Shown: one piece after another, positions 1-55,223 of the stretch
How positions within the stretch are numbered: position 1 is the stretch's first letter
Layout: the number at the start of each line of letters is the position of its first letter
Origin: an uncultured Acholeplasmatales bacterium
Lineage (GTDB): Bacteria; Bacillota_I; Bacilli_A; Acholeplasmatales; Anaeroplasmataceae
NCBI GenBank assembly: GCA_944324705.1
Contig: CALUXI010000011.1
Coordinates: 1-55,223 of the forward strand
Direction of reading: 5' to 3'
DNA: 55,223 nucleotides
The notes under the pieces: model-generated
What the model saw: only the letters and a program-made list of their open reading frames with translations
Told to the model about the DNA's origin: nothing
Database searches by the model: none
Translations under genes and position numbers: made by a program

Positions 1-16
1 CCAGTATAATTCTTTG

Positions 17-138
17 AAGTTGGTTTTAATTTCAATTTAGTACTTATACCTATTTTCGTTTGCTTTATACGAGATGCTTACGCTCACCATTAGATTTAAG
101 CAGATTAAAATATTAAATTGAAATTTGGGCATTTTTTT
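17..138 (+). ncRNA. Candidate small structured RNA
   Basis: A TATAAT sequence at 5-10 would start a plus-strand transcript near 16-17. Positions 28-39 and 114-125 are perfect 12-base reverse complements, and T runs from 132 to 138. A promoter, long closing stem and T-tract fit a small RNA or regulatory leader of about 120 nt. No family was recognised and no -35 box is visible because the window starts there. The segment also holds the first of two 36-nt imperfect repeats (66-101). Everything beyond the base pairing and the T-tract is inference. Confidence 0.25.
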
Positions 139-173
139 GTACGAGATATATTACTATTCTCAAAGGCTTAAGC
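66..173. repeat. Two 36-nt imperfect direct repeats, 72 nt apart
   Basis: Copies lie at 66-101 and 138-173. Both begin with T-(A/G)-TACGAGAT and end with TTAAGC, while the middle is diverged apart from a CTC that can pair with the GAG of the start. The stretch 120-125 (GAAATT) can pair with AATTTC at 28-33 or with AATTTC at 180-185, which gives mutually exclusive stems. The second alternative also pairs 127-130 with 174-177. The arrangement resembles tandem RNA elements; no known family was recognised. Confidence 0.35.
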
Positions 174-213
174 GCCCGTAATTTCAAAACCTTTTCTTAA
201 ATGTATGCCTACA

Positions 214-353
214 TAAAAGAAAAAGCTGGGAGTTAAAAGATTCTCTCAGCTAACTTATTTCTATAGTGAAGGAATGATCTTAATAACAGTCTAGCTGTAA
301 AGATTTTTGCTGGGTCATATAAATGCCCTAATGATTAATATAAACATTCCCTC
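214..353 (-). ncRNA. Candidate three-way-junction RNA with intrinsic terminator
   Basis: Read on the minus strand, a TATAAT sequence (365 to 360) is followed by a start near 353. A perfect 9-bp closing stem pairs 345-353 with 268-276 and includes one G-U pair. It encloses two hairpins, one with a GGG/CCC stem and one with nested AUCUU/AAGAU and ACAG/CUGU stems. A terminator follows (stem 243-251 with 224-232, then TTTTTCTTTT). This is the layout of an independent small RNA or of a riboswitch plus terminator acting on a gene left of the window. No purine, TPP, glycine or c-di-GMP core motif was recognised. Confidence 0.45.
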
Positions 354-381
354 ATTACTATTATACTATAATATTTGAAAT

Positions 382-412
382 AAAAAAACTAAGAGGTTAC
401 ACTCCTAGTTTT
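382..412 (-). terminator. Intrinsic terminator downstream of trpS
   Basis: On the minus strand the arms ACTAGGAG and CTCTTAGT form a hairpin followed by seven T. One position pairs only as G-U on the minus strand and is a mismatch on the plus strand, so minus is the functional orientation. It is the second of two tandem hairpins after trpS. Confidence 0.75.
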
Positions 413-418
413 AGTATA

Positions 419-456
419 CGAAAAGGCTTAATTTCAAGTTTATTTTGAAATTAGCC
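419..456 (-). terminator. First hairpin after trpS stop, probable terminator
   Basis: GGCTAATTTCAA (456-445) pairs with TTGAAATTAAGCC (437-425), with one bulged base, and TTTT follows. It begins 11 bases after the trpS stop codon. The short T-tract suggests partial termination completed by the hairpin at 382-412. Confidence 0.65.
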
Positions 457-466
457 CATTAAATTA

Positions 467-1459
467 TTAGTTGCGACCTAAACCAATTCGTCGATATACT
501 TTTTGAATTTTTCTAGATGCATAGTGATAAGCATAATCTCTACCACTATTTAAAATTAAATCTAAGTCACCAGAGTTAATATAATAATCATATTTGCTTT
601 GAATTTTAGTTAAGAAATCAGCTACTATATTAGCTAAATCTTCTTTAAAATTTTGATAGTTAGTATTTTCATACCTAATTTCTAAATTTTTGATAGGAAT
701 ATTAGTTAAAGAACTATAGATTGTAAGTAAATTACTAATACCAGGTTTATTTTCTAAATCATATCTAATAGTACCATCGCTATCTGTGATGGCACTTTTA
801 ATTTTTTTCTTAGCTATATTAATATCATCTAATAGGGCAATAAAACCTTTAGGATTAGGATCAGACTTACTCATTTTGCGACTTGGATCTACTAAGGACA
901 TAATCCGTGCGCCCTCTTTTAAAATGAATGGTTCAGGAACTTTAAATGTTTCCCCGTATTTATTGTTAAAACGCTCAGCTAAATTGCGAGTTATTTCTAA
1001 ATGTTGTTTTTGATCTTCACCAACAGGAACTAAATCAGTATCATATAATAAAATATCAGCGGCCATAAGGGGTGGATAAGTTAAAAGACCAGCAGAGACA
1101 CCTTCTACTTGTTTTTGCTTCTTATCTTTAAATTGGGTCATTCTTTCAAGTTCACCAATATAAGAATTACATTCTAATACCCAACCTAGTTGGTTATGAC
1201 TAGGAACTTCAGATTGAATAAACATATGAGATTTGTTTAAATCAAGACCACAAGCTAAAAATAGGGCAGCAAGTTCCTTAATATTCTTTTTTAAATTTTG
1301 TCTATCTTGCGGAACAGTAATAGCATGTAAATCAGCTATAAATACTAATAATTCTGTATCTTCCTCATTTTGTAAGCTAAGTAATGGTCTAATAGCTCCT
1401 AAATAGTTACCTAAAGTAATATGACCTGATGGCTGTATACCAGTTAAAATTCTACGCAT
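467..1459 (-). CDS. trpS: Tryptophan--tRNA ligase (TrpRS)
   Basis: This class Ic aminoacyl-tRNA synthetase charges tRNA-Trp with tryptophan in the cytoplasm, using ATP. The 330-residue length is normal for bacterial TrpRS. The nucleotide-binding HIGH-type signature appears as PSGHITLGN (residues 10-18), and the second ATP signature is KMSKS near residue 195. The stretch GEDQKQHLEITR is also typical of the family. The ATG start follows AGGAGG at a good distance. The gene stands alone on the minus strand, is preceded by a tryptophan T-box leader and followed by two hairpins, so it is probably a single-gene transcript induced when tRNA-Trp is uncharged. Every tryptophan codon checked is TGG. Identification is secure. 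Confidence 0.98.
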   Translation of the reverse strand: MRRILTGIQPSGHITLGNYLGAIRPLLSLQNEEDTELLVFIADLHAITVPQDRQNLKKNIKELAALFLACGLDLNKSHMFIQSEVPSHNQLGWVLECNSYIGELERMTQFKDKKQKQVEGVSAGLLTYPPLMAADILLYDTDLVPVGEDQKQHLEITRNLAERFNNKYGETFKVPEPFILKEGARIMSLVDPSRKMSKSDPNPKGFIALLDDINIAKKKIKSAITDSDGTIRYDLENKPGISNLLTIYSSLTNIPIKNLEIRYENTNYQNFKEDLANIVADFLTKIQSKYDYYINSGDLDLILNSGRDYAYHYASRKIQKVYRRIGLGRN

Positions 1460-1474
1460 TTTTTACCTCCTAAT

Positions 1475-1663
1475 AAAAAAGCAGAAGTGTCCTAAAGGAC
1501 GCTCCCGCGTGGTACCACCTTAATTCTAGAATATATCTAGCACTTTAAACTTTAATGCAGTTAACTTAATCTCCAGATGTCCAAGGTTACCTTAAACTTG
1601 CTAGTTTTACACCACCAACTAGTCTCTTTGTTGCCATTTAATTAAACCACATCTATCAACGAC
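1475..1663 (-). promoter_or_regulatory. T-box leader of trpS, tryptophan specifier
   Basis: On the minus strand the leader carries the T-box core AAGGTGGTACCACGCG (near 1506-1521). A strong terminator follows: a 12-bp stem (1497-1508 with 1481-1492) and six T. The base of Stem I pairs AGATGT with ACATCT, and the triplet directly before ACATCT is TGG, matching the tryptophan codon expected in the specifier loop. The UGGU bulge can pair with the ACCA end of an uncharged tRNA. Known T-box logic then predicts antitermination when tryptophan is limiting. The leader is short, about 190 nt. Confidence 0.95.
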
Positions 1664-1669
1664 AGAATG

Positions 1670-1678
1670 ATTATAGCA
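1670..1678 (-). promoter_or_regulatory. trpS promoter, extended -10
   Basis: Minus-strand TGCTATAAT is a perfect extended -10 element. It places transcription start near 1662, just before the T-box Stem I. The -35 region is poor (TTTAAT at 17-base spacing), which is usual for extended -10 promoters. Confidence 0.75.
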
Positions 1679-1724
1679 CAATTCAAATTAATATTAAATA
1701 TTTATAGTAAAAAAAAGTCTTTTA

Positions 1725-1733
1725 TGCTATAAT
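1725..1733 (+). promoter_or_regulatory. spx promoter, extended -10
   Basis: TGCTATAAT ends 17 bases before the GTG start at 1751, so the transcript should begin near 1740 with a leader of about 10 bases. The same extended -10 occurs before trpS and NAD kinase in this window. Confidence 0.7.
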
Positions 1734-1750
1734 TTTCGTGGTGATGCGTA

Positions 1751-2191
1751 GTGATAAAAATTTATACAACCAATAGTTGCGCCTCATGTAGGAAAGCAAT
1801 TAAATGGTTTAAAGAACATAATATACCTTATCGCGAAGTTAATTTTTTTAATACACCTATAACTAGAGATGACATTATGAAAATGTTAGAAAATACAGAA
1901 GATGGTTTTGAAGATATTATATCAACAAGATCGAAAGTTTTTATGGAATCTAATTTAAACATTGAAGATATGAAATTCAATGAATTAGTAGATTTTATAA
2001 TTGCTCATCCAAGTGTTTTAAAGAGACCTATTATAGTTGATGATAATAAAATGCAGGTGGGTTATAATGATGAAGAAATTAGAACCTTTATACCAAGAGA
2101 AATAAGAAGGGCTTGGACTTGCAATAATAAAACAGAAAATTGTGAGTATGCAAAAGAATTAAAATATGTCTTAGATAAGGCAAAAAAATAA
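1751..2191 (+). CDS. spx: Spx transcriptional regulator
   Basis: Spx belongs to the ArsC fold family, binds the alpha subunit of RNA polymerase and reprograms transcription under disulfide stress. The redox switch CASC (C10 and C13) sits where Spx has it. TEDGFEDIISTRSKVF carries the conserved glycine used for alpha binding, and RPIIVDD and QVGYNDEEIRTF are family hallmarks. At 146 residues it is slightly longer than Bacillus Spx, and the C-terminal tail has two extra cysteines (WTCNNKTENC). The start is GTG; an ATG at 1744 is out of frame. The gene converges on the CYTH gene with a shared terminator. An Spx fits with the membrane redox genes downstream, but regulation of them is not shown. 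Confidence 0.95.
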   Translation: MIKIYTTNSCASCRKAIKWFKEHNIPYREVNFFNTPITRDDIMKMLENTEDGFEDIISTRSKVFMESNLNIEDMKFNELVDFIIAHPSVLKRPIIVDDNKMQVGYNDEEIRTFIPREIRRAWTCNNKTENCEYAKELKYVLDKAKK

Positions 2192-2212
2192 AAGGGCTAG
2201 ACCCTTTTTATT
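2189..2212. terminator. Bidirectional terminator between spx and CYTH gene
   Basis: AAAAGGG, the loop CTAGA and CCCTTTTT form a hairpin with A and T tracts on its two sides. It lies in the 16-base gap between two convergent genes and can serve both. Confidence 0.8.
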
Positions 2213-2762
2213 TATTTAAAATATAATTGAAAGCTCTTGTGCTTTTGCGTTCTGGTTCATCATATTTGATGTTGTGTTCTTCTAAGAATTGAATAAAGTC
2301 TTTTTTACCCTGTTCAATAGAATCAACTTCAAATTCGATTTCATAGTCTGTTTTACCATAGTATTCACTCTTATCAAAGAATAAGATACCATCTTTAAAA
2401 GTAGTCTTAGCTCTATAAGTGGTTAACTCACAAATATTACTTACTTGATAATTAAGTTCAATAATATTAGCGTCAAAACCATTTTTTAAGAAATCTAAGG
2501 CTTTTTCTTCGTTTAAAAAAACATGAGATTCACAAGCTTCATTAGCCCCTTCACCACGTTCTTTTTTTGTTAATTTGAAATTTTCTCCTTTTTGTCTTAT
2601 TCTTAAAACAATATTGTTTTTAAATAGTTTTAAATCAGGAGTGTCAAAGTAGAAGTTAGTTTGTGGGAAAATATTGTTTTCGAGTTCAAATTCTTTAATT
2701 AATTCATTATATTTTTCTTCAGAAATTTTAGTTTTAAATTCTAATTCAATATTTGCTGGCAT
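2208..2762 (-). CDS. CYTH domain protein, YjbK-like
   Basis: CYTH (triphosphate tunnel) proteins bind triphosphate compounds and divalent metals in a beta-barrel. The diagnostic ExExK motif is present as ELEFK near the N terminus. Further charged strands expected of the tunnel follow: VLRIRQKG, KLTKKERG, FDKSEYYG and YEIEFEVD. At 184 residues it is close to B. subtilis YjbK, which also lies near nadF and downstream of spx. The substrate of YjbK-type proteins is uncertain; inorganic triphosphatase activity is known for several family members. The start ATG follows GAGGAG. A possible extended -10 (TGGTAAAAT, minus strand 2797-2789) precedes it. Confidence 0.85.
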   Translation of the reverse strand: MPANIELEFKTKISEEKYNELIKEFELENNIFPQTNFYFDTPDLKLFKNNIVLRIRQKGENFKLTKKERGEGANEACESHVFLNEEKALDFLKNGFDANIIELNYQVSNICELTTYRAKTTFKDGILFFDKSEYYGKTDYEIEFEVDSIEQGKKDFIQFLEEHNIKYDEPERKSTRAFNYILNK

Positions 2763-2788
2763 TTAAATCAACTCCTCTATTATCTATT

Positions 2789-2797
2789 ATTTTACCA
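2789..2797 (-). promoter_or_regulatory. Possible promoter of CYTH gene
   Basis: Minus-strand TGGTAAAAT resembles an extended -10 and lies about 27 bases before the ATG. No good -35 box was found. Confidence 0.4.
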
Positions 2798-2844
2798 TTT
2801 TTTATTTTTTTTACTAGTAATTTATATAAAAAATATTTAAATAA

Positions 2845-2853
2845 TGCTATAAT
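2845..2853 (+). promoter_or_regulatory. NAD kinase promoter, extended -10
   Basis: TGCTATAAT predicts a transcript start near 2860, directly at the AGGAAG ribosome binding site (2861-2866). The leader is therefore very short, which supports ATG 2875 as the start codon. Confidence 0.65.
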
Positions 2854-2874
2854 TCTGCCTAGGAAGTGATAATT

Positions 2875-3648
2875 ATGGCGACATATACAATAATCCATAA
2901 ATTTGATGAAAAAACTTTAGAAATATGTGAAATTATTAAGAAAAATATAAAACTAGAATATGATGAAAAAAATCCTAATATAGTTTTTACAATTGGTGGT
3001 GATGGAACATTTATTAGGGCTTGTCATAAATATCCGACAGCTGTTTTTTTTGGTGTTCATACTGGCCATTTAGGGTTTTATTCTAATTTCAGTATTGAAG
3101 AATTACCAGTATTAATTAAGCAAATAAATGAACAAAATTATCAAGTTGAGCGTATTCCTTTGTTGTCAGTTCAGGTTATTAGTGATAAGGTCTATAATTA
3201 TACAGCAATTAATGAAATGACAATTATTAGTCCTCCACGAACATTAAAATTAGATGTTTATATTAATGATAATTTTTTTGAACACTTTAGAGGAACTGGT
3301 ATGTGTATTTCAACCCCGACTGGTTCAACAGCTTATAATAAGAGTTTAGGCGGGGCAGTTATTGATCATAATCTAAAGGTTATGCAGGTAACAGAAATTG
3401 CTGGAATTAATTCAAGCAGTTATGAAACTATTAATTCACCATTAATATTAGGACGTGGTTATGAGGTAGAATTATGTGCAGTTAATAGGTATAATAGTGT
3501 ATTTTTAACAGTTGATAATTTATCTTTAGAATTAAAAAACTTTAAAAAATTGAAAGCTTATATGGGTAATTATTTTGTTAAAGTTGGTGCAAATACTAAT
3601 TTAAATTTTATAAATCGGGTTAAGAGGTCATTTTTAGAAAACAGCTAA
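2875..3648 (+). CDS. nadK: NAD kinase
   Basis: This cytoplasmic enzyme phosphorylates NAD to NADP using ATP or polyphosphate. The 257-residue protein shows the family GGDGT motif (residues 41-45, FTIGGDGTF). The NAD-binding NExx motif appears as NEMTII, and the glycine-rich TPTGSTAYNKSLGGA follows. I chose ATG 2875 over an in-frame GTG at 2866 because AGGAAG lies eight bases upstream of the ATG and overlaps the GTG. In Bacillus the orthologue (nadF/ppnK) is also near yjbK. Use of polyphosphate as donor is known for some NAD kinases and could connect to the ppk gene at 46.5 kb, but that is speculative. Confidence 0.95.
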   Translation: MATYTIIHKFDEKTLEICEIIKKNIKLEYDEKNPNIVFTIGGDGTFIRACHKYPTAVFFGVHTGHLGFYSNFSIEELPVLIKQINEQNYQVERIPLLSVQVISDKVYNYTAINEMTIISPPRTLKLDVYINDNFFEHFRGTGMCISTPTGSTAYNKSLGGAVIDHNLKVMQVTEIAGINSSSYETINSPLILGRGYEVELCAVNRYNSVFLTVDNLSLELKNFKKLKAYMGNYFVKVGANTNLNFINRVKRSFLENS

Positions 3649-3652
3649 GTAA

Positions 3653-3666
3653 TAAAAACGTTTTCA
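3653..3666 (+). promoter_or_regulatory. cre-like operator upstream of gap
   Basis: TAAAAACGTTTTCA matches the Gram-positive catabolite-response consensus (TGWAANCGNTNWCA) at 13 of 14 positions. It lies about 60 bases upstream of the gap -10 element. CcpA control of glycolytic genes is established in Firmicutes. No CcpA gene is in this window, so binding is inferred. Confidence 0.4.
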
Positions 3667-3701
3667 TTTATTGTATATTTATTTCATTGAAGTAGTATAA
3701 C

Positions 3702-3729
3702 TTGTAAATTTATAGATTTGTGCTAAAAT
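3702..3729 (+). promoter_or_regulatory. gap promoter
   Basis: TTGTAA (3702-3707), a 16-base spacer and TAAAAT (3724-3729) preceded by TGC make a good vegetative promoter with an extended -10. The start would be near 3736, ahead of the AGGAGG at 3748-3753. Confidence 0.65.
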
Positions 3730-3763
3730 ATATGCGTAAAAAAACTTAGGAGGAATTATTAAT

Positions 3764-4789
3764 ATGGCAGAAAAATCTGTTAGAGTTGCGATCAATGGTT
3801 TTGGTCGTATTGGTCGTCTAGCTTTTAGACAAATGTTTGGTGCAAAAGGATATGAAATCGTTGCTATTAACGATTTAACTGATCCAAAAATGTTAGCACA
3901 CTTATTAAAATATGACTCAGCTCAAGGTAGATATGCATTAGCTGATAAAGTTGAAGCAAAAGAAGCTTCTATCGTTGTAGATGGTAAAGAAATTCAAATC
4001 TATAAAGAAGCAGATGCTAACAACTTACCTTGGAAAGAATTAGATGTAGATGTAGTACTTGAATGTACTGGTTTCTATACAAAGAAAGAAAAAGCAATGG
4101 CTCATATCAATGCTGGTGCTAAGAAAGTTGTTATTTCAGCTCCTGCTGGTAATGATGTTAAAACTATCGTTTATGGTGTAAATGATGATACTTTAACTAA
4201 AGAAGATCAAATTATTTCAGCAGCTTCTTGTACAACTAACTGTTTAGCTCCTATGGCTAATACTTTAAACAAATATGCTCCAATCCAAAGTGGTATCATG
4301 ACTACAGTTCATGCTTACACTGGCGATCAAATGGTATTAGATGGTCCACATCGTAAAGGTGATTTACGCCGCGCTAGAGCCGCAGCTATCAATATCGTTC
4401 CAAACTCAACTGGTGCTGCAAAAGCTATTGGTTTAGTTATTCCTGAATTAAATGGTAAATTAATTGGTTCAGCTCAACGTGTTCCTGTTTGTACAGGTTC
4501 TACAACAATCTTAGTAGCTGTTGTTGAATCAGCTAAAGAAGTTACTAAAGAAGGCATCAACGCTGCTATGAAGGCTGCAGAATCTCCATCATTTGGTTAT
4601 ACAGAAGAACCATTAGTATCATCAGATATTATTGGTATCACTCAAGGTTCATTATTTGATGCAACTCAAACTATGGTTGCTAAAATTGATGATACTCATT
4701 ATCAAGTTCAAGTTGTTGCTTGGTATGATAATGAAAATTCATATACTAGCCAAATGGTAAGAACAATTAAACATTTTGCTACAATCTAG
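3764..4789 (+). CDS. gap: Glyceraldehyde-3-phosphate dehydrogenase
   Basis: This glycolytic enzyme oxidises glyceraldehyde-3-phosphate to 1,3-bisphosphoglycerate with NAD and phosphate. The 341 residues include the N-terminal Rossmann motif INGFGRIGR, the active site SCTTNC with catalytic Cys156, the HAYTGDQ segment, and the C-terminal [12 protein letters not shown]. Codon usage is visibly more biased than in neighbouring genes (many GCT, GGT and AAC codons), as expected for a highly expressed gene. It has its own promoter, a strong Shine-Dalgarno AGGAGG and a strong terminator, so it is probably monocistronic. Identification is secure. Confidence 0.98.
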
Positions 4790-4805
4790 TAATTGTTTAA
4801 ATTTA

Positions 4806-4847
4806 GACTGTTAACAGAAATTTTTAACTTGTTAACAGTCTTTTTTT
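4806..4847 (+). terminator. Terminator of gap
   Basis: GACTGTTAACA pairs perfectly with TGTTAACAGTC (11 bp), and seven T follow. It begins 16 bases after the gap stop codon. Confidence 0.95.
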
Positions 4848-4931
4848 ATGATTTTATTATTAAATAAATTTAAAGTTTTTTTAAGTTTTTCTAAATTTTA
4901 TACAATAAAAGCGGAAAATTTATTTTTTTTC

Positions 4932-4943
4932 GCATAAAAACGC
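4932..4943 (+). promoter_or_regulatory. Shared upstream motif GCATAAAAACGC
   Basis: CATAAAA(A/G)CGC occurs here (4933-4943) and at 24326-24336. In both places it ends 82-83 bases before the -10 hexamer of a large-lipoprotein gene. A related ATAAAAGCG lies at 4905-4913. It may be an activator or repressor site; the protein that would bind is unknown. Confidence 0.35.
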
Positions 4944-5022
4944 TTCTTTTTTGTTTAAAATTCTAAAAAGCAAAATGAATATTAAAAAATAGACATAAAT
5001 TATTTATTTTTAACAAATAAAA

Positions 5023-5040
5023 TGATATAATACGTATAAT
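5023..5040 (+). promoter_or_regulatory. Promoter of the region A operon
   Basis: An extended -10 (TGATATAAT, 5023-5031) and a second TATAAT (5035-5040) lie 22-36 bases upstream of the lipoprotein start. A GGAGGG ribosome binding site at 5051-5056 follows. The -35 area is only AT-rich. Confidence 0.6.
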
Positions 5041-5061
5041 GTTAAGTTTTGGAGGGTAAAA

Positions 5062-8000
5062 ATGAAGAAATCAATCAAAATTTTAGCACTGATATTTACT
5101 ATGTTAGTGATTATGGTTGTTGGTATTTCTTGTAAAGATAAAGAAGAACAAGGAAAGACACCAGCTGAATTAATAAGTGAAGTTAAAGCACAAGTAGAAG
5201 CATTAGAAATTCCGGAAACGGTAAGTGCTAGCTTTGAAGATGTAGCTTTATATCAATCAAATATTGAAGGAGTAACAGTTACTTATTCTTTAAGCGAAAA
5301 TGCAAATGGTTATTTAGGACTTAAAGATTATGTATTAAGCTTTATAGCTTTACCAGAAGAAAATGTTGGGGCTATTTTAACAGCTAATATTGCTTGTGGT
5401 GAAGAAAGTGATACTGTTGAATTTCAAATAAGAATTTATGCTGCTTCAACTCCACAATATAAAGTTGAGGTTGTGGCTCTTAATGGTAGAAAGTTACCAG
5501 GTGTTATTGTTGAATTTGAACTAAATGGTGAAAAAGTATTAGAAACAGAAACTAATGATAGTGGTGTGGCTTATGCATTATTAGATGCTGCTGAATATGA
5601 TGTCACTGTTTACTTAGAACCTGGTTATGTTTTTGAAGATGGTAGTGACATTTATAAAACAAAAACAGATACTAATTTCTCTGAAATAAATTTAGAATGT
5701 ATTCCTGATTTAATTTTAGATCCAGCATTAGAAGGCAACATTTATAATAATGGCGATCAAATGCATGATTTTACAGTTCAAACATATGATCCATTAACTA
5801 GAACATATAATAATACTTGGACGTTATCTGAAAAATTAGAAGAATATGATTTGGTAATTCTTAATTTCTGGTATACAGGTTGTTATTGGTGTGAATTCGA
5901 ATTCCCTATTTTAGCTGATGTGTATCAAGAATATTTAGATGCTGGTGCTAAAGTTACCATTTTAGGTATAGCTAATTCAGATTATGATGACAATGAATCT
6001 CTTCCTGTAGCTGCTCAAAGCTATGGTTTAAATTTTGACTTAGTTGTAGATGATGCACTTACAGATATGTTTGTAACAAGTGGTTTCCCAACAACAGCCT
6101 TCATTGATAGATATGGTACAGCTGATTATATTGAATCAGGTGCTATTACAAATGAAAGTCGTTGGAATAGTTTAATTGATACTTATTTAGCTGAAGATTA
6201 TGTTCCTGAATATAAAGGGACTAATGGTGATGAACCAGAATTAGTAGTTCCGGATATTGAATTCCCGGATTCTAGTGTTTTAGAGACAGCTTTAAATAAA
6301 GATGGATTTAAGGCTACTTATAAACCTGAAACTGATAGTAGTGACGCTGAATATTCATGGCCATTTATCGTTGATGAAGAAACTGGTTATGTAGTTCCTG
6401 CTAATAGTGGTATTTCTAATTCTTATGCTATTATGTATGTCGAAGTTGAACTTAAAGCTGGTCAAGGTTTTGCCTTTGATTATAGAAGTTCAACGGAAGA
6501 AGATATGGATGTTTTACATTTACTTTATGATGGAGCAATCTTAAGTGAATTTAGTGGTATTTCTGATGAAACTCAAACTTATTATCCATTTGTTGCGGAT
6601 AAAGACGGAACTTATGAATTTATCTTCATTTATACTAAAGACCAATTAGTTGATGAAGGAAATGATAAAGTATATTTAAGTAACTTCCGTTATGTTAATC
6701 CAGATGAAATTCCAGAAACATTATTTGTTGTTAGAGAATCTTCAACTGATATAAATTTAGTTGATGGTGGTTATTTAAATTATATTACTCCTGTATTTAA
6801 TAATAATGACGGATATTATCATGTTGGTGATGAAAATGGTCCATTATTATTAGGTGATATTATGTCAGCTACTCATTTCAGTAATGATACATTATTAAGT
6901 TATGCTGAAGCTAAAGAGTTTGAAGGCGAAATTAATGGAACTGATCTTAATGATTTAATTATTCGTTATTCTCAATATGCAGCTAATTCATTAACTCAAG
7001 GTTACACACCAGTTACAGAAGAATTAAAACAAGCTTTAATTGCAATTTCTAATCAAATGGGTACAAATGAAGACAAAGATAAAGAATGGCTAGAAATGAC
7101 AGTTTATTTCAATGTTTATGGTAACTATGAAGGTGATGAAAGAGTTAATCAAGAAACTGGTCAAATTATAGATCCAACAGAAGGTTTAGCTCACCATAAT
7201 GCATTTACAATTGAAAATTTAGATATAGCTGGTGATTTAAATGATGATGGATCTATTAAAGATACAGTAGATGATGCTGTAATTGCTGGTACTGTTGAAT
7301 ATACAATGGATAGATTCATTACAACAAGAGGATTCTATTTTGTCTTTGTTCCTGAATTTAGTGGTGTTTATCGTGTAATTGGTAAAACAGGTGGCTCAAC
7401 TGATTGCTATATCGAACTTCCAAATTATGAAATTTATGCTCAGTCTAATTTTGAAATTCGTGATTATTATAGATGGGCAGCTAGTGGCTCTGAAGTTGGT
7501 GACTTCAACACTTATGCTTATTTAGAAGCAGGTCAAACTTATTACGTTGTTCCTTACTACACTAATTATGGTGAATTTGGAAATGTTAATATGGATATTG
7601 AATACTTAGGTACAGAATATGTTGTTTTAGAAAAAGCTTCATCATTTGCTTATACAACTAGTGAAGACTTTACTGGTGAGGGTACAGGTAATATTGAAGA
7701 TATCATTATTTCAATTGGTATTGACTATGCTCTAGGTGAAGATGGATATTATCATGAATTATATTCAGATGGAACTTTAAGTAAAGATCCAATCTATTGG
7801 GATATGATTTATTCTAATATGTTAATCAATATGCCATTTGCAGAAGCTATGGAAGCAGATCCAACTGTCTTTGATGTGTCTAAAACTCAATTTGGTGATT
7901 CTATTATTGATGAAGAAGGTTATTTAATTGAGTGGGAATATACAGAAAATCCTACAACAGGTGAAACAACTAAAGAATCTCATCGAGTTTTAGATGATGC

Positions 8001-8268
8001 TAAACAACCAATTGAAGCTGATACCACTGTTTTAAGAGATTATATGAATGATGTTAAGAAGTGGCGTGAAGAATTAGAAGTTAAGGATGAAAATAATTCA
8101 GCTTATGGTTGTATTCCTGTTAACGAGGAAGTTAAGACTTTATTAGAATTATTAATGAATAAGTATAGCTTTAAAGATGTTGAAGGTTCATGGTTAAAAT
8201 TATGTTATTATTATAAATATTATGGAGCTTCTGAACATGCAACTGAAACAATAAAGCCTGCAAATTAG
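5062..8268 (+). CDS. Large lipoprotein with TlpA-like thioredoxin domain
   Basis: This 1068-residue surface lipoprotein probably has a thiol-disulfide or reductive role outside the membrane. A signal peptide ends in an unusual lipobox, VGISC. A transthyretin-like beta domain (about residues 130-215) precedes a TlpA/redoxin domain (about 235-375) with LNFWYTGCYWC, redox cysteines C274 and C277, and a cis-proline segment FPTTAF. The remainder is beta-rich: a module near 390-550, then two copies of a repeated unit ending in W-L-x-x-x-x-YY/YF-x-x-YG (about 565-700 and 870-1060) around a PPC-like sandwich (about 715-860). The transthyretin, PPC-like and terminal units recur in the lipoproteins at 22858 and 27560. 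It heads region A, followed by a hairpin at 8284. The substrate is unknown. Confidence 0.85.
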   Translation: MKKSIKILALIFTMLVIMVVGISCKDKEEQGKTPAELISEVKAQVEALEIPETVSASFEDVALYQSNIEGVTVTYSLSENANGYLGLKDYVLSFIALPEENVGAILTANIACGEESDTVEFQIRIYAASTPQYKVEVVALNGRKLPGVIVEFELNGEKVLETETNDSGVAYALLDAAEYDVTVYLEPGYVFEDGSDIYKTKTDTNFSEINLECIPDLILDPALEGNIYNNGDQMHDFTVQTYDPLTRTYNNTWTLSEKLEEYDLVILNFWYTGCYWCEFEFPILADVYQEYLDAGAKVTILGIANSDYDDNESLPVAAQSYGLNFDLVVDDALTDMFVTSGFPTTAFIDRYGTADYIESGAITNESRWNSLIDTYLAEDYVPEYKGTNGDEPELVVPDIEFPDSSVLETALNKDGFKATYKPETDSSDAEYSWPFIVDEETGYVVPANSGISNSYAIMYVEVELKAGQGFAFDYRSSTEEDMDVLHLLYDGAILSEFSGISDETQTYYPFVADKDGTYEFIFIYTKDQLVDEGNDKVYLSNFRYVNPDEIPETLFVVRESSTDINLVDGGYLNYITPVFNNNDGYYHVGDENGPLLLGDIMSATHFSNDTLLSYAEAKEFEGEINGTDLNDLIIRYSQYAANSLTQGYTPVTEELKQALIAISNQMGTNEDKDKEWLEMTVYFNVYGNYEGDERVNQETGQIIDPTEGLAHHNAFTIENLDIAGDLNDDGSIKDTVDDAVIAGTVEYTMDRFITTRGFYFVFVPEFSGVYRVIGKTGGSTDCYIELPNYEIYAQSNFEIRDYYRWAASGSEVGDFNTYAYLEAGQTYYVVPYYTNYGEFGNVNMDIEYLGTEYVVLEKASSFAYTTSEDFTGEGTGNIEDIIISIGIDYALGEDGYYHELYSDGTLSKDPIYWDMIYSNMLINMPFAEAMEADPTVFDVSKTQFGDSIIDEEGYLIEWEYTENPTTGETTKESHRVLDDAKQPIEADTTVLRDYMNDVKKWREELEVKDENNSAYGCIPVNEEVKTLLELLMNKYSFKDVEGSWLKLCYYYKYYGASEHATETIKPAN

Positions 8269-8283
8269 TTTTAAAAGAATAAT

Positions 8284-8319
8284 AGTACTCATTTACCATT
8301 AATAAGTGGGTACTATTTT
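8284..8319 (+). terminator. Terminator-like hairpin after the TlpA lipoprotein
   Basis: AGTACTCATTTA pairs with TAAGTGGGTACT over 12 bp including G-U pairs, followed by ATTTTC. The T-tract is weak, so it probably reduces rather than stops transcription into the following genes or stabilises the upstream message. No promoter was seen between it and the next gene. Confidence 0.55.
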
Positions 8320-8338
8320 CTCATATTTAGGAGTAGTT

Positions 8339-9112
8339 ATGAAAAGAGAAAATATTTATAAATTGATTAAATATATAACTGCTTTTTTCTCTGTTATAAT
8401 GATTATTTGTTTTATTGTTCAATTAGCAAGAATATTTTTTGGCAATTTAAATCCAATGTATTCTAGAGACTTAGTAGGTAAATACTTATTACAAATATTA
8501 CCAGTTCTTATTTTATGGGTTTTAGCTATTATTGTTGGTTTAATATTTTCTTTATTTGTTAAAGAAAAGAAATTTGTTTATGTCAAAACCACTGAAGAAG
8601 CTAAACTTAAAATTTTAGAAACTAATATAGATAGTTCTTTAGAAGATAATGAAGATTTTAATAATTTAAAAAGACTTAAATTTAAAATGAAAGTAGCATT
8701 AATTATTAGTCTAGTTATATATGCTATTTGTTTAGTGATGGTATCTTTATATTTATTTAATCCTAAACACTTCATTTATAACGGTGAAATTAATAAACAA
8801 GTTATGGATATGTTTATTAATATCATACCTTGGATTATTATTGCTTTAATTACTTTAGTAGTTTATACCTATTATGTGAACTATGTTTCTAAAAAGGGAG
8901 TAAACTATGCTAAAGCTATAATTAAGACAGAGGGAAAAGTTAAAAAAACTTATAAGCGAATTAAAAAAGAATTATTAATTATAAATTTAGTGCGAGCTAG
9001 TATAATTGTTTTAGCTATTACACTTATTATTGTGGGCGTATTTGCTGGGGAAGCTCAAAGAGTGTATCAAAAGGCTGTTAACATTTGTACTGAGTGTATA
9101 GGACTTGGTTAA
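8339..9112 (+). CDS. Five-TM membrane protein ending in a CxxC tail (CD1871A-like)
   Basis: The 257-residue protein has about five hydrophobic segments (starting near residues 13, 45, 115, 155 and 215). It ends in GEAQRVYQKAVNICTECIGLG, with redox-type cysteines C250 and C253. This ending closely resembles the small CD1871A family of CXXC-motif membrane proteins of clostridia, here attached to a longer membrane domain. I chose ATG 8339 over an in-frame GTG at 8306, because the GTG lies inside the 8284 hairpin while AGGAG stands before the ATG. It lies one base upstream of the polyferredoxin gene, so the two are surely co-transcribed. A role in passing electrons or thiols across the membrane is inferred from the CxxC and the neighbours. 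Confidence 0.7.
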   Translation: MKRENIYKLIKYITAFFSVIMIICFIVQLARIFFGNLNPMYSRDLVGKYLLQILPVLILWVLAIIVGLIFSLFVKEKKFVYVKTTEEAKLKILETNIDSSLEDNEDFNNLKRLKFKMKVALIISLVIYAICLVMVSLYLFNPKHFIYNGEINKQVMDMFINIIPWIIIALITLVVYTYYVNYVSKKGVNYAKAIIKTEGKVKKTYKRIKKELLIINLVRASIIVLAITLIIVGVFAGEAQRVYQKAVNICTECIGLG

Positions 9113-9113
9113 T

Positions 9114-11117
9114 ATGCTTACTAAAGTTAAGAATTTCTTTGTTCGTATTTGGCCCAGCAAACGAAAATTAATTCAACTTTATAGTGCTTTGTTGCACAAT
9201 GCTCATATTAAAGGTTTTGTAACCGGAAAAATATTTGATGGTGGTTTAAAAAATATTTGTGGCCCGGGATTTAATTGTTATTCATGCCCAGGGGCAGTAG
9301 TAGCTTGCCCGCTTGGTTCAATTCAAAATGCTTTAGCCGAAAGTAAAACTAAGACCCCTACTTATGTGTTTGGTATAATATTGCTTTATTGTATTATTTT
9401 AGGTAGAACAATTTGTGGCTATTTATGTCCGGCTGGTTTATTACAAGAATTATTATATAAAATTAAGACACCAAAATTAAAAAAGAGTAAAGTTACTCGC
9501 ATTTTATCTTATACTAAATATGTTTTACTTTTTGTTTTAGTAATAGGTGTTCCACTTATGTATGCCTTACAAGAAAATAATATGCCTGTTCCAGCCTTTT
9601 GTAAGTACATTTGTCCGGTAGGTACTTTTGAGGGTGGGGTATTCCTTTTAATGCCAGAAAGTAATTCTAGTTATTATAGTATGTTAGGTGCTTTATTTTC
9701 TTGGAAGTTCTTAATAATGTTATTAATAGTTTTAAGTTCAATCTTTATTTACCGGGTATTCTGTCGTTTCTTATGTCCATTAGGTGCTATTTATGGTTTA
9801 TTTAACAAACTATCTATTTTAGGTGTTAAAGTAAATAAAGAAAAATGTACTAATTGTCATGCTTGTGTAAATGTATGTAAGATGGATGTTAAAGAAGTCG
9901 GAGACCATGAATGTATTAATTGTGGTGAATGTATTGATGTATGTAAGCATGATGCTATTAAATGGAAAAATATTATTAGAGATTTAAGAAAAGAAAGAGA
10001 ATTAGAATTAAGTTATGCTGATAATAATTTAAATGAAGTAAATAACAAAATCGAAGATAATAACAAAGTAGTTAATTATACTATTTCAAATACAAGTAGT
10101 TCTAATAATAATGCTGAAAATTTAGAAACAGCAAATGTAGGCAAAACTAAGAAAAATAATAAAAGTTTAATAACTAAAATAGCAACTAGTGTTTTAATGG
10201 TAGGTATTTTAGTTACGGTTTTAGTTTTAACTAATGTTGATTTTGGTCCAAAATTATATTTGCAAAATAGTGTAGTTGATGAATTTACTACTAAATTATT
10301 ATCTGAACAGGAATATGATGTAAATTCGACAGAAAAGAAAGTTAAAGTATTCTATTTCTATGATGATTTTGACGAGGTTATTTTAAATGAATTAGATTCG
10401 CTCGTAACTAATGATATTGAAATTGTAGCTATTACTAAATATGATAATAAAGAAGAGTATAAAGCTTTAGTAAGTTCTAATTTTAGTGATAGTGATTTAA
10501 TCTTTGGATATGATTCAGTAAATCAAACTGAAATATCAAGATTTACTAGTGATATTAATTACCCTTATATCGTTATTCTAGATAGTGAAAATAAGGTTAT
10601 TGTTAGTGAACAAGGAACTTATAGTGAAGCATATAATAATCGTTATATTATGCCTTTGGCTAATGATATAACAATGGGTAATGAAGTTGGTGATTATTGT
10701 TTAATTCAAGATATTAGTAATTTAGCTGATGGTTCAAGATTGGCTATTGATGATTATCGTGGTCAAATAGTAGTACTTAACTTCTGGTATGTTGAATGTG
10801 CTCCTTGTAAGGCAGAATTGCCACATTTTAGTGAAATTAATACTAAATATGATGAAGTAGAAGTAATAGCTGTTTCAAGTAGAATGTGGTATGATTCTAT
10901 GCCTGAAGAAACCAAAGCTTATGCCGCTGATTCTGGATATAATATAACTTGGGCATATGATAATACAGGTGAAACTTATACAGATGCCTTATTTGGTAAG
11001 CATGATGCTTATCCAGCAACAGTCATAATTGATCAAGAGGGTTATGTAGCCTATAAAACAATGGGTGGAGTTACCCTAGATGAATTAGAAGCAGTAATTA
11101 CATCTTTATTAGAATAG
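9114..11117 (+). CDS. NapH/CcoG-like polyferredoxin fused to external thioredoxin domains
   Basis: This 667-residue membrane protein probably carries electrons from the cytoplasm to an external thioredoxin. The N-terminal part has NapH/RdxA-type motifs: C49, C55, C58 and C65, then ICGYLCPAG, YICPVG and FLCPLGA between membrane helices. Two cytoplasmic 4Fe-4S clusters follow (C245, C248, C251, C255 and C267, C270, C273, C277). A further helix near residue 350 leads outside. There, a thioredoxin-like domain without cysteines (about 375-500, cis-proline in INYPYIV) precedes an active one (about 525-667) with FWYVECAPC, C562 and C565. I prefer ATG 9114 to an in-frame TTG at 9105, which has GGA only one base before it. 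The terminal acceptor is unknown. Confidence 0.85.
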   Translation: MLTKVKNFFVRIWPSKRKLIQLYSALLHNAHIKGFVTGKIFDGGLKNICGPGFNCYSCPGAVVACPLGSIQNALAESKTKTPTYVFGIILLYCIILGRTICGYLCPAGLLQELLYKIKTPKLKKSKVTRILSYTKYVLLFVLVIGVPLMYALQENNMPVPAFCKYICPVGTFEGGVFLLMPESNSSYYSMLGALFSWKFLIMLLIVLSSIFIYRVFCRFLCPLGAIYGLFNKLSILGVKVNKEKCTNCHACVNVCKMDVKEVGDHECINCGECIDVCKHDAIKWKNIIRDLRKERELELSYADNNLNEVNNKIEDNNKVVNYTISNTSSSNNNAENLETANVGKTKKNNKSLITKIATSVLMVGILVTVLVLTNVDFGPKLYLQNSVVDEFTTKLLSEQEYDVNSTEKKVKVFYFYDDFDEVILNELDSLVTNDIEIVAITKYDNKEEYKALVSSNFSDSDLIFGYDSVNQTEISRFTSDINYPYIVILDSENKVIVSEQGTYSEAYNNRYIMPLANDITMGNEVGDYCLIQDISNLADGSRLAIDDYRGQIVVLNFWYVECAPCKAELPHFSEINTKYDEVEVIAVSSRMWYDSMPEETKAYAADSGYNITWAYDNTGETYTDALFGKHDAYPATVIIDQEGYVAYKTMGGVTLDELEAVITSLLE

Positions 11118-11128
11118 GAGGGATTAAA

Positions 11129-12559
11129 TTGCTGAAAGTAAAAAAACTACTTGTTGGTCTTGGTGCTATAGGAATTACATTATCTTTAGCTGCTTGTAAA
11201 GATAATTCGGTTACTTCTTTAAGTTTAAAAGGTTATCCTAATACTTTTACAGTAGGTGATACTTTTAATTCTGATGGACTTTTAGTAGAGGCTAATACAA
11301 GTGATGGTACAATTAATGTCAGTGATGATATTACACTTGATTCAAGTGCAGTTGATATGTCTAGAGCTGGAACTTATGTTGTAATTGTAAAATATAATAA
11401 TGTTGAACAGCCGTATTATATTACAGTTAATGAAGCACCAAACGAACAAAGACTTTTAAGTTTGGTTCTCGATACAACTAGAGTTAAGAAGAATTATTTA
11501 ATTGGGGAAGCTTTTGATAGTTCAGGTTTAGGTGTAATTGCTACTTATCAAAATAGCAACGATGATCCTAATGATATAGTATATACAACAGACTTATCTG
11601 ATTTTGATATTATAATTAGAGATAGTTTAAATAATAGCGTAACAGAAACTTTTACTAAACCTGGTGAATATACAATATATATAACAAAAGATACTGTTAG
11701 GACTTCATATAATGTAGTTGTAGCTTCAAGTTTTGATAACTCAATTAATGGTGTTATAGCTTTAGCAATCTCTAATAAAAATTTAGTAGCTACGGGTTCT
11801 TCAGTAAATAGTTATGCTAATAGTTTATCTAATTATGGTAATTCGATGGTTTTTTATGAATTTGGTGATAACTTATTAAATGTAGAATATTCTAAAGATG
11901 GCAATAATTATTATACTTGTTATTATGCTGATGGTAGTAATTATAAGGGTTATGTTGTTAATGAAACAACAAATGAAAATAAAATATTAACAAATGTAGA
12001 AGCTGAGGATATGTCAGGGTTAGAATATTATTTATTTAATAATGAATTGAATTATAATAACGCTGAAGATTTGCTTAAAGCTTTGTATGATTTAGCTATA
12101 AGTAATCCTAATTATGATACTAGTGAAACAGTCTTAGAAAGTAGTACTGATGATGGTGATAAGGCTTATGAATATAGTTTTAGTTTTAGTTATTTAACAG
12201 GTGATGTTAATGCTTATTATTTACATAAAACGGAAGTAACATTTACTTTAGGACAAACAAATTATTTAAATCACTTAGTAGTAAATGTTAATACTTATGT
12301 GTGTGATAGTAGTAAAACTGAATTTGAAATTTTCCCTAAGGGAAATATAAATAGTGATGAATTTTATAGTCCTGATAGAGTATTACCAGGTAGTAATTAC
12401 CCTAGTGATTATCCGGTTTTAACGCCAAATTATACACTTGCAGATTGTATGGCTAGAGTTAAATCAAGCATTACAAGTTCTAGTGAATCATATAGATATG
12501 AAATTATGCAATCTAGTGGTTCAAGAACAGCACAAAATAGATATCCTAATATAGGCTAG
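11129..12559 (+). CDS. Ig-like lipoprotein, shorter paralogue
   Basis: The 476-residue surface lipoprotein starts with TTG, seven bases after AGGAGG, and has the lipobox SLAAC. Two bacterial Ig-like (Big_3-type) domains follow, recognisable by Y-x-x-x-F-T-V-G-D-T-F-x-x-x-G-L (residues about 35-105) and Y-L-I-G-E-A-F-D-x-x-G-L (about 110-200). A domain with SNKNLVATG and LPGSNYPSDYPV ends the protein. It aligns along its whole length with the next gene, but stops after NRYPN where the neighbour continues for about 350 residues. The stop codon merges with the next gene's ribosome binding site (TAGGAGG). It therefore looks like a tandem duplicate that lost its C-terminal part. Function unknown; probably an envelope partner of the MoxR/VWA proteins. 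Confidence 0.8.
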   Translation: MLKVKKLLVGLGAIGITLSLAACKDNSVTSLSLKGYPNTFTVGDTFNSDGLLVEANTSDGTINVSDDITLDSSAVDMSRAGTYVVIVKYNNVEQPYYITVNEAPNEQRLLSLVLDTTRVKKNYLIGEAFDSSGLGVIATYQNSNDDPNDIVYTTDLSDFDIIIRDSLNNSVTETFTKPGEYTIYITKDTVRTSYNVVVASSFDNSINGVIALAISNKNLVATGSSVNSYANSLSNYGNSMVFYEFGDNLLNVEYSKDGNNYYTCYYADGSNYKGYVVNETTNENKILTNVEAEDMSGLEYYLFNNELNYNNAEDLLKALYDLAISNPNYDTSETVLESSTDDGDKAYEYSFSFSYLTGDVNAYYLHKTEVTFTLGQTNYLNHLVVNVNTYVCDSSKTEFEIFPKGNINSDEFYSPDRVLPGSNYPSDYPVLTPNYTLADCMARVKSSITSSSESYRYEIMQSSGSRTAQNRYPNIG

Positions 12560-12569
12560 GAGGCAGATT

Positions 12570-15068
12570 ATGATAAAAAAAATAATTGGTTTATTAATTG
12601 CTGTAGTTAGTCTATTTACTATTGTGGCTTGTAAAAATGAAAGTGTTAATCTTACATTGTCAGGTTATCAAAATAGTTATACTGTTGGCGATACTTTTTC
12701 TACAGATGGACTTAAAGTTTTAGCTGATGAAAAAGATGTAACTGGTGAATGTGAAATAGATTATAGTTCTGTTAATATGGAAGTTCCTGGCACTTATGCT
12801 ATTATTGTTGAATATAATGGTGTGCAAAAAACATACACTATAACTGTTAGTGAAAAAACAAATGTTGAAACGTTAGTAAGTTTAGAACTTGATACAACTA
12901 ATGTTAAATTAGACTATTTAGTAGGTGAAACTTTTGATAGTTCTAATTTAGGTTTAATTGCTGAATATGAAAACAGTGACGGTAATACTAATACTACTAA
13001 ATATATTACTGATTTAACAAGTTTTACTATTAATGTAATGAATGAAGATGGAGAAGTTGTTTCAGGAGCTTTTACTGAAGATGGAATTTATAATGTTGCA
13101 GTAAGTCAAAATGCTGTAAGTTCTAGTTTTCAAATTTCAGTTACTGAAGGAGCTTTAACAATCGCAAATGCGGTTGATGTAGCTTATAAGAATAAAAATT
13201 TAGTAGCTGGAGGAGAAAACAGTAGTGATGATTCTAATACCGATAACTATTATGGTCAAGTAACTTCAGCTTACGCATTTGGTCAAGATTTAAATACTAT
13301 TGAATATACTTATGAAAATCAAAGATATACAGAGAACTATTTTATAGGTAGTGATGGTAAGGTTATTGGTATAAGGGTTAATCATGATTTTGCCAATGAT
13401 CCTGATAGCCCTAATTATGACCCTTTTGCTAAACCTATGACTATTTTAGAAAATATTGATGAAAGATATACTAGTGGTTTAGAATATACAGCCTTTGCTG
13501 CTACAGAACATTATGTAGGGGCAGAAAACTTCTTAATTGGTCTATATGAAATAGGTAAAACTAATCCTAATTTAGATTATAAAGAATCTATTACTAAATA
13601 TTATAATGATTTAGGTGAAGAAGAATATATTTATAACTTTAGTTACGGCCTTCTTAAAGAAATGCAAACAGGTTCAGTATATTATTTGAACTTTATTGAT
13701 GTTACGTTTACTTTAGGTGAAGGAAATTTCCTTGAATCTTTAGATGTTAAAAATGATGTTTATGTAGTATCTGATTTGAAAACACAATTTGAAATTTATC
13801 CTAAAGATGAGATAGGCAGTGATGTGTTTTATGATCCGAATAGAGTTTTACCAGGAAATGATTACCCTGAAGATTTCCCGGTAATTCCTGATGGTTATAA
13901 TATTAATGATTGTGTTGGTAGATTAAAATCTAATCCTGGTTCTCCAAGTTCTCATTATTCTAATAGCCATAGTGTTAGACAATATAGTGGGGAAAGAAAT
14001 GCAATAAATGAATATCCAGAAAATGAAATATATGTTTCTCAATATGATATTTTAGATAGTGATGGCAACATTATTAATGAGGGCGAACAAATTGATTATA
14101 TAATAGATAACTATAATGGCACACCAATTTATGCAACTGACCTTACAATTACTAATTTCAATTCTGATTTAGCTAAAGAACTTGATAGTATTAGTATTTA
14201 TGTTACTTATGATGGCGAAAAAAAAGCAATTGGTACTTTTAGTGGTGATTCAAGTTTCTTAACTTTATATTATGATGTTCAAGATGGCAATATTAGAATT
14301 AGATGTCATCGATATGGTTTGTATGAGTTTGAACTTGTGACTTATAAAACAACAAGACATTTTAGTATCTTTGCTGATTATCAACCGCCAACAACTTTTA
14401 TTTCTAAAATTTATAGACATGATCCTAACCCAACAGTTGCCGGCTTTATTCAAGGCGACAGTATGAGTTGTTTTGTTGGAGATACAGTTTATTTCAATGC
14501 TGAAGCTAATGCTATTTATGGTGATCCTGAATATACGGTAACTTGTTCAGAACCAAATGCTACAATTATTGAGCGACCAGTTGAAAATTTACCAGAATAT
14601 TTAATGACTTATACTGAACAATTTAGTTCTTTTGTGGCAAGTCAACCTGGTACTTATGTTTTAACATTAAAATCAACTCGCAATAATGTTTCTTCAACAT
14701 TAACTATTACAGTTCTACCAGAACCTGATTTTACTGAAAAATTAACAGGTGAATACACTTTTGAAGTTGTGACTGCAACAGTTAAAGATACAGGTTATGT
14801 AAATTTCGTAATTAGTGATGAAACTGTTTCTGATAGTGGTATTATTCATGGTGAAGTTACTATTAAGGTTGGAGAATATGAAGAAGTAGTTCGTTTTACA
14901 TATCAAAATAGAAAATTTACAGAATGTGTTCATATTTCTGGTGCTGAAGGTAGAATTTCTCTTTCTTTAGATAGTGATTTAAATGTTTGTATAGCTGGAT
15001 CTTATCGTAATGATGCAAATGAAATAGTTTATTCATTTGATTCAGTTTTAGCAAGAGCGGAGGGATAG
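12570..15068 (+). CDS. Ig-like lipoprotein, full-length paralogue
   Basis: The 832-residue lipoprotein has the lipobox TIVAC and the same two Ig-like domains as its upstream neighbour (NSYTVGDTFSTDGL and YLVGETFDSSNLGL). The shared central domain contains YKNKNLVAGG and LPGNDYPEDFPV. The C-terminal half (about 480-832) is unique: three or more beta-sandwich segments, one starting near FVGDTVYFNAEA and one near LTGEYTFEVVTA. No catalytic motif was found. It is separated from its neighbours by 10 and 1 bases, so it belongs to the same transcript as the redox genes upstream and the MoxR genes downstream. A structural or ligand-binding surface role is the most that can be inferred. Confidence 0.8.
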   Translation: MIKKIIGLLIAVVSLFTIVACKNESVNLTLSGYQNSYTVGDTFSTDGLKVLADEKDVTGECEIDYSSVNMEVPGTYAIIVEYNGVQKTYTITVSEKTNVETLVSLELDTTNVKLDYLVGETFDSSNLGLIAEYENSDGNTNTTKYITDLTSFTINVMNEDGEVVSGAFTEDGIYNVAVSQNAVSSSFQISVTEGALTIANAVDVAYKNKNLVAGGENSSDDSNTDNYYGQVTSAYAFGQDLNTIEYTYENQRYTENYFIGSDGKVIGIRVNHDFANDPDSPNYDPFAKPMTILENIDERYTSGLEYTAFAATEHYVGAENFLIGLYEIGKTNPNLDYKESITKYYNDLGEEEYIYNFSYGLLKEMQTGSVYYLNFIDVTFTLGEGNFLESLDVKNDVYVVSDLKTQFEIYPKDEIGSDVFYDPNRVLPGNDYPEDFPVIPDGYNINDCVGRLKSNPGSPSSHYSNSHSVRQYSGERNAINEYPENEIYVSQYDILDSDGNIINEGEQIDYIIDNYNGTPIYATDLTITNFNSDLAKELDSISIYVTYDGEKKAIGTFSGDSSFLTLYYDVQDGNIRIRCHRYGLYEFELVTYKTTRHFSIFADYQPPTTFISKIYRHDPNPTVAGFIQGDSMSCFVGDTVYFNAEANAIYGDPEYTVTCSEPNATIIERPVENLPEYLMTYTEQFSSFVASQPGTYVLTLKSTRNNVSSTLTITVLPEPDFTEKLTGEYTFEVVTATVKDTGYVNFVISDETVSDSGIIHGEVTIKVGEYEEVVRFTYQNRKFTECVHISGAEGRISLSLDSDLNVCIAGSYRNDANEIVYSFDSVLARAEG

Positions 15069-15069
15069 A

Positions 15070-16479
15070 GTGGATAATTTTAAAAAGATTAAAAGAAAAT
15101 TTACAATAGAAGCTTTATTAATTGCTCTTTTTGCGGCCTTATTTATTGGGGTAGCTGTTAGTTCTATTTTAGTCCTAACTTATAAGCAGTTAGGGCTAGA
15201 GTATAACTTATTACTCTTTATTTTAATTGGGGTAGCTGTATTTGTTGTTTGTGGTGTTATCTTATTCTTTATTTTAAAACCTAATAATATTAAGGTAGCT
15301 AAACGAATTGATAAGCAATTACATTTAAAAGAGAAAGTTCATACTATGATTGAATATGAAGGAAAAGAAGGATATTTAGTTAGTTTACAAAGAGAAGATG
15401 CTAAACAAAAATTAAATGAAATATCTGTTAAAAAAGTTAAATTTAAATTTCATTATTTTTGGCTTATTTTCCCTCTTGTTGCCTTACCTTTGTGTTTAAG
15501 CTCAATTTTGGTTAAAGGGGTCGAAACAACTCCTCCACCAATTGAAGAAAAACCAATCTCAGGAGATCCTAAGATTATTCAACAAATTAGAGATTTGATA
15601 AGAGAAGTTAATGAAGATGTTAATTTAATACCAGCAGTAAAAGAGGCTTATGTAGGTCATTTAGAAGATTTAATTACGGCTATTGATGTACCTAATATTA
15701 CAAGATCCGATGAGGTAGAAGCAGTTAATTTGACAATTAATAATATTAGTTATTCAAGAATTAATTTGAATTCTATTGATAATATAGCTGATGCATTAAG
15801 TAATTCAAACCAAGAAGAAGCCCATCTTTTAGGAGTTGCATTAGATACTTTTTTAGAAGATGAAATTAATAATGCTTTAGATGATATTGGGTCTTACATT
15901 ATAACTCCAAGCTCACCAACACAAAGAAAACAAAACTTTGAGGAATTAGTTACTAATGGTTTCAATTTAATTGATATGGAAAGATTACCTGAAGATGATG
16001 AATTATATCAAGTTTTCATTAATTTAAAAGCTGATTTAGAAACAGCTTTAAATAGTGAAAATAATACTTCAGCTGTTAATACTGTTGTCAAAGATGCTAA
16101 AGCAGATTTAAATTATGCGGTATTAAGACAAAAAGAATCTTTAGATATGGCTAGTTATATTGAAGCAAGATTAACTGTAATCTTCCAATTACCAGATCCT
16201 GAGGAACCAGTAAATCCAGATATTCCGGATGGTCCTAGTGATGTTGAAGATCCAACAAAGCCAGGTGGGGGCGGTGGCGGTCACGGCGATACAATTTATC
16301 CTGGCAATGACCCTGTTTATGACCCTGATGAAGGTTTAGTACCTTATTATGAAGTCATTAATAAGTATAGTGCTTATATTGAAGGCTTAGTTCAAGATGG
16401 AGTAATCTCTGAAGAATTAGCTAATTACTACATAGAATATTTTAATAATTTATATCAAGCAAATGAGGATAGTGAGTAA
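15070..16479 (+). CDS. Membrane protein of MoxR/VWA operon
   Basis: The 469-residue protein starts with GTG after GGAGGG. It has two N-terminal membrane helices (about residues 13-38 and 46-70), a cytoplasmic basic stretch, and a third helix (about 133-152). A mostly helical external region of about 300 residues follows. A low-complexity segment rich in proline and glycine, including seven G in eight residues (GGGGGGHG), lies near 400, then a short helical tail. The layout resembles the DUF4175-like or helical membrane proteins often found next to MoxR and DUF58 genes, but I recognise no family with confidence. Its position directly before moxR suggests it is a membrane component or client of that complex. 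Confidence 0.7.
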   Translation: MDNFKKIKRKFTIEALLIALFAALFIGVAVSSILVLTYKQLGLEYNLLLFILIGVAVFVVCGVILFFILKPNNIKVAKRIDKQLHLKEKVHTMIEYEGKEGYLVSLQREDAKQKLNEISVKKVKFKFHYFWLIFPLVALPLCLSSILVKGVETTPPPIEEKPISGDPKIIQQIRDLIREVNEDVNLIPAVKEAYVGHLEDLITAIDVPNITRSDEVEAVNLTINNISYSRINLNSIDNIADALSNSNQEEAHLLGVALDTFLEDEINNALDDIGSYIITPSSPTQRKQNFEELVTNGFNLIDMERLPEDDELYQVFINLKADLETALNSENNTSAVNTVVKDAKADLNYAVLRQKESLDMASYIEARLTVIFQLPDPEEPVNPDIPDGPSDVEDPTKPGGGGGGHGDTIYPGNDPVYDPDEGLVPYYEVINKYSAYIEGLVQDGVISEELANYYIEYFNNLYQANEDSE

Positions 16480-16480
16480 A

Positions 16481-17488
16481 ATGGGAAATAAAGAAGTAAT
16501 GGAAAAAGATTTAGAAAAGGTAGCTCAATTTAGTGCTACTATAGCTAAAATAAAAGAAGAAATTAAAAAAGACGTTGTAGGTCAAGATGATATTGTTAAC
16601 AATGTAATAATTGCTATTATAGCTGGTGGTAATATCTTACTTGAAGGTGTTCCTGGAGTAGGTAAAACAAGACTTGTTAGATCATTAAGTCAAATTTTAC
16701 ATTTACCTTTCTCAAGAATTCAATTCACACCAGATTTAATGCCTAGTGATGTTACTGGTACTAACGTAATTGATAGAGATGTAAATGATAAGATGCAAAT
16801 AGTTTTCCAAAAAGGACCTATTTTTGCTAATTTAATTTTAGCCGATGAAATTAACCGGGCTACGCCTAAAACTCAATCAGCTTTACTAGAAGTAATGCAA
16901 GAACATAAGGTTACAATTTCTAATAAGACTTATCAAATGAGTGAACCTTTCTTCGTTCTTGCTACTGAAAACCCAATTGAACAAGATGGTACTTATCCGC
17001 TTCCTGAAGCCCAAATGGACCGCTTTATGTTTAAGTTAATAGTAGGTTTTCCAAGCCTTGAAGAATTAAAAGACATTGTTACAATGACACAAATTACGAT
17101 GGCTGAAACAGCCGAATCAATTGTTAATGGTAATGATATATTAGAAATGCGTGAATTAGCTAAAACAGTACCTTTACTTGATGATGTTTTAACTTATGCT
17201 ATGCATTTAGTAACTTCAACTCATCCAGAACTTGAAGGAAATGAAATTGCTAAAAAATATATTAGATACGGGGCTTCCCCAAGAGCGGCTCAAGCTATCA
17301 TTACAGCAAGTAAAGTAAAAGCTTTAATTGATGGTAATTATAATGTTTCATACAATGATATTGATGAGCTAGCTTACCCGGTTTTAAGACACAGAATTAA
17401 ATTATCATATAATGCTATCAATGATCATTTATCAATCGATGATGTAATCGGACTATTAATCAAGGATTTAAGAAAGTTTAAAAAATAA
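16481..17488 (+). CDS. MoxR-family AAA+ ATPase
   Basis: MoxR ATPases act as chaperones that help assemble or activate partner proteins, usually with VWA-domain partners. The 335-residue protein has Walker A GVPGVGKT (residues 56-63), Walker B LILADEIN (D122, E123), a sensor stretch VLATENPIEQDGTYPLPEAQ, and the arginine-containing MDRFMFKL. I prefer ATG 16481 over the longer ATG 16463, because the only Shine-Dalgarno-like sequence (GAGG at 16464-16467) lies inside the longer form. It is followed with a one-base overlap by DUF58 and then two VWA genes, the standard MoxR operon order. Family assignment is secure; the substrate is not known. Confidence 0.95.
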   Translation: MGNKEVMEKDLEKVAQFSATIAKIKEEIKKDVVGQDDIVNNVIIAIIAGGNILLEGVPGVGKTRLVRSLSQILHLPFSRIQFTPDLMPSDVTGTNVIDRDVNDKMQIVFQKGPIFANLILADEINRATPKTQSALLEVMQEHKVTISNKTYQMSEPFFVLATENPIEQDGTYPLPEAQMDRFMFKLIVGFPSLEELKDIVTMTQITMAETAESIVNGNDILEMRELAKTVPLLDDVLTYAMHLVTSTHPELEGNEIAKKYIRYGASPRAAQAIITASKVKALIDGNYNVSYNDIDELAYPVLRHRIKLSYNAINDHLSIDDVIGLLIKDLRKFKK

Positions 17489-18366
17489 TGTATTCTATTG
17501 ATGAAAAGTTTTTACAAAAGATTGAAACCTTAGATCTAATTTTAAAAAATAGTAATTTTGGATCTTATGGTGGCAATCATAAGTCTAAATTATTCGGTTC
17601 ATCGAGTGAATTTGCTGATTATCGTGATTATTTGGCTGGCGATGAAATGACGAAAATTGATTGGAATGCTTATCAAAGATTTAATAAACTTTATTTAAAA
17701 CTTTATCTAGATGAAAGACAATCTCATACTAAAATATATATAGATGCTAGTCGTTCTATGGTATATGGTAAAGGAGATAAAGCCGATTATGCTTTAAAGT
17801 TAGCCGCTATCTTTGCTTATATTTCTATTTGTAATATGGATAAGGCTTCTATTTATTATATTAAAGATAATAAAATCTATGATGTAGCAGTTAATTTAGC
17901 TAATAAAGATAGTTTTTATAGTGAAATTCTTAAATTAAATCAAATAGAATTTTCTGGTGATTGTTTTATTAGTGAAAGTCTATTACCTTTAAATGTAGGT
18001 TATGGTGATGGTCTTTCAATCATTATTTCAGATTTCTTGACGGATAATAATTATGAAGCAGGAATTGATCATTTAGTTGATAAAAAAAGAGATGTCTTGT
18101 GTATACAAGTGTTATCAAAAGAAGAAATTAAACCTAAAATAAGGGGAAAGGTTCAATTATATGATTCTGAAGATAACAATAAAATATTTAAAAAGAATGT
18201 TAATAAAGATGTAATTATAGCTTATGAAAAAGCTTTAAACTACATTAAAGAACGATTACAAAATTATTGTAATTCTCGAGATGCTTCTTATTTATTTGTT
18301 AAAAGTAATGCTGATGAAGGAGAAGTATTCTTAAATATCTTAACGCAAATGGGGGTATTAAAATGA
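17488..18366 (+). CDS. DUF58 domain protein
   Basis: DUF58 proteins are standard partners of MoxR ATPases and have a VWA-like fold. The 292-residue protein shows the DUF58 signature EFADYRDYLAGDEMTKIDWN (about residues 44-63). The metal-binding DASRSM (D86) follows, and then a Rossmann-like stretch ending in IISDFL. No membrane helix or signal was seen, so it should sit in the cytoplasm and link the ATPase to membrane VWA partners. Its ATG overlaps the moxR stop (TAATG), and its own stop is TGA, inside ATGA with the next start. It is the one gene in the window whose stop I read as TGA, which shows UGA is still a stop codon here. Confidence 0.92.
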   Translation: MYSIDEKFLQKIETLDLILKNSNFGSYGGNHKSKLFGSSSEFADYRDYLAGDEMTKIDWNAYQRFNKLYLKLYLDERQSHTKIYIDASRSMVYGKGDKADYALKLAAIFAYISICNMDKASIYYIKDNKIYDVAVNLANKDSFYSEILKLNQIEFSGDCFISESLLPLNVGYGDGLSIIISDFLTDNNYEAGIDHLVDKKRDVLCIQVLSKEEIKPKIRGKVQLYDSEDNNKIFKKNVNKDVIIAYEKALNYIKERLQNYCNSRDASYLFVKSNADEGEVFLNILTQMGVLK

Positions 18367-20222
18367 GTTTTTCTTATCCTTTAGGTTTTTTAATACTAAT
18401 TTTTATCCCCGTTTTAATTATTCTTTATATTTTAAAGAATAAATTTACGGAGCAAACCGTATCTTCAACCTATATTTGGAAACTTAGTGAAAAGTTTTTA
18501 AAAAGAAGAAGACCAATTTCAAGAATATATGGTATTTTAAGTTTGATATTGCAATGCTTATTGGTTGCGGTTATAGCTTTAGCTGTTGCTCATCCTCAAA
18601 TTAACTTGCCAAACCAAGCTAGAGATTATTGTTTTATAATCGATTCTTCTGGTTCTATGTTAATGAAAAATGGCGAAAAGACGCGCTATGATTTAGCTAA
18701 AGAAGAAATAAATAGTATTATAAATTCATCACAACTTGGTTCAACATATACCTTAATTAGTTGTGAAGATACGGCTACGGTAATATATGAAAATATAACA
18801 AATAAAGAGAGTGCTTCAGCTCAATTAAATTCGTTAACTATTACTAGTTTAGATAGTAAATGCGTTGATGCTATACCTTTAGCTCAAAACTACTATGATG
18901 AAAATAGATCACTTCAAGTTTATGTAGCTAGTGATAAAGGATATCAAACTTCTAATATTAATTTAATTGATGTTTCAAGTGATTCACAAAACTTTAGTTT
19001 TAGTGATGTAGTATATAATGTTTCTTTAAGAAGACTTACATTAAATGGTAATATTAGCTCTTATAATGCTTCAGGAACAGTTGAAGTTAGTTTAATTGTT
19101 GATGATGAACAATTAGCCACTACTAGTGTTAATACTATTTTAAATGAAAAAGCTAATTTTAGTTTTAATGATATTAATATTTCCGAAGATTATCAAAATA
19201 TTACATTAGTCATTAATAATACTGATGACTTAGAAGCTGATAACACATACATTGTTTATAATTTAGTTCAAGAAAGAGTAAATAAAACTTTAATTGTAAG
19301 TTATAATCCTTTATATCTTGAATCACTATTAAGTGCCTTTGGTACACTTGATATTACGGTTATTGAACCAACAGATTATTCACCACAAGATTACTTTGGT
19401 TATGGCCTTTATATTTTTGATGGTTATAATCCTAACGAATTACCTGTAGATGGTAGTGTTTGGTTGATCAATATTGATGATGGGGTTATGAGTGATTATG
19501 GTTTTAGCTTACAGGATTCTTTAGATTATGGTAATGTTGGGGTTTTAGTTGATGTTAATGAAAGAAGTAATACTTTATTAAATAGCTTAAAAGCTAATTT
19601 AACAGGGGATACTTTTTATGTTACAAGTTATCAAAAATACAGCTTATATAATAACTTTACTACTGTTTTAAGTTGTGAAGGTAATCCGATTTTATTTGTT
19701 GGTAATACTAATTCTGGAAATCGTGAGGTTGTGTTTGCTTTTGATATTCATAACTCAAATTTACCGTTATCTATGGATTTTATTATTTTAGTTAATAATT
19801 TAGTCAATTATTCTTTCCCAACTATTTTAGAAAATACAAGTTATGAAGCTGGTGATTCTTTAGTAGTAAATGTTTTAGCTGGTTGTTCAAGTATTGAAGT
19901 TATAACTCCTAGTGGTTTAAATACTTATTTAGATACTAGTGGGGCAATTAGTGAATATTTACTAAGTGAAGCTGGAACTTATAATATCAATGTCACAATT
20001 GATGGTGCAGTTACTAATTTTAAAGTATTTGCAAGTTATCCAGCTAGTGAAAGCCAAGTAGTAGAAGATTTAGAAGTCGAAAGCCTTTCTTTAACAGGCG
20101 AACAAGAGGCACATTATGGTGATGGAATATATCAAAGTTTAGTTTATTTATTTATCGCACTTGGTATTATTTTTATCGCAGATTGGATGGTGTATTGTTA
20201 TGAGCAATATAAACTTCGCTAA
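18363..20222 (+). CDS. BatA-like membrane protein with VWA domain
   Basis: The 619-residue protein has the N-terminal BatA/aerotolerance-type start: a first membrane helix with SYPLGFLILIFIPVLIIL, a basic loop, and a second helix (about 58-80). An external VWA domain follows with the metal-ion motif DSSGSM (D94). Beta-sandwich regions and a region with DVNERSNTLL come next. A C-terminal membrane helix near 590-610 ends it. In Bat-type operons such proteins are thought to act with MoxR in envelope stress or protein maturation. The ATG overlaps the DUF58 stop, and the end overlaps the next gene by 23 bases, so translation is probably coupled. Confidence 0.88.
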   Translation: MSFSYPLGFLILIFIPVLIILYILKNKFTEQTVSSTYIWKLSEKFLKRRRPISRIYGILSLILQCLLVAVIALAVAHPQINLPNQARDYCFIIDSSGSMLMKNGEKTRYDLAKEEINSIINSSQLGSTYTLISCEDTATVIYENITNKESASAQLNSLTITSLDSKCVDAIPLAQNYYDENRSLQVYVASDKGYQTSNINLIDVSSDSQNFSFSDVVYNVSLRRLTLNGNISSYNASGTVEVSLIVDDEQLATTSVNTILNEKANFSFNDINISEDYQNITLVINNTDDLEADNTYIVYNLVQERVNKTLIVSYNPLYLESLLSAFGTLDITVIEPTDYSPQDYFGYGLYIFDGYNPNELPVDGSVWLINIDDGVMSDYGFSLQDSLDYGNVGVLVDVNERSNTLLNSLKANLTGDTFYVTSYQKYSLYNNFTTVLSCEGNPILFVGNTNSGNREVVFAFDIHNSNLPLSMDFIILVNNLVNYSFPTILENTSYEAGDSLVVNVLAGCSSIEVITPSGLNTYLDTSGAISEYLLSEAGTYNINVTIDGAVTNFKVFASYPASESQVVEDLEVESLSLTGEQEAHYGDGIYQSLVYLFIALGIIFIADWMVYCYEQYKLR

Positions 20223-22845
20223 TCCTTATTTATTATTAATTTTAATTCCAGTTTTATTAATTATTTTAATTCCTTTCTTAATTACTTTTAAAAAGGATAA
20301 TTTGGGAATTAGAAATATCCTTAGTTTAATCTTACATGTTGTAATTTCTATTTTAGTTGTTTTTGTTATTGCAGGAATGACTTATAAGACAGCTATTGAT
20401 GAAACCAATATTTATGTTTTAGCCGATGTTTCTTATTCTGCTAATCGAAATTTAGATACTATTGATAATTATATTGAAGAATTAGAAGCTAAAGCTGATA
20501 ATAAAACTAAAGTTGGGGTTGTATGTTTTGGAACTAATACACCTTATGTCTTAACTACACCAGGAGAAGGACTAAAGAGTGTTAGAGATGGGGTTAGTCG
20601 TATTGATCAAAGTGGAACCGATATTGCAGGTTCTTTAAGATATACTGCTAGTCTATTTGATGAAAATGTCATAAAAAGAATCATTTTAATTACTGATGGT
20701 GATGACACTAATAATGGTAATGTCTTAAATGTTGTCAATGAACTTTATTCACAAAATATTTATGTAGATGCTATTTATTTAAATGATAATTTACCAAGTG
20801 ATGAAATAGAGGCTCAAATTAATGAAGCTAACTATACACTTTCTACTTATCAAAATAAAGAAGAAAATGTTCAAGTAACAGTTCAATCTAATCTTAGTCA
20901 TAACGCTAGTTTGATTGAACTTAAAAAAGATGGCGAAGTAATTTATACATACGCACCATCTTTAGCTAAAGGAATTAATGTCTTCACTTTACCTTTAGAT
21001 ACTAGTGAAGCAGGAACATTTAAATATGAGGTTACTATCGATGTAACAGGTGATAATTCACCACATAATAATACTTATAGTTTTACCCAAACCGTTACAG
21101 AAAATGTTAAAATTTTATATTTAGCAAGCAATGATGTTGAAGAAAGTAAGGCTAATACTTACTTCAAAAAGGAAAATACAGAAGTAACTTATTTAAATGT
21201 TTTAAAAGATTCTATTCCTTATACTGTAGAAGATTTATGTCAATATGATGAATTTGTATTGTCTGATGTTGATGTATCTGCAATTAGAAATAATGGTCAA
21301 TTTATGGCTAATTTAGATTTAATAGTTTCACGTTATGCTAAAACTTTAATTACTTTAGGTAATACTTATACTCAAAATGATATTACTGATGAGTATTCTT
21401 TATCAACTTTATCCGGTATGTTACCTATTAAATATGGAGAAAGTGATAGAGATGGTAAATTAATATGTTTATTAATTGATATTTCTAAAAGTATGACAGA
21501 ATCTTATCATTTAGATACAGCTAAAGAAGCAGCATCTAAAATAGTAGATTTAGCCTCTGATTCAGATAATATTATGGTTCTAACTTTAAGTGGTGAAACA
21601 AGTTTCTTACAAATTAGCACTAAAGTTAATGATGGGGTTAGATTAACTGTTAAAGAAAAAATTAATGGAATTGAAGAAAGACAAGGTACCTTAATAGGTT
21701 CAAGTTTAAGAGAAACTTATAATGCAATTGGGGATCTTCCTTTCTTGCAAAAACAAATTTATTTAATTTCTGATGGTAGAAATATGACAGGGGATCCTGT
21801 TAGTGCAGTTAATATGGCTAGTCAAATATATAGAGAAACAGGAACAACCATTTCTTGTATTGGTATTGGGGCTGATGATGGTTCTAATTTACTGCAAAAT
21901 ATTGCTAATAATGGGGCTGGAAAGTATTATACTGCTAGTGAAGTAAAAGATTTAGAAGAGCTATTCGATAATGAGTTATCTGATATTGTTGGTGAAACAG
22001 TAGATAATGAAGGTGTCAATAGAGAAATTGAAGTTAATAGAGAAAGTGATTTATCTTTATCTAATATTGAAGGCGATATTGAAGCTGTTAGAGGTCTTTA
22101 TTTGGGAACTTCTAAAAATTCAGCTATTAGTGTTTTAAATACAACAATATCTACAAACACTAATGATTTTACATATCCAGTTTATGCTTATTGGAATTAT
22201 GGAAATGGCTTAGTTGCAAGTTTTTCTTGTGATATTAATAATCCATATTGGCTAAGTAATTGGACTACTGGTTCTAATGGTGAAAAGTTCTTACAAAACT
22301 TAATAAGTGCTAATCTTCCAGGCCAAAGAGAAGGAACACCAATGATTATTGAAATTGATAGCGAAGGTAGTACAAGTTATGTTTATGCAAGTACACCAAC
22401 TCTAAATCCTAATGCTAAATTAGCGTTGACCTTGACCATGCCAGATGGCTCAACATTAACACGTGACTTGGTTTATACAACTACTGATTATCAAACAAAT
22501 TTCGAAGCTGAAATACCAGGTACTTATAAGTTATCGATTAGTTATGAATTAAATAATATTAGTTATACAAGAGAATACATTTATGATGTTTCATACACAG
22601 AAGAATATAATAGTTTTGCTTATTATGAAATTTCTAACTTAAATCATATGGTTAACAATGGTAACCCCGTTTATGAAAATGCTAGTAGTGTCGATTTAAG
22701 TATAGATGAAACAAAGAGTACAACATATTCTTATGATTTTACAGTACTATTTATGACGATTGCAATTTGTTTATTTGTTGTTGATATCTTTATTAGAAAA
22801 GTTAAATGGGCAGATATTAAGAACTTATTTAGCCACAAACACTAA
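20200..22845 (+). CDS. Double-VWA membrane protein with glutamine-amidotransferase-like domain
   Basis: The 881-residue protein has two N-terminal helices (about 8-28 and 40-62). A first VWA domain carries DVSYSA (D76) and ITDGDD. A beta-sandwich follows, then a region starting KILYLASNDVEE (about 305-420) that looks like the class I amidotransferase-like fold of related VWA membrane proteins. A second VWA domain has DISKSM (D427) and LISDGRN. A C-terminal helix is near 850. The start chosen is ATG 20200, preceded by GGATGG, not an in-frame TTG at 20161. It overlaps the preceding BatA-like gene. Two complete metal-binding VWA sites in one chain suggest a scaffold for MoxR-dependent assembly; the ligand is unknown. 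Confidence 0.88.
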   Translation: MSNINFANPYLLLILIPVLLIILIPFLITFKKDNLGIRNILSLILHVVISILVVFVIAGMTYKTAIDETNIYVLADVSYSANRNLDTIDNYIEELEAKADNKTKVGVVCFGTNTPYVLTTPGEGLKSVRDGVSRIDQSGTDIAGSLRYTASLFDENVIKRIILITDGDDTNNGNVLNVVNELYSQNIYVDAIYLNDNLPSDEIEAQINEANYTLSTYQNKEENVQVTVQSNLSHNASLIELKKDGEVIYTYAPSLAKGINVFTLPLDTSEAGTFKYEVTIDVTGDNSPHNNTYSFTQTVTENVKILYLASNDVEESKANTYFKKENTEVTYLNVLKDSIPYTVEDLCQYDEFVLSDVDVSAIRNNGQFMANLDLIVSRYAKTLITLGNTYTQNDITDEYSLSTLSGMLPIKYGESDRDGKLICLLIDISKSMTESYHLDTAKEAASKIVDLASDSDNIMVLTLSGETSFLQISTKVNDGVRLTVKEKINGIEERQGTLIGSSLRETYNAIGDLPFLQKQIYLISDGRNMTGDPVSAVNMASQIYRETGTTISCIGIGADDGSNLLQNIANNGAGKYYTASEVKDLEELFDNELSDIVGETVDNEGVNREIEVNRESDLSLSNIEGDIEAVRGLYLGTSKNSAISVLNTTISTNTNDFTYPVYAYWNYGNGLVASFSCDINNPYWLSNWTTGSNGEKFLQNLISANLPGQREGTPMIIEIDSEGSTSYVYASTPTLNPNAKLALTLTMPDGSTLTRDLVYTTTDYQTNFEAEIPGTYKLSISYELNNISYTREYIYDVSYTEEYNSFAYYEISNLNHMVNNGNPVYENASSVDLSIDETKSTTYSYDFTVLFMTIAICLFVVDIFIRKVKWADIKNLFSHKH

Positions 22846-22857
22846 GGAGGTAAAATA

Positions 22858-24261
22858 ATGAAAAAAATATTAAATTTTATAGTTTTAATGTTAATATCTA
22901 TATTTTGCCTCACTAGTTGTGTAGGTCAAGTTGAGAAGCCACACGATCCTAATGGCCCTGGTAATAACGAAGGTAAAGACCCTACGGTTGATCCCGATGA
23001 TGATTTAATTACCTATAGTGTACAACTTTATCGTAATGGTTCATTGTGGATTCCTAATATTGAAATATATGCTGTTTTCCAAAATGACGTTTCAACAACT
23101 GAAGTTTTAATTGATGATTTTTACGGCACTTGTGAATTTAAAGGTGATGGCGATTATAATGTGCATTTAAGTGCGGTTCCTGAAGGTTATACGTATGACC
23201 CAAATGAAAATATTGTTGATCCACAACACACAGATTTAATTATTGATTTATATCCAATTCAATCTTTTGATAGTGGAAATGGTTCTGACGAATATGAAAA
23301 TGCTTATGATATTTCTCGCATTGGTTATTATAAGGTAGAACTAGATTCAGTTAACGATATTAAATATTTTCATTTCTTACCAACTCAATCAGGAGAATAT
23401 TCAATTGAATCAATTGCTGATGTTTATGCGGATGAGGTAGATCCTAATGGTATTAGATATTCAGGCACTGAACAATATCTTGGTGTTGGCGAAGAATTCT
23501 TAGATGGAGGGGTAAGTCTTGAAGGAGGATTTACTACGAATTTTAAGTTTTCTATTACATTTGATGCTACTGAGTTAAACGTTGCTAGACCTTTTTCTAT
23601 AAGTGCGGAAAATAAATATAATACTTATCCTTGTACAGTTTATTTTAAAATCGAATATGTTGATGATTATAATAAAGGTCCAGCTTTTAATCCTAAAGTA
23701 ATGGAACCAACAGAAGCTAGTATTGATGTAACTCCAACCGCTACAGGAACTTTCCATTGGTTAAGTGATTTAAATGGTGGGGTTTTAGATGTTAGAAACT
23801 GTAAGTATAATGAAGATGATGGTTTCTGGTATTATGTTGATCCACAAACAGGGGAAGAACATGTTTTAGTATGTTTAGTTGATCTTATTAATAAGAGTCT
23901 TCCATCTTTTGGGGGTAACTTTGCGGAAGCTATACAAAAAGTTCCAACTTATTTCTGTTTAGTAGCTGATGATGGTACTCGTTTATGTTATGACTACTTC
24001 TTAAGAAGTGAAGGTCCTTTATATAATGAAGATGGTAGTGTATTTGATTATCAAGGCATTTGTTATTTAGATTATGCTAATGATGATGGTATGGTTAAGG
24101 TAACTAATGAATTGATGGAATTCTTCCAACTTTTATCTAACAATAAAGAATTCTTTAAAGATGGTGAAGGTTGGATTGAAACTCAAACTAATTCAAATGG
24201 GGAACGTATTTCGGCTGGTCAAGAGGACCAATGGTTGTTTGCTTGTGGTTATTATGAATAA
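22858..24261 (+). CDS. Lipoprotein with transthyretin-like and PPC-like modules
   Basis: The 467-residue lipoprotein has the lipobox LTSC (Cys21) and a P/D/G-rich linker. A transthyretin-like beta domain follows (about 55-140, with GYTYDPNEN). A PPC-like sandwich comes next (about 140-265; YFHFLPTQSGEYSIES). The C-terminal unit (about 280-467) begins GGVLDVRNCKYNEDDGFWYY and ends QWLFACGYYE. All three modules recur in the big TlpA lipoprotein at 5062, and the first two in the lipoprotein at 27560. It closes region A, 12 bases after the double-VWA gene. The thioredoxin domain of the 5062 protein is absent, so it is probably a structural or binding partner. Confidence 0.82.
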   Translation: MKKILNFIVLMLISIFCLTSCVGQVEKPHDPNGPGNNEGKDPTVDPDDDLITYSVQLYRNGSLWIPNIEIYAVFQNDVSTTEVLIDDFYGTCEFKGDGDYNVHLSAVPEGYTYDPNENIVDPQHTDLIIDLYPIQSFDSGNGSDEYENAYDISRIGYYKVELDSVNDIKYFHFLPTQSGEYSIESIADVYADEVDPNGIRYSGTEQYLGVGEEFLDGGVSLEGGFTTNFKFSITFDATELNVARPFSISAENKYNTYPCTVYFKIEYVDDYNKGPAFNPKVMEPTEASIDVTPTATGTFHWLSDLNGGVLDVRNCKYNEDDGFWYYVDPQTGEEHVLVCLVDLINKSLPSFGGNFAEAIQKVPTYFCLVADDGTRLCYDYFLRSEGPLYNEDGSVFDYQGICYLDYANDDGMVKVTNELMEFFQLLSNNKEFFKDGEGWIETQTNSNGERISAGQEDQWLFACGYYE

Positions 24262-24271
24262 AATAATTAAA

Positions 24272-24328
24272 ATGTTGGTTTTTACAAAATTTAATTTTTT
24301 AAATAAAAAATAAAATTAAAATCAACAT
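24272..24328 (+). terminator. Long AT-rich hairpin at the end of region A
   Basis: ATGTTGGTTTT (24272-24282) pairs with AAAATCAACAT (24318-24328), with one G-U pair, around an AT-rich loop that can fold further. No T-tract follows, so a terminator or mRNA-end function is only likely. Its right arm touches the shared CATAAAAGCGC motif. Confidence 0.4.
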
Positions 24329-24336
24329 AAAAGCGC
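24326..24336 (+). promoter_or_regulatory. Shared upstream motif CATAAAAGCGC
   Basis: This is the second copy of the motif at 4933-4943. It lies 83 bases before the -10 hexamer at 24420, against 82 bases in the first case. Confidence 0.35.
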
Positions 24337-24419
24337 TAAAAAAATTAGAAAAAACGATAAAAATGCATTTTTTTAGCATAAAATATAAAAATATTCTTTG
24401 CTTTTTGTAAAATTAGATG

Positions 24420-24425
24420 TATAAT
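24420..24425 (+). promoter_or_regulatory. Promoter of the 1008-residue lipoprotein gene
   Basis: A TATAAT hexamer lies 33 bases before the start codon. TTGCTT stands 16 bases upstream as a partial -35. The region between it and the end of region A carries no gene. Confidence 0.55.
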
Positions 24426-24458
24426 TAGAGCAATTATAAGGATAGGAGATGATTAGTT

Positions 24459-27400
24459 ATGAAGGGGAAAAAAGTTATTATATCTTTGGCGGTGGCTGCT
24501 GGAGTAGTTTCTGGTTTAGCTGCATGTAAGGAAACTGAAGGTGTAGAACAAAAGAAAACTTATAATGTTGTTTTTAAAAATGGAGATGAAGAAATTGATT
24601 CTCTTGAAGTGACTGAAGGCGAATATTTTGCTATTCCAAGTGTAGAAGCCGAGAGTGGTTATTACTTTATTGGCTGGGATAGTGATAATAACGGAGAAGT
24701 TGACGAAGTAGGTCCTGCAACAGCTGATGTTACTTATGTTGCTCTTTTTGAAGCTTTACCTACTGGTTCTCATACAGTAACTTTTAAAAATGGCGATGAA
24801 ATTGTTGGGGTTGTTTTATATGATAATAATGATAGTCAAATAGTAGAACCACAAGTTCCAGCTAAAGAAGGCTATCAAGGTAAGTGGCAAGCCTATCAAC
24901 TTAATGGTGAAAATTTAGAAGTTCAACCTGAATACGTTCTAATTAATTATTATGTAAATTTTTATGATGAAAATGGTAATCGTGTTGGTAGAGATAGTTA
25001 TACTGTAGAAGATAGAAATATAACTACACCACAAGTTCCAGTTAAAGAAGGTTACACAGGCTCATGGGAACCTTATACATTAACTACTGGTGATATTAAC
25101 GTATATCCTGTTTATGTGGCAAATCCTTTAAGTATTGATGATTTTGTTGGTATTTATAATGTTAGTGTTGACTCATTTGGTGATGCGTTAGAATATGTTG
25201 AAGTTGGCTTTGATGCAGTTATAGTCCAGTCTTATAACGCCACATATGGTAGATATACGGGGACAACTTATTATGCTGATAGCCAAGATAATACAAGAGA
25301 ATATTTCTTGGTTGAAAATAATAAATTAAATTTATATGAAATTGCAGGCGATAGTAGTGTTGTTGCTAGAAGCTATGAATTACAAGATGGCAAACTGGTA
25401 AGTTTAATTGCACCACTTAATTTATCAACTTGGGGTGAGTATCAATATAAAGTTGATGGTGCTGTTGTAGCAAGCCTAAGTATAAATGAAGATGGGGTTA
25501 CTTATAGTGATGGCACAAATTCATATTCTGCCTATTACACTGCTGATGGTAGCACAATTAAAATTAAAGTTGGCAATGAAATTTTAGATTTTAATTTAAA
25601 TGGAAATTATAATTATCAAACCATAGTAGCAGGTAGTGAAGGTGGAGAATCTATAACAAAAGAATTTGTTAAAGTTGTTCCTAGTGAATGGTATGGCATT
25701 TATTATTATGCTAATAACAATCCATCACAAGTAATTGTTGATGATACTACTTTAAATCAAATTCAATTAGTTGAAGGTGGCTTTATTTATCATGGTACTA
25801 CCTTTCCAAGTACTACCTTTATTGTAACTGAAAAAGGAACCTTAAATTATCTTGATGATGATGGCGAAATTCATATGGATGAAGTTTATGAGGCAGGCCA
25901 AGTAGTATCTAGTAGTCCGGCTGAATATGTAAAACTAGAAGAAGGAGATGCTATCCCTGAATCTTTATATGGTACTTATAGAAATAATACAAATATGACA
26001 TTAATAATTGCCGCAGATGGTGTTACTATTTACAATGCTAAAGCTAACGATGTCGTTTATTCTTATGGTACTGATAGTAATGGTAATAAAGTTGAAATCT
26101 TAAATATTGATGGAGTTTCTTGCACAGTTGGTGCTGATGGTTCTATTCAAGTAGTTGGTTCAACTTATTATCCTTCTTATGCAGGTGATGTATCTAATAA
26201 AGAATTACCAGATAGCTTTAATGCTTTAAAGGGACAAGTTTTTGTAGATGCTAATGATAATATTCTTAGTATTGATATAGATGGTTCTATCTCTTATAGT
26301 GCTAGTGGTTATGCCGACTCAACATATTACTTCTTTAGTGAAGATGGAAAATTACATTTCTTTACTAATGAAATATATAAATTAGTAGATGAAGTTGTAT
26401 TCGAAGTAGTAGATGGTAAAATTTATTTAGGAAATGAAGCTTTAGATGTTTTCAATATTCAAATTGAAGATATTTTAGGTGTTTATCTAAATGGACAAGA
26501 TAAGGTAATTGTTTCTAAAGATGGTATTAATTATCAAAATCAAGACTATGCGTTAGATGCTATTACAACTTCAAGTTATTCAATCAGTTTTGGTGATGTA
26601 ACTTTAGTTTATAATCCAGATAATTTAAGTTTAAATTTAGGTGAGGATGTATCTTATGTTTATTCTCCAGTATTAACATTTAATATTCCTGAATCATTAT
26701 ATGGCACTTATAATTCTTCTAATTCTAATATCGTAATAGATGCTAGTGGAGTTTATATTGATGATTTTGTAGTAAATATTGATTCATATGATGCTAGTGC
26801 TAATAAAATGGTAGTTTCATATATTGAATATAACTATTTAGAAGTTAGAGAATTGACATTCAATGCTGATGATGGTTCTATGTCTGATGATTGGGGAAAT
26901 TCTTACGTTAAATTACCAGAACAAATTATCCCTAGTGAATGGTATGGTAGATATTCTGCTGATGTTGAACAATGGGGTGAAATATATCATTATGAATTAG
27001 TTGTTTCGGAAGACTCTATTTCAATTGAAACAGGCAGTTGGGATTCATCTTCTAGTTATATGATTTATAGTAATACATCATTTAAAGTAGGAGAATATAT
27101 ATTTACTTATGACCCAGAAACTAAAACAATGACATTTGATAACTATGGTTCAACTGGAACTTTAGAATACGTAGGAGAAGCAGAGGAACTTGAACCAGAA
27201 TTACCGGCAAGTGATACACTTGATGAAGTTTTGTATGGTAAATGGCAAGGACAAGATTCATTTGGCTCTATATTTGTTTTATCTATAAGTGATATTTCTA
27301 TAGTTTTAGATGATGGATTTAATCAAACAGAAGTTTCAGAATATTCAATTTCTAATGTATATGAGTTTGTTATGACAAATGATCAATATGGTATCAATTA

Positions 27401-27485
27401 TACATTTGTCTATGATATAGAAACAGATACAATTTCATTTGATTGTTTTGGTGAAGTAGTAACTCTTTCAAGAGTAGAAAAATAA
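24459..27485 (+). CDS. Repeat lipoprotein with InlB-type and YG-type repeats
   Basis: The 1008-residue lipoprotein has the lipobox GLAAC (Cys23). Three InlB/Listeria-Bacteroides-type beta repeats follow (about residues 32-220), with the typical VVFKNGDE, GYYFIGWD and VTFKNGDE starts. The rest is about nine related beta units of roughly 70-95 residues. Many begin with (E/S)-x-(W/L)-Y-G-x-(Y/W), for example SEWYGIYYY, ESLYGTYRN, ESLYGTYNS, SEWYGRYSA and EVLYGKWQG. No catalytic motif was found. It has its own promoter and is followed by a hairpin, so it may be transcribed alone. A surface adhesin or ligand-binding role is inferred from the repeats only. Confidence 0.8.
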   Translation: MKGKKVIISLAVAAGVVSGLAACKETEGVEQKKTYNVVFKNGDEEIDSLEVTEGEYFAIPSVEAESGYYFIGWDSDNNGEVDEVGPATADVTYVALFEALPTGSHTVTFKNGDEIVGVVLYDNNDSQIVEPQVPAKEGYQGKWQAYQLNGENLEVQPEYVLINYYVNFYDENGNRVGRDSYTVEDRNITTPQVPVKEGYTGSWEPYTLTTGDINVYPVYVANPLSIDDFVGIYNVSVDSFGDALEYVEVGFDAVIVQSYNATYGRYTGTTYYADSQDNTREYFLVENNKLNLYEIAGDSSVVARSYELQDGKLVSLIAPLNLSTWGEYQYKVDGAVVASLSINEDGVTYSDGTNSYSAYYTADGSTIKIKVGNEILDFNLNGNYNYQTIVAGSEGGESITKEFVKVVPSEWYGIYYYANNNPSQVIVDDTTLNQIQLVEGGFIYHGTTFPSTTFIVTEKGTLNYLDDDGEIHMDEVYEAGQVVSSSPAEYVKLEEGDAIPESLYGTYRNNTNMTLIIAADGVTIYNAKANDVVYSYGTDSNGNKVEILNIDGVSCTVGADGSIQVVGSTYYPSYAGDVSNKELPDSFNALKGQVFVDANDNILSIDIDGSISYSASGYADSTYYFFSEDGKLHFFTNEIYKLVDEVVFEVVDGKIYLGNEALDVFNIQIEDILGVYLNGQDKVIVSKDGINYQNQDYALDAITTSSYSISFGDVTLVYNPDNLSLNLGEDVSYVYSPVLTFNIPESLYGTYNSSNSNIVIDASGVYIDDFVVNIDSYDASANKMVVSYIEYNYLEVRELTFNADDGSMSDDWGNSYVKLPEQIIPSEWYGRYSADVEQWGEIYHYELVVSEDSISIETGSWDSSSSYMIYSNTSFKVGEYIFTYDPETKTMTFDNYGSTGTLEYVGEAEELEPELPASDTLDEVLYGKWQGQDSFGSIFVLSISDISIVLDDGFNQTEVSEYSISNVYEFVMTNDQYGINYTFVYDIETDTISFDCFGEVVTLSRVEK

Positions 27486-27503
27486 TAAAAAATATTAAAA
27501 CGA

Positions 27504-27534
27504 TAAGTAGAGGGAAGAAATATTCCCTCTCTTA
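27504..27534 (+). terminator. Hairpin after the repeat lipoprotein
   Basis: TAAG and AGAGGGAA pair with TTCCCTCT and CTTA (12 bp with one bulge). A real T-tract is missing, so termination may be partial. It separates the single-gene unit from the following operon. Confidence 0.5.
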
Positions 27535-27559
27535 TTGTGATTTATAAAGGTGGTTAAAA

Positions 27560-28480
27560 ATGAAAAAAATAGGTTTATTTTTGGGAGCTTTATTATTAGG
27601 CTTGTCATTAACATCTTGTAGTGATAAGACATATACGGTTACTTTTAATAGTAATGGTGGCTCTGAAGTTAGTAGTCAAACAGTACAATCAGGAGAATTA
27701 GTTACAAAACCTAGTGATCCAACTCGAACTGATTATTCTTTTGATGGTTGGTATACTGATAGTGCTTTAAGTGATGAATGGGATTTTGCTAGTGACACTG
27801 TAGATAGTGATTTAACGTTATATGCTAAATGGTATGATGGTTATCAAGTAACAGTTTTAGATAGTGATGGTAATCCAATTAGTGGGATTGTAGTACAATG
27901 GTGCAATAACTCTAATTGCTTTGGTAATCCTCAAGAACATGTTACGGATGATCTTGGGATTGTCCGTTATCCTACTTTGGAAAATGATACATACAATGTA
28001 CACTTTGTAAAGGGTGTCCCTACAGGTTATACTTATAATCCAAATATTCAAACAACAGAAGAAACAAAACAAATTACTATTTCTTTAGTTCCTATCACTG
28101 AAGCTAGTGGGGCTGGTACTGAAGATAATCCTTATGTTGTTGGAGCAGGAAATTATGTACATGATTTAGAGAGCTTTGAATCTAAAAATTATTATAGTTT
28201 TACCCCTAGTGAAGCTGGTACTTATGTAATTGAATCTCATGTTATGACACTTTTAAATGATAAACCATTAGATTTATTATATGTAGGCTATAGTGATAAA
28301 TTCCAAACACAAGGCGATGTAGTTAATGATGGTGGTAATGGGGATAATTTCCAAGTTACTATTGAAGTAAGTGAAGAAGATGTAAATAAACCTATTTATT
28401 TTGTAATTCAATCAAGTAGAGGTTCACAAGTTGAACAAAAATTCCCAAATAGTTATTATTTTGATATAATTAAAAAATAA
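27560..28480 (+). CDS. InlB-repeat lipoprotein with transthyretin-like and PPC-like modules
   Basis: The 306-residue lipoprotein has the lipobox LTSC. One InlB-type repeat follows (about 25-92; VTFNSNGGSEVSSQTV, FDGWYTD, LYAKW). A transthyretin-like domain (about 95-180, GYTYNPNIQ) and a PPC-like sandwich (about 185-306; YYSFTPSEAGTYVIES) complete it. The last two modules are clearly related to those in the lipoproteins at 5062 and 22858. It lies 20 bases before the next lipoprotein gene and probably opens the opp operon. I saw no clear promoter in the 75 bases upstream. Function unknown; surface binding is likely. Confidence 0.8.
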   Translation: MKKIGLFLGALLLGLSLTSCSDKTYTVTFNSNGGSEVSSQTVQSGELVTKPSDPTRTDYSFDGWYTDSALSDEWDFASDTVDSDLTLYAKWYDGYQVTVLDSDGNPISGIVVQWCNNSNCFGNPQEHVTDDLGIVRYPTLENDTYNVHFVKGVPTGYTYNPNIQTTEETKQITISLVPITEASGAGTEDNPYVVGAGNYVHDLESFESKNYYSFTPSEAGTYVIESHVMTLLNDKPLDLLYVGYSDKFQTQGDVVNDGGNGDNFQVTIEVSEEDVNKPIYFVIQSSRGSQVEQKFPNSYYFDIIKK

Positions 28481-28500
28481 TTTTATAATGGAGGTTAAAT

Positions 28501-29562
28501 ATGCGTAAGCTTACAACTTTCTTATTAATAAGTTTATTTGGCATCTTTGTTCTAGCAAGTTGTAGCAATAGTAAGGAACGCAGTGGCTATTGTGTAACTT
28601 TTCATCTTGAAGGGGCAACTTATCAACAAGCTAGTGAGATAAGATATTATTACCCAGAAAATGAAGAAGGCTCAACTCTAATCTTTGAACCTAATGACTT
28701 GATTACAACTGAAACTGATAAGATTAGTAAAGATGGTTATTATCTTGAAGGTTGGTATTTATCTACAAATTTTAAAGAAAATGAAAAATGGGATTTCTCA
28801 ACTGATAAATTAACAGCCGAAGGTCTTGATTTATATGCTAATTGGAAGGTTGAGGCTGTTTATAAGTTTAGTATTATTTCTACTATTGATGGTACAGTTT
28901 TAGGTGAATATGAAGTAGAAGAAGGAGAAACATTTAGTGATTATAGAGATTATACCGCTGAAGTTGAAGGTTATACATTTGTTGAATTCAAGGATGAAGA
29001 TGGCAATATAATTGAAGAAGATGAATTTGCTCATCCTGGCGGAGATGCTGATACAACGATTAATATATATGCTACTTTCATAGAAGGTGATTACGCAATC
29101 ATTAGAGATTATGATGATTTAGATTCAGCAATTAGAAGGGGCTATAATTTATATCTTTATAATGATATTGATTGTGAAGGAGAAACATTAAGTTTTGATA
29201 ACTTTGATGGTCGTATATTAGAAGGTAATGAACACACTATTTCTAATTTTGATTATGATATAGCTTTAAAACAAGGTGTATTTAATATTACTTTGTTTGA
29301 TAGTATTTCTAATTCAACAATCAAAGATGTTTCATTTATTAGTAATCATACTGAAATTAGAGACAATCAGAGAACAACAGAAATTAATATTTTACCATTT
29401 GCTGTTGATGTTTCTAATTCAACAATTACTAATGTTACATTAGAATATTCATATGAATTAATAAGAGTAGATGAAAATAAAGTTAATAAATATGATGTAG
29501 CATATTTAAATAAAGATGATAATTCAGTAATTGATGTAGTTATCAATGAAATAACAAATTAA
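28501..29562 (+). CDS. InlB-repeat lipoprotein
   Basis: The 353-residue lipoprotein has the lipobox VLASC. Two InlB-type beta repeats occupy about residues 30-200; the first contains YYLEGWYLS and LDLYANW, the second TFVEFKDEDGN. The C-terminal part (about 205-353) has short repeated strands such as NSTIKDVSFISN and NSTITNVTLEYS. These suggest a small parallel beta-helix of the GLUG type. It sits 14 bases before oppA. It could help capture substrate for the transporter, but that is inference from position only. Confidence 0.75.
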   Translation: MRKLTTFLLISLFGIFVLASCSNSKERSGYCVTFHLEGATYQQASEIRYYYPENEEGSTLIFEPNDLITTETDKISKDGYYLEGWYLSTNFKENEKWDFSTDKLTAEGLDLYANWKVEAVYKFSIISTIDGTVLGEYEVEEGETFSDYRDYTAEVEGYTFVEFKDEDGNIIEEDEFAHPGGDADTTINIYATFIEGDYAIIRDYDDLDSAIRRGYNLYLYNDIDCEGETLSFDNFDGRILEGNEHTISNFDYDIALKQGVFNITLFDSISNSTIKDVSFISNHTEIRDNQRTTEINILPFAVDVSNSTITNVTLEYSYELIRVDENKVNKYDVAYLNKDDNSVIDVVINEITN

Positions 29563-29576
29563 AGAGAGGTAAGAAA

Positions 29577-32192
29577 ATGAAAAGAAGTATACTTTCTATT
29601 CCACTAGCTGTTTTAGCTGGTGTGAGTTTAATTGCTTGTACTGATAATAAAGATGATGGTTCGAATATAAATGACACAGTACCTTTAATTTTCTCAAGTG
29701 AAGAATTAGATGGGGTATTTAATCCTTTTTATTCATCAGCTGCGCCAGATTCTAATATTGTTGGTCTAACTCAAATTTCTATGATTACTAATGATAAGAA
29801 TGGTAATCCAGCTTATGGTGAAGATCAACCAGTAGTAACTTTAGATTATGAAGTTGTAACTAATGGTTCAGGTAATAACCAAACAACAACTTATTATTTT
29901 GTATTGAAAAATGATATCAAATTTTCTAAGGGTTCATCACTTACTATTAGAGATGTATTATTCAATTTATATGAATATTTAGACCCTATGTACACAGGTT
30001 CTGCAACTATTTATTCAACTGATATTGTAGGCTTGCAAGCTTATAGAACACAAACTGCAGATGAAAACGAACAAGAGGCATTTGATAAACAATTTAATGA
30101 TGATGCTAATAATAGAATAAATGATTTAATATATGCTTTTGATGAAATTGTAGGTTCTGAAACTGCTCCTAATTTTACAATTGATGAATTTAGAGAAGCT
30201 CTTGAAAATTCGTCATATTATTCTGAAAATTTAATAGCTGATTTTGATAAAGCTGTTGAGTTATTTGAAGAAGAATTAAATGATGATTATACAATGTCTG
30301 TTGATAGTTATGTTGATTTCACTTTAGAAAGTAAAGATGGTACTGTTTTAAAACCATTTACAACAGATGTAGAAATGTTCTTCTATAATGAAGGTTATTT
30401 AACTTTTGATGATGAAGCTAATAATGGTAAAGGTCAAATTAACTTCACATGGGGAGATCCAGATGCAGCTAAAAATTATACAAAAGAAGCAGCTATTGAA
30501 GCTGTATTTAATGATATGATTCCAAATAAATTAGACCAAGTGTTATCATTTAGAACAACAGCTAATGAATTACATACTTATATTGCTAACGTTTCTAAAG
30601 AAGCTTATTTTGAAGACTTAGGTACTGAATTAAAATTCCCTAATATTTCAGGTATTAAGTTTGCTAATAAAGATAAAATGGTTACTGTAAATGGTGTAGA
30701 ATATGATCCAGTTCAGTATCAAGAAGATGGTATTACACCACAAGAAAGTTATAATGAAGTTTTATCAATTACAATTAATGGGGTTGACCCAAAAGCTATT
30801 TGGAACTTTGCTTTTGCTGTAGCACCGATGTATTATTATTCATCTAATAATTATAAAGGTGTAGATTATATTGCTGAGTTTGATTTTGAATCTAATTTTG
30901 GTCTTAAGAGAGCTAGTGTTGACTTCCAAAATGATGTAATTAAAGCTAATCAAGGTGTACCTGTTGGAGCTGGTCCTTATATGGCAAGTAAAAAATCAGG
31001 AGGTACAGATAATGTACAATCTGGAGACTTCTTAGAAAATAATATTGTTTATTTTGAAAGAAATCCATATTTCTGTATGGGTGCTCCTGAAATAAAGATG
31101 ATTCGTTATCAAGTTGTTTCAACAACGCAAATGATTAACTCTTTAAATACAGAAACCATTGATTACATTAATCCAAATTCTACTAATGAAAATAAAAATG
31201 AATTAAATGGTTTAATTGAAGCAGGTAAACCAATTAGTTATAAAACTATTGAAAGTTTAGGTTATGGTTATATCGGTATTAATGCGCGTTTTGTTCCTAC
31301 TCTTGAAGTAAGACAAGCTATTATGCATGCTATTGATACATCTTTAACAGTTAATTATTATGGTGGTAGTGCTGACCCAATTTATCGTGGTATGTCAAGA
31401 GCAAGTTGGGCATATCCAAATGGAGCTACAGCATATTATCCATACATCGGTGGTCAAATACCGAAAGATTTAAGTGTTGTAAATCCTTATTATGCTGAGT
31501 TTGTTGAAGAAAAAGGTAAATCAGCTGGGGAAAGATTTACAGAACAAGAACAAATTGAATTTATTACACGTTTAGTTGAAAGTGCTGGTTATTATTTAGG
31601 TGATGATGGTATATATACAGATGATGAAAATGTTTTAGAATATACTTTCACAATAGCTGGTAGCGAAACTGATCACCCTGCTTTTGATGCTTTTAACCAA
31701 GCTGCTCAATTCTTAAATAAGTGTGGATTTAATATAGAAGCACGTACTGATTCTAATGCTTTAATGAAGTTAAATAATGGTAATTTAGCTGTTTGGGCTG
31801 CAGCATGGAGTAGTACTATTGACCCAGATATGTATCAAGTTTATCATATGGATTCTACAGCTGGTTCAACAAAGAACTGGGGTTACGATCAAATAAAACT
31901 TAATACAGGTGGTAAATATGCTAGAGAATTAACAACTCTTGAGGATTTATCAGTTTTGATTGAAGAAGCTAGAGAAACTAATAATCAAAATGAAAGAGCT
32001 GAAATTTATTCAGAAGCTTTAGATTTAGTAATGCAATTAGCGGTCGAACTTCCTTGTTATCAAAGAGATGATTTGTATGCTTATAATACAGCTAAAATAG
32101 ATGAATCTAGTTTATTACCTGATAGTGAAGTTTCTTCATTTATCAGTTATACTAATAACATGTGGTCAATTAGATTGAACGAAGAACAATAA
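29577..32192 (+). CDS. oppA: Oligopeptide-binding lipoprotein OppA, enlarged
   Basis: This substrate-binding lipoprotein of family SBP_bac_5 delivers peptides to the OppBCDF permease. The lipobox is SLIAC. Family features include FNPFYSSAAP near the N terminus, FVLKNDIKFSKG, VPVGAGPYMASK with YFERNPYF, YINPN, LEVRQAIMHAID, and AWSSTIDPDMYQVYH near the C terminus. It is 871 residues, against about 540-600 for typical OppA. The extra length is mainly an acidic, mostly helical stretch (about residues 150-380) inserted in the first lobe. Binding of unusual or longer ligands is possible. A hairpin separates it from oppB, as in many ABC operons where the binding protein is made in excess. Confidence 0.92.
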   Translation: MKRSILSIPLAVLAGVSLIACTDNKDDGSNINDTVPLIFSSEELDGVFNPFYSSAAPDSNIVGLTQISMITNDKNGNPAYGEDQPVVTLDYEVVTNGSGNNQTTTYYFVLKNDIKFSKGSSLTIRDVLFNLYEYLDPMYTGSATIYSTDIVGLQAYRTQTADENEQEAFDKQFNDDANNRINDLIYAFDEIVGSETAPNFTIDEFREALENSSYYSENLIADFDKAVELFEEELNDDYTMSVDSYVDFTLESKDGTVLKPFTTDVEMFFYNEGYLTFDDEANNGKGQINFTWGDPDAAKNYTKEAAIEAVFNDMIPNKLDQVLSFRTTANELHTYIANVSKEAYFEDLGTELKFPNISGIKFANKDKMVTVNGVEYDPVQYQEDGITPQESYNEVLSITINGVDPKAIWNFAFAVAPMYYYSSNNYKGVDYIAEFDFESNFGLKRASVDFQNDVIKANQGVPVGAGPYMASKKSGGTDNVQSGDFLENNIVYFERNPYFCMGAPEIKMIRYQVVSTTQMINSLNTETIDYINPNSTNENKNELNGLIEAGKPISYKTIESLGYGYIGINARFVPTLEVRQAIMHAIDTSLTVNYYGGSADPIYRGMSRASWAYPNGATAYYPYIGGQIPKDLSVVNPYYAEFVEEKGKSAGERFTEQEQIEFITRLVESAGYYLGDDGIYTDDENVLEYTFTIAGSETDHPAFDAFNQAAQFLNKCGFNIEARTDSNALMKLNNGNLAVWAAAWSSTIDPDMYQVYHMDSTAGSTKNWGYDQIKLNTGGKYARELTTLEDLSVLIEEARETNNQNERAEIYSEALDLVMQLAVELPCYQRDDLYAYNTAKIDESSLLPDSEVSSFISYTNNMWSIRLNEEQ

Positions 32193-32217
32193 AGAGGGGC
32201 CGTAAGGTCCCTTTATT
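32191..32217 (+). terminator. Attenuator hairpin between oppA and oppB
   Basis: AAAG-GGGGCC pairs with GGTCCCTTT around GTAA, followed by a weak T-tract (TTTATTTG). It sits right after the oppA stop codon. It probably gives partial termination or 3' protection, which raises oppA expression over the permease genes. Confidence 0.65.
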
Positions 32218-32241
32218 TGAAAAATAGTGGAGGGATAATAG

Positions 32242-33249
32242 ATGGTTAAATATATTATCAAGAGATTACTAGTTTCTATAATTGTTTTATTAGGTGTTTC
32301 AATTCTAATTTACACCCTAGTTAGATTAATGCCTACTGATTTTATTGATAATAAATATAGCGAACAATTATTAGTAGGTACAATTAAACCTGAACAAATT
32401 GCTGAATTTAAGGCATTATATGGTTTAAATGATAATAGTTTCGTAGGTATTTTAAGAGGTTATTGGAACTGGTTAAGTAATGCAATTCAAGGGAATTTAG
32501 GAAATTCTTTTAAATATGAAAAACCTGTAGGAGAAGTTATTGCAACAAATATGTGGACTTCTTTTGCGATAGCTCTTATCGCAACAATTTTACAATTTTT
32601 AATTGCTATACCTTTAGGTATTTCTAGTGCAACACATCAATATTCAGTTAGAGACTATACAGTTACGGTTTTAACAATGATAGGTATATCATTACCAACT
32701 TATTTTTTAGCAGCTATCGTTATAAAATTATTTGCTGTTGATTTGGGTTGGTTCCCAAATAGTGGTTTAGTCGATCCGAGTGCTATCTACCCCGATACCA
32801 TTGGTGGTTGGTTTGCCGAATTAGGAGATAAGATACACCATTTAATTTTGCCAATTTTCGTTTCTGTTATTTTATCAGTAGGTAGTTTGATGCGTTATAC
32901 TAGAACTAATATGCTAGAAGTATTAAATGCTGATTATATTAGAACAGCTAGGGCTAAAGGTCTATCTGAAAAGAAAGTTATTTATAAACACGCTTTTAGA
33001 AATACTTTAATTCCATTAGTTACTATTTTGGCGGGTATTTTACCATCACTATTTGGTGGTATGATGATTACAGAACAAGTATTTGGTATTAATGGTATCG
33101 GACGTTTAGCTTATAATGCTTTATTAGATGGTGATATACCATTTGTTATGGGATATAATATGTTCCTTGCTATCTTATCTGTAATAGGAACATTATTATC
33201 TGATTTAATGTATTCAATTGTTGACCCAAGGGTTAATTTGAGTAAGTAG
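32242..33249 (+). CDS. oppB: Oligopeptide ABC transporter permease OppB
   Basis: This is the first membrane subunit of the peptide importer, 335 residues. The N-terminal YIIKRLLVSIIVLLGVSILI helix and RLMPTDF are typical. Several helices follow, and the cytoplasmic EAA loop that touches the ATPases reads NADYIRTARAKGLSEKKVIYKHA. RNTLIPLVTILAGILPSLFGG is also a family hallmark. The start ATG follows GGAGGG. It is separated from oppC by 8 bases. Identification as an OppB/DppB-type permease is secure; peptide rather than nickel or sugar transport is inferred from OppA and the protease gene in the same operon. Confidence 0.95.
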   Translation: MVKYIIKRLLVSIIVLLGVSILIYTLVRLMPTDFIDNKYSEQLLVGTIKPEQIAEFKALYGLNDNSFVGILRGYWNWLSNAIQGNLGNSFKYEKPVGEVIATNMWTSFAIALIATILQFLIAIPLGISSATHQYSVRDYTVTVLTMIGISLPTYFLAAIVIKLFAVDLGWFPNSGLVDPSAIYPDTIGGWFAELGDKIHHLILPIFVSVILSVGSLMRYTRTNMLEVLNADYIRTARAKGLSEKKVIYKHAFRNTLIPLVTILAGILPSLFGGMMITEQVFGINGIGRLAYNALLDGDIPFVMGYNMFLAILSVIGTLLSDLMYSIVDPRVNLSK

Positions 33250-33257
33250 GTGAGTTT

Positions 33258-34298
33258 ATGGAGCAAGAATTATTAGAAGAAGTAAAGGTTGAAGATTTAG
33301 AAAATGATTCTAATTCTAGTAATAACGAAGAAAATCACTATAAACAAATGAGCCCGATTAAATTGGTATTACGACGTTTTTTCCGTTCTCGTTTATCAAT
33401 TGTTGGTTTGGTAATGATTGTATTACTTTTCTTATTTAGTTTTGTGGGTCCCCTTATTTATCAAAAATGGGGAGAAACAACAGTTGACTATACACCAACT
33501 TTACAAGTAATTGAAAGAATTATTAATAAAGATGGAATTATAATTTATGAACAAGTTGATATAATTAATGCTATTAATGCTAGAGCTTGGCCAAGTTGGG
33601 AACATTTACTTGGTACAGATGCTAACGGAATGGATATTTTTGTTAGACTTATGTATGGTGGTAGAATTTCTTTATCAATTGGTTTCATAGTTGTTATATT
33701 AGAAACAGTTGTCGGAATAATTATTGGCGGTATTGCAGGTTATTTCGGTAAGTGGGTTGATCAAGTTTTAATGAGAATAGTTGATATTTTCAACTGCGTT
33801 CCAACTCTCCCTATTTTATTAATTGCTTCAGCATTATTAGATGGTTGGCAAGTTGAAGGTTCTTTAAGAATTTATTATTTGATGATTATCTTAACTGTTT
33901 TTGGTTGGTCTGGTACAGCTCGTTTAGTTAGAGGCCAAATTTTAAGTTTGCGTGAGCAAGAATATATTACAGCAACTGAAGTTATGGGTTTACCGGTATG
34001 GCGTAAAATCTTTAAACACTTAATCCCTAATGTTATGCCACAATTAATTGTTTCTATGACCTTAGGTCTTGGTAGTGTCATCTTATATGAATCAACATTA
34101 AGTTTCTTAGGCTTAGGTGTTCAACCACCATTTGCGGCATGGGGTACTATGATTTCAGCTTCTAATGATCCAGTTATATTAGCTAACTATCCGTTTGTTT
34201 GGTTGCCGGCCGGTTTCATGATTGTTCTAGCAGTTTTAGGCTTTAACTTTGTTGGTGATGGTCTAAGAGATGCTATGGATCCTAAATCTAAGAAGTAG
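33258..34298 (+). CDS. oppC: Oligopeptide ABC transporter permease OppC
   Basis: This is the second membrane subunit, 346 residues. An acidic cytoplasmic N terminus precedes FFRSRLSIVGLVMIVLL, the usual OppC start. HLLGTDANGMDIFVRLMYGG and SLSIGFIVV follow, and the EAA loop reads EQEYITATEVMGLPVWRKIF. The C-terminal VGDGLRDAMDPK is diagnostic. The start ATG is preceded by AGGTGAG and lies 8 bases after the oppB stop; the oppD start follows 8 bases after its end. Together with OppB it forms the peptide channel. Confidence 0.95.
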   Translation: MEQELLEEVKVEDLENDSNSSNNEENHYKQMSPIKLVLRRFFRSRLSIVGLVMIVLLFLFSFVGPLIYQKWGETTVDYTPTLQVIERIINKDGIIIYEQVDIINAINARAWPSWEHLLGTDANGMDIFVRLMYGGRISLSIGFIVVILETVVGIIIGGIAGYFGKWVDQVLMRIVDIFNCVPTLPILLIASALLDGWQVEGSLRIYYLMIILTVFGWSGTARLVRGQILSLREQEYITATEVMGLPVWRKIFKHLIPNVMPQLIVSMTLGLGSVILYESTLSFLGLGVQPPFAAWGTMISASNDPVILANYPFVWLPAGFMIVLAVLGFNFVGDGLRDAMDPKSKK

Positions 34299-34306
34299 GT
34301 GATTGT

Positions 34307-35479
34307 ATGCAAAAGAGAAAGAAAGTTAAAGGCAATTATCTAACTTTAAAAGAAAGTAGACAAATTATTAAACATAATATTCAACAAATGAAATATTATG
34401 AGAAATTAAAAAAAGCTAATGTTAATGTTAGTGATTATACAGTTAAATTAAAAGATCCAAATAATATTATTGAAATTGAAAATTTGCATACGGTTTTCTT
34501 TACTGACAATGGTACTGTAAATTCTGTTAATGGGGTATCTTTTAATATACCTAAAAATAAAGTAGTTGGGGTTGTTGGTGAATCTGGTTGTGGTAAGAGT
34601 GTTACATCTCTTTCTATTATGCAACTTGTTCAATCACCTCAAGGTCAAGTTATTGATGGAGAAATTAGATTCAATACTGATGATTTAGGCGTTGATGAAG
34701 AAGGTAATAAATTAGCTTATAATATTGTTAAAATGCCTACTAAGGATATGTATAAAATAAGAGGTAAGGATGTTACTATGATTTTCCAAGAACCTATGAC
34801 ATCTTTAAATCCTATTTTTACCATTGGTTATCAACTTGATGAAGTTATGTTTATTCACCAACCAGATATGCCTAAAGATGAAGTTAAGAAGCATAGTATT
34901 GAAATGCTTAAAAAAGTTGGTATTTCAATGCCTGAAAGAACCTATGCTTCATATCCTCATGAGTTATCAGGTGGTATGCGTCAAAGAGCCATGATTGCTA
35001 TGGCTTTAGCTGGTAGTCCTAAATTAATTATTGCTGACGAACCAACTACAGCTCTTGATGTTACAATTCAAGCACAAATTCTTGATTTATTAAAAAGTAT
35101 TCAAAAAGAAATTCATTGTTCAATTATGCTAATTACTCATGATTTAGGGGTAATTGCTGAAATGGCTGATGAAGTAATTGTTATGTATGCAGGTAGAGTT
35201 ATTGAAAGAGGAACAGTAAGGGAAATATTTAATGATCCTAAACACCCATACACCATTGGTTTACAAAAATCTAAACCATTAATTAATACTAATGTTAATG
35301 AACCTCTTTATTCTATTCCTGGTCAAGTACCTAACCCTATTAATATGCCTGAACATTGTTTCTTTAAATCTCGCTGTGATAAATGTATTGCTAAATGTAA
35401 TGGAGCTTATCCAAAAGAAATTAAGATTTCGGATAATCATTATGTTTCATGTTATTTATATGATAAGGAGGAAAAATAA
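34307..35479 (+). CDS. oppD: Oligopeptide ABC transporter ATPase OppD
   Basis: This cytoplasmic ATPase powers the Opp importer. The 390-residue protein has Walker A GESGCGKS (residues 91-98), Q-loop IFQEPM, signature LSGGMRQR, Walker B LIIADEPT, and the OppD-type C-terminal domain with cysteines ([14 protein letters not shown]). Those cysteines may hold an iron-sulfur cluster, as reported in related subunits. Compared with usual OppD, Walker A is about 45 residues further in, because of a basic helical N-terminal extension. The gene overlaps oppF by one base (TAATG). Confidence 0.95.
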
Positions 35480-37011
35480 TGGATAAACGTATTTTAGAAG
35501 TTAAAGATATGAAATTATATTTTCCTCTTAAAAAGAATATTTTAGGTAAACCAACTGTCGAATTAAAGGCTGTTGATGGTATTAGTTTTAATCTTAATGA
35601 AGGTGAAACAATCGGAATTGTTGGTGAATCTGGTTGTGGTAAAACTACTTTAGGACGAACTATTTTAAGATTATATACTCCTACTGCCGGTAAAGCTATT
35701 TATTTTGGCCGTGATGTAGAAGAGTTTTTGCCTAGTTATTATGTTAAAGCTATTAAACGTTTACCGTTATATAAACTATTAATAGAAAAGCATTTAGCCA
35801 AGAGTTCAGAGAACGACAGTTCTAATTTCGTAGAAGATATTATTAATAAATCAGCTGAGATTACGGGCGCTTTAATTTTAGCTGACAATGTCAATATTGT
35901 TAAAAAACTTTTATTAGAAAGAATTAGATTGCATAAATTAATTAAAAAGAATGAAGAAAAAATTATTAAATTAAGTTATGTTGAAAAAGCTAAAGAAACT
36001 AAGGAAAAAGTAGAGGAACAAAATAAACTTTTAAAAGAACGTTATACTGAACTTTTAGGTTTAGTTGCAGAATTAAAACAAGAAATTCAAGCTAAAAATA
36101 AAGAAAAATATGCTGAATTAGAAGCTAAAATGGAAAGAGGTATCAATCTTGGTAAATTAAAACCTAGAGAGATGCGTTTACTAAGAGTTGATATTCAATT
36201 AGTTTTCCAAGATCCATATTCTTCTTTACCGCCAAGAATGACTGTTGGTAGTATTATTAGTGAAGCAGTTAAAGTTCACAAGATTGTTCCTAAAAATGAA
36301 GTATATGAATATGTTTTACATATAATGGAACAATGTGGTTTACAGCCTCAATATTATGATCGTTACCCACATGAGTTTTCTGGTGGTCAAAGACAAAGAA
36401 TTTGTATTGCACGTGCTTTAGCAGTAAAACCTAAGGTTATTGTTTGTGATGAACCTGTAAGTGCACTTGATGTTTCTATTCAAGCTCAAATTATTAACTT
36501 ATTAAAGAATTTACAAAAAACTTTAGGTCTTACTTATATTTTTATTTCTCATGACTTATCAGTTGTAAAATATATTACTAATAAAATTTTAGTTATGTAT
36601 TTAGGTAATATGATGGAGTACGCAGATACTGATGAATTGTTTAAAAATCCACTCCATCCTTACACTGAGGCTTTATTCTCTGCTGTTCCTAATCCAGATC
36701 CGAATGCGAAGATGAATAGAATTATTTTAAATGGGGATATTCCATCTCCTGCTAATCCTCCAAAAGGGTGTAAGTTTAATACTCGTTGTCCTAAGAAGAT
36801 GGGGATTTGTGAGTTTTTAGAGCCTAAAACTTTAGAATCTAGTACACATCATTATGTATGTTGTCATTTATGTGATAATGAAGTTTTAGAAAAACGTGAA
36901 GAATTAGAAAGAATTCATCAAGAAGAAGTAGAGAAAGCTTTACTAGAGATTGAATTAAAGGCTAAGAAGAAGTCTAAGAAAGATAGTGAAGTTTCAAATG
37001 AAGAAAAATAA
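35479..37011 (+). CDS. oppF: Oligopeptide ABC transporter ATPase OppF with internal insertion
   Basis: This is the second ATPase of the Opp importer. The 510-residue protein has Walker A GESGCGKT (starting at residue 49), Q-loop VFQDPY (Q244), signature FSGGQRQR (S301), Walker B VIVCDEPV, and H-loop FISHDLS. In ordinary OppF the Q-loop follows Walker A by about 50 residues; here the distance is 195. The extra 140-150 residues (about 80-230) are charged and helical, with coiled-coil character from about 150 to 220. The C terminus is also extended and lysine/glutamate-rich. The insertion keeps the frame and leaves all ATPase motifs intact, so the gene is not broken. Opp ATPases with large insertions are known in mycoplasmas. 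Confidence 0.93.
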
Positions 37012-37213
37012 AAAGGAAAAATATATTGATGATGGTCATACTATTTATAGTATGGATGGTTTAAGGAAAGATAAAGAGGGAAATTTAGATGTCAATAAAA
37101 AAGAAAAAAGGGCGATTATTAAAGCTGCAATGGCTGTGTATCTTCCCCGTTTTCTTTTAATCATTCTAGCTTTTGTAGTGACTATTTTATTAATGTATTT
37201 TTGGCTAAAGTAA
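36998..37213 (+). CDS. Small tail-anchored membrane protein
   Basis: The 71-residue protein has a lysine-rich cytoplasmic N terminus with GHTIYSMDGLRKDK. One C-terminal membrane helix follows (about 44-69; LPRFLLIILAFVVTILLMYF). ATG 36998 is preferred over an in-frame GTG at 36986 because it gives a plausible start coupled to the end of oppF, which it overlaps by 14 bases. It lies between the transporter ATPase and the giant protease gene. No family was recognised; an accessory role in the Opp complex is conceivable from position only. Confidence 0.6.
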   Translation: MKKNKKEKYIDDGHTIYSMDGLRKDKEGNLDVNKKEKRAIIKAAMAVYLPRFLLIILAFVVTILLMYFWLK

Positions 37214-37228
37214 TAAAGGAGGGAACTA

Positions 37229-40200
37229 ATGAAAATGTTTTTAAAAAGACTTATTTCGCTTCTTGGTACTATTGTAATTATTTTTTGTATAAGTAGTTGT
37301 AGTAGTAATGAAGAAGGATCTTCGAATGAGGAAGTTGAAGAAAGCTATAATTTGCCACTTTTATTAAGTGATGCTAGTGTTAATCAAGAATCACGTATTA
37401 ATATGATGAAGGCACAAGCCATTAAAGAAAACAATGGTTATTTGGACACAGATGAAGTTTCTTTAATTATTGAATTAGATAGTGAATCTTTAATTGATGA
37501 ATATATTAATGTTTATTCAACTAAATATCAATCTGTTGCTGAATATGCGGCAAGCCCTGAAGGTATAAAGAAGGCTAATGCAATAAATAAAGAACAAAAT
37601 GAATTAATTAAAAAATTAACAAATAAAGGTTATATTGACGATGTAATTTATCAATATAGTACAGTTATGAATGGTATTGCTATTAGAACTAATTATGGTA
37701 GTTTAGAAAAAATTGATGGTTTAGATGTTGTTTCTAATGCTTATATTTCTGAAACATATAATTTACCTCAAGAAACTAAGGCTGAAGATTCATATGCCGT
37801 AACTAATGTTGTTGATGTATATGATACTGGTATTTTTAATTCATCAAGTGTTCCTTATAATGGTAATGGAACTGCAGTAGCTATTTTAGATAGTGGTTTT
37901 GATATTTCTCATGAAGTATTCCAAGATGAAGATTGTTACCCGGACCCGGATGATCAAGCTATTATTAAGGATGATGTGAACGATATATTACAAGAAACAA
38001 TTGCTTATAAAAACACTTCTGGTTTAATCGTTGATGATGTTTATAAAAATGAAAAAGTGCCTTATGCTTTTGACTATGCTGATTATGATTCAGATGTAGA
38101 ACCAACTTTATCAAATCACGGTACTCACGTTGCTGGTATTATTGGTGGTTATAAAGAAGGAGAAATTGAAGCTTTAGATGGTTCAACTTATGATAACTTT
38201 ACAGGTGTAGCTATTAAAACTCAATTAGTATTAATGAAAGTATTCTCAGATTTAACTGATGGTGCTGATACAGAAGATATTTTAGCGGGTTTAGAAGATG
38301 CTGTATTATTAAACATTGATGCTATTAACATGTCTCTAGGTACATCTTGTGGATTCTCAAGAGAATATGATAATCAAGCTTTAAATGAAATTTATAATCG
38401 TATTAATGAGGCAGGTATTAGCTTAGTTGTTGCTGCTAACAACAGTTATAGTTCTGGTTTTGGTGGTGAAGATGCTAATACTAATAAAGTTACTAACCCA
38501 GAATCTTCTACAGTTGGTTCTCCATCTACATATTATGGTGCTTTATCAGTTGCTTCTATTAGTGGTACTAAATCTAATTATATAGTTGGCCCAGATAATT
38601 TTATGTTCTTCTATAATGAATCAAGTTCAAATGCTTCTGGTAACTATTCTAATAATTTTTATAATGATTTAGGTATTAATGATAAGACTGGTAATATTGA
38701 AATTAAATATGTAACTGTTCCTGGTTATGGTATTAGAAGTAACTATACTAATTTAGATGTTGAAGGTAAAATAGCTTTAGTAAAAAGAGGTGATAACACA
38801 TTTGAAGAGAAATGTGCTATTGCCCAAGATGAAGGAGCTTTAGGTATTATTATTTATAATAATGAGCCTGGGGATATCACTATGTCTACTGGTAAAGTAA
38901 CAGATTTTCCAGCCATTTCTATTTCTAAAGATGATGGTGATATTTTAGCTAAAAATTCTACAGGTGTTTTAACATTTAATTCTAATTATGTGGCTGGTCC
39001 ATTTATGTCTGACTTCTCAAGTTGGGGTCCGACATCTGATTTAAGATTAAAACCAGAAATTACAGCTCATGGTGGTAATATTGTTTCAGCTGTTCCTGGT
39101 GGTGGTTATGATAAATTAAGTGGTACTTCAATGGCTTGCCCTAATATGTGCGGTGTTGTTGTTTTAGTAAGACAATATATCAAAGAAAATCTAGCAAAAT
39201 TTAATTTATCAGATGATTCATCTAATAAAGAAATTGCTGATTTAGCTTATCAATTATTAATCTCAACTGCTACAATAGCTTTGAATGAAGATGGTAATCC
39301 GTATTCTCCACGTAAACAAGGTGCTGGTCTTGGTAGTCTTGAAAAAGCAACTAAAACTGATGCCTATTTAATGGTTAAAGATAGCCAAGAAGAAATTGCT
39401 AATGGAAGTGCGGATGGTAATAGACCTAAATTAGAATTAGGAGATGATCCAAAACGTACTGGTGTTTATAATATGACTTTTGAAATTGTTAACATAGCTG
39501 ATGAGGCTTTAAGTTACAATTTAGATATTGAAGCTATGACTGAGTCAGTATTAGCTTCCGATCCAGAATATGTAGCTGAAGAAAGTTATATGTTAAGTGG
39601 CTCATTTAAGATAGAAAGTGTAAGTTCAGGTTCAACTTTATCTGGCAATACTATAACTGTTCCAGCTAATGGAGTTTGTGAAGTTAAGTTAAGTTATACT
39701 TTAAGTGATGCCGATAAAACTTATATTGCTGATACATTCCCGTATGGTATGTATGTTGAAGGTTTTGTAACTTTAAAACCTAATCAAAATACGGAAGTAG
39801 ATTTAAATGTTCCTTTCTTAGCTTTCTTTGGTGATTGGACAGAAGCTCCTGCTTTTGATAAAACTTTCTATGAAGTTGAAAGTGAAGCTTATAATGATTC
39901 AATTGATGAAGACGATAAGATTAAGGCTGATTATTATGCTACAGTTCCATTTGGTACTTATTTTGATAGTTATGTTATTTCTTTAGGTACTTATGTATAT
40001 AATATGGATTTAACACAATATAATCAAATTCCAGCAAGAGAAGATCATATTGTAATTTCAAGTAATGAAGGGACTATTAATGGTATTAATGGTATTTATG
40101 CTGGTTTACTTAGAAATGTTGCAAAAATGGTCTATACAATTACCGATAAGACGACAGGTGAAGTAATTTATAGTTATACAGATTATAACTGTAATAAAGC

Positions 40201-43200
40201 TTTCTCTGAGTCAGGTGCAATGCAAGTACCATATTTTGAAAGATTAAGCTTTAATCCAATTGATTATGATTTAGTAAATAATAGAGAATACGAATTTAAT
40301 ATGCACGCCTACCTGGATTATGGTGATGGTGGTGTTTCAAGTAATGTTCGTAATAACTTTGGTTTTACCTTTACAATGGATGATGAAGCACCTATTATCT
40401 TAGGAGCAGAGTATGAAAAAACTTATGATAAGACAACAAAGAAAGATCGTTATTATGTAACTTTAACAGTTTCAGATAATCAATATGTTCAAGCTGTTAC
40501 ACCAATTGTTTTCCAACAAACTGAAGAAAGTACAACTTATTCAATGCTTTGTGAATATCCTACTCCAGTTTATGGTAATAAAGGTGAATTAACTACAGTA
40601 AGAATTGAAATTACTGATTACATGGAAAGCTATTTCTATGATGAATTATCAACTAATACTTTAGGTTTCGTAATTGACGATTATGCTTTAAACTCTAATA
40701 TTTATTTATGTTCTTTACCTGGTACTAAAGGTAACTTAAAATTTACATCTGATGGTACATCTAATGGTTCTACTAAAACTCAACAAATCATTGAAACTGG
40801 TGAAGTTTGTGATTTAACTGAATATTTAACTTCAAGTGATGAATCAATTAGTTTTGGTAAAGATTTCTTACAATATTTAGATTGGAAATCTTCTAATGAA
40901 AATATTGCGATTGTTGATAAAGGTAAAGTAGTAGGTCTTAAATCTGGCACAGCTACTATAACTGTCACAAACCCAACATTTAATGTGACGGGGGCAAGTA
41001 TAACTGTCAGAGTTACAGGCGATGATATTTCATCTTTAGATGATGTAAGTTTAGAGAGCCTTAATTTTATTTATTTTGATGTTATAAAAGGTCATCCGGC
41101 TGCTGGAGAAGCAAATGTTTTAGGTAATGAACAAGATAGAACCTTTATTTCATCATTGCCAAAGAATTCAGCTGGTGCATCATTGTTATCAATTTATCCG
41201 GGTGAACAAATTAAACTTTCTTACAATATTGAACCATGGTATTTGCCTGAAGATCGGTATGAAGTAACTTATTCAAGTACTAATCCAAGAGCGGCTACAG
41301 TCGATCAAGATGGTGTAGTTACAACATTAGCTGAAGGTACAACTACTATAAGGTTAAATATTAAAGTAGATGGTAGACAATCTAATATTATGGCTCTATT
41401 ATCTATTACCGTAAAAGATCCATTTGTTATTGAAAATAGAATTTTAAATTATTATAAAGGTGTAGGTGGTGAAGTTATTATTCCTGATGATGAAGGTATA
41501 ATGCAAATTGCCCCTTATGCTTTTAGTTTATATAATATTGACTATAATGTTCCGGTAACTGACGATGATTTAGATGCTAATAAAGTTCCGCAAACAAATA
41601 ATACAATTACAAAAGTTGTTATCCCTGAAGGTGTTACAACAATTGGTAAGATGGCTTTTGCTAGCTTAACCGCTCTTGAAGAAGTAGTTTTACCATCTAC
41701 AGTAACTACAATTGAAGAAATGGCCTTTATGGGTTGTACAAACTTAAAGAAGATTAATTTGGAAAATGTTACAACTTTAGAATATGAAGCCTTCAAAGGT
41801 TGTACAAGTTTAAATAATATTGATTTAAGTGAAATTTATTCTATCTCTTATGGTGTATTTGAAGGCTGTACAAGTCTTACATCAGTTGACCTATCTACTT
41901 TAAGAAGTAGTGGTAGAGATATGTTTAAAGACTGTGTAAATTTAACTAGTGTAACTTTAGTTCCAGAAACTAAGTTATCTAATGGTATGTTTAAGAACAC
42001 TGGTATTACTGAAATTTCTTTAGGTCAAGACATTATTCCTGATAGTTGTTTTGCTGATTGTGAAAACTTAACAAAAGTTACATTTACTGGTGACGTAGTT
42101 TATATTGGTAATTATGCCTTTGCTAACACTGGTGTATCTAATATTACATTTAATGGTAGTGTATCATATTTCTATAGTAATGCCTTTGCTAATACTAAGA
42201 ATTTAACAAGTTTAACTTTACCAAATTCTGATATTAGTATTGCTGATAATGCTTTTGCTGGCAGTGGTTTAACAAGTTTAACATTTGCTGAAAATACTAA
42301 TATTTTAAGCTTAGCTTTAGATGTATTTGCTAATACTAATATTGCAAGCTTCAATATTGATGGTAGTAAGTATTATAGTGTTAAAGAAGATAATAATGCT
42401 ATTTTATATAGTGCTGATGGTACTAAATTATTACTTGTAGCTCCTAAAGCTAATATTGGGGACTACACAGTACCAGCTGGTGTTACAGAGATTGGAGAAG
42501 GCGCATTTGCCAATAACGCATCTATTACCTCATTAGTAATTACTAACCCTAATACTAAGATTGGGGCACGAGCTTTCGCAAATTGTTATAACTTAACAAG
42601 TATTACTTTAGCTAGTGGTACTGAAATTGGAGATTATGCTTTCTACAATAATGATAACTTAGCTACAGTTAATGGCTTAGATACTGTAAATTCTATTGGT
42701 AATTATGCCTTTGCTAATACTAGTCTAACTAGTGCTAATATTAATGTTAATGTTGGTGATTATGCATTTAATAATACAGCTTTAACAAGTGTTGTATTAG
42801 GATCTAATATTACTTTAGGTAATAATAGTTTCAGTAATAATAGTAGTTTAACAACTGTTACATTAGGTGATAATATTGTTATTGGTGATTATGCTTTTGC
42901 TTATGATACTAAATTAAGTTCTATTAATTTAGAAAAAGCTAATGGTACATTAGGAGCTTATGCGTTCTACAAAGATTCAGCTTTAACAAGTGTTAATTTA
43001 GCTAATATCACAGTGATTGGAGAATATGCCTTTGCTGAATGTAGTTCTTTAGCGAGTGTAAGTGTTCCGGTTGTAGAAGAAATTGGTAAATATGCTTTCT
43101 CTAAAGTAGAATCTACAGCGTTAACTCCTAAGTTTACAACCATTGAATTACCTTCAAGCTTAAAGGTTATTGGTGAAGGTGCTTTCAAAGATTTAACAAG

Positions 43201-44764
43201 CTTAACAAGTATAGTATTACCAGATAGTTTAACTTCATTAGGCAAGCGTGCTTTCTATGGCGCTAGAAATCTAACAAGTGTGGTTTTACCTACTTCATTA
43301 ACTACAATTAGTGAAGAAGCATTTAGAGATTGTGCTAATCTTGCAAGTATTAATTTAGAAAATGTTATAAGTATTGCTGATAATGCCTTTATTAATTGTG
43401 GAGATTTAACAAGTATTAATTTAGCTAACACGACAACTATTAATTATGGTGCTTTTGCTAATACAGGTTTAACAAAGGTAGAAAACGCAAATAAAGTAAC
43501 TTATGTTGGTGATTATGCTTTCCAAAGTACTGATTTAACTACAATCTCTTTACCAAGTTTAGAATATTTAGGTGGAGGTGCTTTCAGTAATTCAACTAAT
43601 TTAACTGAATTTACATTTACTGCTAATATTGATTATATTGGTAATAATGCTTTCTATAATTCCAATAAAGTAAAAGAATTCAAGTTTGATAACAATGGTA
43701 CAATTACTAATGATGGTAAGATTAACGATTATGCTTTATTAGACAATGGTATCTTATATGTTTATTTAGACAATGGTGATTTAGCTTTAGCTCAAGTTCC
43801 TGCTGATTTAGCAATTGATACGTTAAATGTCTTAGAAAATACAGTGGTTATTAATGCGTATGCAGGTAACTTAAATAGAAATGTAAAGACGATAGTTTTA
43901 CCAGATACTTTAGAAACTATTTCTAACTTTGCTTTCTATGGCTATGCTAGTCTTGAAACGGTTGAATTTAGATCATTTACAGCCCCAACTCTTGAAAGTT
44001 TCTTAATTGAAGATTCTGAAGTTGAACCAGGGGATCCAGGTTATATCTATTTCAATTATGCATATCATATGTGGGCTAACCCATATCCATATTATCAATT
44101 TAAAGATCGTGTTGGTAAAATAGAAACTCTTAATATCATTTTACCTTCTAATGAAGGGGTAATTGGTTATGATACTTTAATTTATGAAGCTTATTTTGGC
44201 GATATGTCTGAAGCAGAACGTAGTGATTATGTAGCTAAAGATAATAATACGCTCAACTTTATTAATGCTGTAAGTCAATTACCTGCTGTTGAAAATGTAA
44301 CATTAGATGATGAGGCATTAATTAATAATGCGGTTACAGCTTTAAATGCTTTAACTCAAGATTTAACTGACTTTGGTTATAGTGAAGAAGAGTTCAATAA
44401 TATGAAGAATTTAGTAGAAAATACTAAATATAGACTTTATGAATTGAAACGTGAAGTGGGTAGTCAAGCTGTTAGAGACGTTCAAGCTTTATTAGACACT
44501 GTTAATACAACCTTTAGCCTAGACGATTTAGACGAACTTGCTGACTTAGCTAAACAAATTAATTCATTATCTAGGGAAGAACAAAATATTCTTGATTTAA
44601 GAAGATATGATGAATTATTAGCTTCTTATGATGCTTATTTAAATGGTGTAAGAGAAGATGCTAGTGTTGTTGATAAAGTTACTGATAATGGGTTTATGTA
44701 TAGTTTAGTTACTAAGGCAGTTGAAATTGTTGTTGATATCCTAGATGGAATAGGTATATTATAG
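37229..44764 (+). CDS. Giant lipoprotein subtilase (S8) with PA, Ig-like and BspA-type repeats
   Basis: The 2511-residue surface serine protease is similar to lactocepin / C5a peptidase enzymes. The lipobox is CISSC. An I9-like propeptide region precedes the catalytic domain, with D221 (AILDSGFD), H297 (NHGTHVAG), oxyanion region VAANNS, and S634 (SGTSMACP). A PA domain is inserted (about 470-590), and Fn3-like beta domains follow. Two Big_2-type Ig domains lie near 1215-1270 and 1335-1400, with SGTATITV and EGTTTIRL. About 30 BspA-type LRR_5 repeats (about 1410-2250) precede a helical C-terminal region. There is no LPxTG motif; anchoring is by lipid. Position after oppABCDF suggests it makes peptides for uptake. 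RBS GGAGGG is good. Confidence 0.95.
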   Translation: MKMFLKRLISLLGTIVIIFCISSCSSNEEGSSNEEVEESYNLPLLLSDASVNQESRINMMKAQAIKENNGYLDTDEVSLIIELDSESLIDEYINVYSTKYQSVAEYAASPEGIKKANAINKEQNELIKKLTNKGYIDDVIYQYSTVMNGIAIRTNYGSLEKIDGLDVVSNAYISETYNLPQETKAEDSYAVTNVVDVYDTGIFNSSSVPYNGNGTAVAILDSGFDISHEVFQDEDCYPDPDDQAIIKDDVNDILQETIAYKNTSGLIVDDVYKNEKVPYAFDYADYDSDVEPTLSNHGTHVAGIIGGYKEGEIEALDGSTYDNFTGVAIKTQLVLMKVFSDLTDGADTEDILAGLEDAVLLNIDAINMSLGTSCGFSREYDNQALNEIYNRINEAGISLVVAANNSYSSGFGGEDANTNKVTNPESSTVGSPSTYYGALSVASISGTKSNYIVGPDNFMFFYNESSSNASGNYSNNFYNDLGINDKTGNIEIKYVTVPGYGIRSNYTNLDVEGKIALVKRGDNTFEEKCAIAQDEGALGIIIYNNEPGDITMSTGKVTDFPAISISKDDGDILAKNSTGVLTFNSNYVAGPFMSDFSSWGPTSDLRLKPEITAHGGNIVSAVPGGGYDKLSGTSMACPNMCGVVVLVRQYIKENLAKFNLSDDSSNKEIADLAYQLLISTATIALNEDGNPYSPRKQGAGLGSLEKATKTDAYLMVKDSQEEIANGSADGNRPKLELGDDPKRTGVYNMTFEIVNIADEALSYNLDIEAMTESVLASDPEYVAEESYMLSGSFKIESVSSGSTLSGNTITVPANGVCEVKLSYTLSDADKTYIADTFPYGMYVEGFVTLKPNQNTEVDLNVPFLAFFGDWTEAPAFDKTFYEVESEAYNDSIDEDDKIKADYYATVPFGTYFDSYVISLGTYVYNMDLTQYNQIPAREDHIVISSNEGTINGINGIYAGLLRNVAKMVYTITDKTTGEVIYSYTDYNCNKAFSESGAMQVPYFERLSFNPIDYDLVNNREYEFNMHAYLDYGDGGVSSNVRNNFGFTFTMDDEAPIILGAEYEKTYDKTTKKDRYYVTLTVSDNQYVQAVTPIVFQQTEESTTYSMLCEYPTPVYGNKGELTTVRIEITDYMESYFYDELSTNTLGFVIDDYALNSNIYLCSLPGTKGNLKFTSDGTSNGSTKTQQIIETGEVCDLTEYLTSSDESISFGKDFLQYLDWKSSNENIAIVDKGKVVGLKSGTATITVTNPTFNVTGASITVRVTGDDISSLDDVSLESLNFIYFDVIKGHPAAGEANVLGNEQDRTFISSLPKNSAGASLLSIYPGEQIKLSYNIEPWYLPEDRYEVTYSSTNPRAATVDQDGVVTTLAEGTTTIRLNIKVDGRQSNIMALLSITVKDPFVIENRILNYYKGVGGEVIIPDDEGIMQIAPYAFSLYNIDYNVPVTDDDLDANKVPQTNNTITKVVIPEGVTTIGKMAFASLTALEEVVLPSTVTTIEEMAFMGCTNLKKINLENVTTLEYEAFKGCTSLNNIDLSEIYSISYGVFEGCTSLTSVDLSTLRSSGRDMFKDCVNLTSVTLVPETKLSNGMFKNTGITEISLGQDIIPDSCFADCENLTKVTFTGDVVYIGNYAFANTGVSNITFNGSVSYFYSNAFANTKNLTSLTLPNSDISIADNAFAGSGLTSLTFAENTNILSLALDVFANTNIASFNIDGSKYYSVKEDNNAILYSADGTKLLLVAPKANIGDYTVPAGVTEIGEGAFANNASITSLVITNPNTKIGARAFANCYNLTSITLASGTEIGDYAFYNNDNLATVNGLDTVNSIGNYAFANTSLTSANINVNVGDYAFNNTALTSVVLGSNITLGNNSFSNNSSLTTVTLGDNIVIGDYAFAYDTKLSSINLEKANGTLGAYAFYKDSALTSVNLANITVIGEYAFAECSSLASVSVPVVEEIGKYAFSKVESTALTPKFTTIELPSSLKVIGEGAFKDLTSLTSIVLPDSLTSLGKRAFYGARNLTSVVLPTSLTTISEEAFRDCANLASINLENVISIADNAFINCGDLTSINLANTTTINYGAFANTGLTKVENANKVTYVGDYAFQSTDLTTISLPSLEYLGGGAFSNSTNLTEFTFTANIDYIGNNAFYNSNKVKEFKFDNNGTITNDGKINDYALLDNGILYVYLDNGDLALAQVPADLAIDTLNVLENTVVINAYAGNLNRNVKTIVLPDTLETISNFAFYGYASLETVEFRSFTAPTLESFLIEDSEVEPGDPGYIYFNYAYHMWANPYPYYQFKDRVGKIETLNIILPSNEGVIGYDTLIYEAYFGDMSEAERSDYVAKDNNTLNFINAVSQLPAVENVTLDDEALINNAVTALNALTQDLTDFGYSEEEFNNMKNLVENTKYRLYELKREVGSQAVRDVQALLDTVNTTFSLDDLDELADLAKQINSLSREEQNILDLRRYDELLASYDAYLNGVREDASVVDKVTDNGFMYSLVTKAVEIVVDILDGIGIL
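41450..43985 (+). repeat. Array of about 30 BspA-type leucine-rich repeats
   Basis: Within the subtilase gene, units of 20-26 residues repeat the pattern I-x-x-(Y/G/N)-AF-x-x-(C/N/T)-x-x-L-T-S-(I/V)-x-(L/F). Some units are almost identical in DNA, for example ATTATGCCTTTGCTAA at about 42112 and 42703. Such arrays are prone to expansion or loss by recombination. Confidence 0.85.
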
Positions 44765-44776
44765 GAGGTGCTGAAA

Positions 44777-45346
44777 ATGAAAAAGTTAAGTTTATTTGTT
44801 TTATTGTTAGCATTACTCTTTAGTTTTACTTCTTGTGGAAGTAAAGAACCTACTCCAGAAGAATTATTTAATCAAAATATCTCAAGTTTCAATACTAATT
44901 TAGCTACTTGTACAAACATAGTTTATTCTACAGAAATCAAAAGTGGTGAAATCTTACTTGCAGATATTGAAAAAGAAGTAATGATAAATGGTAGTGATCC
45001 AAGTGATATGAGTTTAACTGTAATCACAACAGAAAATGTTTTAGGTAGCGATTTTACTATTCAAAAACAAACATATTCTGAATATATTGATGGAGTTTTA
45101 CCTTCTCAATTATTTAATTATAATTTTGCCTATAGTGATTTTGCAACAATTGAAGTTTCAAATGAAAAGATTAGTGGAACAATTCCTAGTGCTAATGTTG
45201 ACAAGGTATTAAATACAGATGTTAATAATACTTCTGATTTAACAGTTGAAATTACATATAGTGAAGGTAAAATAACAGGTTATATTTTCAGTTATTCAAC
45301 TGATAATAATAATTCAGTTGTAATTACAGCAAGTTATTCATATTAA
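44777..45346 (+). CDS. Small lipoprotein of unknown function
   Basis: The 189-residue lipoprotein has the lipobox FTSC, followed by a short helical stretch PTPEELFNQNISSFNTNL. Alternating strands then suggest one beta domain. No family was recognised. ATG 44777 is chosen because AGGAGG lies eight bases upstream; an in-frame GTG at 44768 overlaps the Shine-Dalgarno. It is 12 bases after the protease gene and followed by a strong terminator, so it closes the opp operon. It could be a chaperone, inhibitor or partner of the protease, but nothing in the sequence shows this. Confidence 0.7.
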   Translation: MKKLSLFVLLLALLFSFTSCGSKEPTPEELFNQNISSFNTNLATCTNIVYSTEIKSGEILLADIEKEVMINGSDPSDMSLTVITTENVLGSDFTIQKQTYSEYIDGVLPSQLFNYNFAYSDFATIEVSNEKISGTIPSANVDKVLNTDVNNTSDLTVEITYSEGKITGYIFSYSTDNNNSVVITASYSY

Positions 45347-45351
45347 TAAGT

Positions 45352-45382
45352 TAGGAGGATTTTATTCCTCCTATTTTTTATT
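45352..45382 (+). terminator. Terminator of the opp/protease operon
   Basis: AGGAGGA pairs with TCCTCCT around a six-base loop, and ATTTTTTATT follows. It starts six bases after the stop codon of the small lipoprotein gene. Confidence 0.9.
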
Positions 45383-45547
45383 AGGGTCTTGACCTAATTT
45401 GGTTTTATAAGACCATCGCCAATGTCTTTAAACCTATGGTGTGCGAAAAGGAAGCGTTAAAAAGTCCTGAATAGGTAATACGCAGTTAGCAAGGTATCGC
45501 TCTCCACTAGCTGCTTTATATAAGGGGGTTATGACCTCTTTTTTTAC
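45383..45547 (+). ncRNA. Structured RNA with terminator upstream of ppx-ppk
   Basis: About 165 bases lie between the operon terminator and ppx. They contain GGTCTT (45385-45390) with AAGACC (45409-45414), an eight-base hairpin GCAGTTAG / CTAGCTGC (45482-45489 and 45507-45514), ACCTAT with ATAGGT (45432, 45471), and a terminator stem (45523-45539) with eight T. GGGTC near 45384 can alternatively pair with GACC in the terminator. The GC content exceeds the flanks, which suggests conserved structure. It could be a small RNA such as 6S, or a leader controlling ppx-ppk by attenuation. I could not match a known riboswitch core. No clear promoter was found. Confidence 0.6.
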
Positions 45548-45591
45548 TGTTTCTTTACAATGTTTTTATGGTTTTTGAATATAGTTTTATA

Positions 45592-45597
45592 TATAAT
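45592..45597 (+). promoter_or_regulatory. Possible -10 element of ppx
   Basis: TATAAT lies 24 bases before the ppx start codon, but no well-placed -35 or TGn extension is present. If used, the ppx transcript would start after the structured RNA and its terminator. Confidence 0.35.
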
Positions 45598-45621
45598 AGT
45601 ATTAAGAAGGAAGGTTTTTAT

Positions 45622-46518
45622 ATGTACGCAGTTATAGATATTGGTTCTAATACAATTAGACTTAAAACTTATGAATATAGAGATGGTAATTTAATTAATA
45701 TTTTTGATAAAAAAGAATTTGCTGGTTTAGCTGGTTATGTTGATAAATTAAATAACTTATCTGAAGAGGGTATCTTAAAATGTTTAGAAGTCTTAAGAGA
45801 ATATAAAACTTGTTTAAATAATGTAAAAGTAGATAAATTATTAATATTTGCTACTGCTTCAATTAGAAATGTTAATAATACTAAAGAGATAGTTGATAGG
45901 ATAAAAGAAGAATTAAATTTAACAGTAGTTGTATTATCCGGGGCAGAAGAAGCAATGTATGATTTTAAGGGTTCTAAAATAAAATACAATTTACCTGATG
46001 GTTTAATGATTGATATTGGTGGTGGTTCATCAGAATTGTTATTTTTTAAAGATAATAAAGTTATTTATAAAACATCATTACCCATTGGTAGCTTAAATAT
46101 TTACAATAAATGTATTGATGAAATATTACCTAATAAAAAAGAATTAGAAGCAATTAAGATAATAGTTAAAAAATATTTAAAAGAAATGCCAAAAATTGAA
46201 GATAAATATGATAATGTTTGTGGTATTGGTGGAACTATTAGAGCGGCTCTTAAAATGAAGAATTATTTGTTCCCTAATACAGATAATTTAGTTCTTACTT
46301 ATAATGATATAGATAAAATGATTGAGATAGCTAAAGATGATAGTTATAGATGGCAAGTAGCAATTTTAAAAATTATTCCTGAACGTGTATTTACTTTTAC
46401 ACCAGGATTGATGATATTAAAAACTATTATGAAATATTATAAGTGTAAACAAGTATATGTTTCAAAATATGGCGTTAGAGAAGGATATTTATTAGCTAAT
46501 ATAGAAGAGGAAAAATAA
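45622..46518 (+). CDS. ppx: Ppx/GppA-family phosphatase, short form
   Basis: This enzyme is expected to hydrolyse polyphosphate ends (exopolyphosphatase) or pppGpp. The 298 residues cover the two actin-like halves of the family: VIDIGSNTIRLK (residues 4-15), GAEEAMYDFKGSK, DIGGGSSELLFF and GIGGTIRAA. The C-terminal HD-like domain of E. coli Ppx is missing, as in many short Gram-positive and epsilonproteobacterial forms. ATG 45622 follows AAGGAAGG; a longer in-frame ATG at 45568 lies within the promoter region. The next gene, ppk, begins directly after its stop codon, so polyphosphate synthesis and breakdown are co-expressed. Confidence 0.9.
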   Translation: MYAVIDIGSNTIRLKTYEYRDGNLINIFDKKEFAGLAGYVDKLNNLSEEGILKCLEVLREYKTCLNNVKVDKLLIFATASIRNVNNTKEIVDRIKEELNLTVVVLSGAEEAMYDFKGSKIKYNLPDGLMIDIGGGSSELLFFKDNKVIYKTSLPIGSLNIYNKCIDEILPNKKELEAIKIIVKKYLKEMPKIEDKYDNVCGIGGTIRAALKMKNYLFPNTDNLVLTYNDIDKMIEIAKDDSYRWQVAILKIIPERVFTFTPGLMILKTIMKYYKCKQVYVSKYGVREGYLLANIEEEK

Positions 46519-48906
46519 ATGAAATATGAATATACACAAAATAGAGAGTTATCTTGGCTTAAATTTAATGAAAGATGTTTAGAAGAAGCTAGTAATAAGG
46601 AAATACCAGTTCTTGAAAGACTTAATTTTTATGAAATATTTAATTCTAATTTAGATGAGTTTTTTATGATTAGAGTTGGTTCTTTAAAGGATTTGTATCA
46701 GTTAAATGAAGTTGTAGTTGATAGTAAGACTAATATGACACCTAAAGAACAATTAGACAATATTTATATTAGAGTTAAAGATTTATATACTAAGAGAGAA
46801 GCTATTTATAAAGAATTAGTAGAAGAATTGGCTAGTAAAAATATAATAATAAGTCAATCTAAAAATTTAAATCAGGATGATTTAAAGAAGGTTAAGAAAA
46901 TTATTAAAAATGATGTTTTTCCTTTTTTATCACCTCAATTAATAGATTTTAATCATCCATTTCCTAATTTGGAAAATAAAACTAGTTATATTATAGTAAC
47001 TTTAATTGATAAGAAAAATAAGGAATTGTTTGGAATTTTAGAAATAAATAATAAGATTACAAAATCAATTTACTTAAATAATAATTATTTATTTGTAGAA
47101 AAATTATTATACGATTTTGTTGATTTAATATTTAAAGGCTATAAAATTACGACTAAAAACATTATTAGAGTAACTCGTAATGGTGATTTAAATGTTGAAG
47201 ATAGTGTTTTAGAAGAACATGATGACTTTAGAAAATTAATGAAACAGTTGCTTAAAAAAAGAAAAACCTTAACTCCAGTTAGACTTGAATGCCATAAGAA
47301 ACTAGATGATAAGATTAAAAATTATTTATTAGGTAAATTAAATTTAACAGAAAATGAAGTGTTTATTAGTAAACCACCATTTTCATTAGGCTTTTTTAAT
47401 AGTGAATTACGTAAAAAAGGTGAATATAAAAATTTATTATATCCTAAGTTAGAACAAGTACCATGTAAGTTTTTAAAAAGTGAGGATAAGATTATTAATC
47501 AAGTTAGGAAGCATGATGTTTTATTGTTCTATCCTTTTAATAGTATTGATCCTTTTGTTAAATTGATTAAAGAAGCAGCTTACTCTAAAACAGTTCAATC
47601 AATTAAAATTACAATTTATCGTTTAGCTAGTAAATCTAAATTAGTAGATTACTTATGTTTAGCTGCCGAAATGGGTAAGGAAGTTACAGTATTAATTGAA
47701 TTAAGGGCTCGTTTTGATGAGATGAATAATATTGATTATTCGGAAAGATTAGAATATTCTGGATGTAAGGTAATGTATGGCTTTGATGAGTTTAAGGTAC
47801 ACTCTAAATTATGTTTAATTACAGAAAATATTAATGGTGAAGTTTCTTATATTACACAAATTGGGACAGGAAATTATAATGAAACAACCGTTAATATTTA
47901 TACTGATTATTCTTTAATTACAGCTAATAAAGAGATTGGTTATGATGCAGCAATGTTCTTTCAAAATATGTCATTAGCTAATTTAGATTATAAATATGAT
48001 AGATTCTTAGTATCACCTTATTATATGCGTGATGAGTTAATAGCTTATATTGATGATGAAATAAAAAAGAAAGAAAAAGGTTATATTTTTTTAAAGTTAA
48101 ATTCTATCACAGATTTAAAATTAATTAATAAGCTTGTAGAGGCTTCTCAAGCTGGGGTTAAAATAAATATGATAGTTAGAGGTATTTGCTGTATTTTACC
48201 ACAAGTTTCTAACTATACAGATAATATCACTATAAAAAGTATTGTTGGTAGGTTTTTAGAACATTCGCGGATTTATCAATTTGGTAAAGGTCAAGATTCA
48301 ACTTTATTTATATCTTCAGCAGATTGGATGACAAGAAATACAATTAGAAGAGTAGAGGTTGCGGTACCAATTTTAGATAATAAGATTAAACAAGAGATAT
48401 TAGATAATATTGAAATTATGTGGCACGATAATGTTAATGGTAGAATATTAGGAAATGATGGTAATTATTATAAAATTAATAATGACACTATTTTACTTGA
48501 TTCACATAAATATTTTTTAACGCCTTTAAAGGTAGAAAGTAAAAGTATAAAAAATAATTTATTATCTAATTTTAACAAGTTACTTAAAATAAATAATTTA
48601 AATTTTAAAAGAAAGGCTTTATATAATAAGCAAGAATTAGCCTATAATGTTGTTTTTGAATATGAAATTAACAATAATTATATTGAAGTAATCAATTTAT
48701 TAAAAAATGATAAAATGAATAAACATTTATTAGCTAAATATCTTTATATTAATAAAATATTAGAAAATAATAATGATAATTTATATTTAGTTATTAAAAA
48801 TAATGATACAATAGAAAATTTAAAAGCTTTTAGTGATTTAGGTATTAAAGTATATAATAAAGATAATATTAATGATTTAATAAAAGAGTTAACTAAAAAA
48901 ATATAA
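46519..48906 (+). CDS. ppk: Polyphosphate kinase 1
   Basis: This enzyme makes long-chain polyphosphate reversibly from ATP. The N-terminal domain starts with NRELSWLKFNERCLEEA and SNLDEFFMIRVGSL. The catalytic core has the autophosphorylated histidine H428 in FKVHSKLCLIT and the second catalytic histidine H582 in LEHSRIYQF, at spacing matching E. coli H435 and H592. RGICCILP and SSADWMTRN are also typical. At 795 residues it is about 100 longer than usual. The extra C-terminal part (about 665-795) is rich in Asn, Lys and Ile and has no recognisable motif. It begins directly after ppx with AGAGG upstream. Confidence 0.96.
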   Translation: MKYEYTQNRELSWLKFNERCLEEASNKEIPVLERLNFYEIFNSNLDEFFMIRVGSLKDLYQLNEVVVDSKTNMTPKEQLDNIYIRVKDLYTKREAIYKELVEELASKNIIISQSKNLNQDDLKKVKKIIKNDVFPFLSPQLIDFNHPFPNLENKTSYIIVTLIDKKNKELFGILEINNKITKSIYLNNNYLFVEKLLYDFVDLIFKGYKITTKNIIRVTRNGDLNVEDSVLEEHDDFRKLMKQLLKKRKTLTPVRLECHKKLDDKIKNYLLGKLNLTENEVFISKPPFSLGFFNSELRKKGEYKNLLYPKLEQVPCKFLKSEDKIINQVRKHDVLLFYPFNSIDPFVKLIKEAAYSKTVQSIKITIYRLASKSKLVDYLCLAAEMGKEVTVLIELRARFDEMNNIDYSERLEYSGCKVMYGFDEFKVHSKLCLITENINGEVSYITQIGTGNYNETTVNIYTDYSLITANKEIGYDAAMFFQNMSLANLDYKYDRFLVSPYYMRDELIAYIDDEIKKKEKGYIFLKLNSITDLKLINKLVEASQAGVKINMIVRGICCILPQVSNYTDNITIKSIVGRFLEHSRIYQFGKGQDSTLFISSADWMTRNTIRRVEVAVPILDNKIKQEILDNIEIMWHDNVNGRILGNDGNYYKINNDTILLDSHKYFLTPLKVESKSIKNNLLSNFNKLLKINNLNFKRKALYNKQELAYNVVFEYEINNNYIEVINLLKNDKMNKHLLAKYLYINKILENNNDNLYLVIKNNDTIENLKAFSDLGIKVYNKDNINDLIKELTKKI

Positions 48907-49324
48907 TGGAATTATTATAATGAATATAGTATTTAGAATATTATACATACTCATATGTTTATATCTTAAAATATCATTATGTAATTCATTATATTCAGTA
49001 ATAGTTTAAGCGAGTGTTTTGTCTTGTATGTAAGTTTTTTGAAAATAAGCCCTACTTTATGACGAAACTATTAATTAATTTAATAGACTTAATGGTTATA
49101 GAATATCTAATTGTTCTATAGAGAAAATTAATATACTATAGTGTGATTAATAATCATCAAAACTGGGTAGTTAGCCTTATGACTAACTACCCTTTCAATT
49201 TGAAATATCACTTATAATTTAGAGAAGATCAATATATTTTATAAAGTCTATCTGTGGATATAATAAAGGCATTTATCACATAACATGTGATGAAATTAAA
49301 TAGACAAAAGTTTAACGTTTTTCT
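48907..49324. other. Gene-free AT-rich interval after ppk
   Basis: About 418 bases without a credible gene. A 29-codon hydrophobic reading frame (48920-49009) lacks a good ribosome binding site. TAATAGTTT near 49000 has a reverse complement near 49065. TCACAT-AAC-ATGTGA near 49276-49290 is a short dyad. The only strong element is the shared terminator at 49165-49192. Confidence 0.6.
49165..49192. terminator. Bidirectional terminator between ppk and the convergent membrane gene
   Basis: GGGTAGTTAG and CTAACTACCC form a perfect 10-bp stem with an 8-base loop. TTTC follows on the plus strand and AGTTTT on the minus strand. Confidence 0.7.
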
Positions 49325-49903
49325 TTATTCCACTACATTTGTTTTTTTAACAAACAAATTAATACCAATATAAATATGTGTTCCTAAGCTTATTAAAGCT
49401 AGAATGCAAGTTAGGTAAGTTAACACATTATTACTAAATATTAAAGAAGTAAAACTAATTATTAATGTTAAAAAAGAAGTAATAAAAGCTAATATTTTCT
49501 GCCATTTATTAATTTCTTTAAATAAGCAAAGAATAATTGATAAGAAAAACGCACAAATAGCATAAGAGAAACTAATAAAATAAAGAGTTAAAATAGTACG
49601 ACTACCGTTAATTACTGGTATGGTGTAATCAAATGTCGCAAGTAATAACGCTAAACTAAAAATTATGCCGATTAAAATAGATAAATACCTAATTTTATAA
49701 TTGAACAATTTTAAATTAATATTAATACTCATAAAACTTAATAAATATAAAACTATTAAGAATGTTATAATAATTATGGCATAAGTGTTATTAATATCAA
49801 TATTTATATTAATAATACCATTGAATGCTAATAGCATAATTAGTATTAAAGACCATAATATTAAAAAAGTCAAACTTAATATTAGTAAAATAATTTTTTT
49901 CAC
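49325..49903 (-). CDS. Six-helix membrane protein of unknown function
   Basis: The 192-residue protein consists almost entirely of six hydrophobic helices with short polar loops, beginning near residues 4, 38, 72, 103, 135 and 162. No conserved charged residues inside helices and no family motif were recognised. The start is GTG (49903), ten bases after GAGGAG; an ATG in that spacer is out of frame and short. It lies downstream of the cysteine peptidase gene on the same strand but 170 bases away. The sequence is strongly AI- and L-rich, like other genes of low-GC genomes. Confidence 0.65.
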   Translation of the reverse strand: MKKIILLILSLTFLILWSLILIMLLAFNGIININIDINNTYAIIIITFLIVLYLLSFMSININLKLFNYKIRYLSILIGIIFSLALLLATFDYTIPVINGSRTILTLYFISFSYAICAFFLSIILCLFKEINKWQKILAFITSFLTLIISFTSLIFSNNVLTYLTCILALISLGTHIYIGINLFVKKTNVVE

Positions 49904-50075
49904 TTTTATTCATCTCCTCGCATATTAGAGTGGTTACCTTACGTTACATTTCTGTATTTTAATTCTAGTAAACAAGAATAAGAAACACTAGCATAATAAT
50001 TTTGATAAAATATCACTCTATTGTGTACTAGAAGTACTATACTGTGTAAGCTAGTTAATTTTTTAAAAATAATAT

Positions 50076-51389
50076 TTATTCATATTTTATTGGTTCAAAA
50101 GGATTATCTGCTGTAGTTATAAAACTGCATTTTGAGCAAACCTTTTTATCGACTTTAATCATAAATGAGTGAGATTCAGTAGAAGTATAAGCACAACATA
50201 CGCAAATTTTATTATGACTACTTTCATTTTTTGAAGTATATATATAACCGACTGGATTATAAAAAGCTGTAGTTTGACAGTTTTGACAAAACGCTTGTCC
50301 TTCTAGTTTATAATAATTTGAATGTTTATGTTCGATTGATTTAGGATCAATATAATAAGTCGTTCCACTAACTCCTAACACAGAGTTTGCTACTTCTACA
50401 TTAGAACGATTTGTGTATCCTAAATGCGCAATTAATCTATCCAATTCAAGTCCTTCATGATAACTTACACCATAAATTAATACGGCATGTTTATCTATAT
50501 ATTCTTCGTTGGTTAAATCGTGAACATTAGTAAACATGATTACAGGAATGCCGGTTTTTATAATGCTTTTAATTTGATTGGTTGACTGTAATAATCCGAT
50601 AGTGTAATCAAATGATATGTCTGTGTAGTTTTCCATATAATTATTAATTGCATCAGAAACACTAAAAGCAGTTGATGAATTGTCGGATATATTCTTTTTG
50701 AGTAAATCATTTTTAAATGATGTTGTAGCACAAGATACATATTGCCATGTATTTTCTAAATAATTAGTTGGTGCTATATTCATATAATGTTCACAAATGA
50801 TATCACTATTATAGAAGTTAGCAAAATAACTCAATAATAGAGTTGCTGCTACATATCCACAGTCACCAGAACTATTTAATGGGAATGGATTTACTAAGCC
50901 ATCTAATGCTTTAAAATATGAAGCAAACGGAACTTCATAATTTACTTGAATTGAATTAGTTAACATTGTGTTTATTTGTTTTTTACTTACAAAATTAAAT
51001 GCTGGAAATTTTGAAACATCAATTGTTTCATTTGTATAAACATCTATATATTCATGATTATTATATACAGCATATTGGTTTAATCCCAAATAATAGTATT
51101 TTCCGCTTTGATTATAAAAAGGTGAAGAATTAGGTTGTTTTGAACGTTCTAAGAAGTTGTTAGTTTCTTTGTCATATATAGCATACCCACCATTTGTATA
51201 GTCATATAAAATAAACTTTTCTTTCCCCTCGCTGTCATATACAGGATGTTTATTTGAAATTTTCCCATATTTACTAGCAATATTGTCTAATATAGTTGTT
51301 GGATAGAAAGTATTTGCAAAGCTAGACAATGATAATATAATCATAGATAGCATTAATAAAATAGTTATTTTTTTAAAAATAATCTTCAT
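50076..51389 (-). CDS. Secreted papain-like cysteine peptidase with cysteine-rich tail
   Basis: The 437-residue protein has a signal peptide ending near SSFANTF but no lipobox cysteine. A propeptide-like beta region with YAIYD and YAVYNN follows. The catalytic cysteine is C177 in SSGDCGYVAATLLLSYF and the histidine H301 in DKHAVLIYGVSY, an arrangement of papain-fold families near C39/C10. The tail (about 365-425) holds three CxxC-type pairs: CQNC (C368, C371), CVCC (C396, C398, C399) and CSKC (C418, C421), with interspersed His. These could bind zinc outside the cell. The ATG follows AAGGAG. The gene lies in a coding-poor stretch; export or processing partners were not seen. Confidence 0.75.
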   Translation of the reverse strand: MKIIFKKITILLMLSMIILSLSSFANTFYPTTILDNIASKYGKISNKHPVYDSEGKEKFILYDYTNGGYAIYDKETNNFLERSKQPNSSPFYNQSGKYYYLGLNQYAVYNNHEYIDVYTNETIDVSKFPAFNFVSKKQINTMLTNSIQVNYEVPFASYFKALDGLVNPFPLNSSGDCGYVAATLLLSYFANFYNSDIICEHYMNIAPTNYLENTWQYVSCATTSFKNDLLKKNISDNSSTAFSVSDAINNYMENYTDISFDYTIGLLQSTNQIKSIIKTGIPVIMFTNVHDLTNEEYIDKHAVLIYGVSYHEGLELDRLIAHLGYTNRSNVEVANSVLGVSGTTYYIDPKSIEHKHSNYYKLEGQAFCQNCQTTAFYNPVGYIYTSKNESSHNKICVCCAYTSTESHSFMIKVDKKVCSKCSFITTADNPFEPIKYE

Positions 51390-51635
51390 TCTTTATTTCT
51401 CCTTTCATTTAATTTAATAAATTTTTTCACTTAATATAAAAATTTTAGCATAATTTAGTTATAATTTGACTATTAGCATTTAAATTAAAGTTAGTAAAAA
51501 GCGGTAGAACAAATTAATACTTGAATTTGTCGTCTCTAATATTATTAGAAAAAACTATTTTTGGTATTAATTTAAAATGTCAATATATAAATGTATAAAT
51601 AGACCAAAAAAGAATGTATAGTAGAACCAAATAAT

Positions 51636-51776
51636 ATGGGTAGAGCGGAACTTAAAACTAAGCGTTTTGAAAAAATTATTAATGCTTTAAATAGTAAGCT
51701 CAAATTTTGTACAATGAGCAATGAGTTCGAATCTTTAACGTATGCTATAGATTTGTTAGCTAATATTAACGCATAA
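51636..51776 (+). CDS. Possible 46-residue small protein or gene remnant
   Basis: A plus-strand frame encodes a helical, mixed-charge 46-residue peptide starting MGRAELKTKRFEKI and ending YAIDLLANINA. Composition looks more protein-like than the surrounding AT-rich sequence. There is no good ribosome binding site, and the frame is open upstream only to a TAG at 51600. It may be a small gene or the remains of a larger one. No homologue is recognised. Confidence 0.2.
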   Translation: MGRAELKTKRFEKIINALNSKLKFCTMSNEFESLTYAIDLLANINA

Positions 51777-52350
51777 AAAGCTAAAATTATGTAGTTCTGA
51801 TATGCATAGTAACAATTTGAATAGAAAAAATTATAAAGAAAACCGAATAATTGTGTATAGTCATGGATGTTTAGTTTATCTCAAATATGGATAATTTAAT
51901 AACTAAAGTGATTGATAGATATTTTAATAAATTAATACCACATAAAATGTGTAATGAGTGGTAATAAAACTCAATGTAATAAAATATAAAAATATCGCTA
52001 TATTATTCAATTAGTTATTTAATTAGAATAAAAAATGTAATTTAAAAGTTTTAAAACAATAAGGATGGCTAAAGTGTTATCTAGGTCTTTAAACATTAAT
52101 GTAGTTGCTGATTTAAAAAATAATAATCAAAATTTTGTTTTTAAATAGATATATTCTTCAAATGTATTATAACATGAAGAAAATAATAATCAATGTTATA
52201 TTCAAAATAATGTAATAAAGTTAATTGTAAAAGTAAATTCCGCTGTAAGAAGGCGTATCTTTAAAATAATGTAATAATGTGAAATTAAATTAATTTTATT
52301 TAATCCAACTTTAAGAGTTCGCTATATTACGAGTTTTTTTTATTATGTTA

Positions 52351-52388
52351 TAAAATAAAAAGATGATTCCTGTTTATAGAAATCATCT
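52351..52388 (-). terminator. Terminator of the EF-G-like / esterase operon
   Basis: On the minus strand AGATGATT (52388-52381) pairs with AATCATCT (52368-52361), and TTTTTATTTTAT follows. It lies directly after the stop codon of the esterase-like gene. Confidence 0.85.
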
Positions 52389-52395
52389 ATTATAA

Positions 52396-53085
52396 TTATA
52401 TAGTTTTTTTAATATGTTTTATAAATGCTTTTAAATAGATACGCCAAGATATTTCATCATGTTTGCCAAGAGGATTAAAATATAATTTAACAGGCATATT
52501 ATGTTCTTTACAATAATTAAAATACCAATAGGAAGCTTCTAAATAATCTTCTTCATTATAGATTTCATCTGATTTTTCTTGCCCACCTACAGCTAGGAAA
52601 TTAAAAGTTTTATGATTAGGTTTAATAATAGATTTAAGCCCTTCATAGTTTAAGAAGAAGGCACTAGAGAATAAAGCTATAGCTTTAAAATTAGAACTTA
52701 ATTCTAGAGCAGGAATTGAAGCAAGGGAAGAAGCTATTAAATAACGATTTTTAATCTTTAGTTTTTTCTCACATATAGGAATTATTAAATTATTAAAATC
52801 ATTAATGAAGTTAATATACCTAGTATTATCTTCATTGAAAGGATAATATTCTAAAAACCTTTCCTCACCGGGAGAACTATAGATAGCTACTGCTAAATAA
52901 GGTTCATTTAGTTTATTTAATATTTTAGTAGCTCTTAAACTTTTATTAAACATAGATAATTTATCTTTAAAAGCATTTTGACCGTCTAAGAAGTAGAAGA
53001 TATTTGTAATATTTTTATCTTTTTGATGGTATTTTAAATTGATTTTATAGGTATAATTTTTACCTTTAATTTTTATTTCTTTCAT
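52396..53085 (-). CDS. Putative esterase of alpha/beta-hydrolase fold
   Basis: The 229-residue protein resembles the esterase D / enterochelin-esterase-like family. FYFLDGQNAF matches the family strand and oxyanion region, and GEERFLEYYPF matches the common R-x-x-E-Y segment. A serine in RYLIASSLASIPAL takes the nucleophile place, although the usual G-x-S-x-G is degenerate (ASSLA). GKHDEISWR near the C terminus carries the catalytic-type histidine. No signal peptide was seen, so it is cytoplasmic. Its ATG overlaps the stop of the EF-G-like gene (TAATG), so the two are translationally coupled. The substrate is unknown, and loss of the classical elbow lowers confidence in activity. Confidence 0.7.
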   Translation of the reverse strand: MKEIKIKGKNYTYKINLKYHQKDKNITNIFYFLDGQNAFKDKLSMFNKSLRATKILNKLNEPYLAVAIYSSPGEERFLEYYPFNEDNTRYINFINDFNNLIIPICEKKLKIKNRYLIASSLASIPALELSSNFKAIALFSSAFFLNYEGLKSIIKPNHKTFNFLAVGGQEKSDEIYNEEDYLEASYWYFNYCKEHNMPVKLYFNPLGKHDEISWRIYLKAFIKHIKKTI

Positions 53086-55139
53086 TAGTTAAGTTTGTTT
53101 TGTTCAATTACTTTATCTTTTAGATAAGCAGGAACTTCTTCATAATCTAAGAATTCACGATTAAAATAAGCACTTGATTGAGTTATGGCCTTTAATTCTT
53201 GGGCATAATTTAATATTTCAGCTTCAGGAACAGTAGCTACAATTTCTTGGTTGCCATTACCTTGATCATTCATTTCAATTACTTTAGCACGTTTTTGATT
53301 TAGATCAGATAAGACGTCACCTAAGTATTGATTATTAACATTAACTGATATTTTATAAATTGGTTCTAATATAATTGGGTTAGCTTTCATATAGGCATCT
53401 TTAAAAGCTAGAATAGCTGCCATTTTGAAGGCCATTTCGTTAGAATCTACAGGGTGGTATTTACCATCTAATAATGTAGCTTTAATATTAATTACAGGGA
53501 AACCAGCTAATAAACCTTGACCTAGAGCTTCTAGGAACCCTTTTTCTACAGCTGGGAAGTAATTCTTAGGGACAGCACCACCAAATACCTCTTCAGTGAA
53601 TTCAGTTTTATCACTTGGGCTAAAGCGCATTTGAACTACACCATAATAACCAGCTCCACCACTTTGTTTAATGTAGCGACCGTCACCGACTGCCTCTTTA
53701 GTAATGGTTTCACGATAAACTATCTTAGGATCTTCAGTTTTAACTTCTACTTTATAAAGGTTTTTCATTTTTTCTAGAATGTATGATAAGTGTGATAAAC
53801 CACTACCACCTAGTAGAAGTTGTTTAGTTTCTTGATTACGTTTTACTTCAACAGTAGGATCTTCAAGCATAATTTTTTGTAATACTTGAGATAACTTATC
53901 TTCGTCTGCTTTATTTTTAGGAACTAAAGCTAAAAAGATTACAGCTGTAGGATATTTCACTGGTTTATAAGTAACTATATTTTTAGGTGAACAAAGTGTA
54001 TAACTAGAATGAACATTACTTAATTTAGTTGTAGCAGCTATGTCACCAGCATGTACTTCATTAACATTAGTTAGGTTTTTACCACAAATGTTAAATAAAG
54101 TGCTTATTTTTTCGGTTTTACCAGTTTGAGGAACATAAATATCATCACCTAGTTTTAAAACACCTGAATTAACTTTAAAAATGTTAATTATTCCAGCATA
54201 AGGATCAACTATAGTTTTGAAGACGTAGGCTGAAAAAGGTTCAGTGTCTAATGTCTTGCGCTCTACTTTTTCACCTTTATCAGTTTCTACAAGATATGGT
54301 TTTAAATCACTTGGACAAGGTAGGTAATCAATCATCATATTAAGTAAAGTATGAATACCAATACTCTTAGTAGCAGAACCAACAATGACAGGAATTAGTT
54401 CACCATTTAAAACACCATCTCTTAATCCTTTATGGATTTCCTCTCTTGTAAGTTCTTCACCATTAAAGAATTTTTCTAATAATTCTTCGTTAGTAGAAGC
54501 AACGGCTTCACAAATAGTATTATGTAATTCATAAACTTTAGCACGTTTATCTGGATATATTTCATCATCAACACATTCTTTACCATTATAACGTCTAGCT
54601 TTTAAATCAACTACATTAACAAAGCCATCAAAATTCACTTCATGACCAATAGGATAAGTGAATGGAACAGCATTTTTACCTAATTTAGTTCTTATTTCAC
54701 TTAAAATATCTTCAAAATTAACGTTTTCTTTATCCATTTTATTAACATAAATGATTGTTGGTATGTTACGGCGTCTTAAAGTATGCCAATGTTTGATTGT
54801 TCCAACTTGGACACCACTTGCAGCATCAATTACTAAGATTGCTCCCTTGATTAATCTAGTAACACTCAAAATTTCCCCAACAAAGTCATCATTGCCAGGT
54901 AAGTCAATTAAATTAATTTTATGATCATTATAATAAACAGGAACGACACTAGCATTGATGCTTGATGTTCTATTATGTTCCTCATCAGAATAGTCACTAA
55001 TTGTATTCTTTTTTTCAACTTCACCTTTTTGTTTAATTAGACCAGTAGCATAAGCAAAAGCTTCAACTAAAGTTGTTTTTCCACTCCCTAAGTGACCTAA
55101 AATGGCCACGTCTCTGATATTGTCTGCATTATATATCAT
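53085..55139 (-). CDS. EF-G-like translational GTPase (EF-G2 type)
   Basis: The 684-residue protein has the full EF-G domain order: GTPase domain with G1 GHLGSGKT (residues 15-22), G3 DLPGND (79-84) and G4 NKMD, then domains II-V with GGAGYYGVVQM and GLLAGFPV. In canonical EF-G the G3 motif is DTPGH, and the histidine promotes GTP hydrolysis; here it is asparagine (N83). Switch I also differs (EEHNRTSSIN). These changes are typical of EF-G-like paralogues with other or unknown roles rather than of the main fusA. It starts an operon with the esterase-like gene. RBS AGG lies ten bases before ATG. Confidence 0.9.
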   Translation of the reverse strand: MIYNADNIRDVAILGHLGSGKTTLVEAFAYATGLIKQKGEVEKKNTISDYSDEEHNRTSSINASVVPVYYNDHKINLIDLPGNDDFVGEILSVTRLIKGAILVIDAASGVQVGTIKHWHTLRRRNIPTIIYVNKMDKENVNFEDILSEIRTKLGKNAVPFTYPIGHEVNFDGFVNVVDLKARRYNGKECVDDEIYPDKRAKVYELHNTICEAVASTNEELLEKFFNGEELTREEIHKGLRDGVLNGELIPVIVGSATKSIGIHTLLNMMIDYLPCPSDLKPYLVETDKGEKVERKTLDTEPFSAYVFKTIVDPYAGIINIFKVNSGVLKLGDDIYVPQTGKTEKISTLFNICGKNLTNVNEVHAGDIAATTKLSNVHSSYTLCSPKNIVTYKPVKYPTAVIFLALVPKNKADEDKLSQVLQKIMLEDPTVEVKRNQETKQLLLGGSGLSHLSYILEKMKNLYKVEVKTEDPKIVYRETITKEAVGDGRYIKQSGGAGYYGVVQMRFSPSDKTEFTEEVFGGAVPKNYFPAVEKGFLEALGQGLLAGFPVINIKATLLDGKYHPVDSNEMAFKMAAILAFKDAYMKANPIILEPIYKISVNVNNQYLGDVLSDLNQKRAKVIEMNDQGNGNQEIVATVPEAEILNYAQELKAITQSSAYFNREFLDYEEVPAYLKDKVIEQNKLN

Positions 55140-55148
55140 TATATTACC

Positions 55149-55181
55149 TAGTATAATTAAATTGTACTTTTAATTATACTA
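55149..55181. promoter_or_regulatory. 13-bp dyad overlapping the EF-G-like gene promoter
   Basis: TAGTATAATTAA (55149-55160) is a perfect reverse complement of 55170-55181, and the pairing extends one base inward. The minus-strand arm contains a TATAAT (55178-55173) that can serve as -10 for the EF-G-like gene. A start near 55166 would fall in the dyad. It may be an operator, or simply two opposed -10 sequences. Confidence 0.4.
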
Positions 55182-55223
55182 ACTCCTTTCCATAAGTGTT
55201 TTTATAGTTATGAGTACAACATA

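Follow-up and report, generated by a model that had tools for sequence, protein, structure and literature searches.

The protein encoded at positions 9114 to 11117 of the forward strand is, by gene neighbourhood and profile matches, a fused form of a three-part module made of a polyferredoxin, a membrane protein of the CD1871A family, and TlpA-like thioredoxins. This module is widespread in anaerobic bacteria and probably conveys electrons from inside the cell to protein thiols outside. The window, by which we mean the whole 55,223-nucleotide stretch of contig CALUXI010000011.1 analyzed here (from an uncultured Acholeplasmatales bacterium of the gut), is part of an assembly of 1.64 Mb that is 97% complete.

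Translation from the ATG at 9114 to the stop at 11117 gives a protein of 667 amino acids, whose parts were assigned using Pfam, NCBIfam, and AlphaFold2. Residues 1 to 290 (9114–9983) form a NapH-like membrane part with two CxxCxxCxxxC [4Fe-4S] motifs, matched by Fer4_5 (E 2e-18) and, at residues 238 to 286, by Fer4/Fer4_7. A basic linker precedes the last hydrophobic helix, which spans residues 353 to 371 (10170–10226; 349 to 374 in the model) and runs from inside to outside according to hydropathy and charge count. Two TlpA-like domains follow: domain 1 (residues 378–516, 10245–10661), which is devoid of cysteines, and the active domain 2 (residues 517–667, 10662–11114), with CAPC at 562/565. 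Pfam places AhpC-TSA/Redoxin at residues 532 to 661, in domain 2 (PF00578, 59.6 bits with a cut-off of 26), and returned no match between the last helix and this domain. Domain 2 is a TlpA/ResA thioredoxin in which the Trx fold, the CxxC motif, and the cis-proline are all present, and C562, C565, and P634 are kept in 40 of 40 wider relatives. Pfam, HMM, and AlphaFold2 evidence thus agrees with an earlier sequence-only reading of this DNA, which had described NapH-like helices, two 4Fe-4S motifs, a further helix, and two thioredoxin-like domains, the second retaining CAPC. The protein has 22 cysteines in all, and only C529, C562, and C565 lie beyond the last helix. The first of these (10698–10700), overlooked in that reading, is a third external cysteine directly before the active TlpA domain; it is present in all eight Anaeroplasmataceae orthologues and in 23 of 40 wider relatives. 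A scan for promoters and terminators gave matches at chance level.

The gene upstream of the fused gene (8339–9112, forward strand; start set by its ribosome site and homology) encodes a membrane protein with five hydrophobic helices and a C-terminal CTECIGLG. It matches CD1871A, an NCBI-named family (NCBIfam NF040920), at 46.4 bits with a cut-off of 32, and its stop codon (9110–9112) ends one base before the ATG of the fused gene. The charge count puts its N terminus inside, and with five helices the predicted location of the tail is outside. The fusion had been read as a direct path from cytoplasmic ferredoxin to an external thiol; the idea of an alternative route to such a thiol stands, but its directness is doubtful because the CD1871A protein, which had been missed, is probably in the electron path. 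Further upstream, a large lipoprotein (5062–8268, forward strand) carries an active TlpA-like domain with CYWC at 274/277 and is a possible partner or client. The window therefore holds a CD1871A protein with the CxEC[IV]G[LI]G tail, a polyferredoxin with its full cysteine set, and TlpA both as a fused domain and in the lipoprotein at 5062.

A profile scan of one genome per species, covering 84,980 species, returned at least 575 relatives, and 80 loci were used for comparison. A CD1871A-type gene lies directly upstream in 80 of 80 of these loci. Its tail follows the pattern C.EC.G.G in 77; read by eye, the tails of the other three are CKACIGLG, CTQCIGLG, and, in a locus at a contig edge, CTECIGLG. 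Among 196 evenly sampled Clostridia genomes, CD1871A scored over the cut-off in 30; a polyferredoxin-HMM match adjoins it in all 30 loci, unfused in nearly all, and a TlpA-like stretch lies within flanks of about 1.5 kb in 22. The genome annotation of Peptoclostridium acidaminophilum DSM 3953 shows this trio as well. We assign the window protein to this module because the CD1871A–polyferredoxin pair is constant and TlpA is mostly nearby; the fusion itself is real, but it is one of many rather than peculiar to the window. In a quick tree of the polyferredoxin part, which has many open forks, a large clade of fused proteins is nested among unfused ones; fused and unfused forms taken together occur commonly in gut Bacillota.

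Other genes recur around the fused gene. In several Bacilli it is followed by genes for a membrane protein, a MoxR ATPase, DUF58, and vWA proteins (15070–22845 in the window; also loci L031, L152, and L156), this run coming directly after it in L152 and L156, whereas in the window and L031 two Big_3 lipoproteins lie in between. Between 11118 and 45346, the window encodes a long series of large lipoproteins that bear Big_3 or other repeats; several are rich in cysteine, and one, of 2511 aa, is protease-like and has leucine-rich repeats.

The topology of the fused protein was deduced from the positive-inside rule together with the first helix of the AlphaFold2 model, which is weak and lies near residues 16 to 28. 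Lysine and arginine number 7 in residues 105 to 132, 2 in residues 154 to 198, and 19 in residues 220 to 351, which include the Fe-S motifs; after residue 372 the protein is acidic (19 K/R versus 54 D/E). These counts point to a cytoplasmic N terminus, cytoplasmic Fe-S motifs, and an external location for both thioredoxin domains, as the sequence-only reading had held. Confidence is modest in the membrane part of the model (pLDDT of 55–87 by block), which was built without cofactors, and a fold search with the full-length model, which had only thioredoxin chains among the matches listed, is uninformative on this part.

In the polyferredoxin part, 18 of 19 cysteines are invariant across the family; among 118 fused and unfused sequences, the sole exception is one W in one row. 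The whole invariant set is present in the fused protein. It includes four residues that would lie at the inner face (C101, C105, C217, and C221) and an extra set of six, C49, C55xxC58, C65P, and C163xxxC167P (9258–9614, forward strand), which the topology would put at the outer face. The NapH-type helices and 4Fe-4S motifs of the membrane part had been recognized earlier, but these six outer cysteines had been overlooked. In an alignment, Escherichia coli NapH has the eight Fe-S ligands and all four inner cysteines, and none of the outer six. This bears on the possibility that electrons come from quinol or another respiratory donor, as proposed for NapH, with external thiols still the acceptor. 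The membrane half does resemble NapH (96.6 bits to TIGR02163, below the curated cut-off of 213.05) and has the two inner CxxxCP pairs in common with it. However, besides the missing outer cysteines, the alignments of NapH, NosR, and similar plasmid-borne proteins begin only at about residues 66 to 101 among the matches listed, and the hosts of the module are mostly gut anaerobes; we therefore regard a respiratory donor as unlikely. The sole match over residues 16 to 283 among those listed was the P. acidaminophilum protein that adjoins CD1871A. Polyferredoxins of this kind also include CcoG, whose model gives a weak match (23.8 bits versus 316.7), and the protein could thus be a metal reductase or a metal-centre assembly factor, with thioredoxin domains that keep its metal-binding cysteines or clients reduced. 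This is quite improbable given that the constant neighbours are CxxC proteins, not metal transporters.

Domain 1 (about residues 378–516) has zero cysteines and hence lacks the CxxC of TlpA/ResA. In an alignment of 11 sequences, the CxxC turn is replaced by FYDDFDE here and by SSRN in Clostridia, and P484, at the place of the cis-proline, is invariant. An HMM built only from the active TlpA domains of non-tandem relatives gave domain 1 a score of 31.9 bits; the highest score among 1000 shuffles was 8.3. Modeled alone by AlphaFold2 with the 11 sequences, the domain reached a pLDDT of 93.2 and a pTM of 0.89; it compares with FetE at Z 16.9 (rmsd 2.1 over 133 residues) and with ResA at Z about 15, and both Foldseek and VIA-align group it with FetE, ResA, Etrx, and other TlpA proteins. 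HMM, model, and fold comparison together identify domain 1 as thioredoxin-like, with a predicted TlpA/ResA fold. The claim that it keeps the fold and the cis-proline without cysteines is thereby upheld, the region being thioredoxin-like in the predicted structure and both domains being outside by charge count.

A second active-site-free copy could simply be a functionless duplicate in decay, as the loss of the cysteines and the low identity of domain 1 to distant relatives (17–31%) might suggest. Nonsynonymous distances to three congeners, however, are 0.34 to 0.40 for domain 1, 0.34 to 0.45 for the active domain, and 0.65 to 0.75 for the linker, synonymous sites being near saturation and ratios therefore rough. 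Domain 1 thus diverges about as much as the active domain and less than the linker, and so appears to be under constraint. Its confidently predicted fold, its occurrence in three families of the class, and the rise and retention of Cys-less copies on at least three occasions likewise make decay improbable. We infer instead that domain 1 arose by duplication of a TlpA domain, lost its chemistry, and is retained as a binding or positioning module. Docking of the TlpA lipoprotein had been suggested for it but is not supported; a homologue of this lipoprotein occurs in 5 of 5 loci with a dead first domain and in about 24 of 75 other loci, a comparison that is uninformative on docking because the loci are related.

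Two thioredoxin matches were found in the window protein and its seven relatives, in L034, L044, and L058 (dead first domain), and in L068 and L083 (dead second domain). The last two are Lachnospiraceae with the reverse tandem, the active TlpA domain coming first and the Cys-less copy last. A dead first domain is also present in L152 and L153, from two families beyond the window's own in the same class. The tree requires two origins for the dead-first arrangement and at least one for the dead-second; on this phylogenetic evidence, Cys-less copies arose repeatedly, a clear example of an enzyme domain turned to structural use. In L040, L054, and L107, the last helix and the TlpA domain are separated by an insert of another kind; these inserts were considered as thioredoxin domains and rejected, having no match to the thioredoxin HMM.

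The sequence-only reading had noted that neither CcdA nor DsbD is seen in the window and had proposed the fusion as an alternative to them. This absence extends to the whole assembly, in which searches for PF02683 (DsbD_TM), PF13386 (DsbD_2), and VKOR gave no match; the fused protein itself has no Pfam match to DsbD_TM or DsbD_2, and the module-bearing relatives of the window have no DsbD_TM, DsbD_2, or VKOR, the last looked for in 10 genomes. None of the 58 genomes that carry the fused module had CcdA over the cut-off, versus 97 of 196 in the Clostridia sample, which supports the proposed alternative through a contrast that comes from Clostridia only. There, CcdA exceeds the cut-off in 0 of 50 genomes of the fused set versus the same 97 of 196 (Fisher p about 2e-13, relatedness ignored). 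For CD1871A of any kind, the figures are 8 of 30 Clostridia genomes versus 89 of 165 (p 0.009), and the module is therefore not always a replacement, since those eight genomes also carry CcdA. In the window's order, CcdA was found in 0 of 120 sampled genomes, with or without the module, and an anti-correlation within the order was dropped because all 120 relatives lack CcdA. The module is a concrete candidate for external thiol reduction in strict anaerobes without CcdA/DsbD, with defined parts and cysteines that can be point-mutated.

We think it rather likely that TlpA thiols on the outside are reduced with electrons from a low-potential donor in the cytoplasm, probably ferredoxin, which an Fe-S wire and the tail of CD1871A would convey. 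The scheme whose cofactors, donor, direction, order of transfer, and roles for the tail and domain 1 we infer would run as follows. A ferredoxin-like donor would reduce the two cytoplasmic [4Fe-4S] clusters, from which electrons would pass by way of the inner-face site (C101, C105, C217, and C221) to the outer six-cysteine site, then to the CTEC tail of CD1871A, and from there to the CAPC of domain 2 or to the TlpA lipoprotein, which would keep surface-protein thiols in the reduced state. Since ferredoxins have lower potentials than protein dithiols, reduction is the downhill direction. Secreted proteins encoded around the fused gene carry many cysteines; therefore, clients exist. The reverse flow, in which external thiols are oxidized to disulfides and electrons enter the cell, is very improbable, as it would be energetically uphill toward ferredoxin and ResA/TlpA-type domains are usually reductants. 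What speaks for it is that VKOR is absent from the 10 genomes tested, an oxidant of that type thus being missing, and that FetE, which has the TlpA fold, may act as an oxidase (PMC10783030).

A more specific form of the reductive scheme, which we put forward tentatively, makes the module a membrane counterpart of ferredoxin:thioredoxin reductase (FTR). The outer six cysteines would hold one [4Fe-4S] cluster and one redox disulfide, and the CD1871A tail would be a swinging carrier, so that single ferredoxin electrons could bring about dithiol reduction outside, with Cys, rarely Sec, as the carrier residue. If true, this would be a second, Fe-S-based route of transmembrane thiol reduction, widespread in Bacillota without CcdA. 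In one genome, at L155 (G527:C17, near 3480–3530; also L136), the CD1871A frame has a UGA at the first Cys of the tail (KAVRV-UGA-LECIGIG), the motif being otherwise intact, and SelB scores over the cut-off. A pattern search of 391 Clostridia genomes for further Sec tails found only this case, and no clear SECIS hairpin was seen downstream of the UGA in this single genome. The variant suggests a candidate selenoprotein with a redox selenol at its tail, mutation or sequencing error being possible as well; if UGA encodes Sec, the first Cys of the tail would be the attacking residue.

CcdA and DsbD supply external TlpA-like domains with reducing power, DipZ being a CcdA–TlpA fusion, and CcdA works by thiol exchange from cytoplasmic thioredoxin with no Fe-S clusters. 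The job of the window module would be the same, and DipZ is likewise fused, yet no homology was found. FTR couples one-electron Fe-S chemistry to a two-electron disulfide, with six cysteines at its centre, and is soluble; no sequence relation to the module was seen, and the likeness is one of principle only. ResA, TlpA, and Etrx resemble domain 2 in sequence and fold and domain 1 in fold; unlike them, domain 1 has no cysteines and both domains are joined to a polyferredoxin. Like the fused protein, NapH/MauN proteins combine membrane helices with two [4Fe-4S] motifs and two CxxxCP pairs on the inner side, but NapH lacks the six outer cysteines, last helix, and thioredoxin domains of the fused protein. 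Literature searches on CD1871A and on polyferredoxin–thioredoxin fusions returned no functional paper, and the operon is described only in a 2025 preprint on a 4Fe-4S/CxxC/TlpA three-protein operon of gut Clostridia (PMC12637426), which gives no mechanism, topology, or cysteine analysis. There, the CxxC gene lies between the TlpA and 4Fe-4S genes in all cases but one, and the unfused operon is reported to predict immune side effects in melanoma immunotherapy (PMC12637426); given that link, knowing what it does would be useful more broadly. The operon has its three components in common with the window module, but whereas its proteins are separate, in the window TlpA is fused and accompanied by a dead second copy, next to a five-helix CD1871A protein.
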